The translations under genes and the position numbers were made by a program. Shown in pieces: positions 1 through 46,587 of a stretch of 46,587 nt of DNA. Source of the stretch: Verrucomicrobiia bacterium (GTDB lineage Bacteria; Verrucomicrobiota; Verrucomicrobiia; Limisphaerales; DSYF01); NCBI GenBank assembly GCA_035765895.1, contig DASTWL010000056.1, forward strand, positions 1 through 46,587. Reading direction: 5' to 3'. Under the pieces are notes generated by a model, which did not search any database, had not been told where the DNA came from, and worked only from the letters and a program-made list of their open reading frames with translations. The stretch's first letter is position 1; every line of letters begins with the position of its first letter.

Positions 1-87
1 TTCGCGGAACGGTATTACAACCGGGAACGGCGCCACAGCGCCCTCGGTTACCAGAGCCCGGTGGACTTTGAACTGCAACTAAACTAA
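1..87 (+). CDS. IS3-family transposase (OrfB), C-terminal fragment cut by window edge
   Basis: The reading frame is open from the first base to a TAA at 85-87 and ends with the residues YYNRERRHSALGYQSP. This is the C-terminal signature of the DDE integrase core of IS3-family transposases: N-x-x-R-x-H-S-x-L-G-Y-x-[ST]-P. The enzyme cuts and joins the ends of its own element. Only 28 residues are present, so the DDE triad, OrfA and the frameshift site lie outside the window to the left. The end of the element follows about 50 bases downstream. Family assignment is secure; subgroup is not. Confidence 0.85.
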   Translation, partial: FAERYYNRERRHSALGYQSPVDFELQLN

Positions 88-140
88 AACACCTATGCGC
101 ACCGCCCCTCCAAGGTGTCCATCAAACCGGGTGAGGCCCA
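1..140 (+). mobile_element. IS3-family insertion sequence, right end
   Basis: The transposase stop is followed by a short tail ending in a likely terminal inverted repeat at 116-140, which reads TGTCCATCAAACCGGG and finishes in CCCA. IS3-type elements end in CA and often carry a GTGTCCA...CCGGGxxxxGxCCA terminus. Read from the other strand the end starts TGGGCCTCACCC. The sequence beyond 140 continues abruptly into the coding sequence of an unrelated exported protein, which fixes the junction to within a base or two. The left end is outside the window, so the target duplication cannot be confirmed. Confidence 0.75.
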
Positions 141-378
141 CGATGCCGAAGTCCCAGTTATTCTGGATGGGCACGCTGATGAGAGCGGCGACAGGATTCT
201 GAAGTTTCCTGGCGAGTTCGGCCGCTTTCGCCTGTTCGTCACCGCCTGCTCCGCTGCCGGAGGATTGAGCGTCGGCTGGCGCGAGGGTGAGCGAGGTGTT
301 GAAGGTAGATTGCGGTTGAGCCAGTGCGGGCAGCGCCAAGACAGCCGTAATCACGGCAAGTAAAAGGAAATGCTTCAT
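141..378 (-). pseudogene. 5' fragment of an exported protein gene interrupted by the IS3 element
   Basis: Translation from ATG at 378 gives MKHFLLLAVITAVLALPALA, a standard signal peptide, then a Ser/Gly/Ala-rich linker and the block ELARKLQNPVAALISVPIQN followed by NWDFGI. That block (NPVA-LISVP-QNN) begins a widespread family of bacterial exported, probably outer-membrane beta-barrel proteins that databases often mislabel as transporter or neuromedin U. Homology stops after residue 79, exactly where the IS end begins; the frame then runs 20 codons into IS sequence and stops at 79-81. Full-length members are roughly 250-300 residues, so about three quarters is missing. Recognition of the family is from memory. 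Confidence 0.7.
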
Positions 379-967
379 CGTAGTAGCTTGGATTCCATCC
401 CAAACTACCACTCTAGGCACACCACCTACCTACACATTACTTGCGCTTTCATGGCTCTTTCTTGCCGGTCGCAGAACCGTTCCGATCTTCGGCGTCAGGT
501 GCCCCCAGGCAATTCAAAAGACACAAGAGGTTATCGTCACAGGCACTCTGTCTGGGGGGCGAATTCAGTTATACATCAATCTACTGGTTCATTGGCGGAA
601 GATCTCTGCCATGCAGAGTGCTGCCCCGCCGAAGTCCCGACGTGACCCGCAAGCGTGGTTGATCAATAAGGCCAAGGTTTCCATTTCTTCCGATCCCGAG
701 TGGTTTGACAATCTGTGCGACGAAATCGGTCTGGCGATGAAGCCTGTTGGTCGCAAGCGCGGCCAAGTCTGACAATTGGCCGGTTTCGGCTTCTCGCCAA
801 CGGGGCGAGAGACACCGTTAGGGTGTTGTCACCGCCTATTGCCGAATTGTGCCGAAGTTGTTGCGAATAGCTGAGAACTCGCAATTCTTCTGGCAGTTGT
901 TCTGGCAAATGGCGGTTTTTCGACCCAACGTCGTGGGAGCTGTTGTTGAACTTCAACAACTTGGAAT
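379..967. other. Gene-poor stretch between the interrupted gene and tRNA-Asn
   Basis: Apart from a possible 53-codon ORF at 611-772, no gene is supported here. The plus frame carrying that ORF is open from about 400 but has no ATG before 611. A perfect 19-base palindrome at 942-960 (GTTGTTGAA, centre C, TTCAACAAC) lies 8 bases beyond the 3' end of tRNA-Asn and could end or help process the tRNA transcript, though no T-run follows on the minus strand. Base composition looks lower in GC than the housekeeping regions. Confidence 0.5.
611..772 (+). CDS. Possible small protein, 53 aa, unknown
   Basis: ATG at 611 to TGA at 770-772. The product begins MQSAAPPKSRRDPQAW, continues with a charged helical-looking stretch (LINKAKVSISSDPEWFDNLC) and ends DEIGLAMKPVGRKRGQV. 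It is soluble and basic at both ends, with no membrane segment and no family I recognise. The frame is open about 200 bases further upstream without an ATG, so this may be the 3' part of a decayed gene rather than an intact small gene. Residue composition in the second half looks protein-like rather than random. No Shine-Dalgarno sequence is obvious. The setting next to an IS-disrupted gene favours decay. Confidence 0.3.
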   Translation: MQSAAPPKSRRDPQAWLINKAKVSISSDPEWFDNLCDEIGLAMKPVGRKRGQV

Positions 968-1042
968 TGGCTCCAGAGGTAGGACTCGAACCTACAACCA
1001 CACGGTTAACAGCCGCGTGCTCTACCATTGAGCTACTCTGGA
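968..1042 (-). tRNA. tRNA-Asn(GTT)
   Basis: On the minus strand the cloverleaf is complete: acceptor TCCAGAG (1042-1036) pairs with CTCTGGA (978-972); D-arm GCTC/GAGC with loop AATGGTA; anticodon arm CGCGG, loop CTGTTAA, CCGTG with anticodon GTT; T-arm GTAGG, TTCGAGT, CCTAC. The discriminator base is G (971) and the CCA end is encoded (970-968). It is 75 bases including CCA, with no intron. It delivers asparagine to AAC/AAU codons. It points toward the IS-bearing, gene-poor side, so its 3' end is a plausible integration target. Confidence 0.97.
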
Positions 1043-1059
1043 ACCCAAAGCGGACGCGC

Positions 1060-1088
1060 ACTTTAATCACCGCTCACGTGAGCGTCAA
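1060..1088 (-). promoter_or_regulatory. Probable sigma-70 promoter of tRNA-Asn, with palindrome in the spacer
   Basis: Minus strand: -35 TTGACG (1088-1083), 17-base spacer, -10 TAAAGT (1065-1060), placing the transcription start about 10-12 bases before the mature tRNA. The spacer overlaps a perfect 12-base palindrome GCTCACGTGAGC (1072-1083) that could be an operator. Promoter match and spacing are seen directly; regulator binding is only a possibility. Confidence 0.6.
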
Positions 1089-1421
1089 TCTGGTTTTGCC
1101 AGCCGCGACAATTTGCGATGCGGCCGGCCAGATTGGGACGTCGCCTGCCATGTTAATGTGTTGGGCAGAGAGGCTTTGCCACACCCGCAACGCATGCCAG
1201 ACGATCAATGTATGCTCCTCCAGTTGGAGGCTGCCGCTTCAGGGAAGCGCAGCGGCAGAACTGGGCCGCGCGCCAGCCCTCTGGGGTCGCAGGATTTGCA
1301 GGCCCGCGGCGGAGGGAGGTCGGGCTCCGCCGGCAGCCATCGACTCCGGGCCAATGAAGTTTGATTTAATCGATGGCCGAATTCCGAAGAGGGCGAGGCG
1401 GCGTGCCGTCTGATCTGGCGT
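1089..1421. other. Intergenic region, no gene recognised
   Basis: Frames here code for low-complexity, Arg/Gly/Ala-rich sequence without start signals or family resemblance, and none is convincing. The stretch contains GC-rich runs and the upstream region of the small exported protein gene that starts at 1422. I see no RNA gene in it. Confidence 0.4.
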
Positions 1422-1760
1422 ATGAAAACAAATACCTGGTTAACTCTCTCGGCCATTGCCATTGGAACTGTATTCGCCTCCTCCGCGCACGCGGGATGGG
1501 CGGTGGGCGTCACCATCGGAGGGCCGGTTTACGCGCCGGCACCGGTTATCATCGCGCCGCCGCCTTGCCCGCCGCCGGTGGTCTGTTACCCGCCACGGCC
1601 GGTCTGCCCGCCGCCGGTGGTTTATGTGCCCGCCGGACATGCGTGGGGGTATTACCATCGGGACTGGGATGATCGCGGGCGGAATCATGGCCGCGGTGGC
1701 TGGGGTCGTTACGATGGCGATCGTCGCGGCCACGGAGATCGGGATGACCGCCGTCATTGA
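1422..1760 (+). CDS. Small exported Pro/Cys-rich protein with Gly/Arg/Asp/His-rich tail
   Basis: 112 aa. Residues 1-24 form a signal peptide (MKTNTWLTLSAIAIGTVFAS then SAHA) with a good cleavage site. The mature part starts GWAVGVTIGGPVY, passes through a proline/cysteine segment with repeated PPPVV and PCPPP (about residues 40-70), then VYVPAGHAWGYYHRDWDD, and ends in a hydrophilic tail rich in R, G, D and H. Short exported proteins of this build are common in Verrucomicrobiota and Proteobacteria and are uncharacterised; the His/Asp tail might bind metal, but that is a guess. ATG at 1422 is chosen because it starts the signal peptide. A strong terminator follows directly. Confidence 0.75.
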   Translation: MKTNTWLTLSAIAIGTVFASSAHAGWAVGVTIGGPVYAPAPVIIAPPPCPPPVVCYPPRPVCPPPVVYVPAGHAWGYYHRDWDDRGRNHGRGGWGRYDGDRRGHGDRDDRRH

Positions 1761-1785
1761 ACGGCTCCGTGGACTTCAACTCAAG

Positions 1786-1820
1786 CCGGAGGGAATTTCC
1801 CTCCGGCCATTTTGTTTTCG
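1786..1820 (+). terminator. Rho-independent terminator after the small exported protein gene
   Basis: CCGGAGGGAA at 1786-1795 pairs with TTCCCTCCGG at 1797-1806 to give a perfect stem with almost no loop, followed by the T-rich run CCATTTTGTTTTC. It lies 25 bases after the stop codon. Confidence 0.8.
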
Positions 1821-1887
1821 CGCCTTTACGTGAGTGGCGCACTTCCGGCCCTGAAGCTGGGTCAGCGATAAAGCCAGGCGGAACGGC

Positions 1888-2754
1888 TCAGGGAATGTTC
1901 GAGAGCCCCTTCAAGTAGGCGAGAATGAGTTGCGGTAGTTCGTCGCTGTAACCGCCTTCCAACACATTGAACAGGGGTCGCCCCAAACTGGCGAGTTGCG
2001 TGCCCAGCCAATGGAAATCTTCGACTGTCAGCGTCTCTTGCGCGATGGGGTCGTGCGCATAGGCATCGAACCCGGCGGAAACCCCGATCAGATCGGGCTT
2101 GAACGCGGCAAGATCATCGAGGGCCTGCTGGAGCACCTGGCGGTATTCTGCCCGCGGCGTCATGGGGGCAACCGGATAGTTGAAGCAATTGTGGCCGACA
2201 TGTTGCGCGCCGGTGCCCGGATAGCAGGGGGATTGGTGAACGGAAAAATAGGCGACGCCGGGACGGTTTATCAGGATTTCTTCCGTGCCATTGCCGTGAT
2301 GCACATCGAAGTCCAGCACGGCCACGCGTTTTCGGCTTTGCGCATGCGCCTCCAGGGCGGCGATGGCCATGTTGTTCAAATAGCAAAAGCCCATCGCCTG
2401 GGTGGAAGTGGCGTGATGTCCGGGCGGCCGCATCAAACTGAAGTTCGGCTCGCCGCGCAGTGCGCAGGCCAGTGCCGCCAATGCGCCGCCCACCGCGTTG
2501 CGCGCGCGTTCGCCAATGCCCGCGTGAAACGGCGTGTCGGCGTCGAAATCCTCGGGGTGCAGCAGGCGGTTGAGGTGCCGCGTCACATGCGCCCGGTGAA
2601 TCGCGTGTTCCGGGACCTCGACGGGCGAACTCCAGGTGATGGGCAGTTCGGTCTGGTGTTGCAACAATTCCACCGTGCGGCTGATGCGCGCCGGCCGTTC
2701 AGGGTGGCCCGGCGTGGCGTAATCAGTGCACTTCGTGTCCGTGATGATCGTCAT
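1888..2754 (-). CDS. Histone deacetylase-family (arginase/deacetylase fold) amidohydrolase
   Basis: 288 aa, the usual size of bacterial class II HDAC-like enzymes, which hydrolyse acetyl-lysine, acetylpolyamine or similar amides using one zinc ion. Diagnostic blocks appear in order: HPERPARI near the N-terminus; RPPGHHA with the catalytic His pair; GFCYLNNMAIAA; VAVLDFDVHHGNGT with the Asp and His zinc ligands; VSAGFDAYAHDP with the second Asp ligand; and LEGGYSDE near the end. The predicted start is the ATG at 2754; a TTG four codons upstream is also possible. It is divergent from the S1/P1 nuclease gene. Cytoplasmic, with no signal peptide. The natural substrate cannot be told from sequence. 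Confidence 0.9.
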   Translation of the reverse strand: MTIITDTKCTDYATPGHPERPARISRTVELLQHQTELPITWSSPVEVPEHAIHRAHVTRHLNRLLHPEDFDADTPFHAGIGERARNAVGGALAALACALRGEPNFSLMRPPGHHATSTQAMGFCYLNNMAIAALEAHAQSRKRVAVLDFDVHHGNGTEEILINRPGVAYFSVHQSPCYPGTGAQHVGHNCFNYPVAPMTPRAEYRQVLQQALDDLAAFKPDLIGVSAGFDAYAHDPIAQETLTVEDFHWLGTQLASLGRPLFNVLEGGYSDELPQLILAYLKGLSNIP

Positions 2755-2870
2755 GCCTGTTGGCAAGGCCCGTCGGCGTCCGCTGGCTTCGACGGGTCGG
2801 GCGAAGGCGGGGATTGCACGCGACGATTTTGCTTTTGGTGTTTTGGTTTGGCCAGCTTAGATTCGCCCGC

Positions 2871-3968
2871 ATGAATGACGAGACACTGCGTTCCCACCGG
2901 ACCGCCCGCAACCGGACCCGATTTTTTGCCCTGCAAAACCTGGCGGGCTTGGCGGCGGCCGTTCTTCTGCTCGCGCCGGGCCGCGCGTCTGCCTGGGATT
3001 ACGCCGGGCACCGGGTGGTGAACCAGATTGCGCTGGCGACGTTGCCGACGAATTTCCCCGCGTTCGTGCTCGCGCCGGAAGCCGCCGAGCGGATTGCCTT
3101 TCTGGCCGGCGAACCGGATCGCTGGCGCAACACACCCGATTTGACGCTCAAGCACAGCAACGGGCCGGATCACTACCTCGACATGGAGCCCCTGGCGGAC
3201 TACGGCTTGAAGCCGGCGGACCTCCCCGTCTTTCGCTACGACTTCATCGCGCTGCTGGCCACGGAACGCGCCGCGCATCCGGATAAATTTCCGCCCGTCA
3301 ATCCCGCCCAGAATTCCGACCACACCCGGCAACTGCTCGGGGCGCTGCCCTGGTCCATCACCGAGAACTTCGGCAAGCTGAAGTCCGGGTTTTCCTGCCT
3401 CAAGACCTTTGAGGAATTCGGCGGCACGCCGGCGGAAATCGCCAACGCCAGGGCCAACATCATCTACATCATGGGCGTGATGGGCCATTACGTGGGTGAT
3501 GGCGCGCAGCCGTTGCACACCACGATTCATCACAACGGCTGGGTGGGCGCAAATCCGCACGGTTACACAACCGCGCGGTCCTTCCATCAATGGATCGACG
3601 GGGGTTACTTCGAAAAGGTCGGCATCCCGACGGTGGCCGGGGTGAAATCCAGTTTGCGGCCGGCGCATCTGGTTCAGCTTGCGGGTCGCGATGTGCACGC
3701 GGATCAAACCTTCCAATCCGTCGTTGAGTTCCTCGTGGCGACGTCGCACGAAGTTGAGCCGCTCTATCAGTTGGAGAAGGACGGCGGCCTGTCCGGGGAA
3801 GGGGAGGCGGGCTTGCGCGGCAAGGAGTTCCTGGCGAGGCGGCTGGTTGCCGGCGGGCAAATGCTCGGTGACCTCTGGTTCACCGCCTGGCAGGAAGCGC
3901 CACCGGACAAATACCTGAAGGAACAACTCCTCGAACGGCAGCAGCCCGCCGCGGGCAAAAGCAAATAG
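2871..3968 (+). CDS. Secreted S1/P1-type zinc nuclease
   Basis: 365 aa. A twin-arginine-free signal peptide ends at ALA-like residues 38-41 (GRASA), so the mature protein starts with Trp. S1/P1 nucleases bind one of three zinc ions with this N-terminal Trp plus the His six residues in, and here it reads WDYAGH. The remaining ligands are also visible: Asp in GEPDRW, His in DHYLDME, His and Asp in GHYVGDGAQPLH plus the final His, and His/Asp in FHQWID. The enzyme should cut single-stranded DNA/RNA and 3'-nucleotides outside the cytoplasm, perhaps to scavenge phosphate. The mature chain is longer than fungal S1 (about 270 aa). ATG 2871 is preferred to an upstream alternative start at 2760 that would overlap the divergent gene. 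Confidence 0.85.
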   Translation: MNDETLRSHRTARNRTRFFALQNLAGLAAAVLLLAPGRASAWDYAGHRVVNQIALATLPTNFPAFVLAPEAAERIAFLAGEPDRWRNTPDLTLKHSNGPDHYLDMEPLADYGLKPADLPVFRYDFIALLATERAAHPDKFPPVNPAQNSDHTRQLLGALPWSITENFGKLKSGFSCLKTFEEFGGTPAEIANARANIIYIMGVMGHYVGDGAQPLHTTIHHNGWVGANPHGYTTARSFHQWIDGGYFEKVGIPTVAGVKSSLRPAHLVQLAGRDVHADQTFQSVVEFLVATSHEVEPLYQLEKDGGLSGEGEAGLRGKEFLARRLVAGGQMLGDLWFTAWQEAPPDKYLKEQLLERQQPAAGKSK

Positions 3969-3980
3969 CCGAAGTCGCGC

Positions 3981-4364
3981 TCAACCACGCCGTCCCTGCG
4001 TCACCGCGAACAACCGCCGTCCGAACTCGTGCGCCAGGGCCGTCATTTCGGCGGCCTCCCGCGCGGGCAGCTGGCGATTGGCGTTGAACTCCCACAAGCT
4101 CAGCCAGTGCTGGAAATGCTCCGGCTGCAAGCTGAGCGCAAGGTGCGCGCCCGCAAATCCGCCGCGATAGCGCGACGGCCCGCCCGTTTGCAGCGCCCAG
4201 AATTCCGTAATCTTGTCGAGATGCGCCGGCCAGTCGGTGATCTGCGCGTTGAACACCGGACCAATGACGGCGTGCTGGCGAACGTCAATGTAGAACGGCT
4301 TGATGAGTTTGAGGATGCCGTCGTGGCCGCCGAGGCGGAAATAAAGTGAAGGCTCTGTTCCCAT
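3981..4364 (-). CDS. Group 3 truncated haemoglobin
   Basis: 127 aa from ATG 4364. The fold is a short 2-on-2 globin: LYFRLGG, then FYIDVRQHAVIGPVFN, W in ITDWPAHLDKITEFW, and the proximal His in GAHLALSLQPEHFQHWL. The AHLAL...HF-WL block is characteristic of group 3 (trHbP/Ctb-like) globins, which bind O2 or NO and are thought to take part in NO/oxygen chemistry. An upstream in-frame ATG at 4418 would overlap the preceding gene by 44 bases, so 4364, 10 bases after that gene's stop, is chosen. It is the last gene of the alaS/unknown/globin run. Confidence 0.88.
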   Translation of the reverse strand: MGTEPSLYFRLGGHDGILKLIKPFYIDVRQHAVIGPVFNAQITDWPAHLDKITEFWALQTGGPSRYRGGFAGAHLALSLQPEHFQHWLSLWEFNANRQLPAREAAEMTALAHEFGRRLFAVTQGRRG

Positions 4365-4374
4365 CGCAGATTGA

Positions 4375-5193
4375 CTACGCCAGTGGAAGATTTGCACCAA
4401 CGCGGGCGGCTGTGTCATGAAATGCCACCAACTCGCTAATCATCGTATGGATTTCACTTTGCCCGAAGTGGCCAAGTTGCCGGCACACGGCAAAGTTTTT
4501 TGACTCCGTCTGGTATTTCGCGTTCCACGCCTTGAACTCTGATTCCGCCTGCGCATCGCGCCACGGCCAGCGAACGCCGGGACTGGTCAGGCCACAGCGC
4601 CATGCCTTGGGCGTGAGCCGGGCGCGAAAGCACTTCTGACTGGCGCACAATTTTCGGTAGAGCGGGTCGGCTTCAAAAGCAGCGAACACCTCAGCGCAAA
4701 CCGGGTCTTCAGGATTGTATGGCTTGTGCGTGGCGACGAGACGGATGCCGGCCCGCGTGCGATAGGCGCGAATTCCCCAGTCAGGATGCGCCGCCACCCA
4801 GCTTCCAACTTTCGCCAGAGTGGATCCCTCAAACCCCGGCGGTTTCTTGCCAAACAAACTCTTGAAGAAACCGCCACGGCTCTGGGGTTCGTCAATATCC
4901 ACGAAGAGCAAATTGGCCACGTTCAACACTTCGCAACCTTGGGTATTGCGCGTGACGGCGGCGATGAGTTCACCGTTCGCAGCGCGAAATTCGCGCAGCA
5001 CTTCCTCCCGCATCGGTCGTCCCGGGTAGTCGTAGGCGGCCTCCGGGCAATCCCTCTCTCCCTTTAACCACGCGATGACTCGATCAACACGTTTAGCACC
5101 CACCGCCAGCGCATCCGTCACCGAAACGTCAGACCAACCCCAAGCAGAGACCTCACCCGATTTGGCAAGCTTCCAGAACTTGGGAAAATGCAT
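4375..5193 (-). CDS. Conserved uncharacterised protein downstream of alaS
   Basis: 272 aa, soluble. Visible blocks: MHFPKFWKLA at the N-terminus; a strand ending in two acidic residues, NLLFVDIDEPQ (about 92-104); a basic glycine-containing segment KSLFGKKPPGFEG; WGIRAYRTRAGIRLVATH (about 138-155); and DPLYRKLCASQKCFRARL followed by TPKAWRCGL (about 175-205). The YRT-AG-R and LC--Q-CFRARLTPK-WRCG blocks look like conserved motifs of a widespread bacterial family, but I know no function for it. The hydrophobic strand ending D-x-D could be a metal site. It starts 8 bases after alaS and ends 10 bases before the globin gene, so it is probably cotranscribed with both. Function left open. Confidence 0.6.
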   Translation of the reverse strand: MHFPKFWKLAKSGEVSAWGWSDVSVTDALAVGAKRVDRVIAWLKGERDCPEAAYDYPGRPMREEVLREFRAANGELIAAVTRNTQGCEVLNVANLLFVDIDEPQSRGGFFKSLFGKKPPGFEGSTLAKVGSWVAAHPDWGIRAYRTRAGIRLVATHKPYNPEDPVCAEVFAAFEADPLYRKLCASQKCFRARLTPKAWRCGLTSPGVRWPWRDAQAESEFKAWNAKYQTESKNFAVCRQLGHFGQSEIHTMISELVAFHDTAARVGANLPLA

Positions 5194-5201
5194 GGCTACT
5201 C

Positions 5202-8369
<3,168 letters not shown>

Positions 8370-8398
8370 CGTTAAATCGTTGGAACGTTAAACCGTTG
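8370..8398. repeat. Two tandem 13-base units just upstream of alaS
   Basis: CGTTAAATCGTTG (8370-8382) and CGTTAAACCGTTG (8386-8398) differ at one base and repeat with a 16-base period, directly before the alaS start codon. They could be a translational leader element or a short tandem repeat. A weakly similar AT-rich string (GTTGAATGGTTAAA, GTTAAATGG) occurs at 45281-45303 after lspA. Confidence 0.5.
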
Positions 8399-8475
8399 CA
8401 TCGTGGCGGCGGTCACCGACAGGCCGTCATGGCCCTGTAAAATCAGGCACGGAGAGTAGGCCAAAGCTGGTCCTT

Positions 8476-8492
8476 AAAGCGAGTTGGAAGTT
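8476..8492 (+). repeat. Direct repeat copy 1, 17 bases
   Basis: AAAGCGAGTTGGAAGTT occurs here and again at 9411-9427, flanking the PrsW-like gene plus the alaS relic. The identity stops at the edges of the 17 bases. Confidence 0.8.
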
Positions 8493-8514
8493 ATCCGGTG
8501 GAGTCCTTTGGCCA

Positions 8515-9222
8515 CTATCTCGCTCCATCAAGAGTTGGGACTCTTCGAGCCGCATATAAGCTCCTGCCGGCAAGCGTCAAGGTTATCAACCCGGCGGCCA
8601 TTCCTGACAGCACTGGCAGGTGCTCGTTGGCACCCGGGGGAATTTCCATCAGTGAGGCGTTCCCGATTGTGTGGAGCGCGGTGGGGACCAGCAGGGCGAA
8701 CGGCCAGGTCCAAAAGCGACTTTGGCCCTGCTGCCACCCCTTCCACGCGAACCACGTCATGATGATGCCCCACGAGCAATGGAAGCAGGCTCCGATTGAA
8801 CGCCCCAGGAGTGTTTTAAGGAGACCTTCGTTGCCCAGCGCACCCAGCATCCCCTCCAAACAAGCGAAGCCGCAATAACTCACCGCCCCCGCAGCCAACC
8901 AGGTGAGGGGTGCAGGCGTCTTTCGCAGAATCCAGATCATCAGCAACGCCACCAGCCCCTTGCCCAACTCTTCGGGAAGTGCCGTTGTGAGAAACTGGCC
9001 GATCAGTTCGTTCAGATAGTAATGCTCGATCAGGCCGGCAATACTTGGCTCGACCCCATTGCCGAGCCGGATTGCGGGCAGCACAACGAGTGCGCCGAGG
9101 AAAAACGCAAGCGTAAACGCCCCCGGCCCAAAGGGCCGTCGACACCAATACCAGACGCCTCCAGCCACGACAACCGGCCCACCGAGCGCGACCAATAACA
9201 TGATGATGGTCTGGGAACTCAT
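8515..9222 (-). CDS. PrsW-family intramembrane protease
   Basis: 235 aa, about seven membrane helices. The catalytic-type motifs of the PrsW/glutamic intramembrane protease group are visible: PEELGKGLVAL with the Glu pair (about 83-93), CGFACLEGMLGAL (second Glu), GACFHCSWGIIMTW with His, and PTALHTIGNAS with a His near the C-terminus. PrsW proteins cut anti-sigma factors or small membrane proteins; the local target is unknown. It starts 10 bases after the stop of an alaS-like 3' relic and lies between two copies of a 17-base repeat. It runs in the same direction as alaS (145 bases apart). Confidence 0.75.
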   Translation of the reverse strand: MSSQTIIMLLVALGGPVVVAGGVWYWCRRPFGPGAFTLAFFLGALVVLPAIRLGNGVEPSIAGLIEHYYLNELIGQFLTTALPEELGKGLVALLMIWILRKTPAPLTWLAAGAVSYCGFACLEGMLGALGNEGLLKTLLGRSIGACFHCSWGIIMTWFAWKGWQQGQSRFWTWPFALLVPTALHTIGNASLMEIPPGANEHLPVLSGMAAGLITLTLAGRSLYAARRVPTLDGAR

Positions 9223-9232
9223 ACCCTTATCA

Positions 9233-9289
9233 CGCCAGCAACTCCCTGGCCTTCGCCAACGCTTTGTTCAGATTGCTGGCAGAGCTGTG
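9233..9289 (-). pseudogene. Relic resembling the 3' end of a second alaS
   Basis: On the minus strand a frame ends ASNLNKALAKARELLA and then TGA. The intact alaS ends ASKLDEALAKAKSLL and then stop. Ten or more of 15 residues match and the DNA has diverged, so this is not a recent duplication. Upstream of about 9290 the resemblance is lost. It sits 10 bases before the PrsW-like gene. Likely the remaining tail of an older alaS copy; a chance match to another coiled-coil end is possible. Confidence 0.45.
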
Positions 9290-9754
9290 ATGATGTCTTA
9301 ATGTGCGCAAAATCAATCTGAGGCAGGGTCGCCAAACGGCGGCGACCGGACGGCGCCGCGCGCCGCTCCTACCGAAAACAGGCGGGAAGCTTGGGCAAAA
9401 GCCCGCCGTAAAAGCGAGTTGGAAGTTTTGGTGCAAAGGCTGCCCGGCGCGAGCGGCTCTGTTTGCATTTGGCGCGGGGCGGTCGTCGTTGAGGGGCCGT
9501 TCGGGTGGTCATTGTCACTGATAGTCTGTGGCCAAATGGGCGCGCGTGGGGTTTGTAGTAGAACGCATGCTGAAGTGCCACGGTCCGAACGACAAACAGG
9601 CTGGCCGAAAGGCGGGTTTCCGTCGAATCTGTGGGCGCGAAGCCCGGCGAAAGCAACCTCAAGTTGTGCCGGCATTGTACCGGGGTGCGGTTTGCCGGAT
9701 TGCGCCGCGCGGACGGGCTTCGGGAAATCGTCCGGGTCTGCCATGGAAAGGAAA
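9290..9754. other. Long leader/intergenic region before the histidine kinase gene
   Basis: No gene is supported. There are two hairpins: GGTCGCC (9327-9333) with GGCGACC (9341-9347), and GGCGGG (9381-9386) with CCCGCC (9402-9407) closed further by GCTT/AAGC. Directly after the second lies copy 2 of the 17-base repeat (9411-9427). The kinase reading frame is open through 9419-9754 but that part reads as Arg/Gly/Ala-rich low-complexity sequence with no domain. A cis-acting RNA leader is possible but I recognise no known class. Confidence 0.4.
9411..9427 (+). repeat. Direct repeat copy 2, 17 bases
   Basis: AAAGCGAGTTGGAAGTT, identical to 8476-8492 and in the same orientation. Confidence 0.8.
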
Positions 9755-12136
9755 ATGACAACGCTGCCGCAGTCGCCAATCGCATCACGGCCACAACAGG
9801 TCGCCCGCCTTGCCTGCGGGAGTGTGCTGGTCATCAGCCTGCTGGTGCTGGCGGCCTGGGGGTTCGACGTGCCCGTCATGCAACGGCTGGTGCCGGGCTG
9901 GCCAAAGACCTCGCCGCTTTCGGCGCTGAATTTCTTCCTCGCGGCCGCGGGTCTGGCGGCGTTGCTTTACGCGCGGCGTGGGGAACGGCCGGCGCTGGTG
10001 GCGCGGCGAACGGTCGGGCTTTGCGCCCTGCTGGTGGGGCTGACGAGCCTGGCGAAACTGAGCGCCATTTTGGGGGGCTGGCCGCTGCAAATGGACCTGC
10101 TCCTTTTTCACGAGCATCTGGCGGCGGGCGAACTGCCGGTGCGCATGGCGCCGGTGACGGCGTTGACCTTTCTGCTCTGGAGCGCGGCCCTGGTCCTGGC
10201 GCGCTACCAGCGGGCGGGGGACTGGTTTCAGGCGATGGTGTTGCTGACGGGGTTCATCGGCTGGCTGGGCCTCGCGCGATTTCTCTACGGCGGCGCGCCG
10301 TTGCTGCCCGATGCCCAGATGTCGGCGATTGGGGCCGTGTGTTTCGTGTTGCTGAGCGTGGGCCTGCTCTGTGCGCGGACGGAGGATGGGCTGATGGCGT
10401 TGCTGGTCAGCGCGGGGGCCGGGGGGGAAGTGGTCCGGCGACAGTTGCTGCCGGCGCTGGTGCTGCCAGTGTTGGTGGGCTGGCTGCGGTTGAAGGGGCA
10501 ACAGGCCGGCTGGTATGGCACCGAAGCGGGGCTGACGTTGTTTGTTTCGGCCAACGTGCTCATCTTCGGAGTGTTGCTCTGGAGCAACGCGGCCCTGCTG
10601 CATCGCGCCGACGTGGAGCGCCAGCGCTCTGAAGGGCAGTTGAGCGCGTCGCTCAAGGAAATCTCCGACCTGAAGGCCGCCCTCGACGAGCACGCCATTG
10701 TAGCCATCACGGATTCCCAGGGCAAAATCACCTACGTGAACGACAAGTTCTGCGCGATCTCCAAATATTCCCGCGCGGAACTGCTGGGGCAGGACCACCG
10801 GCTCATCAACTCGGGCCATCATTCCAAGGCATTCATCCGCGATCTGTGGACGACCATTGCCCGCGGCCGGGTGTGGAAGGGGGAAATCAAAAACCGCGCG
10901 AAAGACGGTTCACTTTACTGGGTGGACACGACCATCGTGCCGTTCCTCGACGCGGCGGGCAAACCGCGGCAATACGTGGCGATCCGCGCCGACATCACCG
11001 AACGCAAGGCCGCCGAGATGGCGCAATTGCAGCTCGTGGCCATCGTGAATTCTTCAGACGACGCCATCATCGGCAAGACGTTGGACGGGATCATCACGAG
11101 CTGGAATTCCGGTGCGGAAAACATCTTTGGCTACACCGCCGTGGAAATGCTGGGCCAGACTGTCCTGAAGCTGATCCCGCCGGAGCGCCAGACGGAGGAG
11201 ACGGACATTCTTGCCCGCATCGGGCGCGGCGAGCGGTTGGCGCAGTTTGAAACCGTCCGGGTGCGGAAGGATGGCAGCCGGGTGGATGTTTCGCTGACCA
11301 TTTCGCCGATTCTCGACGGGCGTGGCCGGATCATTGGCGCGTCGAAGATTGCGCGGGACATTACTGAACGGAAGCGCGCCCGGGAGCAGATTCAGCGGCT
11401 CAACGCCGATCTCGAACGACGGGTTGCCGAGCGAACGGCGGAACTGGAGACGGCCAACAAGGAACTGGAGGCGTTCAGTTACTCGGTCTCGCACGATCTG
11501 CGCGCGCCGTTGCGGGCCGTGAGCGGCTTTGCGGGCATCGTAATTGAGGATTTTGGAGGGCAGTTGCCGGCCGAGGGGCAGCGTTATCTCGAACGCATCC
11601 GCAGCGGCGGGCAACGCATGGGCGAACTCATCGATGACTTGCTGGCGTTCTCCCGGTTGAGCCGGCAGCCCCTCAACCGGCAGCTCGTGGACACGCGCCG
11701 GGTCGTGCAGGCGGCGCTCGATGAGACGCGCGCCCAGCGCGAAGGCCGGGACCTCGACTTGAACGTGGGCGAGCTTCCCGCGTGCCACGGCGATCCCGCC
11801 CTGCTGAAGCAGGTCTGGGTCAACCTCGTGTCCAACGCCGTCAAATACACGCGCGGCAAAACCCCCGCGGTGGTCGAGATCGGCAGCGCCCGGGAAAACG
11901 ACGAAACCGTTTATTTTATCCGTGACAACGGGACGGGCTTTGACATGCAGTATGCGGGCAAGCTGTTCGGGGTGTTTCAGCGGCTGCATCGCGATGATGA
12001 ATTTGAAGGCACGGGCGTGGGTCTGGCCATCGTGCAGCGGATCGTCCACCGCCACGGCGGCCGGGTGTGGGCCGAGGCTGCGATCGGACGCGGAGCCACC
12101 TTTTATTTGACCCTCAAGGGAGAGGACCATTCATGA
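9755..12136 (+). CDS. Membrane-bound PAS-PAS sensor histidine kinase
   Basis: 793 aa from ATG 9755, which has AAAGGA just upstream; the ATG at 9743 is an alternative. Residues 15-280 hold about seven hydrophobic helices with no recognised sensor domain. A short coiled coil (285-312) leads to PAS 1 (about 310-420, ending [12 protein letters not shown]) and PAS 2 (about 428-543, ending [11 protein letters not shown]). A second coiled coil leads to the HisKA box [13 protein letters not shown] with the phospho-accepting His at about 580, then ATPase motifs NLVSNAVKY (N box), DNGTGFD (G1), [19 protein letters not shown] (F/G2). The arrangement matches bacteriophytochrome-like kinases but without a phytochrome domain. 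It overlaps the next gene by four bases (ATGA), so the pair is translationally coupled. Confidence 0.92.
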
Positions 12137-12585
12137 GTGAACTGAGCGAAATCGAAATCCTGCTGGTGGAGGACAACCCCGACGATCTGGAGATGACCTT
12201 GCGCGCGTTGCGCCGTGTCAACCTCGCCAATTCCATCCAGGTGGCGCGGGACGGCGCCGAGGCGCTGGAGTTCATCTTCTGTGAGGGCAGCCACGCCGGT
12301 CGAAAAATCGAGCAGCGGCCGAAAGTGATTCTGCTCGACCTGAAACTGCCGAAAGTGGACGGCCTGGAGGTGCTCAAGCGAGTGAAGTCCGATCCCCGCA
12401 CCAAGACCATCCCGGTGGTCATCCTGACCTCGTCCAAGGAGCAGCGCGACATCGTGGAGAGCTACCATCTGGGCGTGAACAGCTACATCGTGAAGCCGGT
12501 GAACTTCGAGGGCTTCGCCAACGCGGTGAAGGATCTGGGCATGTATTGGCTGATCCTCAACCAGCCGCCCCGCACCCACGGCTGA
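12133..12585 (+). CDS. Single-domain response regulator (Rcp1-like)
   Basis: 150 aa, only a receiver domain. The acidic pair is in LLVEDNPDD, the phospho-accepting Asp is residue 69 in [13 protein letters not shown], the conserved Thr/Ser is in [10 protein letters not shown], and the Lys is in YIVKPVNF. The short insertion after the first helices ([16 protein letters not shown]) and the FANAV-DLG-YW ending are typical of regulators paired with phytochrome-like kinases. There is no output domain, so it probably passes phosphate on or acts by protein contact. ATG 12133 overlaps the kinase stop codon; the two almost certainly form one signalling pair. Confidence 0.93.
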
Positions 12586-12708
12586 TGCCGGGAGGGTTCG
12601 TTCCGAAGGCCGGTTCAAGGGGGCGGTTTCAGGGGAACCGCGCCGCCGTGCTGCGGGCGCGTCCAACTTCAACTTTACAGCCACGCCGCGAATTGCTTCG
12701 CTTCGCGC

Positions 12709-14349
12709 ATGGCGCTGAGTCCTCTCGCTGGCAACCCCGCTCCCGCTTCGCTGCTCATTGATGTCGCGAAGCTCGAACGCGATTACTACACGCAACAGCC
12801 CGACGTGGCCGACGCGAACCAGCGCGTCAGTTTCGGCACGAGCGGGCATCGCGGCACGCCGCGGAACGGCACGTTCACCGAGGCGCACATTCTCGCCACC
12901 ACGCAGGCCATCTGCGAATACCGCGCCGGTCAGGGCATTCGCGGGCCGCTGTTCATGGGCATGGATTCGCACGCCATTTCCGCCGCGGCCCAGCGCACCG
13001 CGCTCGAAGTGCTCGCCGCCAACGGCGTGGAAACGTTCATTCAACGCGCCGGCGGCTTCACGCCCACGCCGTCCATCTCCCATGCGATTCTAAGCTGCAA
13101 CCGCGGACGCAAGGACGGTCTCGCCGACGGCATCGTCATCACGCCCTCGCACAATCCGCCCGAGGATGGTGGCTTCAAATATAACCCCCCCAATGGCGGT
13201 CCGGCCGACACCGACATCACGGGCTGGGTGCAAAATCGCGCCAATGAAATCCTGGGCGGCGGCAACAAGGCGGTGAAACGCCTCACCTACGAGGCCGCGC
13301 TCAAGGCAAGCAACACGCACCCGCACGATTTCATCACACCCTATGTTGAAACACTGGGCGAAGTCATCGACCTGGCGGCGATCAAATCCGCGGGCGTGCG
13401 GCTCGGCGTGGATCCGCTGGGCGGCGCGTCCCTGCCTTATTGGGAGCCGATCCGGCAGCGCTACGGCCTCGACCTGACCGTGGTGAATGCGCAGGTGGAC
13501 CCGCGCTTCGGCTTCATGACCGTGGATCACGACGGCAAAATCCGCATGGACTGTTCGAGCCCCTACGCCATGGCGGGGCTCGTCGGGTTGAAGGACAAAT
13601 TCACCGTCGCGTTTGGCAACGATCCGGACGCGGACCGGCATGGCATCGTCACGCCGTCGGCCGGGCTGTTGAATCCGAATCACTACCTTGCGGTGGCCAT
13701 TCGTTATTTGCTCACGCACCGGCCAAACTGGAAGACGAGTTCAGCCGTCGGCAAAACGCTCGTGAGCAGCAGCATCATTGACCGCGTCGTGGCGGACCTG
13801 GGCCGCAACCTCACGGAAGTGCCGGTGGGCTTCAAATGGTTCACGCCCGGGTTGTTTGACGGCTCGGTCTGTTTCGGCGGCGAAGAGAGCGCGGGCGCGA
13901 GCTTCCTGCGGCGCGATGGCCGCGTCTGGAGCACCGACAAGGACGGGCTGATTCTCGGCCTGCTGGCCGCGGAAATCTGCGCGACGACGGGCAAGGATCC
14001 CGGGCAGCATTACGCCGAGATCACCGCGCAGTTTGGTGCGCCGAGCTACCAGCGCATCGATGCGCCCGCGACGCCGGAGCAGAAGCAGGCGTTCAAGAAA
14101 CTGACGCCGGACGCGGTCCGGGCCGGCACGCTCGCGGGCGACGCCATCACCGCAAAACTGACACGCGCACCGGGCAACAACGCGGACATCGGCGGGCTGA
14201 AGGTCTGCACGGCGAACGGCTGGTTTGCGGCGCGTCCGTCCGGCACGGAGAACATCTACAAGGTCTATGCCGAGAGCTTCAAGGGCACGGCGCACCTCGA
14301 CCGCATCATTGCCGAGGCGCAGGAAATTGTGACGGCGGCATTGAAGTAA
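12709..14349 (+). CDS. pgm: Phosphoglucomutase (alpha-D-glucose phosphate-specific)
   Basis: 546 aa, normal length for the E. coli Pgm type. It interconverts glucose 1-phosphate and glucose 6-phosphate, linking glycogen/trehalose and cell-surface sugar synthesis to glycolysis. Visible motifs: [12 protein letters not shown] near residue 42; the phosphoserine loop [16 protein letters not shown]; the metal loop [12 protein letters not shown]; the sugar-binding loop [17 protein letters not shown]; and the phosphate-binding loop [16 protein letters not shown]. The start at ATG 12709 gives the expected N-terminus ([19 protein letters not shown]). It lies 123 bases after the response regulator, with a GC-rich gap in which I see no clear promoter. 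Confidence 0.95.
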
Positions 14350-14363
14350 GGTTTGCCCGTCGG

Positions 14364-16349
14364 TCAGAAGGGCAGGTGTGCGCGGATTTGCGGCCAGAAG
14401 ACATTCCACATGGCCGGGCCGTTCTGCCAGAAAATCAAGGCCACGCCCATCAACGAACCGCCGGCAATGATGCCGGAGGCCACGGGAAAGGTGAATTCCT
14501 TGGCGATGGCGGGCCGTTTCCTTTCCAACCACCAGCCCAGGACGGCGCCGATGAAGAAGAGCAGGCTGTAATACCAGTCGAAGACCCAGGACAAACCGAA
14601 CGCCGCCGCCGACGGCAGGTATTTGGCCTGTTTGGGGAACATCAGCGGCAACACGGAAAAAATCACCCCGACCGCGCCACCGATGACGATGGACCAAACT
14701 TTGACGGGTTCCAGTGCTTCCAAACCTTTGCTGAGGGCTTTGGCCACGGCGGCCCACGTTTGGGCGGCAGGCGCGGGGAACTGTTCCGTGCCGAGCACGC
14801 CGGCATTTGGCACCAGCACCGAGAAGGCAAACACCGTTACGACTGTGCCGATGAAAATGCCGGCGAATTGAGCGAGGAATTGTTTGCGTGGATGCGCGCC
14901 GAGCAGATAGCCGCTCTTCAAATCAGTTAGCAAGTCCGCCGACGAGGCCGCTGCGGCCGCCGTGATGTTGGCGGCCATGAGGTTCACGTTCACATTGCCG
15001 GGGTTGATGGCGCCGAAGGTGAGTTGCGTGACCTTGCCCATCGCCCCGATGGGGGTGGTATCCGTTTCGCCGGTGATGCGGCAGGCCACGAGGGCCAGAA
15101 AGAACGAAAGCACGACGGCCAGCACGCTCTGCCACCACGGCATGCCGAATGAAACGTGTGCGAGCCAGGTCAGGGCAATGAGCGAAATGAGTTGCGCCAT
15201 GACAAACCACGACATGGGCGTTTCGATGTCGTCCACGGATGAGGCGGCGGCCTGGTTCCGGCCGAAGATCCGGCCCAGGCTCTTGAACGCACGAAGCACG
15301 CTCTTCCATTGCAGAATGAAACTCAAGATGCCGCCGGATACCATGCAGGCGGTTCCGCCCCACAGCGTCCATTGCACCAGGTTGCGGAATCCGCTGCCGG
15401 TGATGACGCCCTCGTGCTGCATGATGGGCACGAACACCGCCCAGCACAGCGTGCCGCTGATGAGCATGGTGGTGCAGACACGCATGCCGGTGATGGCCCC
15501 GGCGGCGACAAAGATGGCATCCCAGGAAAACCAGACGGTCCGGTCGCGCCACAGGGCGAAGGTTTCCTTGCCCAAAAGCAGGGTCTGCACTTTTTCAATT
15601 AGATGCGCGCTGGAAAGGTTTTCGAGCTGGGTGGAGAGGTGAAACCACTTTGTCATCAGCTTGTCGATCAGCGGCAGACCTTCGGCCCAAAATTTGTCGA
15701 GGGCGGCCACGATGCCGGCGATCCCCAGCGCCCGTGCCGCCCGCAGTCCCTTGTTGCCGTGCGCATGGAGCGCCTGCAAGGTTTCGGCCGCTGCAATGCC
15801 GCTGGGAAAGCGCAATTGCTCCACGTTGATCATCTGGCGTTTCATGGGCACCGCCATGGTGACGCCGAGAACAGCCAGGAAGAACACCCAGGCGAACGTG
15901 ATGCCCAGGGGCAGGGGATGACCGTTCAAGAGAATGTAGGCAGCAAAGGCGGAAATCAGCGTGCCGCCGGTGGAGTAGCCCGCCGAACTGGCGGTGGACT
16001 GCATGCAGTTGTTTTCAAGGACCGTCATCGGGGTGCGGGCGATGCCGATCTTTACGAGGGTTGTCCAGATCGCGTAGGAGAGAATGCAGGCGGTGATGGC
16101 GACGCCAAAACCCCAGCCCGCCTTCAGGCCGATGTAAAGATTGGTCAAGGAAAGCACGCCGCCGAGCAGTGAACCCATCAGAACGGCGCGCCAGGTGAGT
16201 TGCGCCATGGAATCGCCGCGGCCCCGGTAAACCTTTTCAAACCACTGCTGCTCGATTTCCTCCGGCGTGCCCTGGAAACCTTCGATGGGAAGGTGAAAGG
16301 ATTCCGCGGGAGCCGGCGTTCCGTGAGCTGCCTCGTTGGTGTCGCTCAT
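14364..16349 (-). CDS. OPT-family oligopeptide transporter
   Basis: 661 aa with about 15 hydrophobic helices. The N-terminus is cytoplasmic and hydrophilic (about 45 residues with EGFQGTPEEIEQQWFEKVY), followed by TWRAVLMGSLLGGVLSLTNL and YIGLKAGWGFG, the usual first helix of OPT proteins. Other family marks are NCMQSTASSAGYSTGGTL, the block FPSGIAAAETLQALHA and the block LTFGAINPGNVNVNLMAANI. OPT carriers use the proton gradient to import oligopeptides or metal-chelator complexes. It is convergent with pgm (14 bases between stops), and 67 bases downstream of the FMN reductase gene in the same direction. Substrate not predictable. Confidence 0.92.
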   Translation of the reverse strand: MSDTNEAAHGTPAPAESFHLPIEGFQGTPEEIEQQWFEKVYRGRGDSMAQLTWRAVLMGSLLGGVLSLTNLYIGLKAGWGFGVAITACILSYAIWTTLVKIGIARTPMTVLENNCMQSTASSAGYSTGGTLISAFAAYILLNGHPLPLGITFAWVFFLAVLGVTMAVPMKRQMINVEQLRFPSGIAAAETLQALHAHGNKGLRAARALGIAGIVAALDKFWAEGLPLIDKLMTKWFHLSTQLENLSSAHLIEKVQTLLLGKETFALWRDRTVWFSWDAIFVAAGAITGMRVCTTMLISGTLCWAVFVPIMQHEGVITGSGFRNLVQWTLWGGTACMVSGGILSFILQWKSVLRAFKSLGRIFGRNQAAASSVDDIETPMSWFVMAQLISLIALTWLAHVSFGMPWWQSVLAVVLSFFLALVACRITGETDTTPIGAMGKVTQLTFGAINPGNVNVNLMAANITAAAAASSADLLTDLKSGYLLGAHPRKQFLAQFAGIFIGTVVTVFAFSVLVPNAGVLGTEQFPAPAAQTWAAVAKALSKGLEALEPVKVWSIVIGGAVGVIFSVLPLMFPKQAKYLPSAAAFGLSWVFDWYYSLLFFIGAVLGWWLERKRPAIAKEFTFPVASGIIAGGSLMGVALIFWQNGPAMWNVFWPQIRAHLPF

Positions 16350-16416
16350 GGTCAGCCAGTGTCAGAATTCCGCCGCTGACCGCCAGCCTTTTCTCCCGCT
16401 TTGTGGGTGGGACGAT

Positions 16417-17016
16417 TTATTTTTTGCGCGCCCGGGCCAGAAAGCCCGGCTCGGTGCCGGCGAGGTCGGCGGCGCGCTGGCGGGCCAGCAACGCCCCGTA
16501 AACGCGCAGATCACGCGCAAACATTTCCAGCCGCTGCCGCGCGCTGTCACTCGTCACCGCGCCGTCCGTCACGTCCACCTTTTCCTGCACGGCGACCGCG
16601 TAGGGCATCGTCCACGCGTAACACTGCCGCGCCATTGTGCGCAGCTGATCGATTACCGTGAGCCCTTTCTCGTGTGAGGCGACCACGTGGCCGATGAGCT
16701 TGCCGGTGAATTCCTGCCAGAAGTGGTCGAGGAAGTTTTTCAACGTGCTGCTGACGCAGCCGTGATAATCCGGCGAGCCGAGCACAATGGTCTCGGCGCG
16801 GACCAGCCGGGCCTTGAACGCGCCGAATTCCGGATGGGCGTAGGACGTGTCCGGATTATAGGGCGGCAGCGCCTTTTCGCGGAGGTCCAGGACATCCACG
16901 GCGCAGCCGGCGTCGCGCAGCAGGGTGGCGAGGTGATGCATCGCCGCGCGTGTCACCGATTTCTCCCGCGGACTGCCGATCACGAGCAGGACGTTCAAAG
17001 GTTGGGGATGAGACAT
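16417..17016 (-). CDS. NAD(P)H-dependent FMN reductase-family protein
   Basis: 199 aa with a flavodoxin-like fold. The FMN phosphate loop reads VIGSPREKSVTRAAMHHLA at the N-terminus, and the second flavin-binding block is VLGSPDYHGCVSSTLKNFLD around residue 80-100. These match the ArsH/SsuE/WrbA-like NADPH-dependent FMN reductase family, which reduces flavin, quinones or azo compounds. The C-terminal third (DVTDGAVTSDSARQRLEMFA) is helical and variable. Cytoplasmic. It starts 34 bases beyond the PiT stop on the same strand. The physiological acceptor is unknown. Confidence 0.88.
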   Translation of the reverse strand: MSHPQPLNVLLVIGSPREKSVTRAAMHHLATLLRDAGCAVDVLDLREKALPPYNPDTSYAHPEFGAFKARLVRAETIVLGSPDYHGCVSSTLKNFLDHFWQEFTGKLIGHVVASHEKGLTVIDQLRTMARQCYAWTMPYAVAVQEKVDVTDGAVTSDSARQRLEMFARDLRVYGALLARQRAADLAGTEPGFLARARKK

Positions 17017-17050
17017 GGCGCAAACAAAAAGAGGTGAAGTTGAATTCGGC

Positions 17051-18148
17051 TCAGGGAATCCAGCCGGCGGCCTGCGCGCCGCGCACCAGGGCGTAGGCGG
17101 CCACGCCGCTGGCGGGCAGGGTCAGAATCCAGGCCCACAGGATGCGTTCGACGACGTCGAATTTGAGCGCGTTGAAGCCCTTGGCGCAGCCCACGCCCAT
17201 GATGGACGTGGTGACGGCGTGAGTGGTTGACACCGGCATGCCAAAGTGCGCGGCGACCAGCAGCACCGTGGCGCTGGTGGTTTCTGCCGCGAAGCCATGC
17301 ACCGGATACAGCCGGACCATTTTATGGCCGAGCGTCTTGATGATGCGCCAGCCGCCCACGGCCGTGCCTGCACACATCGTCAGGGCACACAAGACCACGA
17401 TCCAGCGGGCAATGGCCAGCGGCTGGCCCGCCGCCGGCGCGTCGGTGTGCAGAAAATCCCGCAACCACGGCGGCAGATGCGCGAACGCGCCGGAGGTGGT
17501 TCCCGTCAACAACGCCAGGGCGATGATGCCCATGGTTTTTTGGGCGTCGTTCATGCCGTGGCTGATGCCCATGTAGCCGGAGCTGAAGAGTTGCAGCACA
17601 TTGAACGTCTTGTTCACGCTGGCCGGGCGCCAGTTGCGCAAGAGGAAATACAACAGGCCCATAATCAGGAAACCAATGACCAGGCCGGCCACCGGCGATG
17701 TCACCATCGGCACGATGACCTTCCAGAGGATCCCCTTGCTCTTCCACCAGTGTTCGGCGCTGGGCACGGACCAGATCAACACCTTCCAGTTGCCGTGCGC
17801 GGCGGCGAGGCACGCGCCACACAAGCCGCCGACGAGCGCGTGGGACGAACTGGCCGGCATGCCGAACCACCAGGTCAGGAGATTCCAGAGGATGGCCGCG
17901 ATCAGGGCGCAGATGAGCACTTCGGACGTGGCGACCTGCGGATCGACCAGCCCGGAGGCGATGGTGGAAGCCACCGCGGTGCCGAGAAACGCGCCGAACA
18001 GGTTCGTGACGGCGGCCAGCAGGACGGCCTGGCGCGGCGTCAGCACCTTGGTGGCGACGACCGTGGCGATCGAGTTGGCCGTGTCGTGAAAGCCGTTGAT
18101 GTAGGTGAACACCAGCGCCGCCAGAATGACCGTGAAGATGAGCAGCAT
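17051..18148 (-). CDS. PiT-family inorganic phosphate transporter
   Basis: 365 aa with about ten helices. Both copies of the PiT signature are present: TYINGFHDTANSIATVVATK near residue 13 and GYMGISHGMNDAQKTMGII near the middle, plus WFGMPASSSHALVGGL and GMPVSTTHAVTTSIMGVG. These proteins bring in phosphate, or metal phosphate, with protons or sodium. ATG 18148 is chosen because it starts the first helix and lies 11 bases after the DUF47 stop; a longer frame upstream would overlap that gene. It forms a two-gene unit with the DUF47 protein, the standard PiT accessory partner. Confidence 0.93.
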   Translation of the reverse strand: MLLIFTVILAALVFTYINGFHDTANSIATVVATKVLTPRQAVLLAAVTNLFGAFLGTAVASTIASGLVDPQVATSEVLICALIAAILWNLLTWWFGMPASSSHALVGGLCGACLAAAHGNWKVLIWSVPSAEHWWKSKGILWKVIVPMVTSPVAGLVIGFLIMGLLYFLLRNWRPASVNKTFNVLQLFSSGYMGISHGMNDAQKTMGIIALALLTGTTSGAFAHLPPWLRDFLHTDAPAAGQPLAIARWIVVLCALTMCAGTAVGGWRIIKTLGHKMVRLYPVHGFAAETTSATVLLVAAHFGMPVSTTHAVTTSIMGVGCAKGFNALKFDVVERILWAWILTLPASGVAAYALVRGAQAAGWIP

Positions 18149-18159
18149 TGCGGCGGGGA

Positions 18160-18789
18160 TCAGGAGTTTTTCAGCACGATGTGCATGACGACGTTGCCGG
18201 CGTCGCGGCACCGGTCAATCATCTTTTCCATGAGCTCGTAGAGGTCGCGGATGACGATGGCGCGGAGCGCGTCGTATTTGCCGCTGTAAAGCTCGCGCAG
18301 CAGTTCGAGCATCAGCTTGTCCGCCTCGCCTTCGAGATACTGGAGTTTGTCGTTCATCTCCTTCGCCTTTTCGAGGTGGTTGATGTCGCGCAACTGTTTC
18401 ACCATGCTCAACACCACCTCGGTCGCCTTTTCCATCATTTCGCCCTGTTTGGAAAAATCCACGCCGTCCACGTGTGGGGCGGCCAGCATCCAGCGTTCGG
18501 CGAATTTTTCGGCCGTCTTCGGAATCTTGCGCAGGGCCAGGGCCAGCGCCTCGATGTCCTCGCGTTCGAGGCCCGTGACGAACGTCTTGACGAGCTGCCC
18601 GGTGATTTGCTCGGCGATTTTCTTCTCCTTGCGCCGGGCCAGGACGAGGTCGTCGAGGTTGCGCGTGTTGGCCGGGGATTTGATGAGGTCAATGACCAGG
18701 CGGGCGCTTTCGTGGGCTTCCTTGGCGGCTTCTTCCAGCAGGCCCTGGAACATGTCGCCTTTGCCGAAGAGTTGCTGAAGTGAGAACAT
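18160..18789 (-). CDS. DUF47 (PhoU-like) phosphate transport accessory protein
   Basis: 209 aa, all-helical. The pattern MFSLQQLFGKGDMFQGLLEE, LIKSPANTRNLDDL, RRKEKKIAEQITGQLV, FVTGLEREDIEALALAL and the ending ELYEL-EKMIDRCRDAGNVV matches the DUF47/PhoU-like family, with E/D-rich metal-binding repeats. Such proteins sit with PiT carriers and are thought to regulate them. ATG 18789 is preferred over an upstream ATG at 18819. The next gene, PiT, starts 11 bases after this stop. It is divergent from the yajC operon. Confidence 0.92.
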   Translation of the reverse strand: MFSLQQLFGKGDMFQGLLEEAAKEAHESARLVIDLIKSPANTRNLDDLVLARRKEKKIAEQITGQLVKTFVTGLEREDIEALALALRKIPKTAEKFAERWMLAAPHVDGVDFSKQGEMMEKATEVVLSMVKQLRDINHLEKAKEMNDKLQYLEGEADKLMLELLRELYSGKYDALRAIVIRDLYELMEKMIDRCRDAGNVVMHIVLKNS

Positions 18790-18868
18790 GGCGGCGCCAA
18801 TTCGCCAGAAAACGTCCAAAAGTCGATGCCAAAATGGGCGCGCATCGGTTTTGGCCGAGTCATAACGC

Positions 18869-18896
18869 TTGCCAAAAGGGGCTGCTTCCTTAGAGT
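18869..18896 (+). promoter_or_regulatory. Probable promoter of the yajC-secDF operon
   Basis: -35 TTGCCA (18869-18874), 16-base spacer, -10 TAGAGT (18891-18896), with ATG of yajC at 18920. The match is moderate (5/6 and 4/6) and the position is sensible. Confidence 0.45.
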
Positions 18897-18919
18897 GGGC
18901 GGCTCAAATTCGACGCAAT

Positions 18920-19261
18920 ATGTCACTGCAAACCCTGAACTTGTTCCTGGCGATGGCCCCGGCCCCGCAGGACGGCAAAGCGGCCCCGGCGTGGACCAGC
19001 TTTGTGCCGCTGGTCCTGTTGATGGTCGTCTTCTGGTTCGTCCTCATCCGGCCGCAACAGAAAAAGGCCAAGGAACACGCCCAGATGCTCACCAAAATCA
19101 AGACCGGCGACCGGGTGGTCACCAGTTCGGGCATCATCGGCACCGTGGTGAACGTCAAGGACAAGGCCATCGTGGTCCGGACGGCCGGCGACACCAAACT
19201 CGAATTCACCAAGGGGTCCATCAGTGAAATCCTGCAGGGCTCCGATGCCACCGAGTCCTGA
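18920..19261 (+). CDS. yajC: Preprotein translocase subunit YajC
   Basis: 113 aa. One membrane helix (about 26-43, SFVPLVLLMVVFWFVLIRPQ) is followed by the signature QQKKAKEHAQMLTKIKTGDR and a small beta domain VVTSSGIIGTVVNVKDKAIV. YajC is a small inner-membrane partner of SecDF, helping late steps of Sec-dependent export. ATG 18920 starts the short N-terminal region MSLQTLNLFLAMAPAPQDGK; an upstream frame start at 18869 would add residues that do not look like YajC. secDF follows 23 bases later. Confidence 0.95.
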   Translation: MSLQTLNLFLAMAPAPQDGKAAPAWTSFVPLVLLMVVFWFVLIRPQQKKAKEHAQMLTKIKTGDRVVTSSGIIGTVVNVKDKAIVVRTAGDTKLEFTKGSISEILQGSDATES

Positions 19262-19284
19262 CCCGCGCTTACGCTCTTTTCCCC

Positions 19285-21876
19285 ATGAACAGAAATAACA
19301 CGTGGCGGCTTGCGTTCGTCATTTTCGCCGTTGTCTGGTCGCTCATTGAGATTTACCCGCTCAAGGACCGCAACCTGATCGATTACTTCAGCGAACGGGC
19401 AGTCCGGCCGGACGCCACCCTCAGCAACATCGTCGCCGAGGCGCGCTCGCTGGAGGTTACCAACTCCACGCGCACCTACGGCAACCTGCGCGAGGCCATT
19501 GGGACGAATGACATCGCCCGCTATTTTCCCTTTTTCGACGTCAAGAACGAGCTGCAGCCGACGCAGTTCATCCTGAACAAGCTCCAGCGCGAGGCGCGCG
19601 GCTCCATCAAGCTCGGTCTCGATTTGCAGGGCGGCACGTCCTACGTCGTCGAAATGGACACCAACCGCCTGGAGACGGCCCAAAGCGACACGAACGCGCC
19701 CAGCGCGCCGCAGGATTTGAGTCAGGCGCTGGCGCAGGCGGTGGAGGTGCTCCGCAAGCGCGTGGACCGCTTCGGCGTGGCGGAACCGCTCATCCAGCCG
19801 GAGGGCGAGGACCGCATCCGCATCGAACTGCCGGGCATCTCCGAAGCGGAGACGGAGAGCGTCAAGGAACAGATTCAAAAGGCGGCATTCCTCGAATTCC
19901 GCCTGGTTCATCCCGAGAGCGAGCAATACGTCGATCCCCGCACGGGCGCCCTGTTGCAAGGCATGGTGCCGGCGGGCTACGAGGTGAAGAAGCGGAAGGA
20001 GCGCAATCCCGACGGCACGGAATCGGTCGAGGCGCTGCTCGTGAAGAAACGCGCCGAGCGCGGCCTGAACGGCAGCTTTGTGACGCGGGCCATGGTCACC
20101 CGCGGCAATCTGGGCGAACCCGAAATTGACTTTGAACTGGACAGCAAAGGCGCCGAGATTTTTGCGCAAGTGACGCGCGAAAACATTCACCACCGGCTGG
20201 CCATCGTGCTGGACGGCGAACTCTACTCGGCGCCGGTGATCCAGGGTGAAATCCCTGGTGGCCGTGGCCAGATCACGGGGCATTTCGATTCCAAGCAGGC
20301 CTTTGAACTGGCCAACGTGCTCCAAAATCCGTTGCGCGCGCCGCTGCACATCATTGAATCCCATGAGGTGGATCCCACGCTCGGCCGCGACTCGGTCAAC
20401 AGCGGCATCAAGGCGGCCTTGATCGGCGTCATCCTCGTGGCGGCCTTCATGCTCGTCTATTATCTCATCGCCGGTCTCGTGGCGAACGTCGCGTTGATGC
20501 TCAACATCATCATCCTGCTGGGCGTGATGAGTTACATTGGCACCACGCTGACATTGCCGGGCATCGCGGGCATTGTGCTCACCATCGGCATGGCGGTGGA
20601 CGCCAACGTGCTTATTTATGAGCGTATTCGGGAGGAGTTGAACGCAGGCAAATCCATTCGCGGCGCCTTGGAGGCCGGTTATGACAAGGCGTGGGGCACG
20701 ATTCTCGACTCCAATCTGACCACGTTGATTTCTTCGGTGATTCTTATCTTCCTGGGCACCGGGCCGGTGAAGGGTTTCGGTGTCACGCTGACCATCGGTA
20801 TCATTGTCAGCATGTTCACGGCGCTGATCGTGACGCGTCTGGTTTTCGACTTCCTCGTGAAGCGAAACTGGCTGAAGTCCCTCAAGATGCTGCATCTGGT
20901 CCCGACCAGCATGCGCATTGACTTCATGAAATTCGCCTTCCCGGCATTCATCGCCTCGTGGTGCCTCATCCTGATCGGCAACGGCTACGGCATCAGCCGT
21001 GGCCGGGACGTGTTCAGCGTCCAGTTCATCGGGGGTTACAGCATCAGCCTGGATTTCGACCAGGCCGCCAAGCCCGAATTGGGCATCGACAAACTGCGTG
21101 CGGCTGTGGATGCCCTCGGCAAGGGCGCCTCGGAACCGACGTTCCAGCGCGACATGTCCACCGGCAAGGAGTCCCTCCGCGTCAGCATCCGGGACGTGGG
21201 CGAGGAGAAGGCCGGGGAAAATTACGCCAGCCAGGTCGTGTCGACCCTGCAGACGAAATTCCCGACGGCGCATTTCACCCATCCCAGCATCGAGAAGATC
21301 GGTCCCACGGTGGGTCAGGAAATCCAGCGCGTGGCGGTCATCGCCTCGCTGATTGCCTTGTTCGGCATCCTGGTTTACGTGGCGTTCCGGTATGAATTCT
21401 CCTTTGCCGTCGGCGCGGTGGTGGCCATCATCCACGACATTTTAATGACGACGGGCTGGTATTTCCTCGACCATCGCGAATTGAACGCCACCACGGTGGC
21501 GGCGCTGCTGACGATCATCGGCTTCTCGATCAACGACACGATTGTGATCTTTGACCGCATCCGCGAAGACCTGAAGCTGGGGGTGCGCGGTTCGTTCCGT
21601 GAGGTCATGAACGCGGCGTTGAACCAGACCCTGAGCCGCACGATCATCACGTCCGGCACGGTGTTTTTGGCCACGGTGTCGCTTTACATCTTTGGTGGTG
21701 GCATGATCAACGACTTCGCCTTCTGCTTCCTGGTCGGCATCCTGACGGGCACCTACTCGTCAATTTACATTGCCGCGTTCATTGTCTTGAAGTGGCACAA
21801 GGGGCAGCGGCCGAAAATCGGCACCACGCAGATGACGGTGGACAATCCGATGGCGGCGAAGGCGCCGGCACGGTAA
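19285..21876 (+). CDS. secDF: Fused SecD-SecF protein translocase subunit
   Basis: 863 aa; SecD and SecF are joined in one chain. SecD part (1 to about 540): first helix at 5-20, LGLDLQGGTSYVVEMD, the large periplasmic domain, and five more helices with GIVLTIGMAVDANVLIYERI and REE. SecF part (about 545-863): a first helix near 550, QFIGGYSISLDF, periplasmic P1-like domain, and ALLTIIGFSINDTIVIFDRI and RED. The key Asp residues for proton flow (VDANV, SINDTIV) are kept. SecDF uses the proton gradient to pull exported proteins through SecYEG. Fused forms are known in several phyla. It follows yajC directly and the terC-like gene starts 9 bases after it. Confidence 0.95.
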   Translation: MNRNNTWRLAFVIFAVVWSLIEIYPLKDRNLIDYFSERAVRPDATLSNIVAEARSLEVTNSTRTYGNLREAIGTNDIARYFPFFDVKNELQPTQFILNKLQREARGSIKLGLDLQGGTSYVVEMDTNRLETAQSDTNAPSAPQDLSQALAQAVEVLRKRVDRFGVAEPLIQPEGEDRIRIELPGISEAETESVKEQIQKAAFLEFRLVHPESEQYVDPRTGALLQGMVPAGYEVKKRKERNPDGTESVEALLVKKRAERGLNGSFVTRAMVTRGNLGEPEIDFELDSKGAEIFAQVTRENIHHRLAIVLDGELYSAPVIQGEIPGGRGQITGHFDSKQAFELANVLQNPLRAPLHIIESHEVDPTLGRDSVNSGIKAALIGVILVAAFMLVYYLIAGLVANVALMLNIIILLGVMSYIGTTLTLPGIAGIVLTIGMAVDANVLIYERIREELNAGKSIRGALEAGYDKAWGTILDSNLTTLISSVILIFLGTGPVKGFGVTLTIGIIVSMFTALIVTRLVFDFLVKRNWLKSLKMLHLVPTSMRIDFMKFAFPAFIASWCLILIGNGYGISRGRDVFSVQFIGGYSISLDFDQAAKPELGIDKLRAAVDALGKGASEPTFQRDMSTGKESLRVSIRDVGEEKAGENYASQVVSTLQTKFPTAHFTHPSIEKIGPTVGQEIQRVAVIASLIALFGILVYVAFRYEFSFAVGAVVAIIHDILMTTGWYFLDHRELNATTVAALLTIIGFSINDTIVIFDRIREDLKLGVRGSFREVMNAALNQTLSRTIITSGTVFLATVSLYIFGGGMINDFAFCFLVGILTGTYSSIYIAAFIVLKWHKGQRPKIGTTQMTVDNPMAAKAPAR

Positions 21877-21885
21877 ACTGGCGGC

Positions 21886-22872
21886 ATGCTTGCGCTGGTT
21901 GAATTCACACCCTGGCATTGGGCGGCTTTCATCCTGTGCGTCTTGTTCTTCCTCGCCCTCGACCTGGGCGTGTTCCACCGGCACGCCCACGTGGTCAAAT
22001 TCCGGGAGGCGCTTGTCTGGACGACCGTCTGGTTCAGCCTCGCAATGCTTTTCGCCTGCGGCCTGCGGGTGGGGCGGGGCAAGGATGAGGCGCTCGAATT
22101 CGTCACCGGCTACCTGATCGAACTGTCGTTGTCGATGGACAACGTGTTCGTGATTGCGTTGATCTTCGGCTATTTCCGCGTGCCGGCGGCGTATCAGCAC
22201 CGGGTGTTGTTCTGGGGCATCCTGGGCGCGCTCGTCATGCGCGGGTTGATGATTGCGGCCGGCGCGGCGTTGATCCATCGCTTTCAATGGACGCTTTACG
22301 TCTTCGGCGTCTTCCTCGTCTTCACCGGCATCAAGATGCTGCTCACCAAGGACGACGGCGTGCACCCGGAGAAAAATCCGGTGGTGCGGCTTGCGCGGAG
22401 ACTCTTTCCGGTGGCCAACGATTTCAACGGGCAGCACTTCACGGTGAAGTTGAACGGGCGCAGCGCGCTGACGCCGCTGGCGCTGGTGCTGATTCTGGTG
22501 GAGACCACCGACCTCGTCTTTGCGCTGGATTCGATCCCGGCGATTTTTGCCGTCACCACCAAGCCGTTCATTGTTTTCACCTCCAACGTGTTCGCCATCC
22601 TCGGCCTGCGCTCGCTGTATTTCGTGCTCGCCGGCGCGATTCAATACTTCCGCTATCTGAAATACGGACTCTCCATCGTGCTGGTGTTCATCGGCGCCAA
22701 GATGCTGTTGACGCCGCACCATGAGCCCGCGCCGTGGTGGCAGGTGCGGATTCCCATCGGGGCATCCCTCATGGTGGTGGCGTCGATCATTCTGCTCTCC
22801 ATGCTGCTTTCCCTGGTCGCGGCCCGCCGCGAACGTCAGACCCTGAACCCGGGCACGCACCGCGGGTCATGA
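21886..22872 (+). CDS. TerC/Alx-family membrane protein (probable metal exporter)
   Basis: 328 aa with about nine helices. The TerC family marks are present: ALDLGVFHR in helix 1-2, IELSLSMDNVFVIALIFGYF with the acidic Asp in the membrane, VFTGIKMLL, and ETTDLVFALDSIPAIFAVTT near residue 205, then FAILGLRSLYFVL. Alx/TerC proteins export Mn2+ and act in metallation of exported proteins, which would fit a place beside secDF. The start at 21886 is 9 bases after secDF; the stop overlaps the recJ start (ATGA at 22869-22872), so it is part of the operon. There is no room for a manganese riboswitch directly upstream. Confidence 0.9.
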   Translation: MLALVEFTPWHWAAFILCVLFFLALDLGVFHRHAHVVKFREALVWTTVWFSLAMLFACGLRVGRGKDEALEFVTGYLIELSLSMDNVFVIALIFGYFRVPAAYQHRVLFWGILGALVMRGLMIAAGAALIHRFQWTLYVFGVFLVFTGIKMLLTKDDGVHPEKNPVVRLARRLFPVANDFNGQHFTVKLNGRSALTPLALVLILVETTDLVFALDSIPAIFAVTTKPFIVFTSNVFAILGLRSLYFVLAGAIQYFRYLKYGLSIVLVFIGAKMLLTPHHEPAPWWQVRIPIGASLMVVASIILLSMLLSLVAARRERQTLNPGTHRGS

Positions 22873-24590
22873 AATACCGCTGGAACATCGCCCCGGCGCA
22901 GCCCTTGCTCGTGAACCGGCTGGCCGCGGAATTGCGGGTCGCTCCACTCCTGGCGCAATGTCTCCTAAACCGCGGCCTGAGCGAGCCGGCGGCCATCAAC
23001 CGGTTTCTGGAACCGCGGCTCAAGCAACTGGCCGATCCGTTCCGGCTGCCCAACATGGCCACCGCCGTGGACCGGTTGCTGCTCGCCCGGGAACGGGCTG
23101 AATCCGTCGTGATCTTTGGCGATTATGACGTGGACGGTGTGACGTCCACGTCCCTGTTGCGCGAGGTGCTTGGCCGGCTGGGCTGGATTGTGGAGCATTA
23201 TTTGCCGCACCGGTTGGAGGAGGGCTACGGCCTCAGTCAGGACGGCGTGGAAAACTGCCTGCGCAAATTTCCCGCGCGCCTGTTGCTTGCGGTGGACTGT
23301 GGTTCGACGGCCGTGAAAACGATTGCCTGGCTGCGCGAACGGGGCGTGGACGTCATTGTGCTCGATCATCACCAGGTCTCCACTCCCGCGCCGGCGGCCG
23401 TGGCGCTGGTGAATCCGCAACTGGCCGCAACAAACGATGGAGAATCCGCTTTCACCGAGCTTTGTTCCGTGGGGCTGGCGTTCAAGCTGGCGCACGCCCT
23501 GGTGAAGCGCGGGCGCGACGTCGGTCTCCCGGGCGCGACGGACCTGGACCTGCGTCCATTGCTGGACCTGGTTGCGCTCGGCACGATTGCGGACATCGTT
23601 CCGCTCGTCGGCGAAAATCGCATCCTCGTTTCCGCGGGCATCGAGCGTCTGAATACGACCACCCGCCCTGGCCTTGTAGCGCTCAAGGAGGTGGCGCAGT
23701 CGCCCGCGCGCCTGACGACCTTCGACGTTGGTTTTCAGCTGGGACCGCGGTTGAACGCCGCCGGCCGCCTCGAAACGGCCGAAGAGGCGCTCTTTCTCCT
23801 GCTGGCGCCGGATTTGGACGAGGCCATGCCCATCGCGCAGCGTCTGGATGCCCGAAACCGGGAACGGCAGAACATCGAGCGGAGCATTGCCGAAGAAGTC
23901 ATCGGCGCGGTCAAGGCCCGGTTCAATCCGGAGACTGACTTCGTCATCGTGGAAGGCCAGCTGCTCTGGCACATCGGTGTCGTGGGCATCGTGGCATCGC
24001 GCGTGTTGCAGCAATTCTACCGGCCCACGTTCATCGTGGGGGGCGACGGTGAACACTGGCGCGGTTCCGGCCGCAGCATTGCGGGCTTCGACCTCGCGGC
24101 GGCCTTGCGCGAGTGTGACGATCTGCTCGTGCGGCATGGCGGTCATGCCATGGCGGCGGGACTGACGATCGAGCCGGCGAAGGTGGACGCCTTGCGCGTG
24201 CGGCTGAACGACATCGCGCGCCGTTCCCTCAAGCGTGAAGATTTGCAACCGCCGCTGCGGCTCGATGCGGAGGTTGGTCTGGCGGAAATTTCCCAGGCCG
24301 GGCTGGCCGAGTTGAACCGTTTGCGGCCCCTAGGGCAGGAGAATCCGCCGGTGCAGTTCTATGCGCGCGGCCTGCGGCATGCCCGGCCGTTGCAGCGCAT
24401 GGGCAAGGATCGCAAGCACGTCAAACTCTGGGTGACCGATGGGCGGACGACGCACGAAGCGGTCTGGTGGAATGCAGGAGAGGGTTCGCTGCCCGTGGGG
24501 ACGTTCGATCTGGCCTTTTCGCCGCACCTGAACGAATTCAACGGCCGGACCAGCGTCCAGCTCAAGGTGCTCGACTGGCGCCCCGGGTGA
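22869..24590 (+). CDS. recJ: Single-stranded-DNA-specific exonuclease RecJ
   Basis: 573 aa, full length. DHH-phosphoesterase motifs run in order: VIFGDYDVDGVTSTSLL (motif I), LLLAVDCGS (motif II), VDVIVLDHHQ (motif III, DHH), LVALGTIADIVPL (motif IV), FQLGPRLNAAGRLE, and DHHA1 domain RSIAGFDLAAAL and RHGGHAMAAGLTI. A C-terminal OB-like domain ends KVLDWRPG. RecJ degrades single-stranded DNA 5' to 3' in recombination and mismatch repair. ATG 22869 overlaps the previous stop, which gives the correct N-terminus MKYRWNIAPAQP. Confidence 0.95.
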   Translation: MKYRWNIAPAQPLLVNRLAAELRVAPLLAQCLLNRGLSEPAAINRFLEPRLKQLADPFRLPNMATAVDRLLLARERAESVVIFGDYDVDGVTSTSLLREVLGRLGWIVEHYLPHRLEEGYGLSQDGVENCLRKFPARLLLAVDCGSTAVKTIAWLRERGVDVIVLDHHQVSTPAPAAVALVNPQLAATNDGESAFTELCSVGLAFKLAHALVKRGRDVGLPGATDLDLRPLLDLVALGTIADIVPLVGENRILVSAGIERLNTTTRPGLVALKEVAQSPARLTTFDVGFQLGPRLNAAGRLETAEEALFLLLAPDLDEAMPIAQRLDARNRERQNIERSIAEEVIGAVKARFNPETDFVIVEGQLLWHIGVVGIVASRVLQQFYRPTFIVGGDGEHWRGSGRSIAGFDLAAALRECDDLLVRHGGHAMAAGLTIEPAKVDALRVRLNDIARRSLKREDLQPPLRLDAEVGLAEISQAGLAELNRLRPLGQENPPVQFYARGLRHARPLQRMGKDRKHVKLWVTDGRTTHEAVWWNAGEGSLPVGTFDLAFSPHLNEFNGRTSVQLKVLDWRPG

Positions 24591-24647
24591 ACGCGGTTTG
24601 AACCTGCGCTTGAACCCGTCCAGCCGGGGCGGCAACCTTCGGGTCGC

Positions 24648-25331
24648 ATGAATGTTGCTGTCATCGTTGCGGCCGGCAAGGGCACCCGTATGGGGCCCAA
24701 CATTGACAAGCTTTTCCTCGAAGTCGCGGGCCGGCCGGTCGTGGCACACACCTGGCAGCGTTTCAACGATGCGGCCTGCATCGGCGAAATCATTCTCGTC
24801 GTGCGCGACGGCATGCAGCCGGCGTTCCGCGAACTCGCCCAACAATTCCAGCTCCGGAAACCGCACCGGCTCGTTGCGGGCGGCAGCGAACGGCAGGATT
24901 CGGTGTGGAACGGCCTCGCGGCGTTGCCGGACGGAGCTGAAATTGTGGCCATTCAGGACGGGGCACGGCCCTGCACCAGCGTGGCGGTGATTGAGGAAAC
25001 CATCGCGGCGGCGCGGGAAACCGGAGCCGCCGTCGCCGCCCGTCCGGTCACCGACACGATGAAGGAATCCTCCGATGGCCGGTTTGCCGAACGCACAGTG
25101 GACCGCTCGCGCCTCTGGTCGGTGCAGACGCCGCAAACCTTCCAGGTTGGCGTCATCCGCCGTGCGCTGGCCGAGGTGCGTCAACGCGGGGTGATGGTGA
25201 CCGACGACACGGCGGCCTGTGAATTGATCGGTCAGCCCGTGCGGCTGGTCAGCGGCACGGCCCCCAACCCCAAGGTCACGGTGCCGGCGGATTTGCCCTA
25301 CGTGGAACTGTTGCTGCGTTCCGGCACCTGA
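24648..25331 (+). CDS. ispD: 2-C-methyl-D-erythritol 4-phosphate cytidylyltransferase IspD
   Basis: 227 aa, standard length. It attaches CMP to methylerythritol phosphate, the third step of the MEP isoprenoid pathway. Visible: nucleotide-binding loop VAVIVAAGKGTRMGP with Lys in IDKLFLEV; GGSERQDSVWNGL; VAIQDGARPC; VAARPVTDTMKES with the substrate-binding Asp/Thr; RLWSVQTPQTFQ; and VTDDTAACELIG. All key residues are kept. ATG 24648 begins the first strand. It is 57 bases after recJ and on the same strand; no ispF is fused or adjacent. Confidence 0.95.
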   Translation: MNVAVIVAAGKGTRMGPNIDKLFLEVAGRPVVAHTWQRFNDAACIGEIILVVRDGMQPAFRELAQQFQLRKPHRLVAGGSERQDSVWNGLAALPDGAEIVAIQDGARPCTSVAVIEETIAAARETGAAVAARPVTDTMKESSDGRFAERTVDRSRLWSVQTPQTFQVGVIRRALAEVRQRGVMVTDDTAACELIGQPVRLVSGTAPNPKVTVPADLPYVELLLRSGT

Positions 25332-25366
25332 AGACGGCCGGCCCGTTCTGGCGGCCACGCGCCGGC

Positions 25367-25379
25367 GGGGCTTCGCCCC
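25367..25379 (+). other. GC-rich hairpin between ispD and ctp
   Basis: GGGGCTTCGCCCC is a short, stable stem-loop in the 110-base gap. There is no T-run, so it is not a standard intrinsic terminator; it could be an attenuating or mRNA-end structure. Confidence 0.35.
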
Positions 25380-25441
25380 GTCGTCCGCCTTCCTTGCCAA
25401 CCTCCGCTTCGCCCCGTATTGTCCCCCAGCAAGTGCATGTT

Positions 25442-26800
25442 ATGAAGCGACGTTTTCTCTACGGGCTGCTGACGATCGCCCTGACCGTCAATCTCTTCAT
25501 CGGGGCGGCCGTTTACCTTTACGCTGCGGAATCCGGCCAGAAGGATTCCGCCTACCCGAGCCTGGAAATCTTTTCCCTCGTCATGGAAAAGGTGCGTCGT
25601 GAATACGTGGATGGCGCCAACCTGACGTATCAGCAGCTCGTCCGCAATGCGCTCAAGGGCATGCTGAACGAACTGGATCCGCACAGCGAATACATGGATC
25701 CGGAAAAGTTTCAGGATTTGCAGAATGACACTGAGGGCAAGTTTGGCGGCATTGGCGTGGTCATCTCGGTGAAGGACGAGCGCCTGACCGTCGTGGCGCC
25801 GATGGAGGACACGCCCGGCTTCAAGGCGGGGATTCGCACCGGCGACGTCATCGACCGCATCGAGGGCAAGAGCACCGAACACATGAGCGTGCAGGATGCG
25901 GTAAAAATTCTGCGCGGCGACCCCGGCAGCGAAGTCACCATTACTATTTTCCGTCCGTCCACCGGCAAGATGAAGGATTACACCATCAAACGCGCCGAGA
26001 TCAAAGTGGACATGGTCAAGGACATCAACGGCGCGCGCGAGTTCCCTCTCGGTGAAAACAAGATTGGCTACGTGCGCATCACACAATTTGGCGAGAAAAC
26101 GGCGGATGAACTCGAAGCCGCCCTCAACAAGCTCAAGGCGCAGGGCATGCGCGGGCTGATCATTGATCTGCGGTGGAATCCGGGCGGCCTGCTCGATCAA
26201 GCCGTCGGCGTCTGTGAAAAATTCCTGCCGCGCGGTCAATTGGTGGTGACGACCGAAGGCCGTTCGCCGGCGCAAAGCTCTGTTCGCAAGGCCGCCGGGC
26301 GCGGTGATGAAATCCCCGGCGTGCCCATCGTCGTGCTGATCAATGCCGGCAGCGCCAGCGCCTCGGAGATTGTCTCCGGCTGCCTTCAAGACCTGAAGCG
26401 CGCCATCATCCTCGGGGAGCGTTCCTTCGGCAAGGGCTCGGTGCAGAGCATCATCGAATTGTCCGACGGCTCCGCCCTGCGCCTGACCACCGCCAAATAC
26501 TACACGCCCAGCCACAAGGTCATTCACGAGAAGGGCATTTCACCCAACATCGAAGTGCTCGACTCCGACGAGCAGGAGGCGGCGTTGCTGATGCGCCGTT
26601 CACCCGGCGGCGTGGAAACGCTGGACCAGCGGGAACGCGAACGCGTCGAGTCCATTCGCGATCCGCAAATGGATCGCGCCATGGACGTGCTCAAGGGGAT
26701 TCTGCTCTTCACCGACCGGCGGCCGGCCGGGCAATCCAATGACGCGGACGGGCGGATGGCAGCGCTGGCTGCGCCGGCCGCCGCGGGCGCGGAAAATTGA
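25442..26800 (+). CDS. C-terminal processing peptidase (S41 family)
   Basis: 452 aa. An N-terminal membrane/signal segment (5-25, FLYGLLTIALTVNLFIGAAV) is followed by the helical region EKVRREYVDGANLTYQQLV, NALKGMLNELDPHSEYMDP, a PDZ domain (about 90-175, KFGGIGVVISVKDERL to PSTGKMKDY), and the catalytic core LRWNPGGLLDQAV, VLINAGSASASEIVSG (catalytic Ser) and GERSFGKGSVQS (catalytic Lys). These proteases trim or degrade periplasmic proteins with a Ser-Lys dyad. ATG 25442 begins the membrane segment. The C-terminal 70 residues are variable and charged. The tsaD start follows after 41 bases. Confidence 0.93.
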   Translation: MKRRFLYGLLTIALTVNLFIGAAVYLYAAESGQKDSAYPSLEIFSLVMEKVRREYVDGANLTYQQLVRNALKGMLNELDPHSEYMDPEKFQDLQNDTEGKFGGIGVVISVKDERLTVVAPMEDTPGFKAGIRTGDVIDRIEGKSTEHMSVQDAVKILRGDPGSEVTITIFRPSTGKMKDYTIKRAEIKVDMVKDINGAREFPLGENKIGYVRITQFGEKTADELEAALNKLKAQGMRGLIIDLRWNPGGLLDQAVGVCEKFLPRGQLVVTTEGRSPAQSSVRKAAGRGDEIPGVPIVVLINAGSASASEIVSGCLQDLKRAIILGERSFGKGSVQSIIELSDGSALRLTTAKYYTPSHKVIHEKGISPNIEVLDSDEQEAALLMRRSPGGVETLDQRERERVESIRDPQMDRAMDVLKGILLFTDRRPAGQSNDADGRMAALAAPAAAGAEN

Positions 26801-26841
26801 AGGCCGCACGGTCTGCGCCGGCCCCGGCCCATTTCCCTGGC

Positions 26842-27867
26842 ATGACACTGCTGGCGTTTGAGACTTCCTGCGACGAAACGAGCGCTGCGGTGATTCGCGA
26901 CGGGGGCGTGCTGTCCAGCGTCGTCTCGTCCCAAATCCGTCTGCACGCCGAATACGGCGGCGTGGTGCCGGAACTGGCCGCGCGCGAGCACCTGCGTAAT
27001 CTGCAGCCCGTCGTCCAAACCGCGCTGGCCGAAGCCCGCATCACCGCCGCCGACGTCACTGCCGTGGCAGCAACGCAGGGACCGGGGCTGCCCATGGCCT
27101 TGATGGTGGGGCTGAAGGCGGCGCAAGCGTTTGCTTTTGCGGCCCGCAAGCCTTTTGTGGGCGTGCATCATCACGAGGCGCACTTGTATTCGCCGTGGAT
27201 TGTGGGCCGGCCGCCGCGGGCGGATTTTGAAAACTTCCAGCCGAACGTTTCGCTGATTGTGAGCGGCGGCCATACGATGCTGGTGCACGTCGCGTCCGAG
27301 TTGCAGCACCACGTGCTGGGCGCCACGATGGACGACGCGGCGGGCGAGTGCTTCGACAAGACCGGCAAACTGCTCGGCCTCGCGTATCCCGCCGGGCCAA
27401 TCATCGATCGCCTGGCAGAGCAGGGGAATCCTGAGGCATTTCAGTTTCCGCGCCCCCTGCGGAATGACGACCATCACGACTTCAGCTTCAGCGGCCTGAA
27501 GACTTCGGTGCGCTATTTTTTGCGCGACCATCCTGGATTGGCCGATGATCCCCGGCAACTGCGCGATCTCTGCGCCAGCGTGCAGGCGGCCATCGTGGAC
27601 GTGCTGGTCACCAAAACCATCCGGGCTGCCCGCAAGGCCGGGGTGAACTGCGTGACGGCGTCGGGCGGCGTGACGTGCAATCGGGCGTTGCGGGCGCAGT
27701 TGGAGGCCGCCTGCCGGCGGGCGGGCCTGACGTTGCGCTTGGCCGATGCCTCGCTTTGCACGGACAACGCCGCCATGGTCGGCATTCTGGCCGAACGCAA
27801 GCTGCGCGCCGGCGTGCTGGCAACTTCGTTCGACGAGGAAATTCGGCCGAACTGGTCGCTTGCCTGA
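26842..27867 (+). CDS. tsaD: tRNA N6-threonylcarbamoyladenosine transferase TsaD
   Basis: 341 aa. It transfers the threonylcarbamoyl group to A37 of tRNAs reading ANN codons, together with TsaB and TsaE. Visible: AFETSCDETSAAVIRDG at the N-terminus, the metal-binding HHHEAHLYSPW (H-x-E-A-H), VSGGHTMLVHV, ATMDDAAGECFDKTGKLLGL, DFSFSGLKTSVRY, and VTASGGVTCNRALRAQL, with the final metal ligand in SLCTDNAAMVG. All iron/zinc and ATP contacts are kept. ATG 26842 gives the usual start (MTLLAFETSCDE); a longer frame begins in the ctp stop region. It ends the yajC-tsaD run. Confidence 0.96.
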   Translation: MTLLAFETSCDETSAAVIRDGGVLSSVVSSQIRLHAEYGGVVPELAAREHLRNLQPVVQTALAEARITAADVTAVAATQGPGLPMALMVGLKAAQAFAFAARKPFVGVHHHEAHLYSPWIVGRPPRADFENFQPNVSLIVSGGHTMLVHVASELQHHVLGATMDDAAGECFDKTGKLLGLAYPAGPIIDRLAEQGNPEAFQFPRPLRNDDHHDFSFSGLKTSVRYFLRDHPGLADDPRQLRDLCASVQAAIVDVLVTKTIRAARKAGVNCVTASGGVTCNRALRAQLEAACRRAGLTLRLADASLCTDNAAMVGILAERKLRAGVLATSFDEEIRPNWSLA

Positions 27868-27898
27868 ACCCGATTCCGCCGCGCGGGCCGGAACGGCC

Positions 27899-28270
27899 TT
27901 ACTCCGAAAAGGCGAGGTAGGGAATGAAGATGATATTGACGATCGGCACGAACATCAGAATCACCAGCCAGGGGCTTTTGCCGCGCGCCTCGCAAATCTT
28001 CGCCCACATCATGATGATCACCACCAGGTTCACGAAGGGGATGAGGAACAGAACAATCATCCACAAGGCCATGCCAGCAACCTGCAGCAGCGGGATGATT
28101 TGCACGATGGGAAGCCAGATTAAGATGCCCGGCTGGCGTCCCGTCTTTTCACAAATCCGTTTGAGGCAGTAACAGTAGAACAGGTAAAAACAGAGCGAAA
28201 TGGCGAGGACGAACAAAATGGCGCCGGCGCCGAGCGCAAAATCACCGGCATTCGAGGACGTGTGTTGCAT
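27899..28270 (-). CDS. DUF5684-like small membrane protein
   Basis: 123 aa with four hydrophobic segments. The pattern KRICEKTGRQPGILIWLPIV then LVVIIMMWAKICEARGKSPW and ILMFVPIVNIIFIPYLAFSE matches small bacterial membrane proteins of the DUF5684/PrgI-neighbour type, in which two similar halves each hold a cytoplasmic KICE-x-x-G-(K/R) loop. Function unknown. The internal similarity between CEKTGRQPGILI and CEARGKSPWLVI suggests a duplication. It is convergent with tsaD and divergent from the YkgJ-like gene. Confidence 0.7.
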   Translation of the reverse strand: MQHTSSNAGDFALGAGAILFVLAISLCFYLFYCYCLKRICEKTGRQPGILIWLPIVQIIPLLQVAGMALWMIVLFLIPFVNLVVIIMMWAKICEARGKSPWLVILMFVPIVNIIFIPYLAFSE

Positions 28271-28402
28271 GAACGTTTCCTTTCTGATTGATGTTGAACG
28301 TGTTTCTGCGTGGGACAGTCACATTTGAGGTTGGACGACCCGGTTTGGCAATGGGATTTTTGCGCCGGGCCGGCACCCGGCCGCAACGTTGAACCGGTAA
28401 CC

Positions 28403-28942
28403 ATGGATCTGCCACTGAAACTCTGTCCGTCGTGCGGCCTGTGCTGCAACGGCGTTCTGTTTGGCGACGTGGAATTGCAGCGCGGCGACGATGCAGCGGC
28501 GCTGGCGGCGGAGGGGCTGGCGTTGTTCGTGAAAGGGCGCAAACGCGCGTTCGCCCAGCCGTGCGCTTGTCTGACGGGCGGCTTGTGCCGGATTTATCAA
28601 ACGCGACCGCGCCGTTGCCAGACGTTTGCCTGTCGCCAACTGCAACTGGTGCAAGCCGGCCGGCTCACCGCCGAGGCGGCGCAGGCGAACATCCGCCGGG
28701 CGCGCCGCGAAGTGGATGAAGTGCTGCGGCTGGTTCGTTCGTTGGGCAACACGAACGAGCAGATGCCATTGAACCGGCGTTACGCCGACCTTATGGCCCA
28801 ACCGCTCGACTTCGCGGGCGACGAATCCCAACTGGAGCGACGCGGCGAATTAATGGTGGCCGTTGGCCGGCTGGTGGACCTGCTGGAGCGGGATTTTCTG
28901 AGCCCTGAGCCAACGCGATCAACGGACCTTTCAGCAGCGTAA
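28403..28942 (+). CDS. YkgJ-family cysteine-cluster protein
   Basis: 179 aa from ATG 28403. The N-terminal half has eight or more cysteines in the family pattern: LCPSCGLCCNGVLF, then PCACLTGGLCRIYQTRPRRC and QTFACRQ. This is the zinc- or iron-sulphur-binding arrangement of YkgJ/CxxCxxCC proteins, whose role is unknown. The C-terminal half is helical (EVDEVLRLVRSLGNTNEQM). It is cytoplasmic and solitary: divergent from the DUF5684-like gene and convergent with nadE, 12 bases away. Confidence 0.85.
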   Translation: MDLPLKLCPSCGLCCNGVLFGDVELQRGDDAAALAAEGLALFVKGRKRAFAQPCACLTGGLCRIYQTRPRRCQTFACRQLQLVQAGRLTAEAAQANIRRARREVDEVLRLVRSLGNTNEQMPLNRRYADLMAQPLDFAGDESQLERRGELMVAVGRLVDLLERDFLSPEPTRSTDLSAA

Positions 28943-28954
28943 GTTCACTTTTCT

Positions 28955-30589
28955 TCAGCTTTCCCGAAACCGTTGCGCGATGGGAATCCGGCGGCCCACG
29001 CCAAAGGCCTTGCTGGTGACTTTCAGGCCGGGCGCGGCCTGGCGACGTTTGTATTCCGCGCCGTCGATCAGCTTCACCACGCGGCACACGTCGGCCTCGG
29101 CAAAACCGGCCTTCACGATGTCCGCGGGCGACTGGCCGTTGACCACGTAGGCATCAAGAATGGCGTCCAGCACCTCGTAGGGCGGCAGCGAATCCTGATC
29201 CGTCTGGTTTGGGCGCAGTTCGGCCGAGGGTGCCTTCGTGATCGAGGCGCGGGGAATGATTTCGCGTTCGCGGTTGATCCAGCGGGCGAGGCGATAAACC
29301 ATCATCTTCGGCACGTCGCTGATGACGGCGAGCCCGCCGCACATGTCGCCGTAAAGCGTGCAGTAGCCCACCGCCAGTTCGCTTTTGTTGCCCGTGGTCA
29401 GGAGCAGCGAGCCGAACTTGTTCGACATCGCCATGAGCACGACGCCCCGCAGGCGGGCCTGGATGTTCTCCTCGGTGGTGTCCTCGGGACGTCCGGCAAA
29501 GACGCTTTGCAACTGTTCCTTGACGGCAAGGAACGGCGGCTGGATGGGAATGACGTCGTATTGAATGCCGAGGTTCGCCGCGAGCTCGCGCGCGTCGTCC
29601 AGGCTGCCCGGCGAACTGAACTGCGAGGGCAGGGAGATGCCGCGCACGTTTTCCCGGCCCAGCGCGGCGACGGCCAGCGCGGCCACCAGGGCCGAATCAA
29701 TGCCGCCGCTCAGGCCCAGCACCGCCGACTTGAAGCCGCACTTGTGCAGGTAATCGCGCAGCCCGAGCGTGAGGGCTTTGAACAAAATTTCCTCGTCGGA
29801 AATTTGCTCCGGAGCGATTGCGGCGCGGTTCAAATCGAGCATCAACCAATCTTCATCGAACAACTTTCCCTGCGCGATCTGCTGCCCCTTGCCGTTGAAA
29901 GCCAGGCTGCCGCCATCGAAGACAAGCTCGTCGTTTCCGCCTACTTGATTGCAGAACACGACGGGTTTGCCGGACTTTTTGGCGAGGCTTTGCAGCATGG
30001 CGTGTCGCGTGGTGTTTTTGCCAAGCTGCCACGGGGAGGCGGAAATATTGAAGATGATTTCCGCGCCGGCCTCGGCCAGTTCAACCGGCGGATTGTGCTC
30101 GTATCGGCGCACCGGCCAGAAATCTTCGTCGTTCCAGATGTCTTCGCAGATGGTAATGCCGATCTTGCGGCCATTGAATTCCACGGGTGCGTTTGCCTCC
30201 GCGGGCTCAAAATAGCGGTCTTCATCGAAGACGTCGTAAGTCGGCAGCAACGTCTTGGTGCGTAGCGCGGTGATTTTGCCGTTTTGCAGCAACGCCGCCG
30301 CATTCGTGACATCGCGTCCGGGGCGATTCAGGTTGTCGCCGACAAAGCCCACGAGCAAGCCGGTCGCCCCCGTCGCTGCCGCAAGCCGGTTCAGCGCGGC
30401 GAGATTTTGTTCAACCAGACTGCGTCGCAAAACCAGATCGCGCGGTGGATAACCGGTCAACGCCAGTTCCGGCGTCAGCACCAGCTCCGCTCCCGCCGCC
30501 ACGCCGCGTTGATACGCCGCGAGGATTTTTGCCTCGTTGCCCGTGATGTCGCCGACGGTGGTGTTGAGTTGCGCGAGGGCGATCTTCAT
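28955..30589 (-). CDS. nadE: Glutamine-dependent NAD+ synthetase
   Basis: 544 aa, the two-domain form. The N-terminal nitrilase-like glutaminase domain (1 to about 250) has the Glu in LTPELALTGYPPRDL, Lys in RTKTLLPTYDVFDEDRYF and nucleophilic Cys in ITICEDIWND. The C-terminal synthetase domain has the ATP loop LGLSGGIDSALVAALA and the blocks LPSQFSSPGSLDDA, LLLTTGNKSELAVGYCTLYG and TKAPSAELRPNQTDQDSLPP. It amidates nicotinate adenine dinucleotide with glutamine. It overlaps the preceding DUF192 gene by four bases (ATGA). Confidence 0.96.
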   Translation of the reverse strand: MKIALAQLNTTVGDITGNEAKILAAYQRGVAAGAELVLTPELALTGYPPRDLVLRRSLVEQNLAALNRLAAATGATGLLVGFVGDNLNRPGRDVTNAAALLQNGKITALRTKTLLPTYDVFDEDRYFEPAEANAPVEFNGRKIGITICEDIWNDEDFWPVRRYEHNPPVELAEAGAEIIFNISASPWQLGKNTTRHAMLQSLAKKSGKPVVFCNQVGGNDELVFDGGSLAFNGKGQQIAQGKLFDEDWLMLDLNRAAIAPEQISDEEILFKALTLGLRDYLHKCGFKSAVLGLSGGIDSALVAALAVAALGRENVRGISLPSQFSSPGSLDDARELAANLGIQYDVIPIQPPFLAVKEQLQSVFAGRPEDTTEENIQARLRGVVLMAMSNKFGSLLLTTGNKSELAVGYCTLYGDMCGGLAVISDVPKMMVYRLARWINREREIIPRASITKAPSAELRPNQTDQDSLPPYEVLDAILDAYVVNGQSPADIVKAGFAEADVCRVVKLIDGAEYKRRQAAPGLKVTSKAFGVGRRIPIAQRFRES

Positions 30590-31116
30590 GGCTTGGGCCG
30601 GCCGTAAAAACTTTGGAACAGCGGTCCGTGATCGGTCTGGATCAGCATGTTTGTGCGCACGCCGTGGCGCTCGAACCAGCCGCGGGCGGTTTCCAGCACG
30701 AACAGGACGTTGTCCGAATTCGCGACGATGGAGTTGGTGTCGTTCGGCTCCATCTCGCGGATTTCGAGAATGAGCCCCTGCGGGTCAATGTAGGCGCAGG
30801 AAAGCGGTTGGGGGCAGTTCTTCATCCAGAACGCGGCGCGCTGCGGTTCGCCCAGCAGGAACAACATGCCTTCGTTCTCGACGATGTTCGTGCGGAACAT
30901 CATGCCGGTCATGATTTCGACCGGCTTGGACGCGACTTCGGCGGTAATCTGTGCGGGGCCGACCCAGAGATTGATGGTGGGCAGCCGTGGCTGGGCCTGC
31001 GTGGGCTCCCAATGAACGGGCGTGATGCCGGGGAGCGGCGCGGGCGTTTGCTTTTGGCAGCCGCCGCCGAGCAGCGCCACCGCGCTCAACGCGAAGAAAA
31101 GGCGGATCAACTTCAC
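30586..31116 (-). CDS. DUF192 lipoprotein
   Basis: 176 aa from GTG 31116. The N-terminus MKLIRLFFALSAVALLGGGC is a lipoprotein signal with Cys at position 20. After a Pro-rich linker comes the DUF192 domain: VASKPVEIMTGMMFRTNIVE, NEGMLFLLGEPQRAAFWMKN and CPQPLSCAYIDPQG, then VLFVLETARGWFERHGVR. DUF192 proteins are small periplasmic or surface proteins with no known activity; the MMFR...EGMLF...FWMKN pattern is the family mark. The GTG start is chosen since no ATG precedes the lipobox in frame. Translationally coupled to nadE. Confidence 0.85.
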   Translation of the reverse strand: MKLIRLFFALSAVALLGGGCQKQTPAPLPGITPVHWEPTQAQPRLPTINLWVGPAQITAEVASKPVEIMTGMMFRTNIVENEGMLFLLGEPQRAAFWMKNCPQPLSCAYIDPQGLILEIREMEPNDTNSIVANSDNVLFVLETARGWFERHGVRTNMLIQTDHGPLFQSFYGRPKP

Positions 31117-31178
31117 GTGTTCAGGCTGGGTGAAGCGGCGGCAGTTTTCAACTCCGTTTGCCGCCGGCCGGTGGTCCT

Positions 31179-32060
31179 TTACAAGACCACTTCCGTGCCG
31201 ACGCCCTGGTCGGTGAAGATTTCCAGCATGACCGCGTGCGGGACCCGGCCGTCCACGAAGGAAACCTTTTCCACGCCGGATTTGATGGCGGCCACGGCGC
31301 TGTCCACCTTGGGGATCATGCCCTTGTCCACAATGCCCGCGGCCTTGAGGCCGGGCACTTCGGCCGTTTGCAGGTGGGCGATGAGCGTGGCGGGATCCTT
31401 GGGGTCGCGCATCAGCCCGGGCACATCGCTCATGAAGACGAGGCGTTTGGCCCCGAGTGCGATGGCGGCCTGGGCGGCGGCGACGTCTGCGTTGCAATTG
31501 TAAATCCGGCCGTCTTCACCGCGGGCGGTCGGGCTGATGACGGGCGTGATGCCCTGCGCGATGCATTCCAGCAACGGCGCCGTGTTGACCCCGGTGACCT
31601 CGCCGACGTAGCCGACGTCGATCTTGCGGCCGGGATGTTCCTTGTCGTCGAGCAGCAGCTTGCGGCAGCGGAAGATGTCCGGCCCGGCAAAGCCCTTCGC
31701 CATGCCGCCGAGGGAATTGATGGTGGCCACAACCTCGGGATTGATCTCGCGCGACAGCACGTCGTCCACGATCTGCACGGTGGCCTCGTCCGTGACGCGC
31801 TGGCCCTGGATGAAGTTTGCCTTCAGGCCGGCCTTTTCCATGGCGCGGGTGATGGCCTTGCCGCCGCCGTGAACGACCACGGGATTGATTTCGACGGCTT
31901 CGAGAAAAACGATGTCGCGCGCCACGCCGTTTCGCACGGCGGGATCGGGCGAATCCATGAAGGAGCCGCCGTATTTCACGACAAAGGTGGCCCCGCTGAA
32001 TTTTTGGATGTAAGGCAGCGCTTCGAGGAGCGTTGCGGTTTTGGCAATGAGGTCTTGCAC
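31179..32060 (-). CDS. argB: Acetylglutamate kinase
   Basis: 293 aa from a GTG at 32060. It phosphorylates N-acetylglutamate, the second step of arginine biosynthesis. Visible: ATFVVKYGGSFMDSPD (phosphate-binding Lys and Gly pair), INPVVVHGGGKAITRAMEKA, RVTDEATVQIVDDVL, NCNADVAAAQAAIALGAKRL, VFMSDVPGL and VPHAVMLEIFTDQGVGTEV. The N-terminal helix (MQDLIAKTATLLEALPYIQK) is the type seen in arginine-inhibited hexameric kinases, so feedback control by arginine is likely. It is separated from argC/argJ in this genome and lies 62 bases upstream of the DUF192 gene. Confidence 0.96.
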   Translation of the reverse strand: MQDLIAKTATLLEALPYIQKFSGATFVVKYGGSFMDSPDPAVRNGVARDIVFLEAVEINPVVVHGGGKAITRAMEKAGLKANFIQGQRVTDEATVQIVDDVLSREINPEVVATINSLGGMAKGFAGPDIFRCRKLLLDDKEHPGRKIDVGYVGEVTGVNTAPLLECIAQGITPVISPTARGEDGRIYNCNADVAAAQAAIALGAKRLVFMSDVPGLMRDPKDPATLIAHLQTAEVPGLKAAGIVDKGMIPKVDSAVAAIKSGVEKVSFVDGRVPHAVMLEIFTDQGVGTEVVL

Positions 32061-32127
32061 GTGGAATTGCTATCAAAGCACAACGTGAACGGAAAGCTCG
32101 CTCTGAAATCGATTTCTTATCTGGTGC

Positions 32128-34011
32128 ATGCCCTTGATTGTCCTTGCCCTAATCTGCGGAGCGGCGCATAAATTGCCGGGTCACATAAGCGAGTTTTTCA
32201 AACACCCAACTTCGAGAAGGCCAGTGCATCTTCGCATTTTCTCTGAAGGTCACACGTTGACGCATGTGGCGATAGTCACGCTCCTTTTGACCTTTACCAC
32301 CTTTGGCCAGCCCTATTCCGCGACCCTTGCCACGCAACCCATCGCCACGACCAATGCGACCCTGAACGGCATGGTCACGCCGCGCGGACTTGAAACGGTT
32401 GGCTGGTTTGAGTGGGGGCCAGACCGCAGCTACAGCCAAACGACGAGCCCGGTCTTGGTGGGGAGCAGCTCGAACGTCGTATTTGTGTCTGCGCCGATTG
32501 AGGGATTACTTCCGAATGCGAACTATCGGTGCCGTCTGGTTGCCAGCAACAGTGCGGGCATCACCTATGGGTGGGAACGCAGGTTTACAACCGGCCGACG
32601 TGTCGCTTCGTGGGGCGATGCATTATACTCGTTGCCCGGATCCGTTCTGCCTCCGTCTGATCTTGGGAATGTTGTTAATATTGCGGCAGGTGACTACCAC
32701 GGAATGGCCTTGAGGGCGGACGGGACGCTTGCCATTTGGGGAGATTACCTCAGTGTCAACGGCCCGCTGACAGTCCTTCCGGCCACGTCGCCAAATGGTC
32801 TCAGCAATCTTGTCGCCATCGCAGGGGGACGAAGTCACAGCCTGGCCATCAACAGGGCCGGGAAAGTGGTCGCTTGGGGCCTTAATTACAGTGGTCAGAC
32901 AAATGTGCCAGCAACTCTCAGTAACGTCGTGGCCATATCGGCTGGTGATGCACACAGCTTGGCACTGCGGAACAATGGAACACTTGCAAGTTGGGGGGAC
33001 ATTCCCACGGCCCTAATTCCCTTTGGATTGAGCAATGTGGTAGCGATTTCGAGTGGCGACACTTTTTGTGTCGCCCTAAAAAACACCGGCTCAGTGGCGG
33101 TATGGGGCAATGCCTCCAGTAGCAAAACAAGCATTCCAGTTGGCCTGAGCAATGTGGTGGCCATCGCGGCTGGTTATGGGCATATCCTTGCGCTAAAGTC
33201 GGACGGAACAGTTGTGGCGTGGGGGTTGGGTGCTGGAATCAATGTGCCGCCGGGGCTCAGCAATGTGGTAGCCATCGCGGCAGGAGATTATCATAGCTTG
33301 GCGTTGCGCTCGGACGGCACAGTGGTGCCGTGGGGGATTGTCGTCGCCAACACTTATCCCTACGGCGGCTTCCTGCAACCACCAACGGGACTGACCGACG
33401 TTGTAGGAGTCTGTTGCGGCGATGAGTATTGCCTGGCACTGGCTTCAAACACGCAGCCTCAGCCGGTGGCTCAGACGATGACTGGTCCACTTAATCAGGA
33501 CTTGATACTGTCACTCCCCCCGGCATTCAGGGATCCCAATGGAGATGTGCTCACGAACTACCGGATTGCAGCCCCGCCTGCCTCCGGCATGCTGTATCAG
33601 TTCGATTCCGGCGCTCGCGGGGCCGCGATCACCGAATCCAACGCGCTGGTTAGTGATGCATTGGCGCGCGTCGTTTTTTCTCCCGGCGTGGATGAGTCCG
33701 GTGCGCCTTATTCGAATTTCAGTGTGATCGCCAGTGATGGAGAGTTTGATTCTGCGCCCAGCTTGGTGACGGTGAACATTGTCCCGTCGCCAACGATCTT
33801 CGCCACGATTTCAGATTCGAGTTCAAATAGAGCCGTCTCCTTGAGTTTTGCGGGGCTATCAAACGCGACTTACCGCGTGTGGGCCTCGACGAATCTGGTT
33901 GATTGGACTTGGATTGCCCGTCCAAGTCAGCCTTTGCCCGGACAGTTCCTTTATTCCGACGCATCGGTCACAAATCGTCCGCTGCGATTCTTCCGGGTGA
34001 CTTCGCCTTGA
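32128..34011 (+). CDS. Exported RCC1-like seven-bladed propeller protein
   Basis: 627 aa. After a hydrophobic N-terminus (signal either at residue 1 or from about 45, HVAIVTLLLTFTTFGQ) comes an Fn3-like domain (about 60-150, ATNATLNGMVTPRG to SAGITYGWERRF). Residues about 155-440 have seven repeats of the form NVVAIAAGDYHSLALRSDG then VVAWG; I count seven WG motifs and seven [SC]LAL-like strands, so an RCC1 propeller. Then a cadherin-like/Calx-type segment (PLNQDLILSLPPAFRDPNGD) and a C-terminal YRVWASTNLVDWTWI domain common at the ends of exported Verrucomicrobiota proteins. GC is lower than its neighbours. Role probably binding, not catalysis. The start codon is uncertain. Confidence 0.8.
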   Translation: MPLIVLALICGAAHKLPGHISEFFKHPTSRRPVHLRIFSEGHTLTHVAIVTLLLTFTTFGQPYSATLATQPIATTNATLNGMVTPRGLETVGWFEWGPDRSYSQTTSPVLVGSSSNVVFVSAPIEGLLPNANYRCRLVASNSAGITYGWERRFTTGRRVASWGDALYSLPGSVLPPSDLGNVVNIAAGDYHGMALRADGTLAIWGDYLSVNGPLTVLPATSPNGLSNLVAIAGGRSHSLAINRAGKVVAWGLNYSGQTNVPATLSNVVAISAGDAHSLALRNNGTLASWGDIPTALIPFGLSNVVAISSGDTFCVALKNTGSVAVWGNASSSKTSIPVGLSNVVAIAAGYGHILALKSDGTVVAWGLGAGINVPPGLSNVVAIAAGDYHSLALRSDGTVVPWGIVVANTYPYGGFLQPPTGLTDVVGVCCGDEYCLALASNTQPQPVAQTMTGPLNQDLILSLPPAFRDPNGDVLTNYRIAAPPASGMLYQFDSGARGAAITESNALVSDALARVVFSPGVDESGAPYSNFSVIASDGEFDSAPSLVTVNIVPSPTIFATISDSSSNRAVSLSFAGLSNATYRVWASTNLVDWTWIARPSQPLPGQFLYSDASVTNRPLRFFRVTSP

Positions 34012-34062
34012 TCGGTTCCTGCCCGCCTAATTTAAGAAGGCGCTGAACTTTGCGGTGTGTCG

Positions 34063-35772
34063 TCACGGCTTTCGCCATGAAAACACCATCAGCGACACCG
34101 CCTGTCGCGGAAGCGCAAAATGCAGCGACGCTTTGCCGTCAGTGACGGACTGGTGCTCAGATGCACCGAGCGTTGCGAGCTGCGCGGCATTTTCCAGTTG
34201 CGCGAATTGTTCGGCCGTCGGCTGCAGCGGTGAGCCCATGCGCTGCCATGCCGCGAAGGCATTGCTGTGGTCGGCATCGATGCGGTAGTGCGTGACCGTG
34301 GCGGACTTTACGTCCGCCGGCAGGCCGGCAAGGGCCAAGGCGATGTCCGCCACAGGCCCGGCCACGTCATCGTCGTGATAATGCCAGACGAGCACGCTGA
34401 GCTCGTTTGTGCCCAAAGCAGCCAGCGCGCTGACGTCAGGCGACTGGCGGACGCCGTGCCGGATGATGTCGTCGAGCGGCACGGCGGAATCGCTTTTCAC
34501 CGCGAGCCGCCGGCCGTGCATGCGGCTGAACAGCTTGAAAACGTTCAGCACCGGATGATTGATGCCGCAGCTCGCCAGTTGCCGGAAGCCGGCGAACGGC
34601 GGATAGCCTTCAAACGTGAACGCCCACGTCAGTGCGGCATCGAGGTTCACGCCGCGGCGCTCGGCAATTTCCTGCAAACGCCCGAAGCTGGCGGCCGTGT
34701 AGCTGGAATACATCGTGCCGTTGCGGTAGCCGAGTTGTTCGCCCTGGCATGCGGCGCAGCCTTCCGGGTCGCACTCGCCGATGACAATCGGTTTGCCCTT
34801 CAATTCGGGATAGGATGCGATGAGCGCGAAACCTTCGTCGGCGGTGCGGAGTTCTTCCGCGATGCCCATGCGGACGTGGCCGTTGACATAGGTGGGCGCG
34901 CCTTTGGCGTGGAATGAGACAAAATCCAGCGGGGAGCCAATCTGGCCGGTGGCGTAATTCGTCCCGCGCAAACAATGTTCCAGGAAGGCGCGTGTCCACT
35001 TGCCGCCGGTGCCCGCGGAATCCGCCCCGCCGACGCGGGCCGTGGGCAAGGCCCGCCGCACGGCGTCGATGGCATAATCATGAAGCCGGTAAAATTCCTC
35101 CGGCGTGCCATGCCAGTAGCCGATGTTCGGTTCATTCCAGACCTCCCAATACCAGTGTTCCACTTCCGCGCGGCCGTAGCGTTCGATGCAGTGGGTGACC
35201 CATTGATACACCAGCCCGGCCCATTTGCGGTAATCCTTGGGCGGATACGCCCAGCCGGTGAAAATCTCCGAATACTTCGCCTCCGGTGTCCAGTGATGTT
35301 GATACGGCTCCGGCTTGACCGAGAGGTCCCTGGGCATGAACCCAATCTCGACGTAAGGCCGCACCCCGTTGGTGAGGTAGGTGTCAAAGAGCTGGTCGAG
35401 AATCGTCCAGTCGTAAACCGGCTTGCCGTCCGCGTCCTCGTGATACACGTCCGTGGAACCCCATTTAAGGGCCGCCGTGCCGTCGCCGGTGCACAGCAGG
35501 TTGTGCGCGCGGAAGAACACGTCGCCCGGCCGGAGTGCGCCCAGGTCGCCCAGAAGTTTCCGGCCGTTCTTCATCGTGGCGTAGTTGGGTTCATCGGCGC
35601 CGAACATGTGCCAGATGGGCTTCAAATCGCCCAGGGCCCGGGTGGCGTCCACTTGGATGGTCACCGGAAAGGACGCGGGCGCTGGGTTGGTGATGGCCGC
35701 CGGGGCCGACTGCGCGGGGACCAGGCTCGGGCTCAATGCGAGGGCGAGCGCCAGACAGGTTGCCGGATTCAT
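34063..35772 (-). CDS. Exported GH39-like glycoside hydrolase
   Basis: 569 aa with a signal peptide (1-25, ending VPAQSAPA). The catalytic TIM barrel contains WHMFGADEPNYATMKNGRKL near the start, PYVEIGFMPRDLSV, the acid/base Glu in YWEVWNEPNIGYWHG (about residue 205), FVSFHAKGAPTYVNGH and the likely nucleophile Glu in PIVIGECDPEG. WNEPN followed by IGE is the clan A pattern of GH39 beta-xylosidases/alpha-iduronidases. A C-terminal beta domain (about 420-569) completes the usual layout. It is divergent from the DUF1080 gene across 139 bases, so shared regulation is possible. Sugar specificity cannot be read. Confidence 0.82.
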   Translation of the reverse strand: MNPATCLALALALSPSLVPAQSAPAAITNPAPASFPVTIQVDATRALGDLKPIWHMFGADEPNYATMKNGRKLLGDLGALRPGDVFFRAHNLLCTGDGTAALKWGSTDVYHEDADGKPVYDWTILDQLFDTYLTNGVRPYVEIGFMPRDLSVKPEPYQHHWTPEAKYSEIFTGWAYPPKDYRKWAGLVYQWVTHCIERYGRAEVEHWYWEVWNEPNIGYWHGTPEEFYRLHDYAIDAVRRALPTARVGGADSAGTGGKWTRAFLEHCLRGTNYATGQIGSPLDFVSFHAKGAPTYVNGHVRMGIAEELRTADEGFALIASYPELKGKPIVIGECDPEGCAACQGEQLGYRNGTMYSSYTAASFGRLQEIAERRGVNLDAALTWAFTFEGYPPFAGFRQLASCGINHPVLNVFKLFSRMHGRRLAVKSDSAVPLDDIIRHGVRQSPDVSALAALGTNELSVLVWHYHDDDVAGPVADIALALAGLPADVKSATVTHYRIDADHSNAFAAWQRMGSPLQPTAEQFAQLENAAQLATLGASEHQSVTDGKASLHFALPRQAVSLMVFSWRKP

Positions 35773-35911
35773 GTGGGAAGTTCAGGAATTCGCCCTGCCT
35801 TGGGCAAGCGGGAAGTGTGGCGTTCTAAACTAAAAAATATCTTGGGCTTGGCCGGTTTGTTTGCATGATGACGGGGAATTCGTTTCCCAACAAAACGTCT
35901 GAATCTTCTCT

Positions 35912-37342
35912 ATGCGCATGAAATGTCTGTTTGGTCTGGCTCTGGCAGCGGTGGCGCTGACCGGAGTGGGCATGGCTCAAACCACGGTGGACCTGTTCAA
36001 CGGCCGGGATCTCTCCGGCTGGATGCAGCACGGCGGCAAGGCGAAATACACTGTTGAAAATGGCGAAATTGTCGGCACGTCCGTGTTGAACACGCCCAAC
36101 AGCTTCCTCTGCACGGAAAAAACCTACGGCGACTTCATCCTCGAATACGATTTCAAGGTGGATCCGAAGCTGAATTCCGGCGTGCAGATTCGCAGCGAAT
36201 GCTTTGCCCAGCCGACCGAGGTGCAGTGGCAGGGCAAAACCATCAAAATCCCCGCGGACCGCGTGCATGGTTATCAGATCGAGATCGACCCGGATGTGCC
36301 ACGCAAGCGCCTGTGGAGCGCCGGCATCTACGACGAAGCCCGCCGCGGCTGGCTGTATCCGAGCGACGGCGAAAAGGGCACGCAAGGCAAAGCCTTCAGC
36401 GAGCAGGGCCTGCGCATCTTCAAGCCGAATGACTGGAATCACGTGCGCGTGGTCGCGTTTGGCGACACCATCCGCACCTGGTTGAATGGCGAGCCCTGTG
36501 CCTATTTGCGCGACTCGATGACGCCGCGCGGCATCATCGCCCTGCAGGTGCACGCCATCGGCAAGGACCAGGACAAGGAGGGCACGCACGTGCGCTGGCG
36601 GAATCTGAAGATCACCGAACTGACCTCGGCCGATCATATCCCGGCGAACACCCTGACCGATGCGGAAAAGGCCGCCGGCTGGCAATTGCTCTGGGACGGC
36701 AAAACGGGCGACGGCTGGCGCAGTCCCAAGACCGACGCCTTTCCCGCCAAGGGCTGGACCATCAAGAACGGCGTGCTCACAGTCCATGAAAACGGCGGCG
36801 AGGAATCGGCGGACGGCGGCGACATCATCACGCGGCAGCGTTACTCGCAGTTCGAATTGCAGGTGGACTTCCAGCTCACGCCCGGCGCCAACAGCGGCAT
36901 CAAGTATTTCGTGCAGCCAAACCTGTCACCGATCGACAAGAAGACCGGCCGGCCCACGGGCGTTGGTTCCGCCATCGGCCTGGAGTATCAGGTGCTGGAC
37001 GACCTCCGCCATCCGGATGCGAAACTCGGCCGCAACGGCGACCGCACGCTGGCATCGCTCTACGATTTGATGCCGGCCGCCACGACCAAGCGGCCCAACC
37101 CGATTGGCGAATGGAACACCGCCCGCATCGTCGTGCGCGGCAACCACGTGCAGCACTGGCTCAACGGACAATTGGTGCTGGCCTACGATCGCGGCTCCCC
37201 GGAGTTCCGCGACGCCGTGGCCCTGAGCAAGTTCAAGAATATTCCCGACTTCGGTGAATGGGCGGACGGCCACATCCTGTTGCAGGAGCACGGCAACCAG
37301 GTTTCATTCCGCAACGTCAAGATTCACGTGCTGACCCGCTAA
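35912..37342 (+). CDS. Exported double DUF1080 (3-keto-disaccharide hydrolase fold) protein
   Basis: 476 aa with a signal peptide (1-21, ending GVGMAQ). Two LamG-like DUF1080 domains follow: about 24-230, starting TVDLFNGRDLSGWMQHGG and ending RWRNLKITEL; and about 250-475, starting GWQLLWDGKTGDGWRSPKTD and ending VSFRNVKIHVL. Both contain the family features FELQVDF..PGANSGIKYF and GYQIEIDPDV / GLEYQVLDD. PF06439 is now called 3-keto-disaccharide hydrolase, since members cleave 3-keto-glycosides. The oxidoreductase gene next door (28 bases) would make such substrates. Activity here is inferred. Confidence 0.87.
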   Translation: MRMKCLFGLALAAVALTGVGMAQTTVDLFNGRDLSGWMQHGGKAKYTVENGEIVGTSVLNTPNSFLCTEKTYGDFILEYDFKVDPKLNSGVQIRSECFAQPTEVQWQGKTIKIPADRVHGYQIEIDPDVPRKRLWSAGIYDEARRGWLYPSDGEKGTQGKAFSEQGLRIFKPNDWNHVRVVAFGDTIRTWLNGEPCAYLRDSMTPRGIIALQVHAIGKDQDKEGTHVRWRNLKITELTSADHIPANTLTDAEKAAGWQLLWDGKTGDGWRSPKTDAFPAKGWTIKNGVLTVHENGGEESADGGDIITRQRYSQFELQVDFQLTPGANSGIKYFVQPNLSPIDKKTGRPTGVGSAIGLEYQVLDDLRHPDAKLGRNGDRTLASLYDLMPAATTKRPNPIGEWNTARIVVRGNHVQHWLNGQLVLAYDRGSPEFRDAVALSKFKNIPDFGEWADGHILLQEHGNQVSFRNVKIHVLTR

Positions 37343-37370
37343 TTGACACCCAGACACTCACGATTCATTC

Positions 37371-38792
37371 ATGAAAGCATCCCAGTCTCCTTCGGTCATC
37401 ACCACGCCCATGCGGCGTCGTTCCTTTCTCAAAGGCGTGCTGGCCACCGGCGCGCTCTCGGTGGTGGCGCCCCGCGCCTTGCTGGCCGCCCCGGGTGAAA
37501 AGGTGAAACTCGCCTGCTGCGGCATCGGCAACCGCGGGGCCGACGTCGTCAAGGCGCTGCACGCCACGGGGCTCGCCGAAGTGGTGGCGCTGTGCGACAC
37601 GGACATGGGCGCGCCGCACACGCTCGGGGTGCTCAAGATGTTCCCGAATGTGCCGCGCTTCCAGGATTTCCGGCAGATGTTCGACAAGCTGGGCAAGGAC
37701 ATCGAGGCGGTCAGTGTCGCCGTGCCGGACTTCGCGCACTTCCCGATCGCGATGCTCGCGATGTCGCTCGGCAAGCACGTGTATTGCGAGAAGCCGATGG
37801 CGCACACGTTCCAGGAGGTGGAACTGATGATGCAGGCCGAGAAGAAATACAAGGTGGCCGCGCAGATGGGCAACCAGGGCCATTCGGAGGCGAATTACTT
37901 CCAGTTCAAGGCGTGGACCGAGGCGGGCATCATCAAGAACGTCACGAAGATCACGGCGTTCATGAACGGCGCGCGCCGCTGGCACGGCATGCATGTGGAC
38001 GGCTATCTTCCCGTCCAGCCCGTGCCAGCTTCGCTGGACTGGGACGTCTGGCTGAACCACGCGCCGTTTCATCCCTACAACAAGGGCTACGTCAACGGCG
38101 ACTGGCGTTCGTGGTATGAATTCGGCAACGGTGCGCTCGGCGACTGGGGCGCGCACATCTTCGACACGGCGCACCAGTTCCTGGATCTCGGATTGCCGGA
38201 GGAAATCGACGCCGTGAAACTCGACGGCTACAGCCCGCTTATTTTCCCGCAGGCCTCCACGCTGGCGTTCAAGTTCCCGGCGCGCAGTTCGATGCCGCCG
38301 CTGGAACTGACCTGGTATGACGGCGTCAAGAATCTGCCGCCGCTGCCGGCCGACTTCGGCGGCGCCGTGGTCGATCCGAATATTCCGCCGCCCACGGGCG
38401 GGAACGTCGGGCTGAAGTCCCTGCCGCCGGGCAAGGTGATTTACGGCGAAGGCCTGACCTTCAAGGGCGGCACGCACGGTTCCACGCTGCAGATTATTCC
38501 GGAGTCCAAGGCGAAGGAAATGGCGTCCAAGTTGCCGCCCGTGCCGAAGAGCCCGTCGAACCACTTCAAGAACTTCCTGCTCGCCTGCAAAGGTGAGGAA
38601 AAATGCCGGTCGTCGTTCGCCGTGGCCGGCCCGTTGAGCCAGGTGCTCGTGCTCGGTGTGCTGGCGCAGCGGATGAATACGAACCTCAAGTTCGACCGCG
38701 CGACGAAGCAGATTACGAACAACAAGACCGCGAACGCATTCCTGGTCGGTCCGCCGCCGCGCAAGGGCTGGGAGGAGTTCTACAAGCTCTAA
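37371..38792 (+). CDS. Tat-exported Gfo/Idh/MocA-family oxidoreductase
   Basis: 473 aa. The N-terminus carries a twin-arginine signal, MRRRSFLKGVLATGALSVVA at residues 14-33, so it should be exported folded with its cofactor. The Rossmann domain follows: KLACCGIGNRGADVVKALHA, VVALCDTDMGAPHT, AVSVAVPDFAHFPIAMLAM and HVYCEKPMAHTFQEVEL, with the catalytic Lys in EKP. The C-terminal alpha/beta domain contains GNQGHSEANYFQFKAW and WRSWYEFGNGALGDWGAHIF with catalytic-type His. These enzymes oxidise or reduce sugar hydroxyls with tightly bound NAD(P). Close packing with the DUF1080 gene suggests it forms the 3-keto group. Confidence 0.9.
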   Translation: MKASQSPSVITTPMRRRSFLKGVLATGALSVVAPRALLAAPGEKVKLACCGIGNRGADVVKALHATGLAEVVALCDTDMGAPHTLGVLKMFPNVPRFQDFRQMFDKLGKDIEAVSVAVPDFAHFPIAMLAMSLGKHVYCEKPMAHTFQEVELMMQAEKKYKVAAQMGNQGHSEANYFQFKAWTEAGIIKNVTKITAFMNGARRWHGMHVDGYLPVQPVPASLDWDVWLNHAPFHPYNKGYVNGDWRSWYEFGNGALGDWGAHIFDTAHQFLDLGLPEEIDAVKLDGYSPLIFPQASTLAFKFPARSSMPPLELTWYDGVKNLPPLPADFGGAVVDPNIPPPTGGNVGLKSLPPGKVIYGEGLTFKGGTHGSTLQIIPESKAKEMASKLPPVPKSPSNHFKNFLLACKGEEKCRSSFAVAGPLSQVLVLGVLAQRMNTNLKFDRATKQITNNKTANAFLVGPPPRKGWEEFYKL

Positions 38793-38824
38793 CGCGCCAC
38801 CAGGCTGCGGACTGCTTCACACTT

Positions 38825-39133
38825 GTGGAGATCCTTGCCGTCACCGTGGTGCTGCTGGTCGCCGGTGTGGCGCTGCTGGTTCTCTGGCTCGGGGTGAGCT
38901 GGGGGTGGTGGCCGTCGCCGCGATGGGCGACGGTCGTCCGCATTCGCGAGGGCAAAGTCGTGGTGGTTCTTGGACAATTGCGAGCCACTACGCGTGAAGA
39001 TGTTGCGGAAGTGCTTGCGTCGAGCGGCATCCGCAGGGGGTTCATTACGCTTTCCACAGCGGGCGAGGTGCGTTTTTTCCGAACCATTCCTCCGGGCTTG
39101 CACCAACGGCTGAGGAATGTGCTGTTGAATTGA
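38825..39133 (+). CDS. DUF3634-like small membrane protein, start uncertain
   Basis: About 102 aa from GTG 38825. One hydrophobic helix (EILAVTVVLLVAGVALLVLW) is followed by a soluble domain WATVVRIREGKVVVVLGQLR, REDVAEVLASSGIRRGFITL and RFFRTIPPGLHQRLRNVLLN, which matches DUF3634. No ATG is in frame; GTG 38825 or another GTG about seven codons later is likely. Directly upstream the frame reads CFTLVEILAVTVVLL, strikingly like a type IV prepilin N-terminus, but there is no basic leader with a start codon. Function unknown. It ends 45 bases from the convergent lactonase gene. Confidence 0.6.
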   Translation: MEILAVTVVLLVAGVALLVLWLGVSWGWWPSPRWATVVRIREGKVVVVLGQLRATTREDVAEVLASSGIRRGFITLSTAGEVRFFRTIPPGLHQRLRNVLLN

Positions 39134-39178
39134 GTGGTGTGGGAAACGCGCCACCGGACTGGCTGCCGCCGACGCCCG

Positions 39179-40087
39179 CTACTTCGCCGCGTTGGCGCCG
39201 GGATATTTCATCCGCATGGCGTAAAGCCCCTTGCTGGCCGTGATGAACAGCGTGCGATGGTCCTTCCCGCCGAAGCTGACGTTGGCGGTCCAGGCCTCCG
39301 GCACGTCAATGTGCTCGACTTGCCGGCCGTTTTTGTCGAACACGAACACGCCTTTGCCGGTGAGGAAGAGATTTCCCCCGGCGTCGAGCGTGATGCCGTC
39401 CGAACCCATGCTGCAAAAGAGCTTTTTGCCGGTCAATGAGCCGTCCGCCGCGATGTCATAGACGTAGGTCTTTCTGGCGCCAATGTCCGCGACGAAGAGC
39501 CGTTTGCCGTCGGGCGTGCCGATGATGCCGTTGGGCTGGGTGAGGTCGTCGGTCAGTTTGGCAAGCGTCTGGTGGTCGGGCGCCAGCCGGTAAACCTGCT
39601 GGCTCGGCTGCGGCGGTTGTTGGTGCTCCCACCACGGGCGCTGATAATACGGATCGGTGAAATACATTGCGCCGGACGGATGCACCCACACATCGTTCGG
39701 CCCGTTCAACAGTTGGCCGTCAAACTTCTGCGCCAGCACGGTGTGCGTGCCGTTGGTGGCGATGGACCAAAGCTCGTTCTTTTCATCTGCGCAGGCGATC
39801 AGGTTGCCTGCGGCATCGAAAAACATTCCGTTGGCCCGGCCCGCGGGTTGCAGAAACGTGGAGAGCTGGCCGTCCACGCTCCACTTCATGATGCGGTTGT
39901 TGGGCTGGTCGGTGAAAAAGACGTTGCCGGCCTGGTCGCACGTCGGCCCCTCGGTGAAGCTGAACTCGTGCGCGAGCGTCCGGAGCGTTGCGCCGGGCGC
40001 GAGGACGGGGGAGGGGGCGTTGGTTTCCGCAGCCGGTGCGCCGACCGACAGGGCCAATAGAACTGATGCGATTTGGATGAGCTTCAT
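39179..40087 (-). CDS. Exported SMP-30/gluconolactonase-family protein
   Basis: 302 aa from ATG 40087, with a signal peptide (MKLIQIASVLLALSVGAPAA). The beta-propeller has the usual metal-site blocks: SFTEGPTCDQAGNVFFTDQP with the Glu ligand, GRANGMFFDAAGNLIACADE, LNGPNDVWVHPSGAMYFTDP with Asn/Asp ligands, and IGTPDGKRLFVADIG, GSDGITLDAGGNLFLTG. Such enzymes open sugar lactones with Ca2+ or Zn2+. The gene starts one base after the argJ stop (TAATATG), so it is translated from the arginine operon although the export signal and family suggest sugar metabolism. It faces the DUF1080/Gfo cluster. Confidence 0.88.
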   Translation of the reverse strand: MKLIQIASVLLALSVGAPAAETNAPSPVLAPGATLRTLAHEFSFTEGPTCDQAGNVFFTDQPNNRIMKWSVDGQLSTFLQPAGRANGMFFDAAGNLIACADEKNELWSIATNGTHTVLAQKFDGQLLNGPNDVWVHPSGAMYFTDPYYQRPWWEHQQPPQPSQQVYRLAPDHQTLAKLTDDLTQPNGIIGTPDGKRLFVADIGARKTYVYDIAADGSLTGKKLFCSMGSDGITLDAGGNLFLTGKGVFVFDKNGRQVEHIDVPEAWTANVSFGGKDHRTLFITASKGLYAMRMKYPGANAAK

Positions 40088-40088
40088 A

Positions 40089-41420
40089 TTAACCTCCCAG
40101 CGACGTCGGATCACTGACGTCGCCCTTGTTGAAATCCACATATTCCTCGGTCAAGTCGCTCGCATACATGAGGGCGCCGGCCTGGCCGAGATTCAGGCGG
40201 ATGTGCAGATCAAATTCCTTCGCGGCCGCGGCGGCGCAGAGTTGCTTGAAAGTCGCCTTCGTCGGCTGGCCGCGCTTGAGGCTCCAGAGAATCTTCCGGC
40301 TGCCGGGCTTACTGTAACCGATGTCCACCTTGTCCTCGACCACCGTCGCGGCGCTGTAACCGATGGCGTCAATGATGCGGCCCCAGTTCGGGTCGCCGCC
40401 GAACCAGCTCGTCTTCACCAGCGCGCTGTTCGCCACGGCGCGCGCGGCGGCATCGGCATCGGCAAAACTCCTGGCACCTTCAACGCGGACTGTCACGAAA
40501 CGTGTCACCCCTTCGCCATCGCGGACAATCATTTTCGCGAGTTCGAGGCAGACGTAATTCAGGGCGGCTTGGAACTTCTTCAATTCTGTGCTCCGCGCTC
40601 CGAGTTTCGCATTTTCCGCGAGTCCATTGGCCAGCACGAGCACGGTGTCGTTCGTGCTCATGTCGCCGTCCACGGTGATGCGGTTGAAGCTATGGGCCAC
40701 GGCCTCCTGCAAACCGGCCTGGAGCGCCCTGGCCTCGATGGCGGCGTCCGTGGTGATGAAGCAGAGCATGGTGGCGTGGAGCCCTTGCGGCACCGCGGCC
40801 GGGCGCGCGCCGGTGGCGCTCATGCCGGGTTGAATCATGCCAGCGCCCTTGCAGATGCCGCCGATGCGGACGGTTTTGCCGCCGAGCTTGAATTCCACAG
40901 CGACCTGCTTCGGCTGTGTGTCGCTGGTCATGATGGCCTCGGCCGCTTCGCCGGCACATTGCACGTCGTTGCCGAGCAACTGTGCGGCGGCTTTGATGCC
41001 GGACCGGACGTTGTCCATCGGCATCGTGACGCCGATGCGGCCGGTCGAGCCGATGAGGACTTGTGCCGGTTCCACGTGCAGCAATTGGGCGGCGAATGCG
41101 GTCATCGCCTTGGCGTCGGCCAGGCCTTGGCGGCCGGTGCAGGCGTTGGCATTGCCCGAGTTGACGACGATGGCCTGTGCCTTGCCACGCTTCACGCGCT
41201 CCACACAGACCTTAACGGGCGCCGCGCAAATCTGGTTCGTCGTGAACATGCCGGCGACGGTGGCCGGCACTTCGGAGACGATGAGGGCAAGGTCGCGTTT
41301 TTTGCCCTTGTTCGAGCCTTTGCCCGTCCCCAGGCGTTTGATGTCGCAAAAGACGCCGCTGGCGAGAAAGCCCTTCGGGGCGACGATGGAACCAGCAACC
41401 GTTTTCAGATTCTTGCTCAT
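40089..41420 (-). CDS. argJ: Bifunctional ornithine acetyltransferase / N-acetylglutamate synthase
   Basis: 443 aa from ATG 41420. It moves the acetyl group from N-acetylornithine to glutamate, which recycles acetyl in arginine synthesis. The protein cleaves itself between Ala and Thr; here the site is GLHATMLCFITTDA, with the Thr becoming the new N-terminus of the beta chain. Other marks are NAxACTG-like VVNSGNANACTGRQGLADAK, LIGSTGRIGVTMPM, ICKGAGMIQPGMSATGARPA, DGDMSTNDTVLVLANG, KTSWFGGDPNWGRIIDAIGY and the C-terminal YSSDLTEEYV-like ASDLTEEYVDFN. Presence of argJ means the cyclic pathway. ATG 41420 is preferred to a start 8 codons upstream. Confidence 0.96.
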   Translation of the reverse strand: MSKNLKTVAGSIVAPKGFLASGVFCDIKRLGTGKGSNKGKKRDLALIVSEVPATVAGMFTTNQICAAPVKVCVERVKRGKAQAIVVNSGNANACTGRQGLADAKAMTAFAAQLLHVEPAQVLIGSTGRIGVTMPMDNVRSGIKAAAQLLGNDVQCAGEAAEAIMTSDTQPKQVAVEFKLGGKTVRIGGICKGAGMIQPGMSATGARPAAVPQGLHATMLCFITTDAAIEARALQAGLQEAVAHSFNRITVDGDMSTNDTVLVLANGLAENAKLGARSTELKKFQAALNYVCLELAKMIVRDGEGVTRFVTVRVEGARSFADADAAARAVANSALVKTSWFGGDPNWGRIIDAIGYSAATVVEDKVDIGYSKPGSRKILWSLKRGQPTKATFKQLCAAAAAKEFDLHIRLNLGQAGALMYASDLTEEYVDFNKGDVSDPTSLGG

Positions 41421-41440
41421 GTGCGATGTGTTAGGAACGG

Positions 41441-42043
41441 TCAAAGTGCGTCTTTGTCAATCCACTTGTGCAGTCGCGGGGCGCGATGGCCGGCCATGCG
41501 TTGCAAGAGGGCGGCCGGATCGGTCTCCACCACGATCAATTCCCGGTGGGCGGCGCGCACGAACCGTTCCTCGACGGCGTGATCCAGCAGGCGCAGCACG
41601 GGATCGTAGAAGCCGTCCACGTTCAACAACGCGCAGGGCTTGGTGTGCAGGCCCAATTGCGTCCAGGTGAGCACTTCGAAAAATTCCTCGTAGGTGCCGA
41701 TGCCGCCGGGCAGGGCGATGAATCCATCGGCCAGGTCGGCCATCATCGCCTTGCGCTCGTGCATGGTTTTGACCACGCGCAAATCCTGAATGGTCCGGTG
41801 GCCGAGTTCCCGTGCCATCAGCGCCTCGGGAATGACGCCGATGACGCGTCCGTCCGCCGCGAGCACGGCGTCGGCGACGACGCCCATCAGGCCGACGTTG
41901 CCGCCGCCATAGACGAGTTCGATGCCGCACCGGCCGAGTTCGCGCCCGAGCGCCTGGGCGGCTTGCACGTAGGTATCGCGCGCACCTTTGCTCGAGCCGC
42001 AAAACACACAGAGGCGACGAAAAGGAGCCGGCGAAGCGTTCAT
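41441..42043 (-). CDS. LOG-family (TIGR00730) protein, cytokinin-type phosphoribohydrolase
   Basis: 200 aa. The lysine-decarboxylase-like Rossmann fold is marked by LCVFCGSSKGARDTY, LGRELGRCGIELVYGGGNVG, LMGVVADAVLAADGRVIGVI and the two signature blocks MHERKAMMADLADGFIALPG and GGIGTYEEFFEVLTW (PGGxGTxxE). LOG proteins cleave nucleoside 5'-monophosphates to free base and ribose phosphate; the catalytic Arg and Glu of the two blocks are kept. The ATG at 42043 lies one base after the previous stop. Its place between argC and argJ has no obvious biochemical reason. Confidence 0.92.
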   Translation of the reverse strand: MNASPAPFRRLCVFCGSSKGARDTYVQAAQALGRELGRCGIELVYGGGNVGLMGVVADAVLAADGRVIGVIPEALMARELGHRTIQDLRVVKTMHERKAMMADLADGFIALPGGIGTYEEFFEVLTWTQLGLHTKPCALLNVDGFYDPVLRLLDHAVEERFVRAAHRELIVVETDPAALLQRMAGHRAPRLHKWIDKDAL

Positions 42044-42044
42044 G

Positions 42045-42602
42045 TCAGGCCGGGGAGTTTGTGGTTCGCAGCAGGCCCAACGCCTGAACGAACTGACGTT
42101 GCAAGGCGGGATCGGATGACACGCGTTGAAAATGGGGCACGGTGTAGAGCAGGGGCGCCTCGCGTTCGGCAAAACCATTTTCCCGGAACGCCGCCAGGTT
42201 CGCCGACGTTGGCGCATACACGAAGAAGATGCCGTGTTCCTCCAGCGTCAGGTAATGTTCGTGCGCGGGATCCTTGATGGTGAGCTGATGGGCGCCGTCG
42301 GAAAAGACGAAAAACTCGTTCGCCCGCACGGCTGCGATAAATGCCTCCCGCCGCTTCATGCCTTGGTAACGCGTCCACAGTGGTTCGCCATCCTCGGCCT
42401 GGCCGGCGGCCACCTTGAGCAGGATTTCCAGCGGATCGGGCAATTGATCAATGAGGGCGAAGAACGCGCGCTGGATTTGCGCGGCGTCCCCGCTCCAGGC
42501 CACGAGGCGGGTCAGCGTTTCAAATTGCTGGAGAAAGCAGAACGGCGGCTCGTGGTAATCGGGCGCCCACGCTTTGATGCCGCTGCCGGTGGGTTCTTGC
42601 AT
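42045..42602 (-). CDS. Uncharacterised 185-aa protein in the arginine operon
   Basis: 185 aa, soluble, no family recognised. It starts MQEPTGSGIKAWAPDYHEPP and has a helical first half (FCFLQQFETLTRLVAWSGDA, FFALIDQLPDPLEILLKVAA) and an alpha/beta second half: MKRREAFIAAVRANEFFVFS, HQLTIKDPAHEHYLTLEEHG and IFFVYAPTSANLAAFRENG, ending AQRQ-like ALQRQFVQALGLLRT. There are no Cys clusters and no membrane segments. It lies 3 bases after argC and 1 base before the LOG gene, so expression is coupled to arginine synthesis. Codon use matches the neighbours, so it looks native and intact. Confidence 0.6.
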   Translation of the reverse strand: MQEPTGSGIKAWAPDYHEPPFCFLQQFETLTRLVAWSGDAAQIQRAFFALIDQLPDPLEILLKVAAGQAEDGEPLWTRYQGMKRREAFIAAVRANEFFVFSDGAHQLTIKDPAHEHYLTLEEHGIFFVYAPTSANLAAFRENGFAEREAPLLYTVPHFQRVSSDPALQRQFVQALGLLRTTNSPA

Positions 42603-42605
42603 TGG

Positions 42606-43673
42606 TCAGATCAGCCCCGCCGTCTCGGGAAAGCCGCAGGCGATGTTCATGCTCTGCACCGCCTGTCCGCTCGCGCCCTTGGTCACATTGTCCTCGGCGC
42701 TCATGACGATGAGCCGGCCGGTGCGCGGATCCAGCCGCCACGCGATTTCGATGACGTTCGTGCCCACAATGTTCTTGGTGTCCGGCAGCGCCTTGCCTTC
42801 CAGCAGCCGGACGAAGGGTTCACTGGCGTAGGCTGCTTGATAGCATTCCGCGATTTGCCGGCCGAGCGCGGCGGCTTCCTCGGCGGTGGCGAAATGGTTT
42901 GCGGGCGCGAGATACAGCGTGGTCAGAATGCCGCGGTTGACGGGAATGAGGTGCGGCGTGAATTGAATCGTCACCCCGGTCCCGGCCGCGAACCCGAGCT
43001 GCTCCTCGATTTCCGACAGGTGCCGGTGCTTCGGCACGCCGTAAGGGCGCATGCTCTCGTTGCATTCGCAGAAGAGGTAATCGAGTTCCGCCTTGCGCCC
43101 GGCGCCGCTCACGCCGCTCAGGGAATCGGCAATGATGCCCTGCCGTTTGATCAGCCTCGCCCGCAGCAGCGGAAGGGTCGGCAGCAGAACGCTCGTCGGG
43201 TAACAGCCCGGCGAGGCGATGAGCTGGGCGTCTCTGATCTGCGTCCGATAAACCTCCGGCAAGCCGTAAACGGCCCTGGCGAGCAACTCGGGTGCGGGAT
43301 GTTCGTGGGCGTAGAACTCCCGGTAAATCTCCGCGCTGCGCAGCCGGAAGTCGGCGCTCAAGTCAATCACGCGGCAACCGAAGTTCAACAGCGGCACCGC
43401 ATATTCCGCGGCCACGCCGTGGGGCAGGGCGAGAAATACGACCTCGGCCTGCTTGGCCAGCAGCGCCGCGTTGGGCTCGGTGAAACGCAGCGTCTTGGCG
43501 AGCGGACGACCGGCAAATTTGGGGAAAACCTGGGCCAGCGTCTGGCCGGCGTTGGAGCGCGAGGTGACGGCGGTGAGTTCGACGTGCGGATGGCCCAGCA
43601 GCAGCCGGACGAGTTCTTCGCCGGAATACCCCGAGGCTCCGACGATGGCGACTCTGACGTTTTTCATGCTCAT
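42606..43673 (-). CDS. argC: N-acetyl-gamma-glutamyl-phosphate reductase
   Basis: 355 aa. It reduces N-acetylglutamyl phosphate to the semialdehyde, the third step of arginine synthesis. Visible: NADP loop VAIVGASGYSGEELVRLLLG, HPHVELTAVTSRSNAGQ, FLALPHGVAAEYA, RVIDLSADFRLR, the catalytic Cys in AQLIASPGCYPTSVLLP, and the His-containing FTPHLIPVNRGILTTLYL. Start: ATG 43673, or the second ATG two codons later (43667). It is the first gene of the argC-unknown-LOG-argJ-lactonase operon, 62 bases downstream of the rpsI terminator. Confidence 0.96.
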   Translation of the reverse strand: MSMKNVRVAIVGASGYSGEELVRLLLGHPHVELTAVTSRSNAGQTLAQVFPKFAGRPLAKTLRFTEPNAALLAKQAEVVFLALPHGVAAEYAVPLLNFGCRVIDLSADFRLRSAEIYREFYAHEHPAPELLARAVYGLPEVYRTQIRDAQLIASPGCYPTSVLLPTLPLLRARLIKRQGIIADSLSGVSGAGRKAELDYLFCECNESMRPYGVPKHRHLSEIEEQLGFAAGTGVTIQFTPHLIPVNRGILTTLYLAPANHFATAEEAAALGRQIAECYQAAYASEPFVRLLEGKALPDTKNIVGTNVIEIAWRLDPRTGRLIVMSAEDNVTKGASGQAVQSMNIACGFPETAGLI

Positions 43674-43734
43674 ATTCGAGTGCGGTCAGCAAAGCAGGAA
43701 TCTGCCAACTGAAAAGAAAATTGAACCGCGTGAT

Positions 43735-43769
43735 AAAAAACAAAAAACCCCGCCGTGGCCGGCGGGGTT
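43735..43769 (-). terminator. Strong Rho-independent terminator of rplM-rpsI
   Basis: On the minus strand AACCCCGCCG (43769-43760) pairs with CGGCGGGGTT (43755-43746) around a four-base loop, followed by TTTTGTTTTTT-type runs to 43735. It begins 18 bases after the rpsI stop and separates this operon from argC. Confidence 0.92.
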
Positions 43770-43787
43770 GGCAAATCGGTTGGCAGT

Positions 43788-44183
43788 TTAGCGTTTGCTG
43801 AACTGGAAGCGCTTGCGGGCGCCGGGCTGGCCGTATTTCTTGCGCTCCTTCATGCGCGAGTCGCGCGTGAGGAAGCCTTCGGCCTTCAGGGCGGGACGCA
43901 GGTTGGCGTCCACCTTGAGCAGGGCGCGGGCGCAGCCGAGCCGGACGGCGCCAGCCTGGCTGATCGGGCCGCCACCCTTCACGAGCACGAGCATGTCGAA
44001 CTTGTCCGCGTTGCCGGTGAGGGTGAGGGGTTGGGTGGCCGTGACCCGCTGGGCTTCCATCGGGAAGTAGGTGTCGAAGGCGCGCTTGTTGACGATGATC
44101 TTGCCCGAGCCGGGCGTGAGCTTGACGCGGGCGACCGAGGTCTTGCGACGGCCCGTGCCCCAAATTTGATTCTTTTCAGCCAT
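43788..44183 (-). CDS. rpsI: 30S ribosomal protein S9
   Basis: 131 aa. S9 binds 16S rRNA at the decoding/head region, with its C-terminal tail reaching the P site. The tail ends [11 protein letters not shown], the universal basic finish. Other blocks are [45 protein letters not shown] and [20 protein letters not shown]. All are standard. It follows rplM by 20 bases and is followed by a clear terminator, as in most bacteria. Confidence 0.97.
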
Positions 44184-44203
44184 GGTTCTTCGCGGGGGTT
44201 AAA

Positions 44204-44638
44204 TTATTTGCCGGCCTTGATCGTGTCGGGCTTCTGGGCCGCGTGCGGGTGGTTTGGCCCGGCATACACCTTCAGCTTGGTGAGCAACTGGCGGCCAAGG
44301 CGGTTCTTCGGGATCATGCCCTTGACCGCGTGCTCGATGAGCCGCTCGGGATGCTTCTCGCGGACCAGGGTGACGGTGCGATATTTTTCGCCGCCTTTCC
44401 AGCCGGAGTAGCTCATGTATTCCTTGGCCGTCTCCTTGTTGCCGGTGAGTTTCACCTTTTCGGCGTTGATGACGACCACGAAGTCGCCCGCGTCGAGATG
44501 GGGGGTGAAGGTGGGTTTGTCCTTGCCGCGCAAGACGTCGGCGATTTGCACCGCCAGCCGGCCCAAAACGGCCCCGTCAGCATCAATCACATGCCACTTG
44601 CGCGCATCCAAATTATCTTTGGGCAAATACGTTTTCAT
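44204..44638 (-). CDS. rplM: 50S ribosomal protein L13
   Basis: 144 aa, normal length. L13 is an early-assembly protein of the large subunit. Visible: [75 protein letters not shown] and [18 protein letters not shown] 44638 gives the usual N-terminus ([15 protein letters not shown]). It is the first gene of the rplM-rpsI operon and is divergent from lspA. Confidence 0.97.
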
Positions 44639-44654
44639 GTCACAAAGGGCGGCA

Positions 44655-44682
44655 AAGCTACCAAAGGAAACCTCCAAGTCAA
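44655..44682 (-). promoter_or_regulatory. Possible promoter of rplM-rpsI
   Basis: Minus strand TTGACT (44682-44677), 16-base spacer, TAGCTT (44660-44655). It would leave only about 10 bases of leader before the L13 start codon, and no strong ribosome-binding site is visible. Other start points in the 111-base gap are possible. Confidence 0.3.
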
Positions 44683-44749
44683 CAAGCCAGTTGTTGCAAA
44701 AGGGTTGTGTTTTGGTTTCGGGCTGATTAAACAGGCGCCCGGTCGGCTC

Positions 44750-45289
44750 ATGGATTTTCTCAAAAACCTGCTCCGCACGCCCAATCGCCGCATCGCGGCC
44801 ATTGGTCTGGTGGTTTTTGGGCTGGACCAGCTTACCAAGGCGCTCGTGCTCGCGTCGCTGCCACGGGGCCAGGAGCGCGTGGTCATCGAGGGCTTCTTCA
44901 AATTCGTGCACTGGGGCAACACGGGCGCGGCGTGGAGCATGTTTCGGGGCAACAACGCCACGCTTGCGGCGATCGCTTTGCTGGCGCTGGTCGTGTTGTA
45001 TTTCACACGGCACCATTTTGAATCCAAAACGCTCACGGGCCAGATTGCGTTTGGGCTGATCTTCGGCGGCATTCTCGGCAATCTGACCGACCGGCTGCTG
45101 CCGGGCCGGCACGAGGTGATCGACTTTCTTTACTTCTTCATTCAGCGCGCGGACGGACGTGAACTCGGGTTTCCGGCGTTCAACGTTGCAGACAGCGGCA
45201 TCTGCATTGGCGTCACCCTGGTCTTTTGGGTGACTTGGCGGAGCGAGAAGTCAAAGCCTGCAAAAGCGGGTGAAACGTTGAATGGTTAA
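44750..45289 (+). CDS. lspA: Lipoprotein signal peptidase (signal peptidase II)
   Basis: 179 aa with four membrane helices. It cleaves signal peptides ahead of the lipid-modified Cys of lipoproteins. The two catalytic Asp blocks are seen: [20 protein letters not shown] (N-x-x-D-R) and [19 protein letters not shown] (F-N-x-A-D-x-x-I). Helix 1 reads [20 protein letters not shown], with the D-Q-x-T-K motif, and NTGAAWSMF is the third signature. ATG 44750 gives the expected start; the frame is open further upstream into the rplM antisense. The DUF192 lipoprotein in this window is one likely substrate. Confidence 0.95.
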
Positions 45290-45381
45290 AAGAGTTAAAT
45301 GGGTAATTGGGAAACGGTGGCCTGTCCGTGGTTTCATGACTGGTTGGCTCTTGCACTGATTAAACTCCCTCTTCCGTCTCC

Positions 45382-46326
45382 ATGCGCAGCGAAACCGTCA
45401 CTCTTGACCGCTCCTTTCCCAGCGAGCGCCTCGATGCGTGGCTGCGGCGACAATTCCCCGCCATGTCGCGGGGGGCAATTCAACGGCTCATCGAGGAAGG
45501 CCACATCACCGTCAACGGCGCGCAGACCAAGCCCACGCACACGCCGCGGGCGGGAGACGTGGTGCGCGTGGAATGGCCCGATGCCAAGCCCGCGGCGGCG
45601 CAGCCCGAGGACATCCCGCTCGACATCCTTTACGAGGACGAGGCGTTGCTGGTCTTGAACAAACCACCCGGGCTGGTGGTGCACCCGGCCGCCGGCAACG
45701 CAGAGCACACGCTCGTCAACGCGCTGCTGCATCATTGTGCCGGCGGACTCAGCGGCGTCGGCGGCGTGGCGCGCCCGGGCATCGTCCACCGGCTCGACAA
45801 GGATACGAGCGGCTGCCTCGTCGTGGCGAAGAATGACGCAACCCACCTCGCGCTCTCGGCGCAGTTCGCCGGGCGCCACGTCCACAAAGTCTATCTCGCG
45901 ATTGTTTGCGGCGAAGTGGCCCGGGAAAAAGGCGACATTCGCGCCGCCATTGCGCGCCATGCGTCCCATCGCAAACGCATGGCGGTGGATGACGACCGCG
46001 GGCGCGAGGCACACACCAGTTATCGGGTTTTGGAACGGCTGAATTCAGCCACGCTCGTTGAGGCGATTTTGCACACGGGCCGCACACATCAGATTCGCGT
46101 GCACTTCCAGCATCTCGGCCATCCGCTGGTGGGGGATGACACCTATGGACAACGGCAGAACCGGCGTTTGACGGAACTGACCCGCTACGCGGCGCCGCGC
46201 CAGATGCTGCACGCGGCGGAACTCGGCTTCACGCATCCGCGCACCGGCACGCGCCAAATGTTCCGGGCGCCGCTGCCGGAGGATTTCGAGGATGCGCTGA
46301 GCGCCTTGCGCGGGGCCGCTGCGTAA
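45382..46326 (+). CDS. rluD: RluD-like 23S rRNA pseudouridine synthase
   Basis: 314 aa. An N-terminal S4 domain (about 12-60, [38 protein letters not shown]) is followed by the RluA-type catalytic domain: [35 protein letters not shown] with the catalytic Asp, [32 protein letters not shown] and GDDTYGQRQ, and [15 protein letters not shown]. It turns uridines into pseudouridine in helix 69 of 23S rRNA, if it is the RluD ortholog; other RluA-family targets are possible. ATG 45382, 92 bases after lspA. Confidence 0.9.
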
Positions 46327-46376
46327 GAAGATGGCATTGCCGGCGGGCGTTTGATTTTCGATACTGGTTTTGCTTG

Positions 46377-46587
46377 ATGCAGCCAGCCAACCAAACTCAA
46401 TTGAACCCGCCAGGAACAAATCCCCGACCCGCCTCAGCCGGAGCCGCCGGCCAGGAACAACCCTTTCGTTGCGGTCTGGCCGTGCTGGTGGGTCGCACAA
46501 ATGCCGGCAAATCCACCCTGCTGAACGCGCTCGTTGGGACGAAAGTCTCGATCGTGACACCGCGCCCGCAAACCACACGTGAGGCCA
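46377..46587 (+). CDS. era: GTPase Era, 5' part (cut by window edge)
   Basis: 70 codons are present, from ATG 46377. After a Pro/Gln/Gly-rich N-terminal extension of about 30 residues ([20 protein letters not shown]), the P-loop reads [16 protein letters not shown], then [15 protein letters not shown], the G2 effector block that is specific to Era. Most Era proteins have G-R-P-N-V-G-K-S; here Thr and Ala replace Pro and Val. Era helps mature 16S rRNA and assemble the 30S subunit. The rest, including the KH domain, lies beyond the window. Confidence 0.9.

Follow-up and report, generated by a model that had tools for sequence, protein, structure and literature searches.

Remains of a second alaS gene upstream of the intact alaS in a Limisphaerales genome

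Genes and features at the alaS locus

The window analysed here is a 46,587-bp stretch forming one of the 96 contigs (C56) of a 4.64-Mb genome. Along its minus strand lie, in this order, a relic consisting of an alaS leader, head and tail, a gene for a PrsW-family intramembrane protease (8515–9222; PF13367, E = 2.6e-12), an intact alaS leader (8370–8494) and an intact alaS (5202–8369). The intact gene (copy A) encodes a protein of 1055 aa with PF01411, PF07973 and PF02272, ending in ASKLDEALAKAKSLL-stop. Upstream of it and of the PrsW gene, the relic (copy B, also on the minus strand) comprises a 5′ leader (9300–9429), the first eight codons of a lost alaS without its start codons (9276–9299), and that gene's final 16 codons with its stop (9230–9280), the reported feature.

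A globin gene (3981–4418) is located downstream of alaS and is also found near alaS in G001 (a genome of the same genus and the nearest relative compared), G022, G250, G276, G298 and G260. The globin-alaS neighbourhood is thus an old one.

The relic tail

The minus-strand frame from 9280 to 9230 reads ASNLNKALAKARELLA-stop. At the DNA level, 9249–9280 was 84% identical over 32 nt to 5218–5249, part of the 3′ end of the intact gene (5202–5249) that is the counterpart of the relic tail. A 36-nt tail profile was made from the alaS ends of 34 relatives, this genome being left out. It gave 30.8 bits for the relic and 43.3 for the intact end. The next-best place in the window outside alaS reached 14.3, the best place other than an alaS end across 427,820 bp of relatives' loci 21.5, and the maximum over 60 random windows was 22.0. 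A Pfam search of the 68-aa frame found no family. The original prediction, that this frame resembles the end of AlaS, was therefore confirmed; its coordinates were right, but the relic reaches further upstream, to about 9429.

The relic leader

A 53-nt sequence just upstream of the intact alaS (8440–8492) was repeated with 75% identity at 9375–9427. Its core, the 14-mer AACTTCCAACTCGC, sits just upstream of alaS in G001, G002, G003 and G017 as well. Among 146 genomes of the order the 14-mer occurred 22 times, and its reversed control 12 times (summed from columns); seven of the 22 directly preceded an alaS start, counting the two in this genome, and 15 were elsewhere. The idea that the 17-nt repeat stems from a generic promoter or a dispersed repeat was rejected, the motif lying upstream of alaS and being elsewhere at the control level. 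With a 52-nt profile from four relatives' sequences, the conserved block containing AACTTCCAACTCGC in the copy B leader (9378–9429) scored 48.6 bits, the top of the window, and the intact leader 43.1; the four seeds had been picked for having the 14-mer, so that the score of 48.6 is partly circular.

An unseeded BLAST search of 293 genomes matched the relic leader to the alaS leader of G176, a genome of another family, over 126 nt (75% identity, E = 2.3e-17), and the match ended 4 nt before the G176 alaS ATG. In this search, with the relic DNA as the query, the best matches outside its own genome were G176 and then G268 (E = 7e-11), both of them alaS leaders. In leader B, 130 nt separate the motif from the head's GAC; motif and ATG are 122–125 nt apart in copy A, G001 and G017 and 145 nt apart in G003. 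The spacing in leader B is an alaS spacing. Within the relic leader, 9320–9374 (query 67–121) is a dispersed palindromic repeat that matched many genomes of the order, with only weak matches in this genome. It is present in the same orientation within the alaS leaders of G176 and G268, and was not counted by itself as evidence for alaS. An Rfam search gave nothing above the cut-off.

The relic head and loss of coding capacity

The relic head reads AAG ACA TCA TCA CAG CTC TGC CAG, and its counterpart in G001 ATG ACC TCA ACT CAG ATC CGC CAG. By a 24-nt head profile from 32 relatives, the relic scored 11.7 bits, the second-best place in the window (third place, 9.7). Such a score is weak alone, chance scores in relatives' loci and random windows exceeding it (up to 19.7 in the latter), and it is the position that carries the assignment. 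Where G017 and G176 have ATGATGAC in the start region, the relic has ATTAAGAC, indicating that both possible start codons are gone. With its body absent, its start codons changed, and head and tail out of frame, copy B is no longer able to make the enzyme.

The head and tail alignments overlap in GCCAG (9276–9280, minus strand), the deletion junction. Since both share this sequence, a single deletion between short repeats accounts for the relic. Deletion at microhomology is a mechanism that we infer, because none of 30 relatives tested has the GCCAG repeat at both ends.

Leader, head and tail as one relic

For leader, head and tail together, the relic reached a summed profile score of 91.1. 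The intact leader and head came next in the window with 56.9, and 60 random windows gave no score above 11.7. Since leader, head and tail are collinear, 9230–9429 on the minus strand represents a second alaS reduced by internal deletion. What is left of this gene is its leader, roughly eight codons from its beginning and, at its end, 16 codons plus the stop. The identification is close to certain. The suggestion that an earlier alaS had stood here and was mostly deleted is thus borne out, with the first eight codons and a full leader now added to the tail. With its short length and its many A, L and K residues, the tail could be taken for a coiled coil that resembles AlaS by chance or convergence, but its score lies well above the 22.0 reached in random windows, a head and leader are in place upstream of it, and the leader match has an E value of 2.3e-17; the collinear leader and head rule this explanation out, and its probability is negligible.

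Relics of displaced genes are a known kind; the interest of this one lies in how complete the scar is and in the parallel cases at alaS. The literature searches turned up no description of such alaS relics, although this does not prove that none has been published. Replacement of an essential gene is usually inferred from tree conflicts alone, because the loser leaves no trace. Here the loser's control region and its first and last codons remain, and the DNA itself reveals the sequence of events, first doubling and then deletion.

The PrsW gene

With the PrsW protein as the query, only this genome was found to have it, both among 40 genomes and among 320 of the order (the latter at E 0.001). 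In a sample of the phylum, seven of 386 other genomes gave matches at E ≤ 0.01, the best with 22 bits and 31% identity. Members of PF13367 were present in eight of 58 relatives, this genome counted, and the PrsW query detected none in the fetched alaS loci of relatives. As a donor of the gene, no plasmid was found, and no candidate was confirmed in a search of genome contigs. There was no PrsW remnant upstream of copy B or downstream of copy A.

The PrsW ATG lies just past the relic stop. Tentatively, the relic leader could have been kept as a promoter and untranslated leader for PrsW and be a working element today, which would be compatible with its being a deletion relic. This position of the PrsW start, a conserved block scoring at least as high as the intact one, and a stretch between leader B and the PrsW start in which no terminator-like site was called all fit such a role; against it, no sigma-70-type site was called in the leader, and PrsW is without close relatives in which the arrangement could be compared. 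That leader B may drive PrsW is a guess.

Descent of the two copies

Leader kinship scores were 58.5 for B to G176, 42.5 for A to G001 and 26.0 for A to B; part of the match between B and G176 is the dispersed repeat. In a leader tree of low supports, B grouped with G176, G268 and G017 (82/84), and A and B were not paired. Leader A was closest to that of G001. Rows that were short or divided between contigs were excluded from the AlaS trees. In the tree built on 40 of 65 rows, the intact AlaS was sister to that of G086, from another family (99/97), and the AlaS of G001 was sister to that of G029 (99/92). Forcing the AlaS of this genome (G000) and G001 together cost 36.9 log units, with a borderline AU p value of 0.0503, and because of this value the conflict between the AlaS tree and the genome is only suggestive. 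The nearest relative of the intact AlaS also shifted along its length: residues 61–180 were 100% identical to G294 and residues 241–300 were 78% identical.

The protein of 28955–30589 on the same contig, presumably NAD synthetase, was closest to G001 (83%), disfavouring a misbinned contig. The globin downstream of alaS was likewise closest to G001 (80%), yet is not decisive on descent because globin also follows alaS in other families.

Judged from these sequence comparisons, import of the second alaS from another member of the order seems somewhat more probable than a tandem duplication. The kinship of leader A to G001 would fit a native copy A and a foreign copy B, and the body of AlaS would point the opposite way. 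The original prediction had the present alaS either replacing the lost gene or descending from it. Replacement is the better supported of the two, the intact AlaS joining another family and not its own genus, though with the borderline AU result noted above; the nearest kin of the leaders are G001 for A and G176 for B, and not each other. No two intact alaS genes in tandem were found at this locus among the sampled relatives.

How the doubling and loss may have happened

Xenologous displacement is well known for aminoacyl-tRNA synthetase genes. The present case resembles it in that an essential synthetase would have been present twice and one copy lost, and in an apparent conflict between the AlaS tree and taxonomy; unlike the usual case, both ends of the lost copy are still in place. 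We put the whole account, import of a second alaS followed by internal deletion of copy B, at a probability of roughly 0.6. In this lineage, two alaS genes would once have stood one behind the other, and one of the two would have come from a different genome of the order. One end of the incoming DNA probably paired with the resident alaS and the other was joined with short or no homology, as in homology-facilitated illegitimate recombination, and this event could have brought PrsW or left room for it. The redundant copy B would then have lost its body in a single deletion at the GCCAG repeat, and further mutations would have removed its start codons afterwards.

Homology-facilitated illegitimate recombination has one homologous and one non-homologous end (PMC3240628). 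Such an event would leave a complete gene beside a stump; for the present locus it is proposed from the anatomy. At type VI secretion loci of Vibrio cholerae, displaced gene ends and arrays of immunity genes come from successive imports (PMC5361080). The likeness is that a new module comes in and the old gene end is pushed aside as a remnant; the driver there is effector diversity (PMC5361080), and the anchor here is a housekeeping gene.

A tandem duplication of the resident alaS within the lineage, followed by deletion in the upstream copy and arrival of PrsW, would also give two copies with alaS leaders and ends on the same strand. Leaders A and B share CTCGCTTT where G001 and G003 have CTCGCCTA, and vertical descent of the intact AlaS is not firmly rejected by the AU test. 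Such an origin is nevertheless rather unlikely: leaders A and B each have their nearest kin elsewhere, and a simple tandem duplication would leave, between the two copies, a repeat of the stretch preceding B or of that following A, where none was found. The two tails could instead mark an attachment-site duplication, in which the 3′ end of alaS serves as the target of an integrating element, with a second end left on the element's far side. Tail B and tail A do flank PrsW and alaS here, as short repeats, and a tail-cargo-tail arrangement is present at loci L227 and L262, but the leader and start-region codons of the relic would be left unexplained, and PrsW is the sole long reading frame between the alaS copies, which means that no integrase-sized gene lies there. 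We regard this explanation as very improbable.

Second alaS ends at other loci

Besides the import and deletion favoured for the present locus, spare alaS ends were detected in three further genomes of the order. At locus L284 (G187), a decayed alaS head of ~51 codons (1261–1413) is followed by a PAS sensor kinase gene, an intact leader and alaS, and a decayed alaS tail (9277–9351) 2.3 kb past the end of the intact gene. At L227 and L262, the intact alaS is directly followed by an AbiEii-like gene and then by a second, stranded alaS 3′ end with a different terminus, MGAQRLGSGI (from 7550 onward in L227 and from 7450 onward in L262), the two loci being 92% alike there. Second heads or tails were found at three of 80 loci, and in another set at one of 71 above weak hits; the two sets overlap and were judged by different score limits, with a few kilobases of flank searched. 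An apparent second copy at L230 proved to be one alaS read as overlapping pieces, and weak second head or tail matches in G002, G004, G005, G014, G025 and G298 look like chance.

It is conceivable, if doubtful, that the Limisphaerales alaS locus is a recurrent docking point, at which incoming DNA would pair with alaS, drop single cargo genes and leave scars. The cargo would then possibly be PrsW here, the sensor kinase in L284 and the AbiEii-like gene in L227 and L262, with the spare alaS heads and tails as the scars. If true, this would have made AlaS a patchwork across families. The spare ends in the three further genomes suggest that one can search for such scars and count replacements by them.

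Size and inserts of the intact AlaS

Compared with G001, the intact AlaS carries inserts at residues 420–533 and 684–715. Insertions in alaS had been taken as a sign of replacement, a view that was not supported. Open alaS frames of 895–1254 aa are usual in the order (rows uncut by contig ends; cut rows are shorter), and the oversize of AlaS is therefore a separate trait and no evidence for replacement. The longer insert (6771–7112, residues 420–533) is at a hypervariable site where many relatives have other inserts or none. The shorter one (6221–6319, residues 684–715) is an in-frame palindromic insert with arms at 6221–6251 and 6289–6319, and is absent in G001, G086 and G294.
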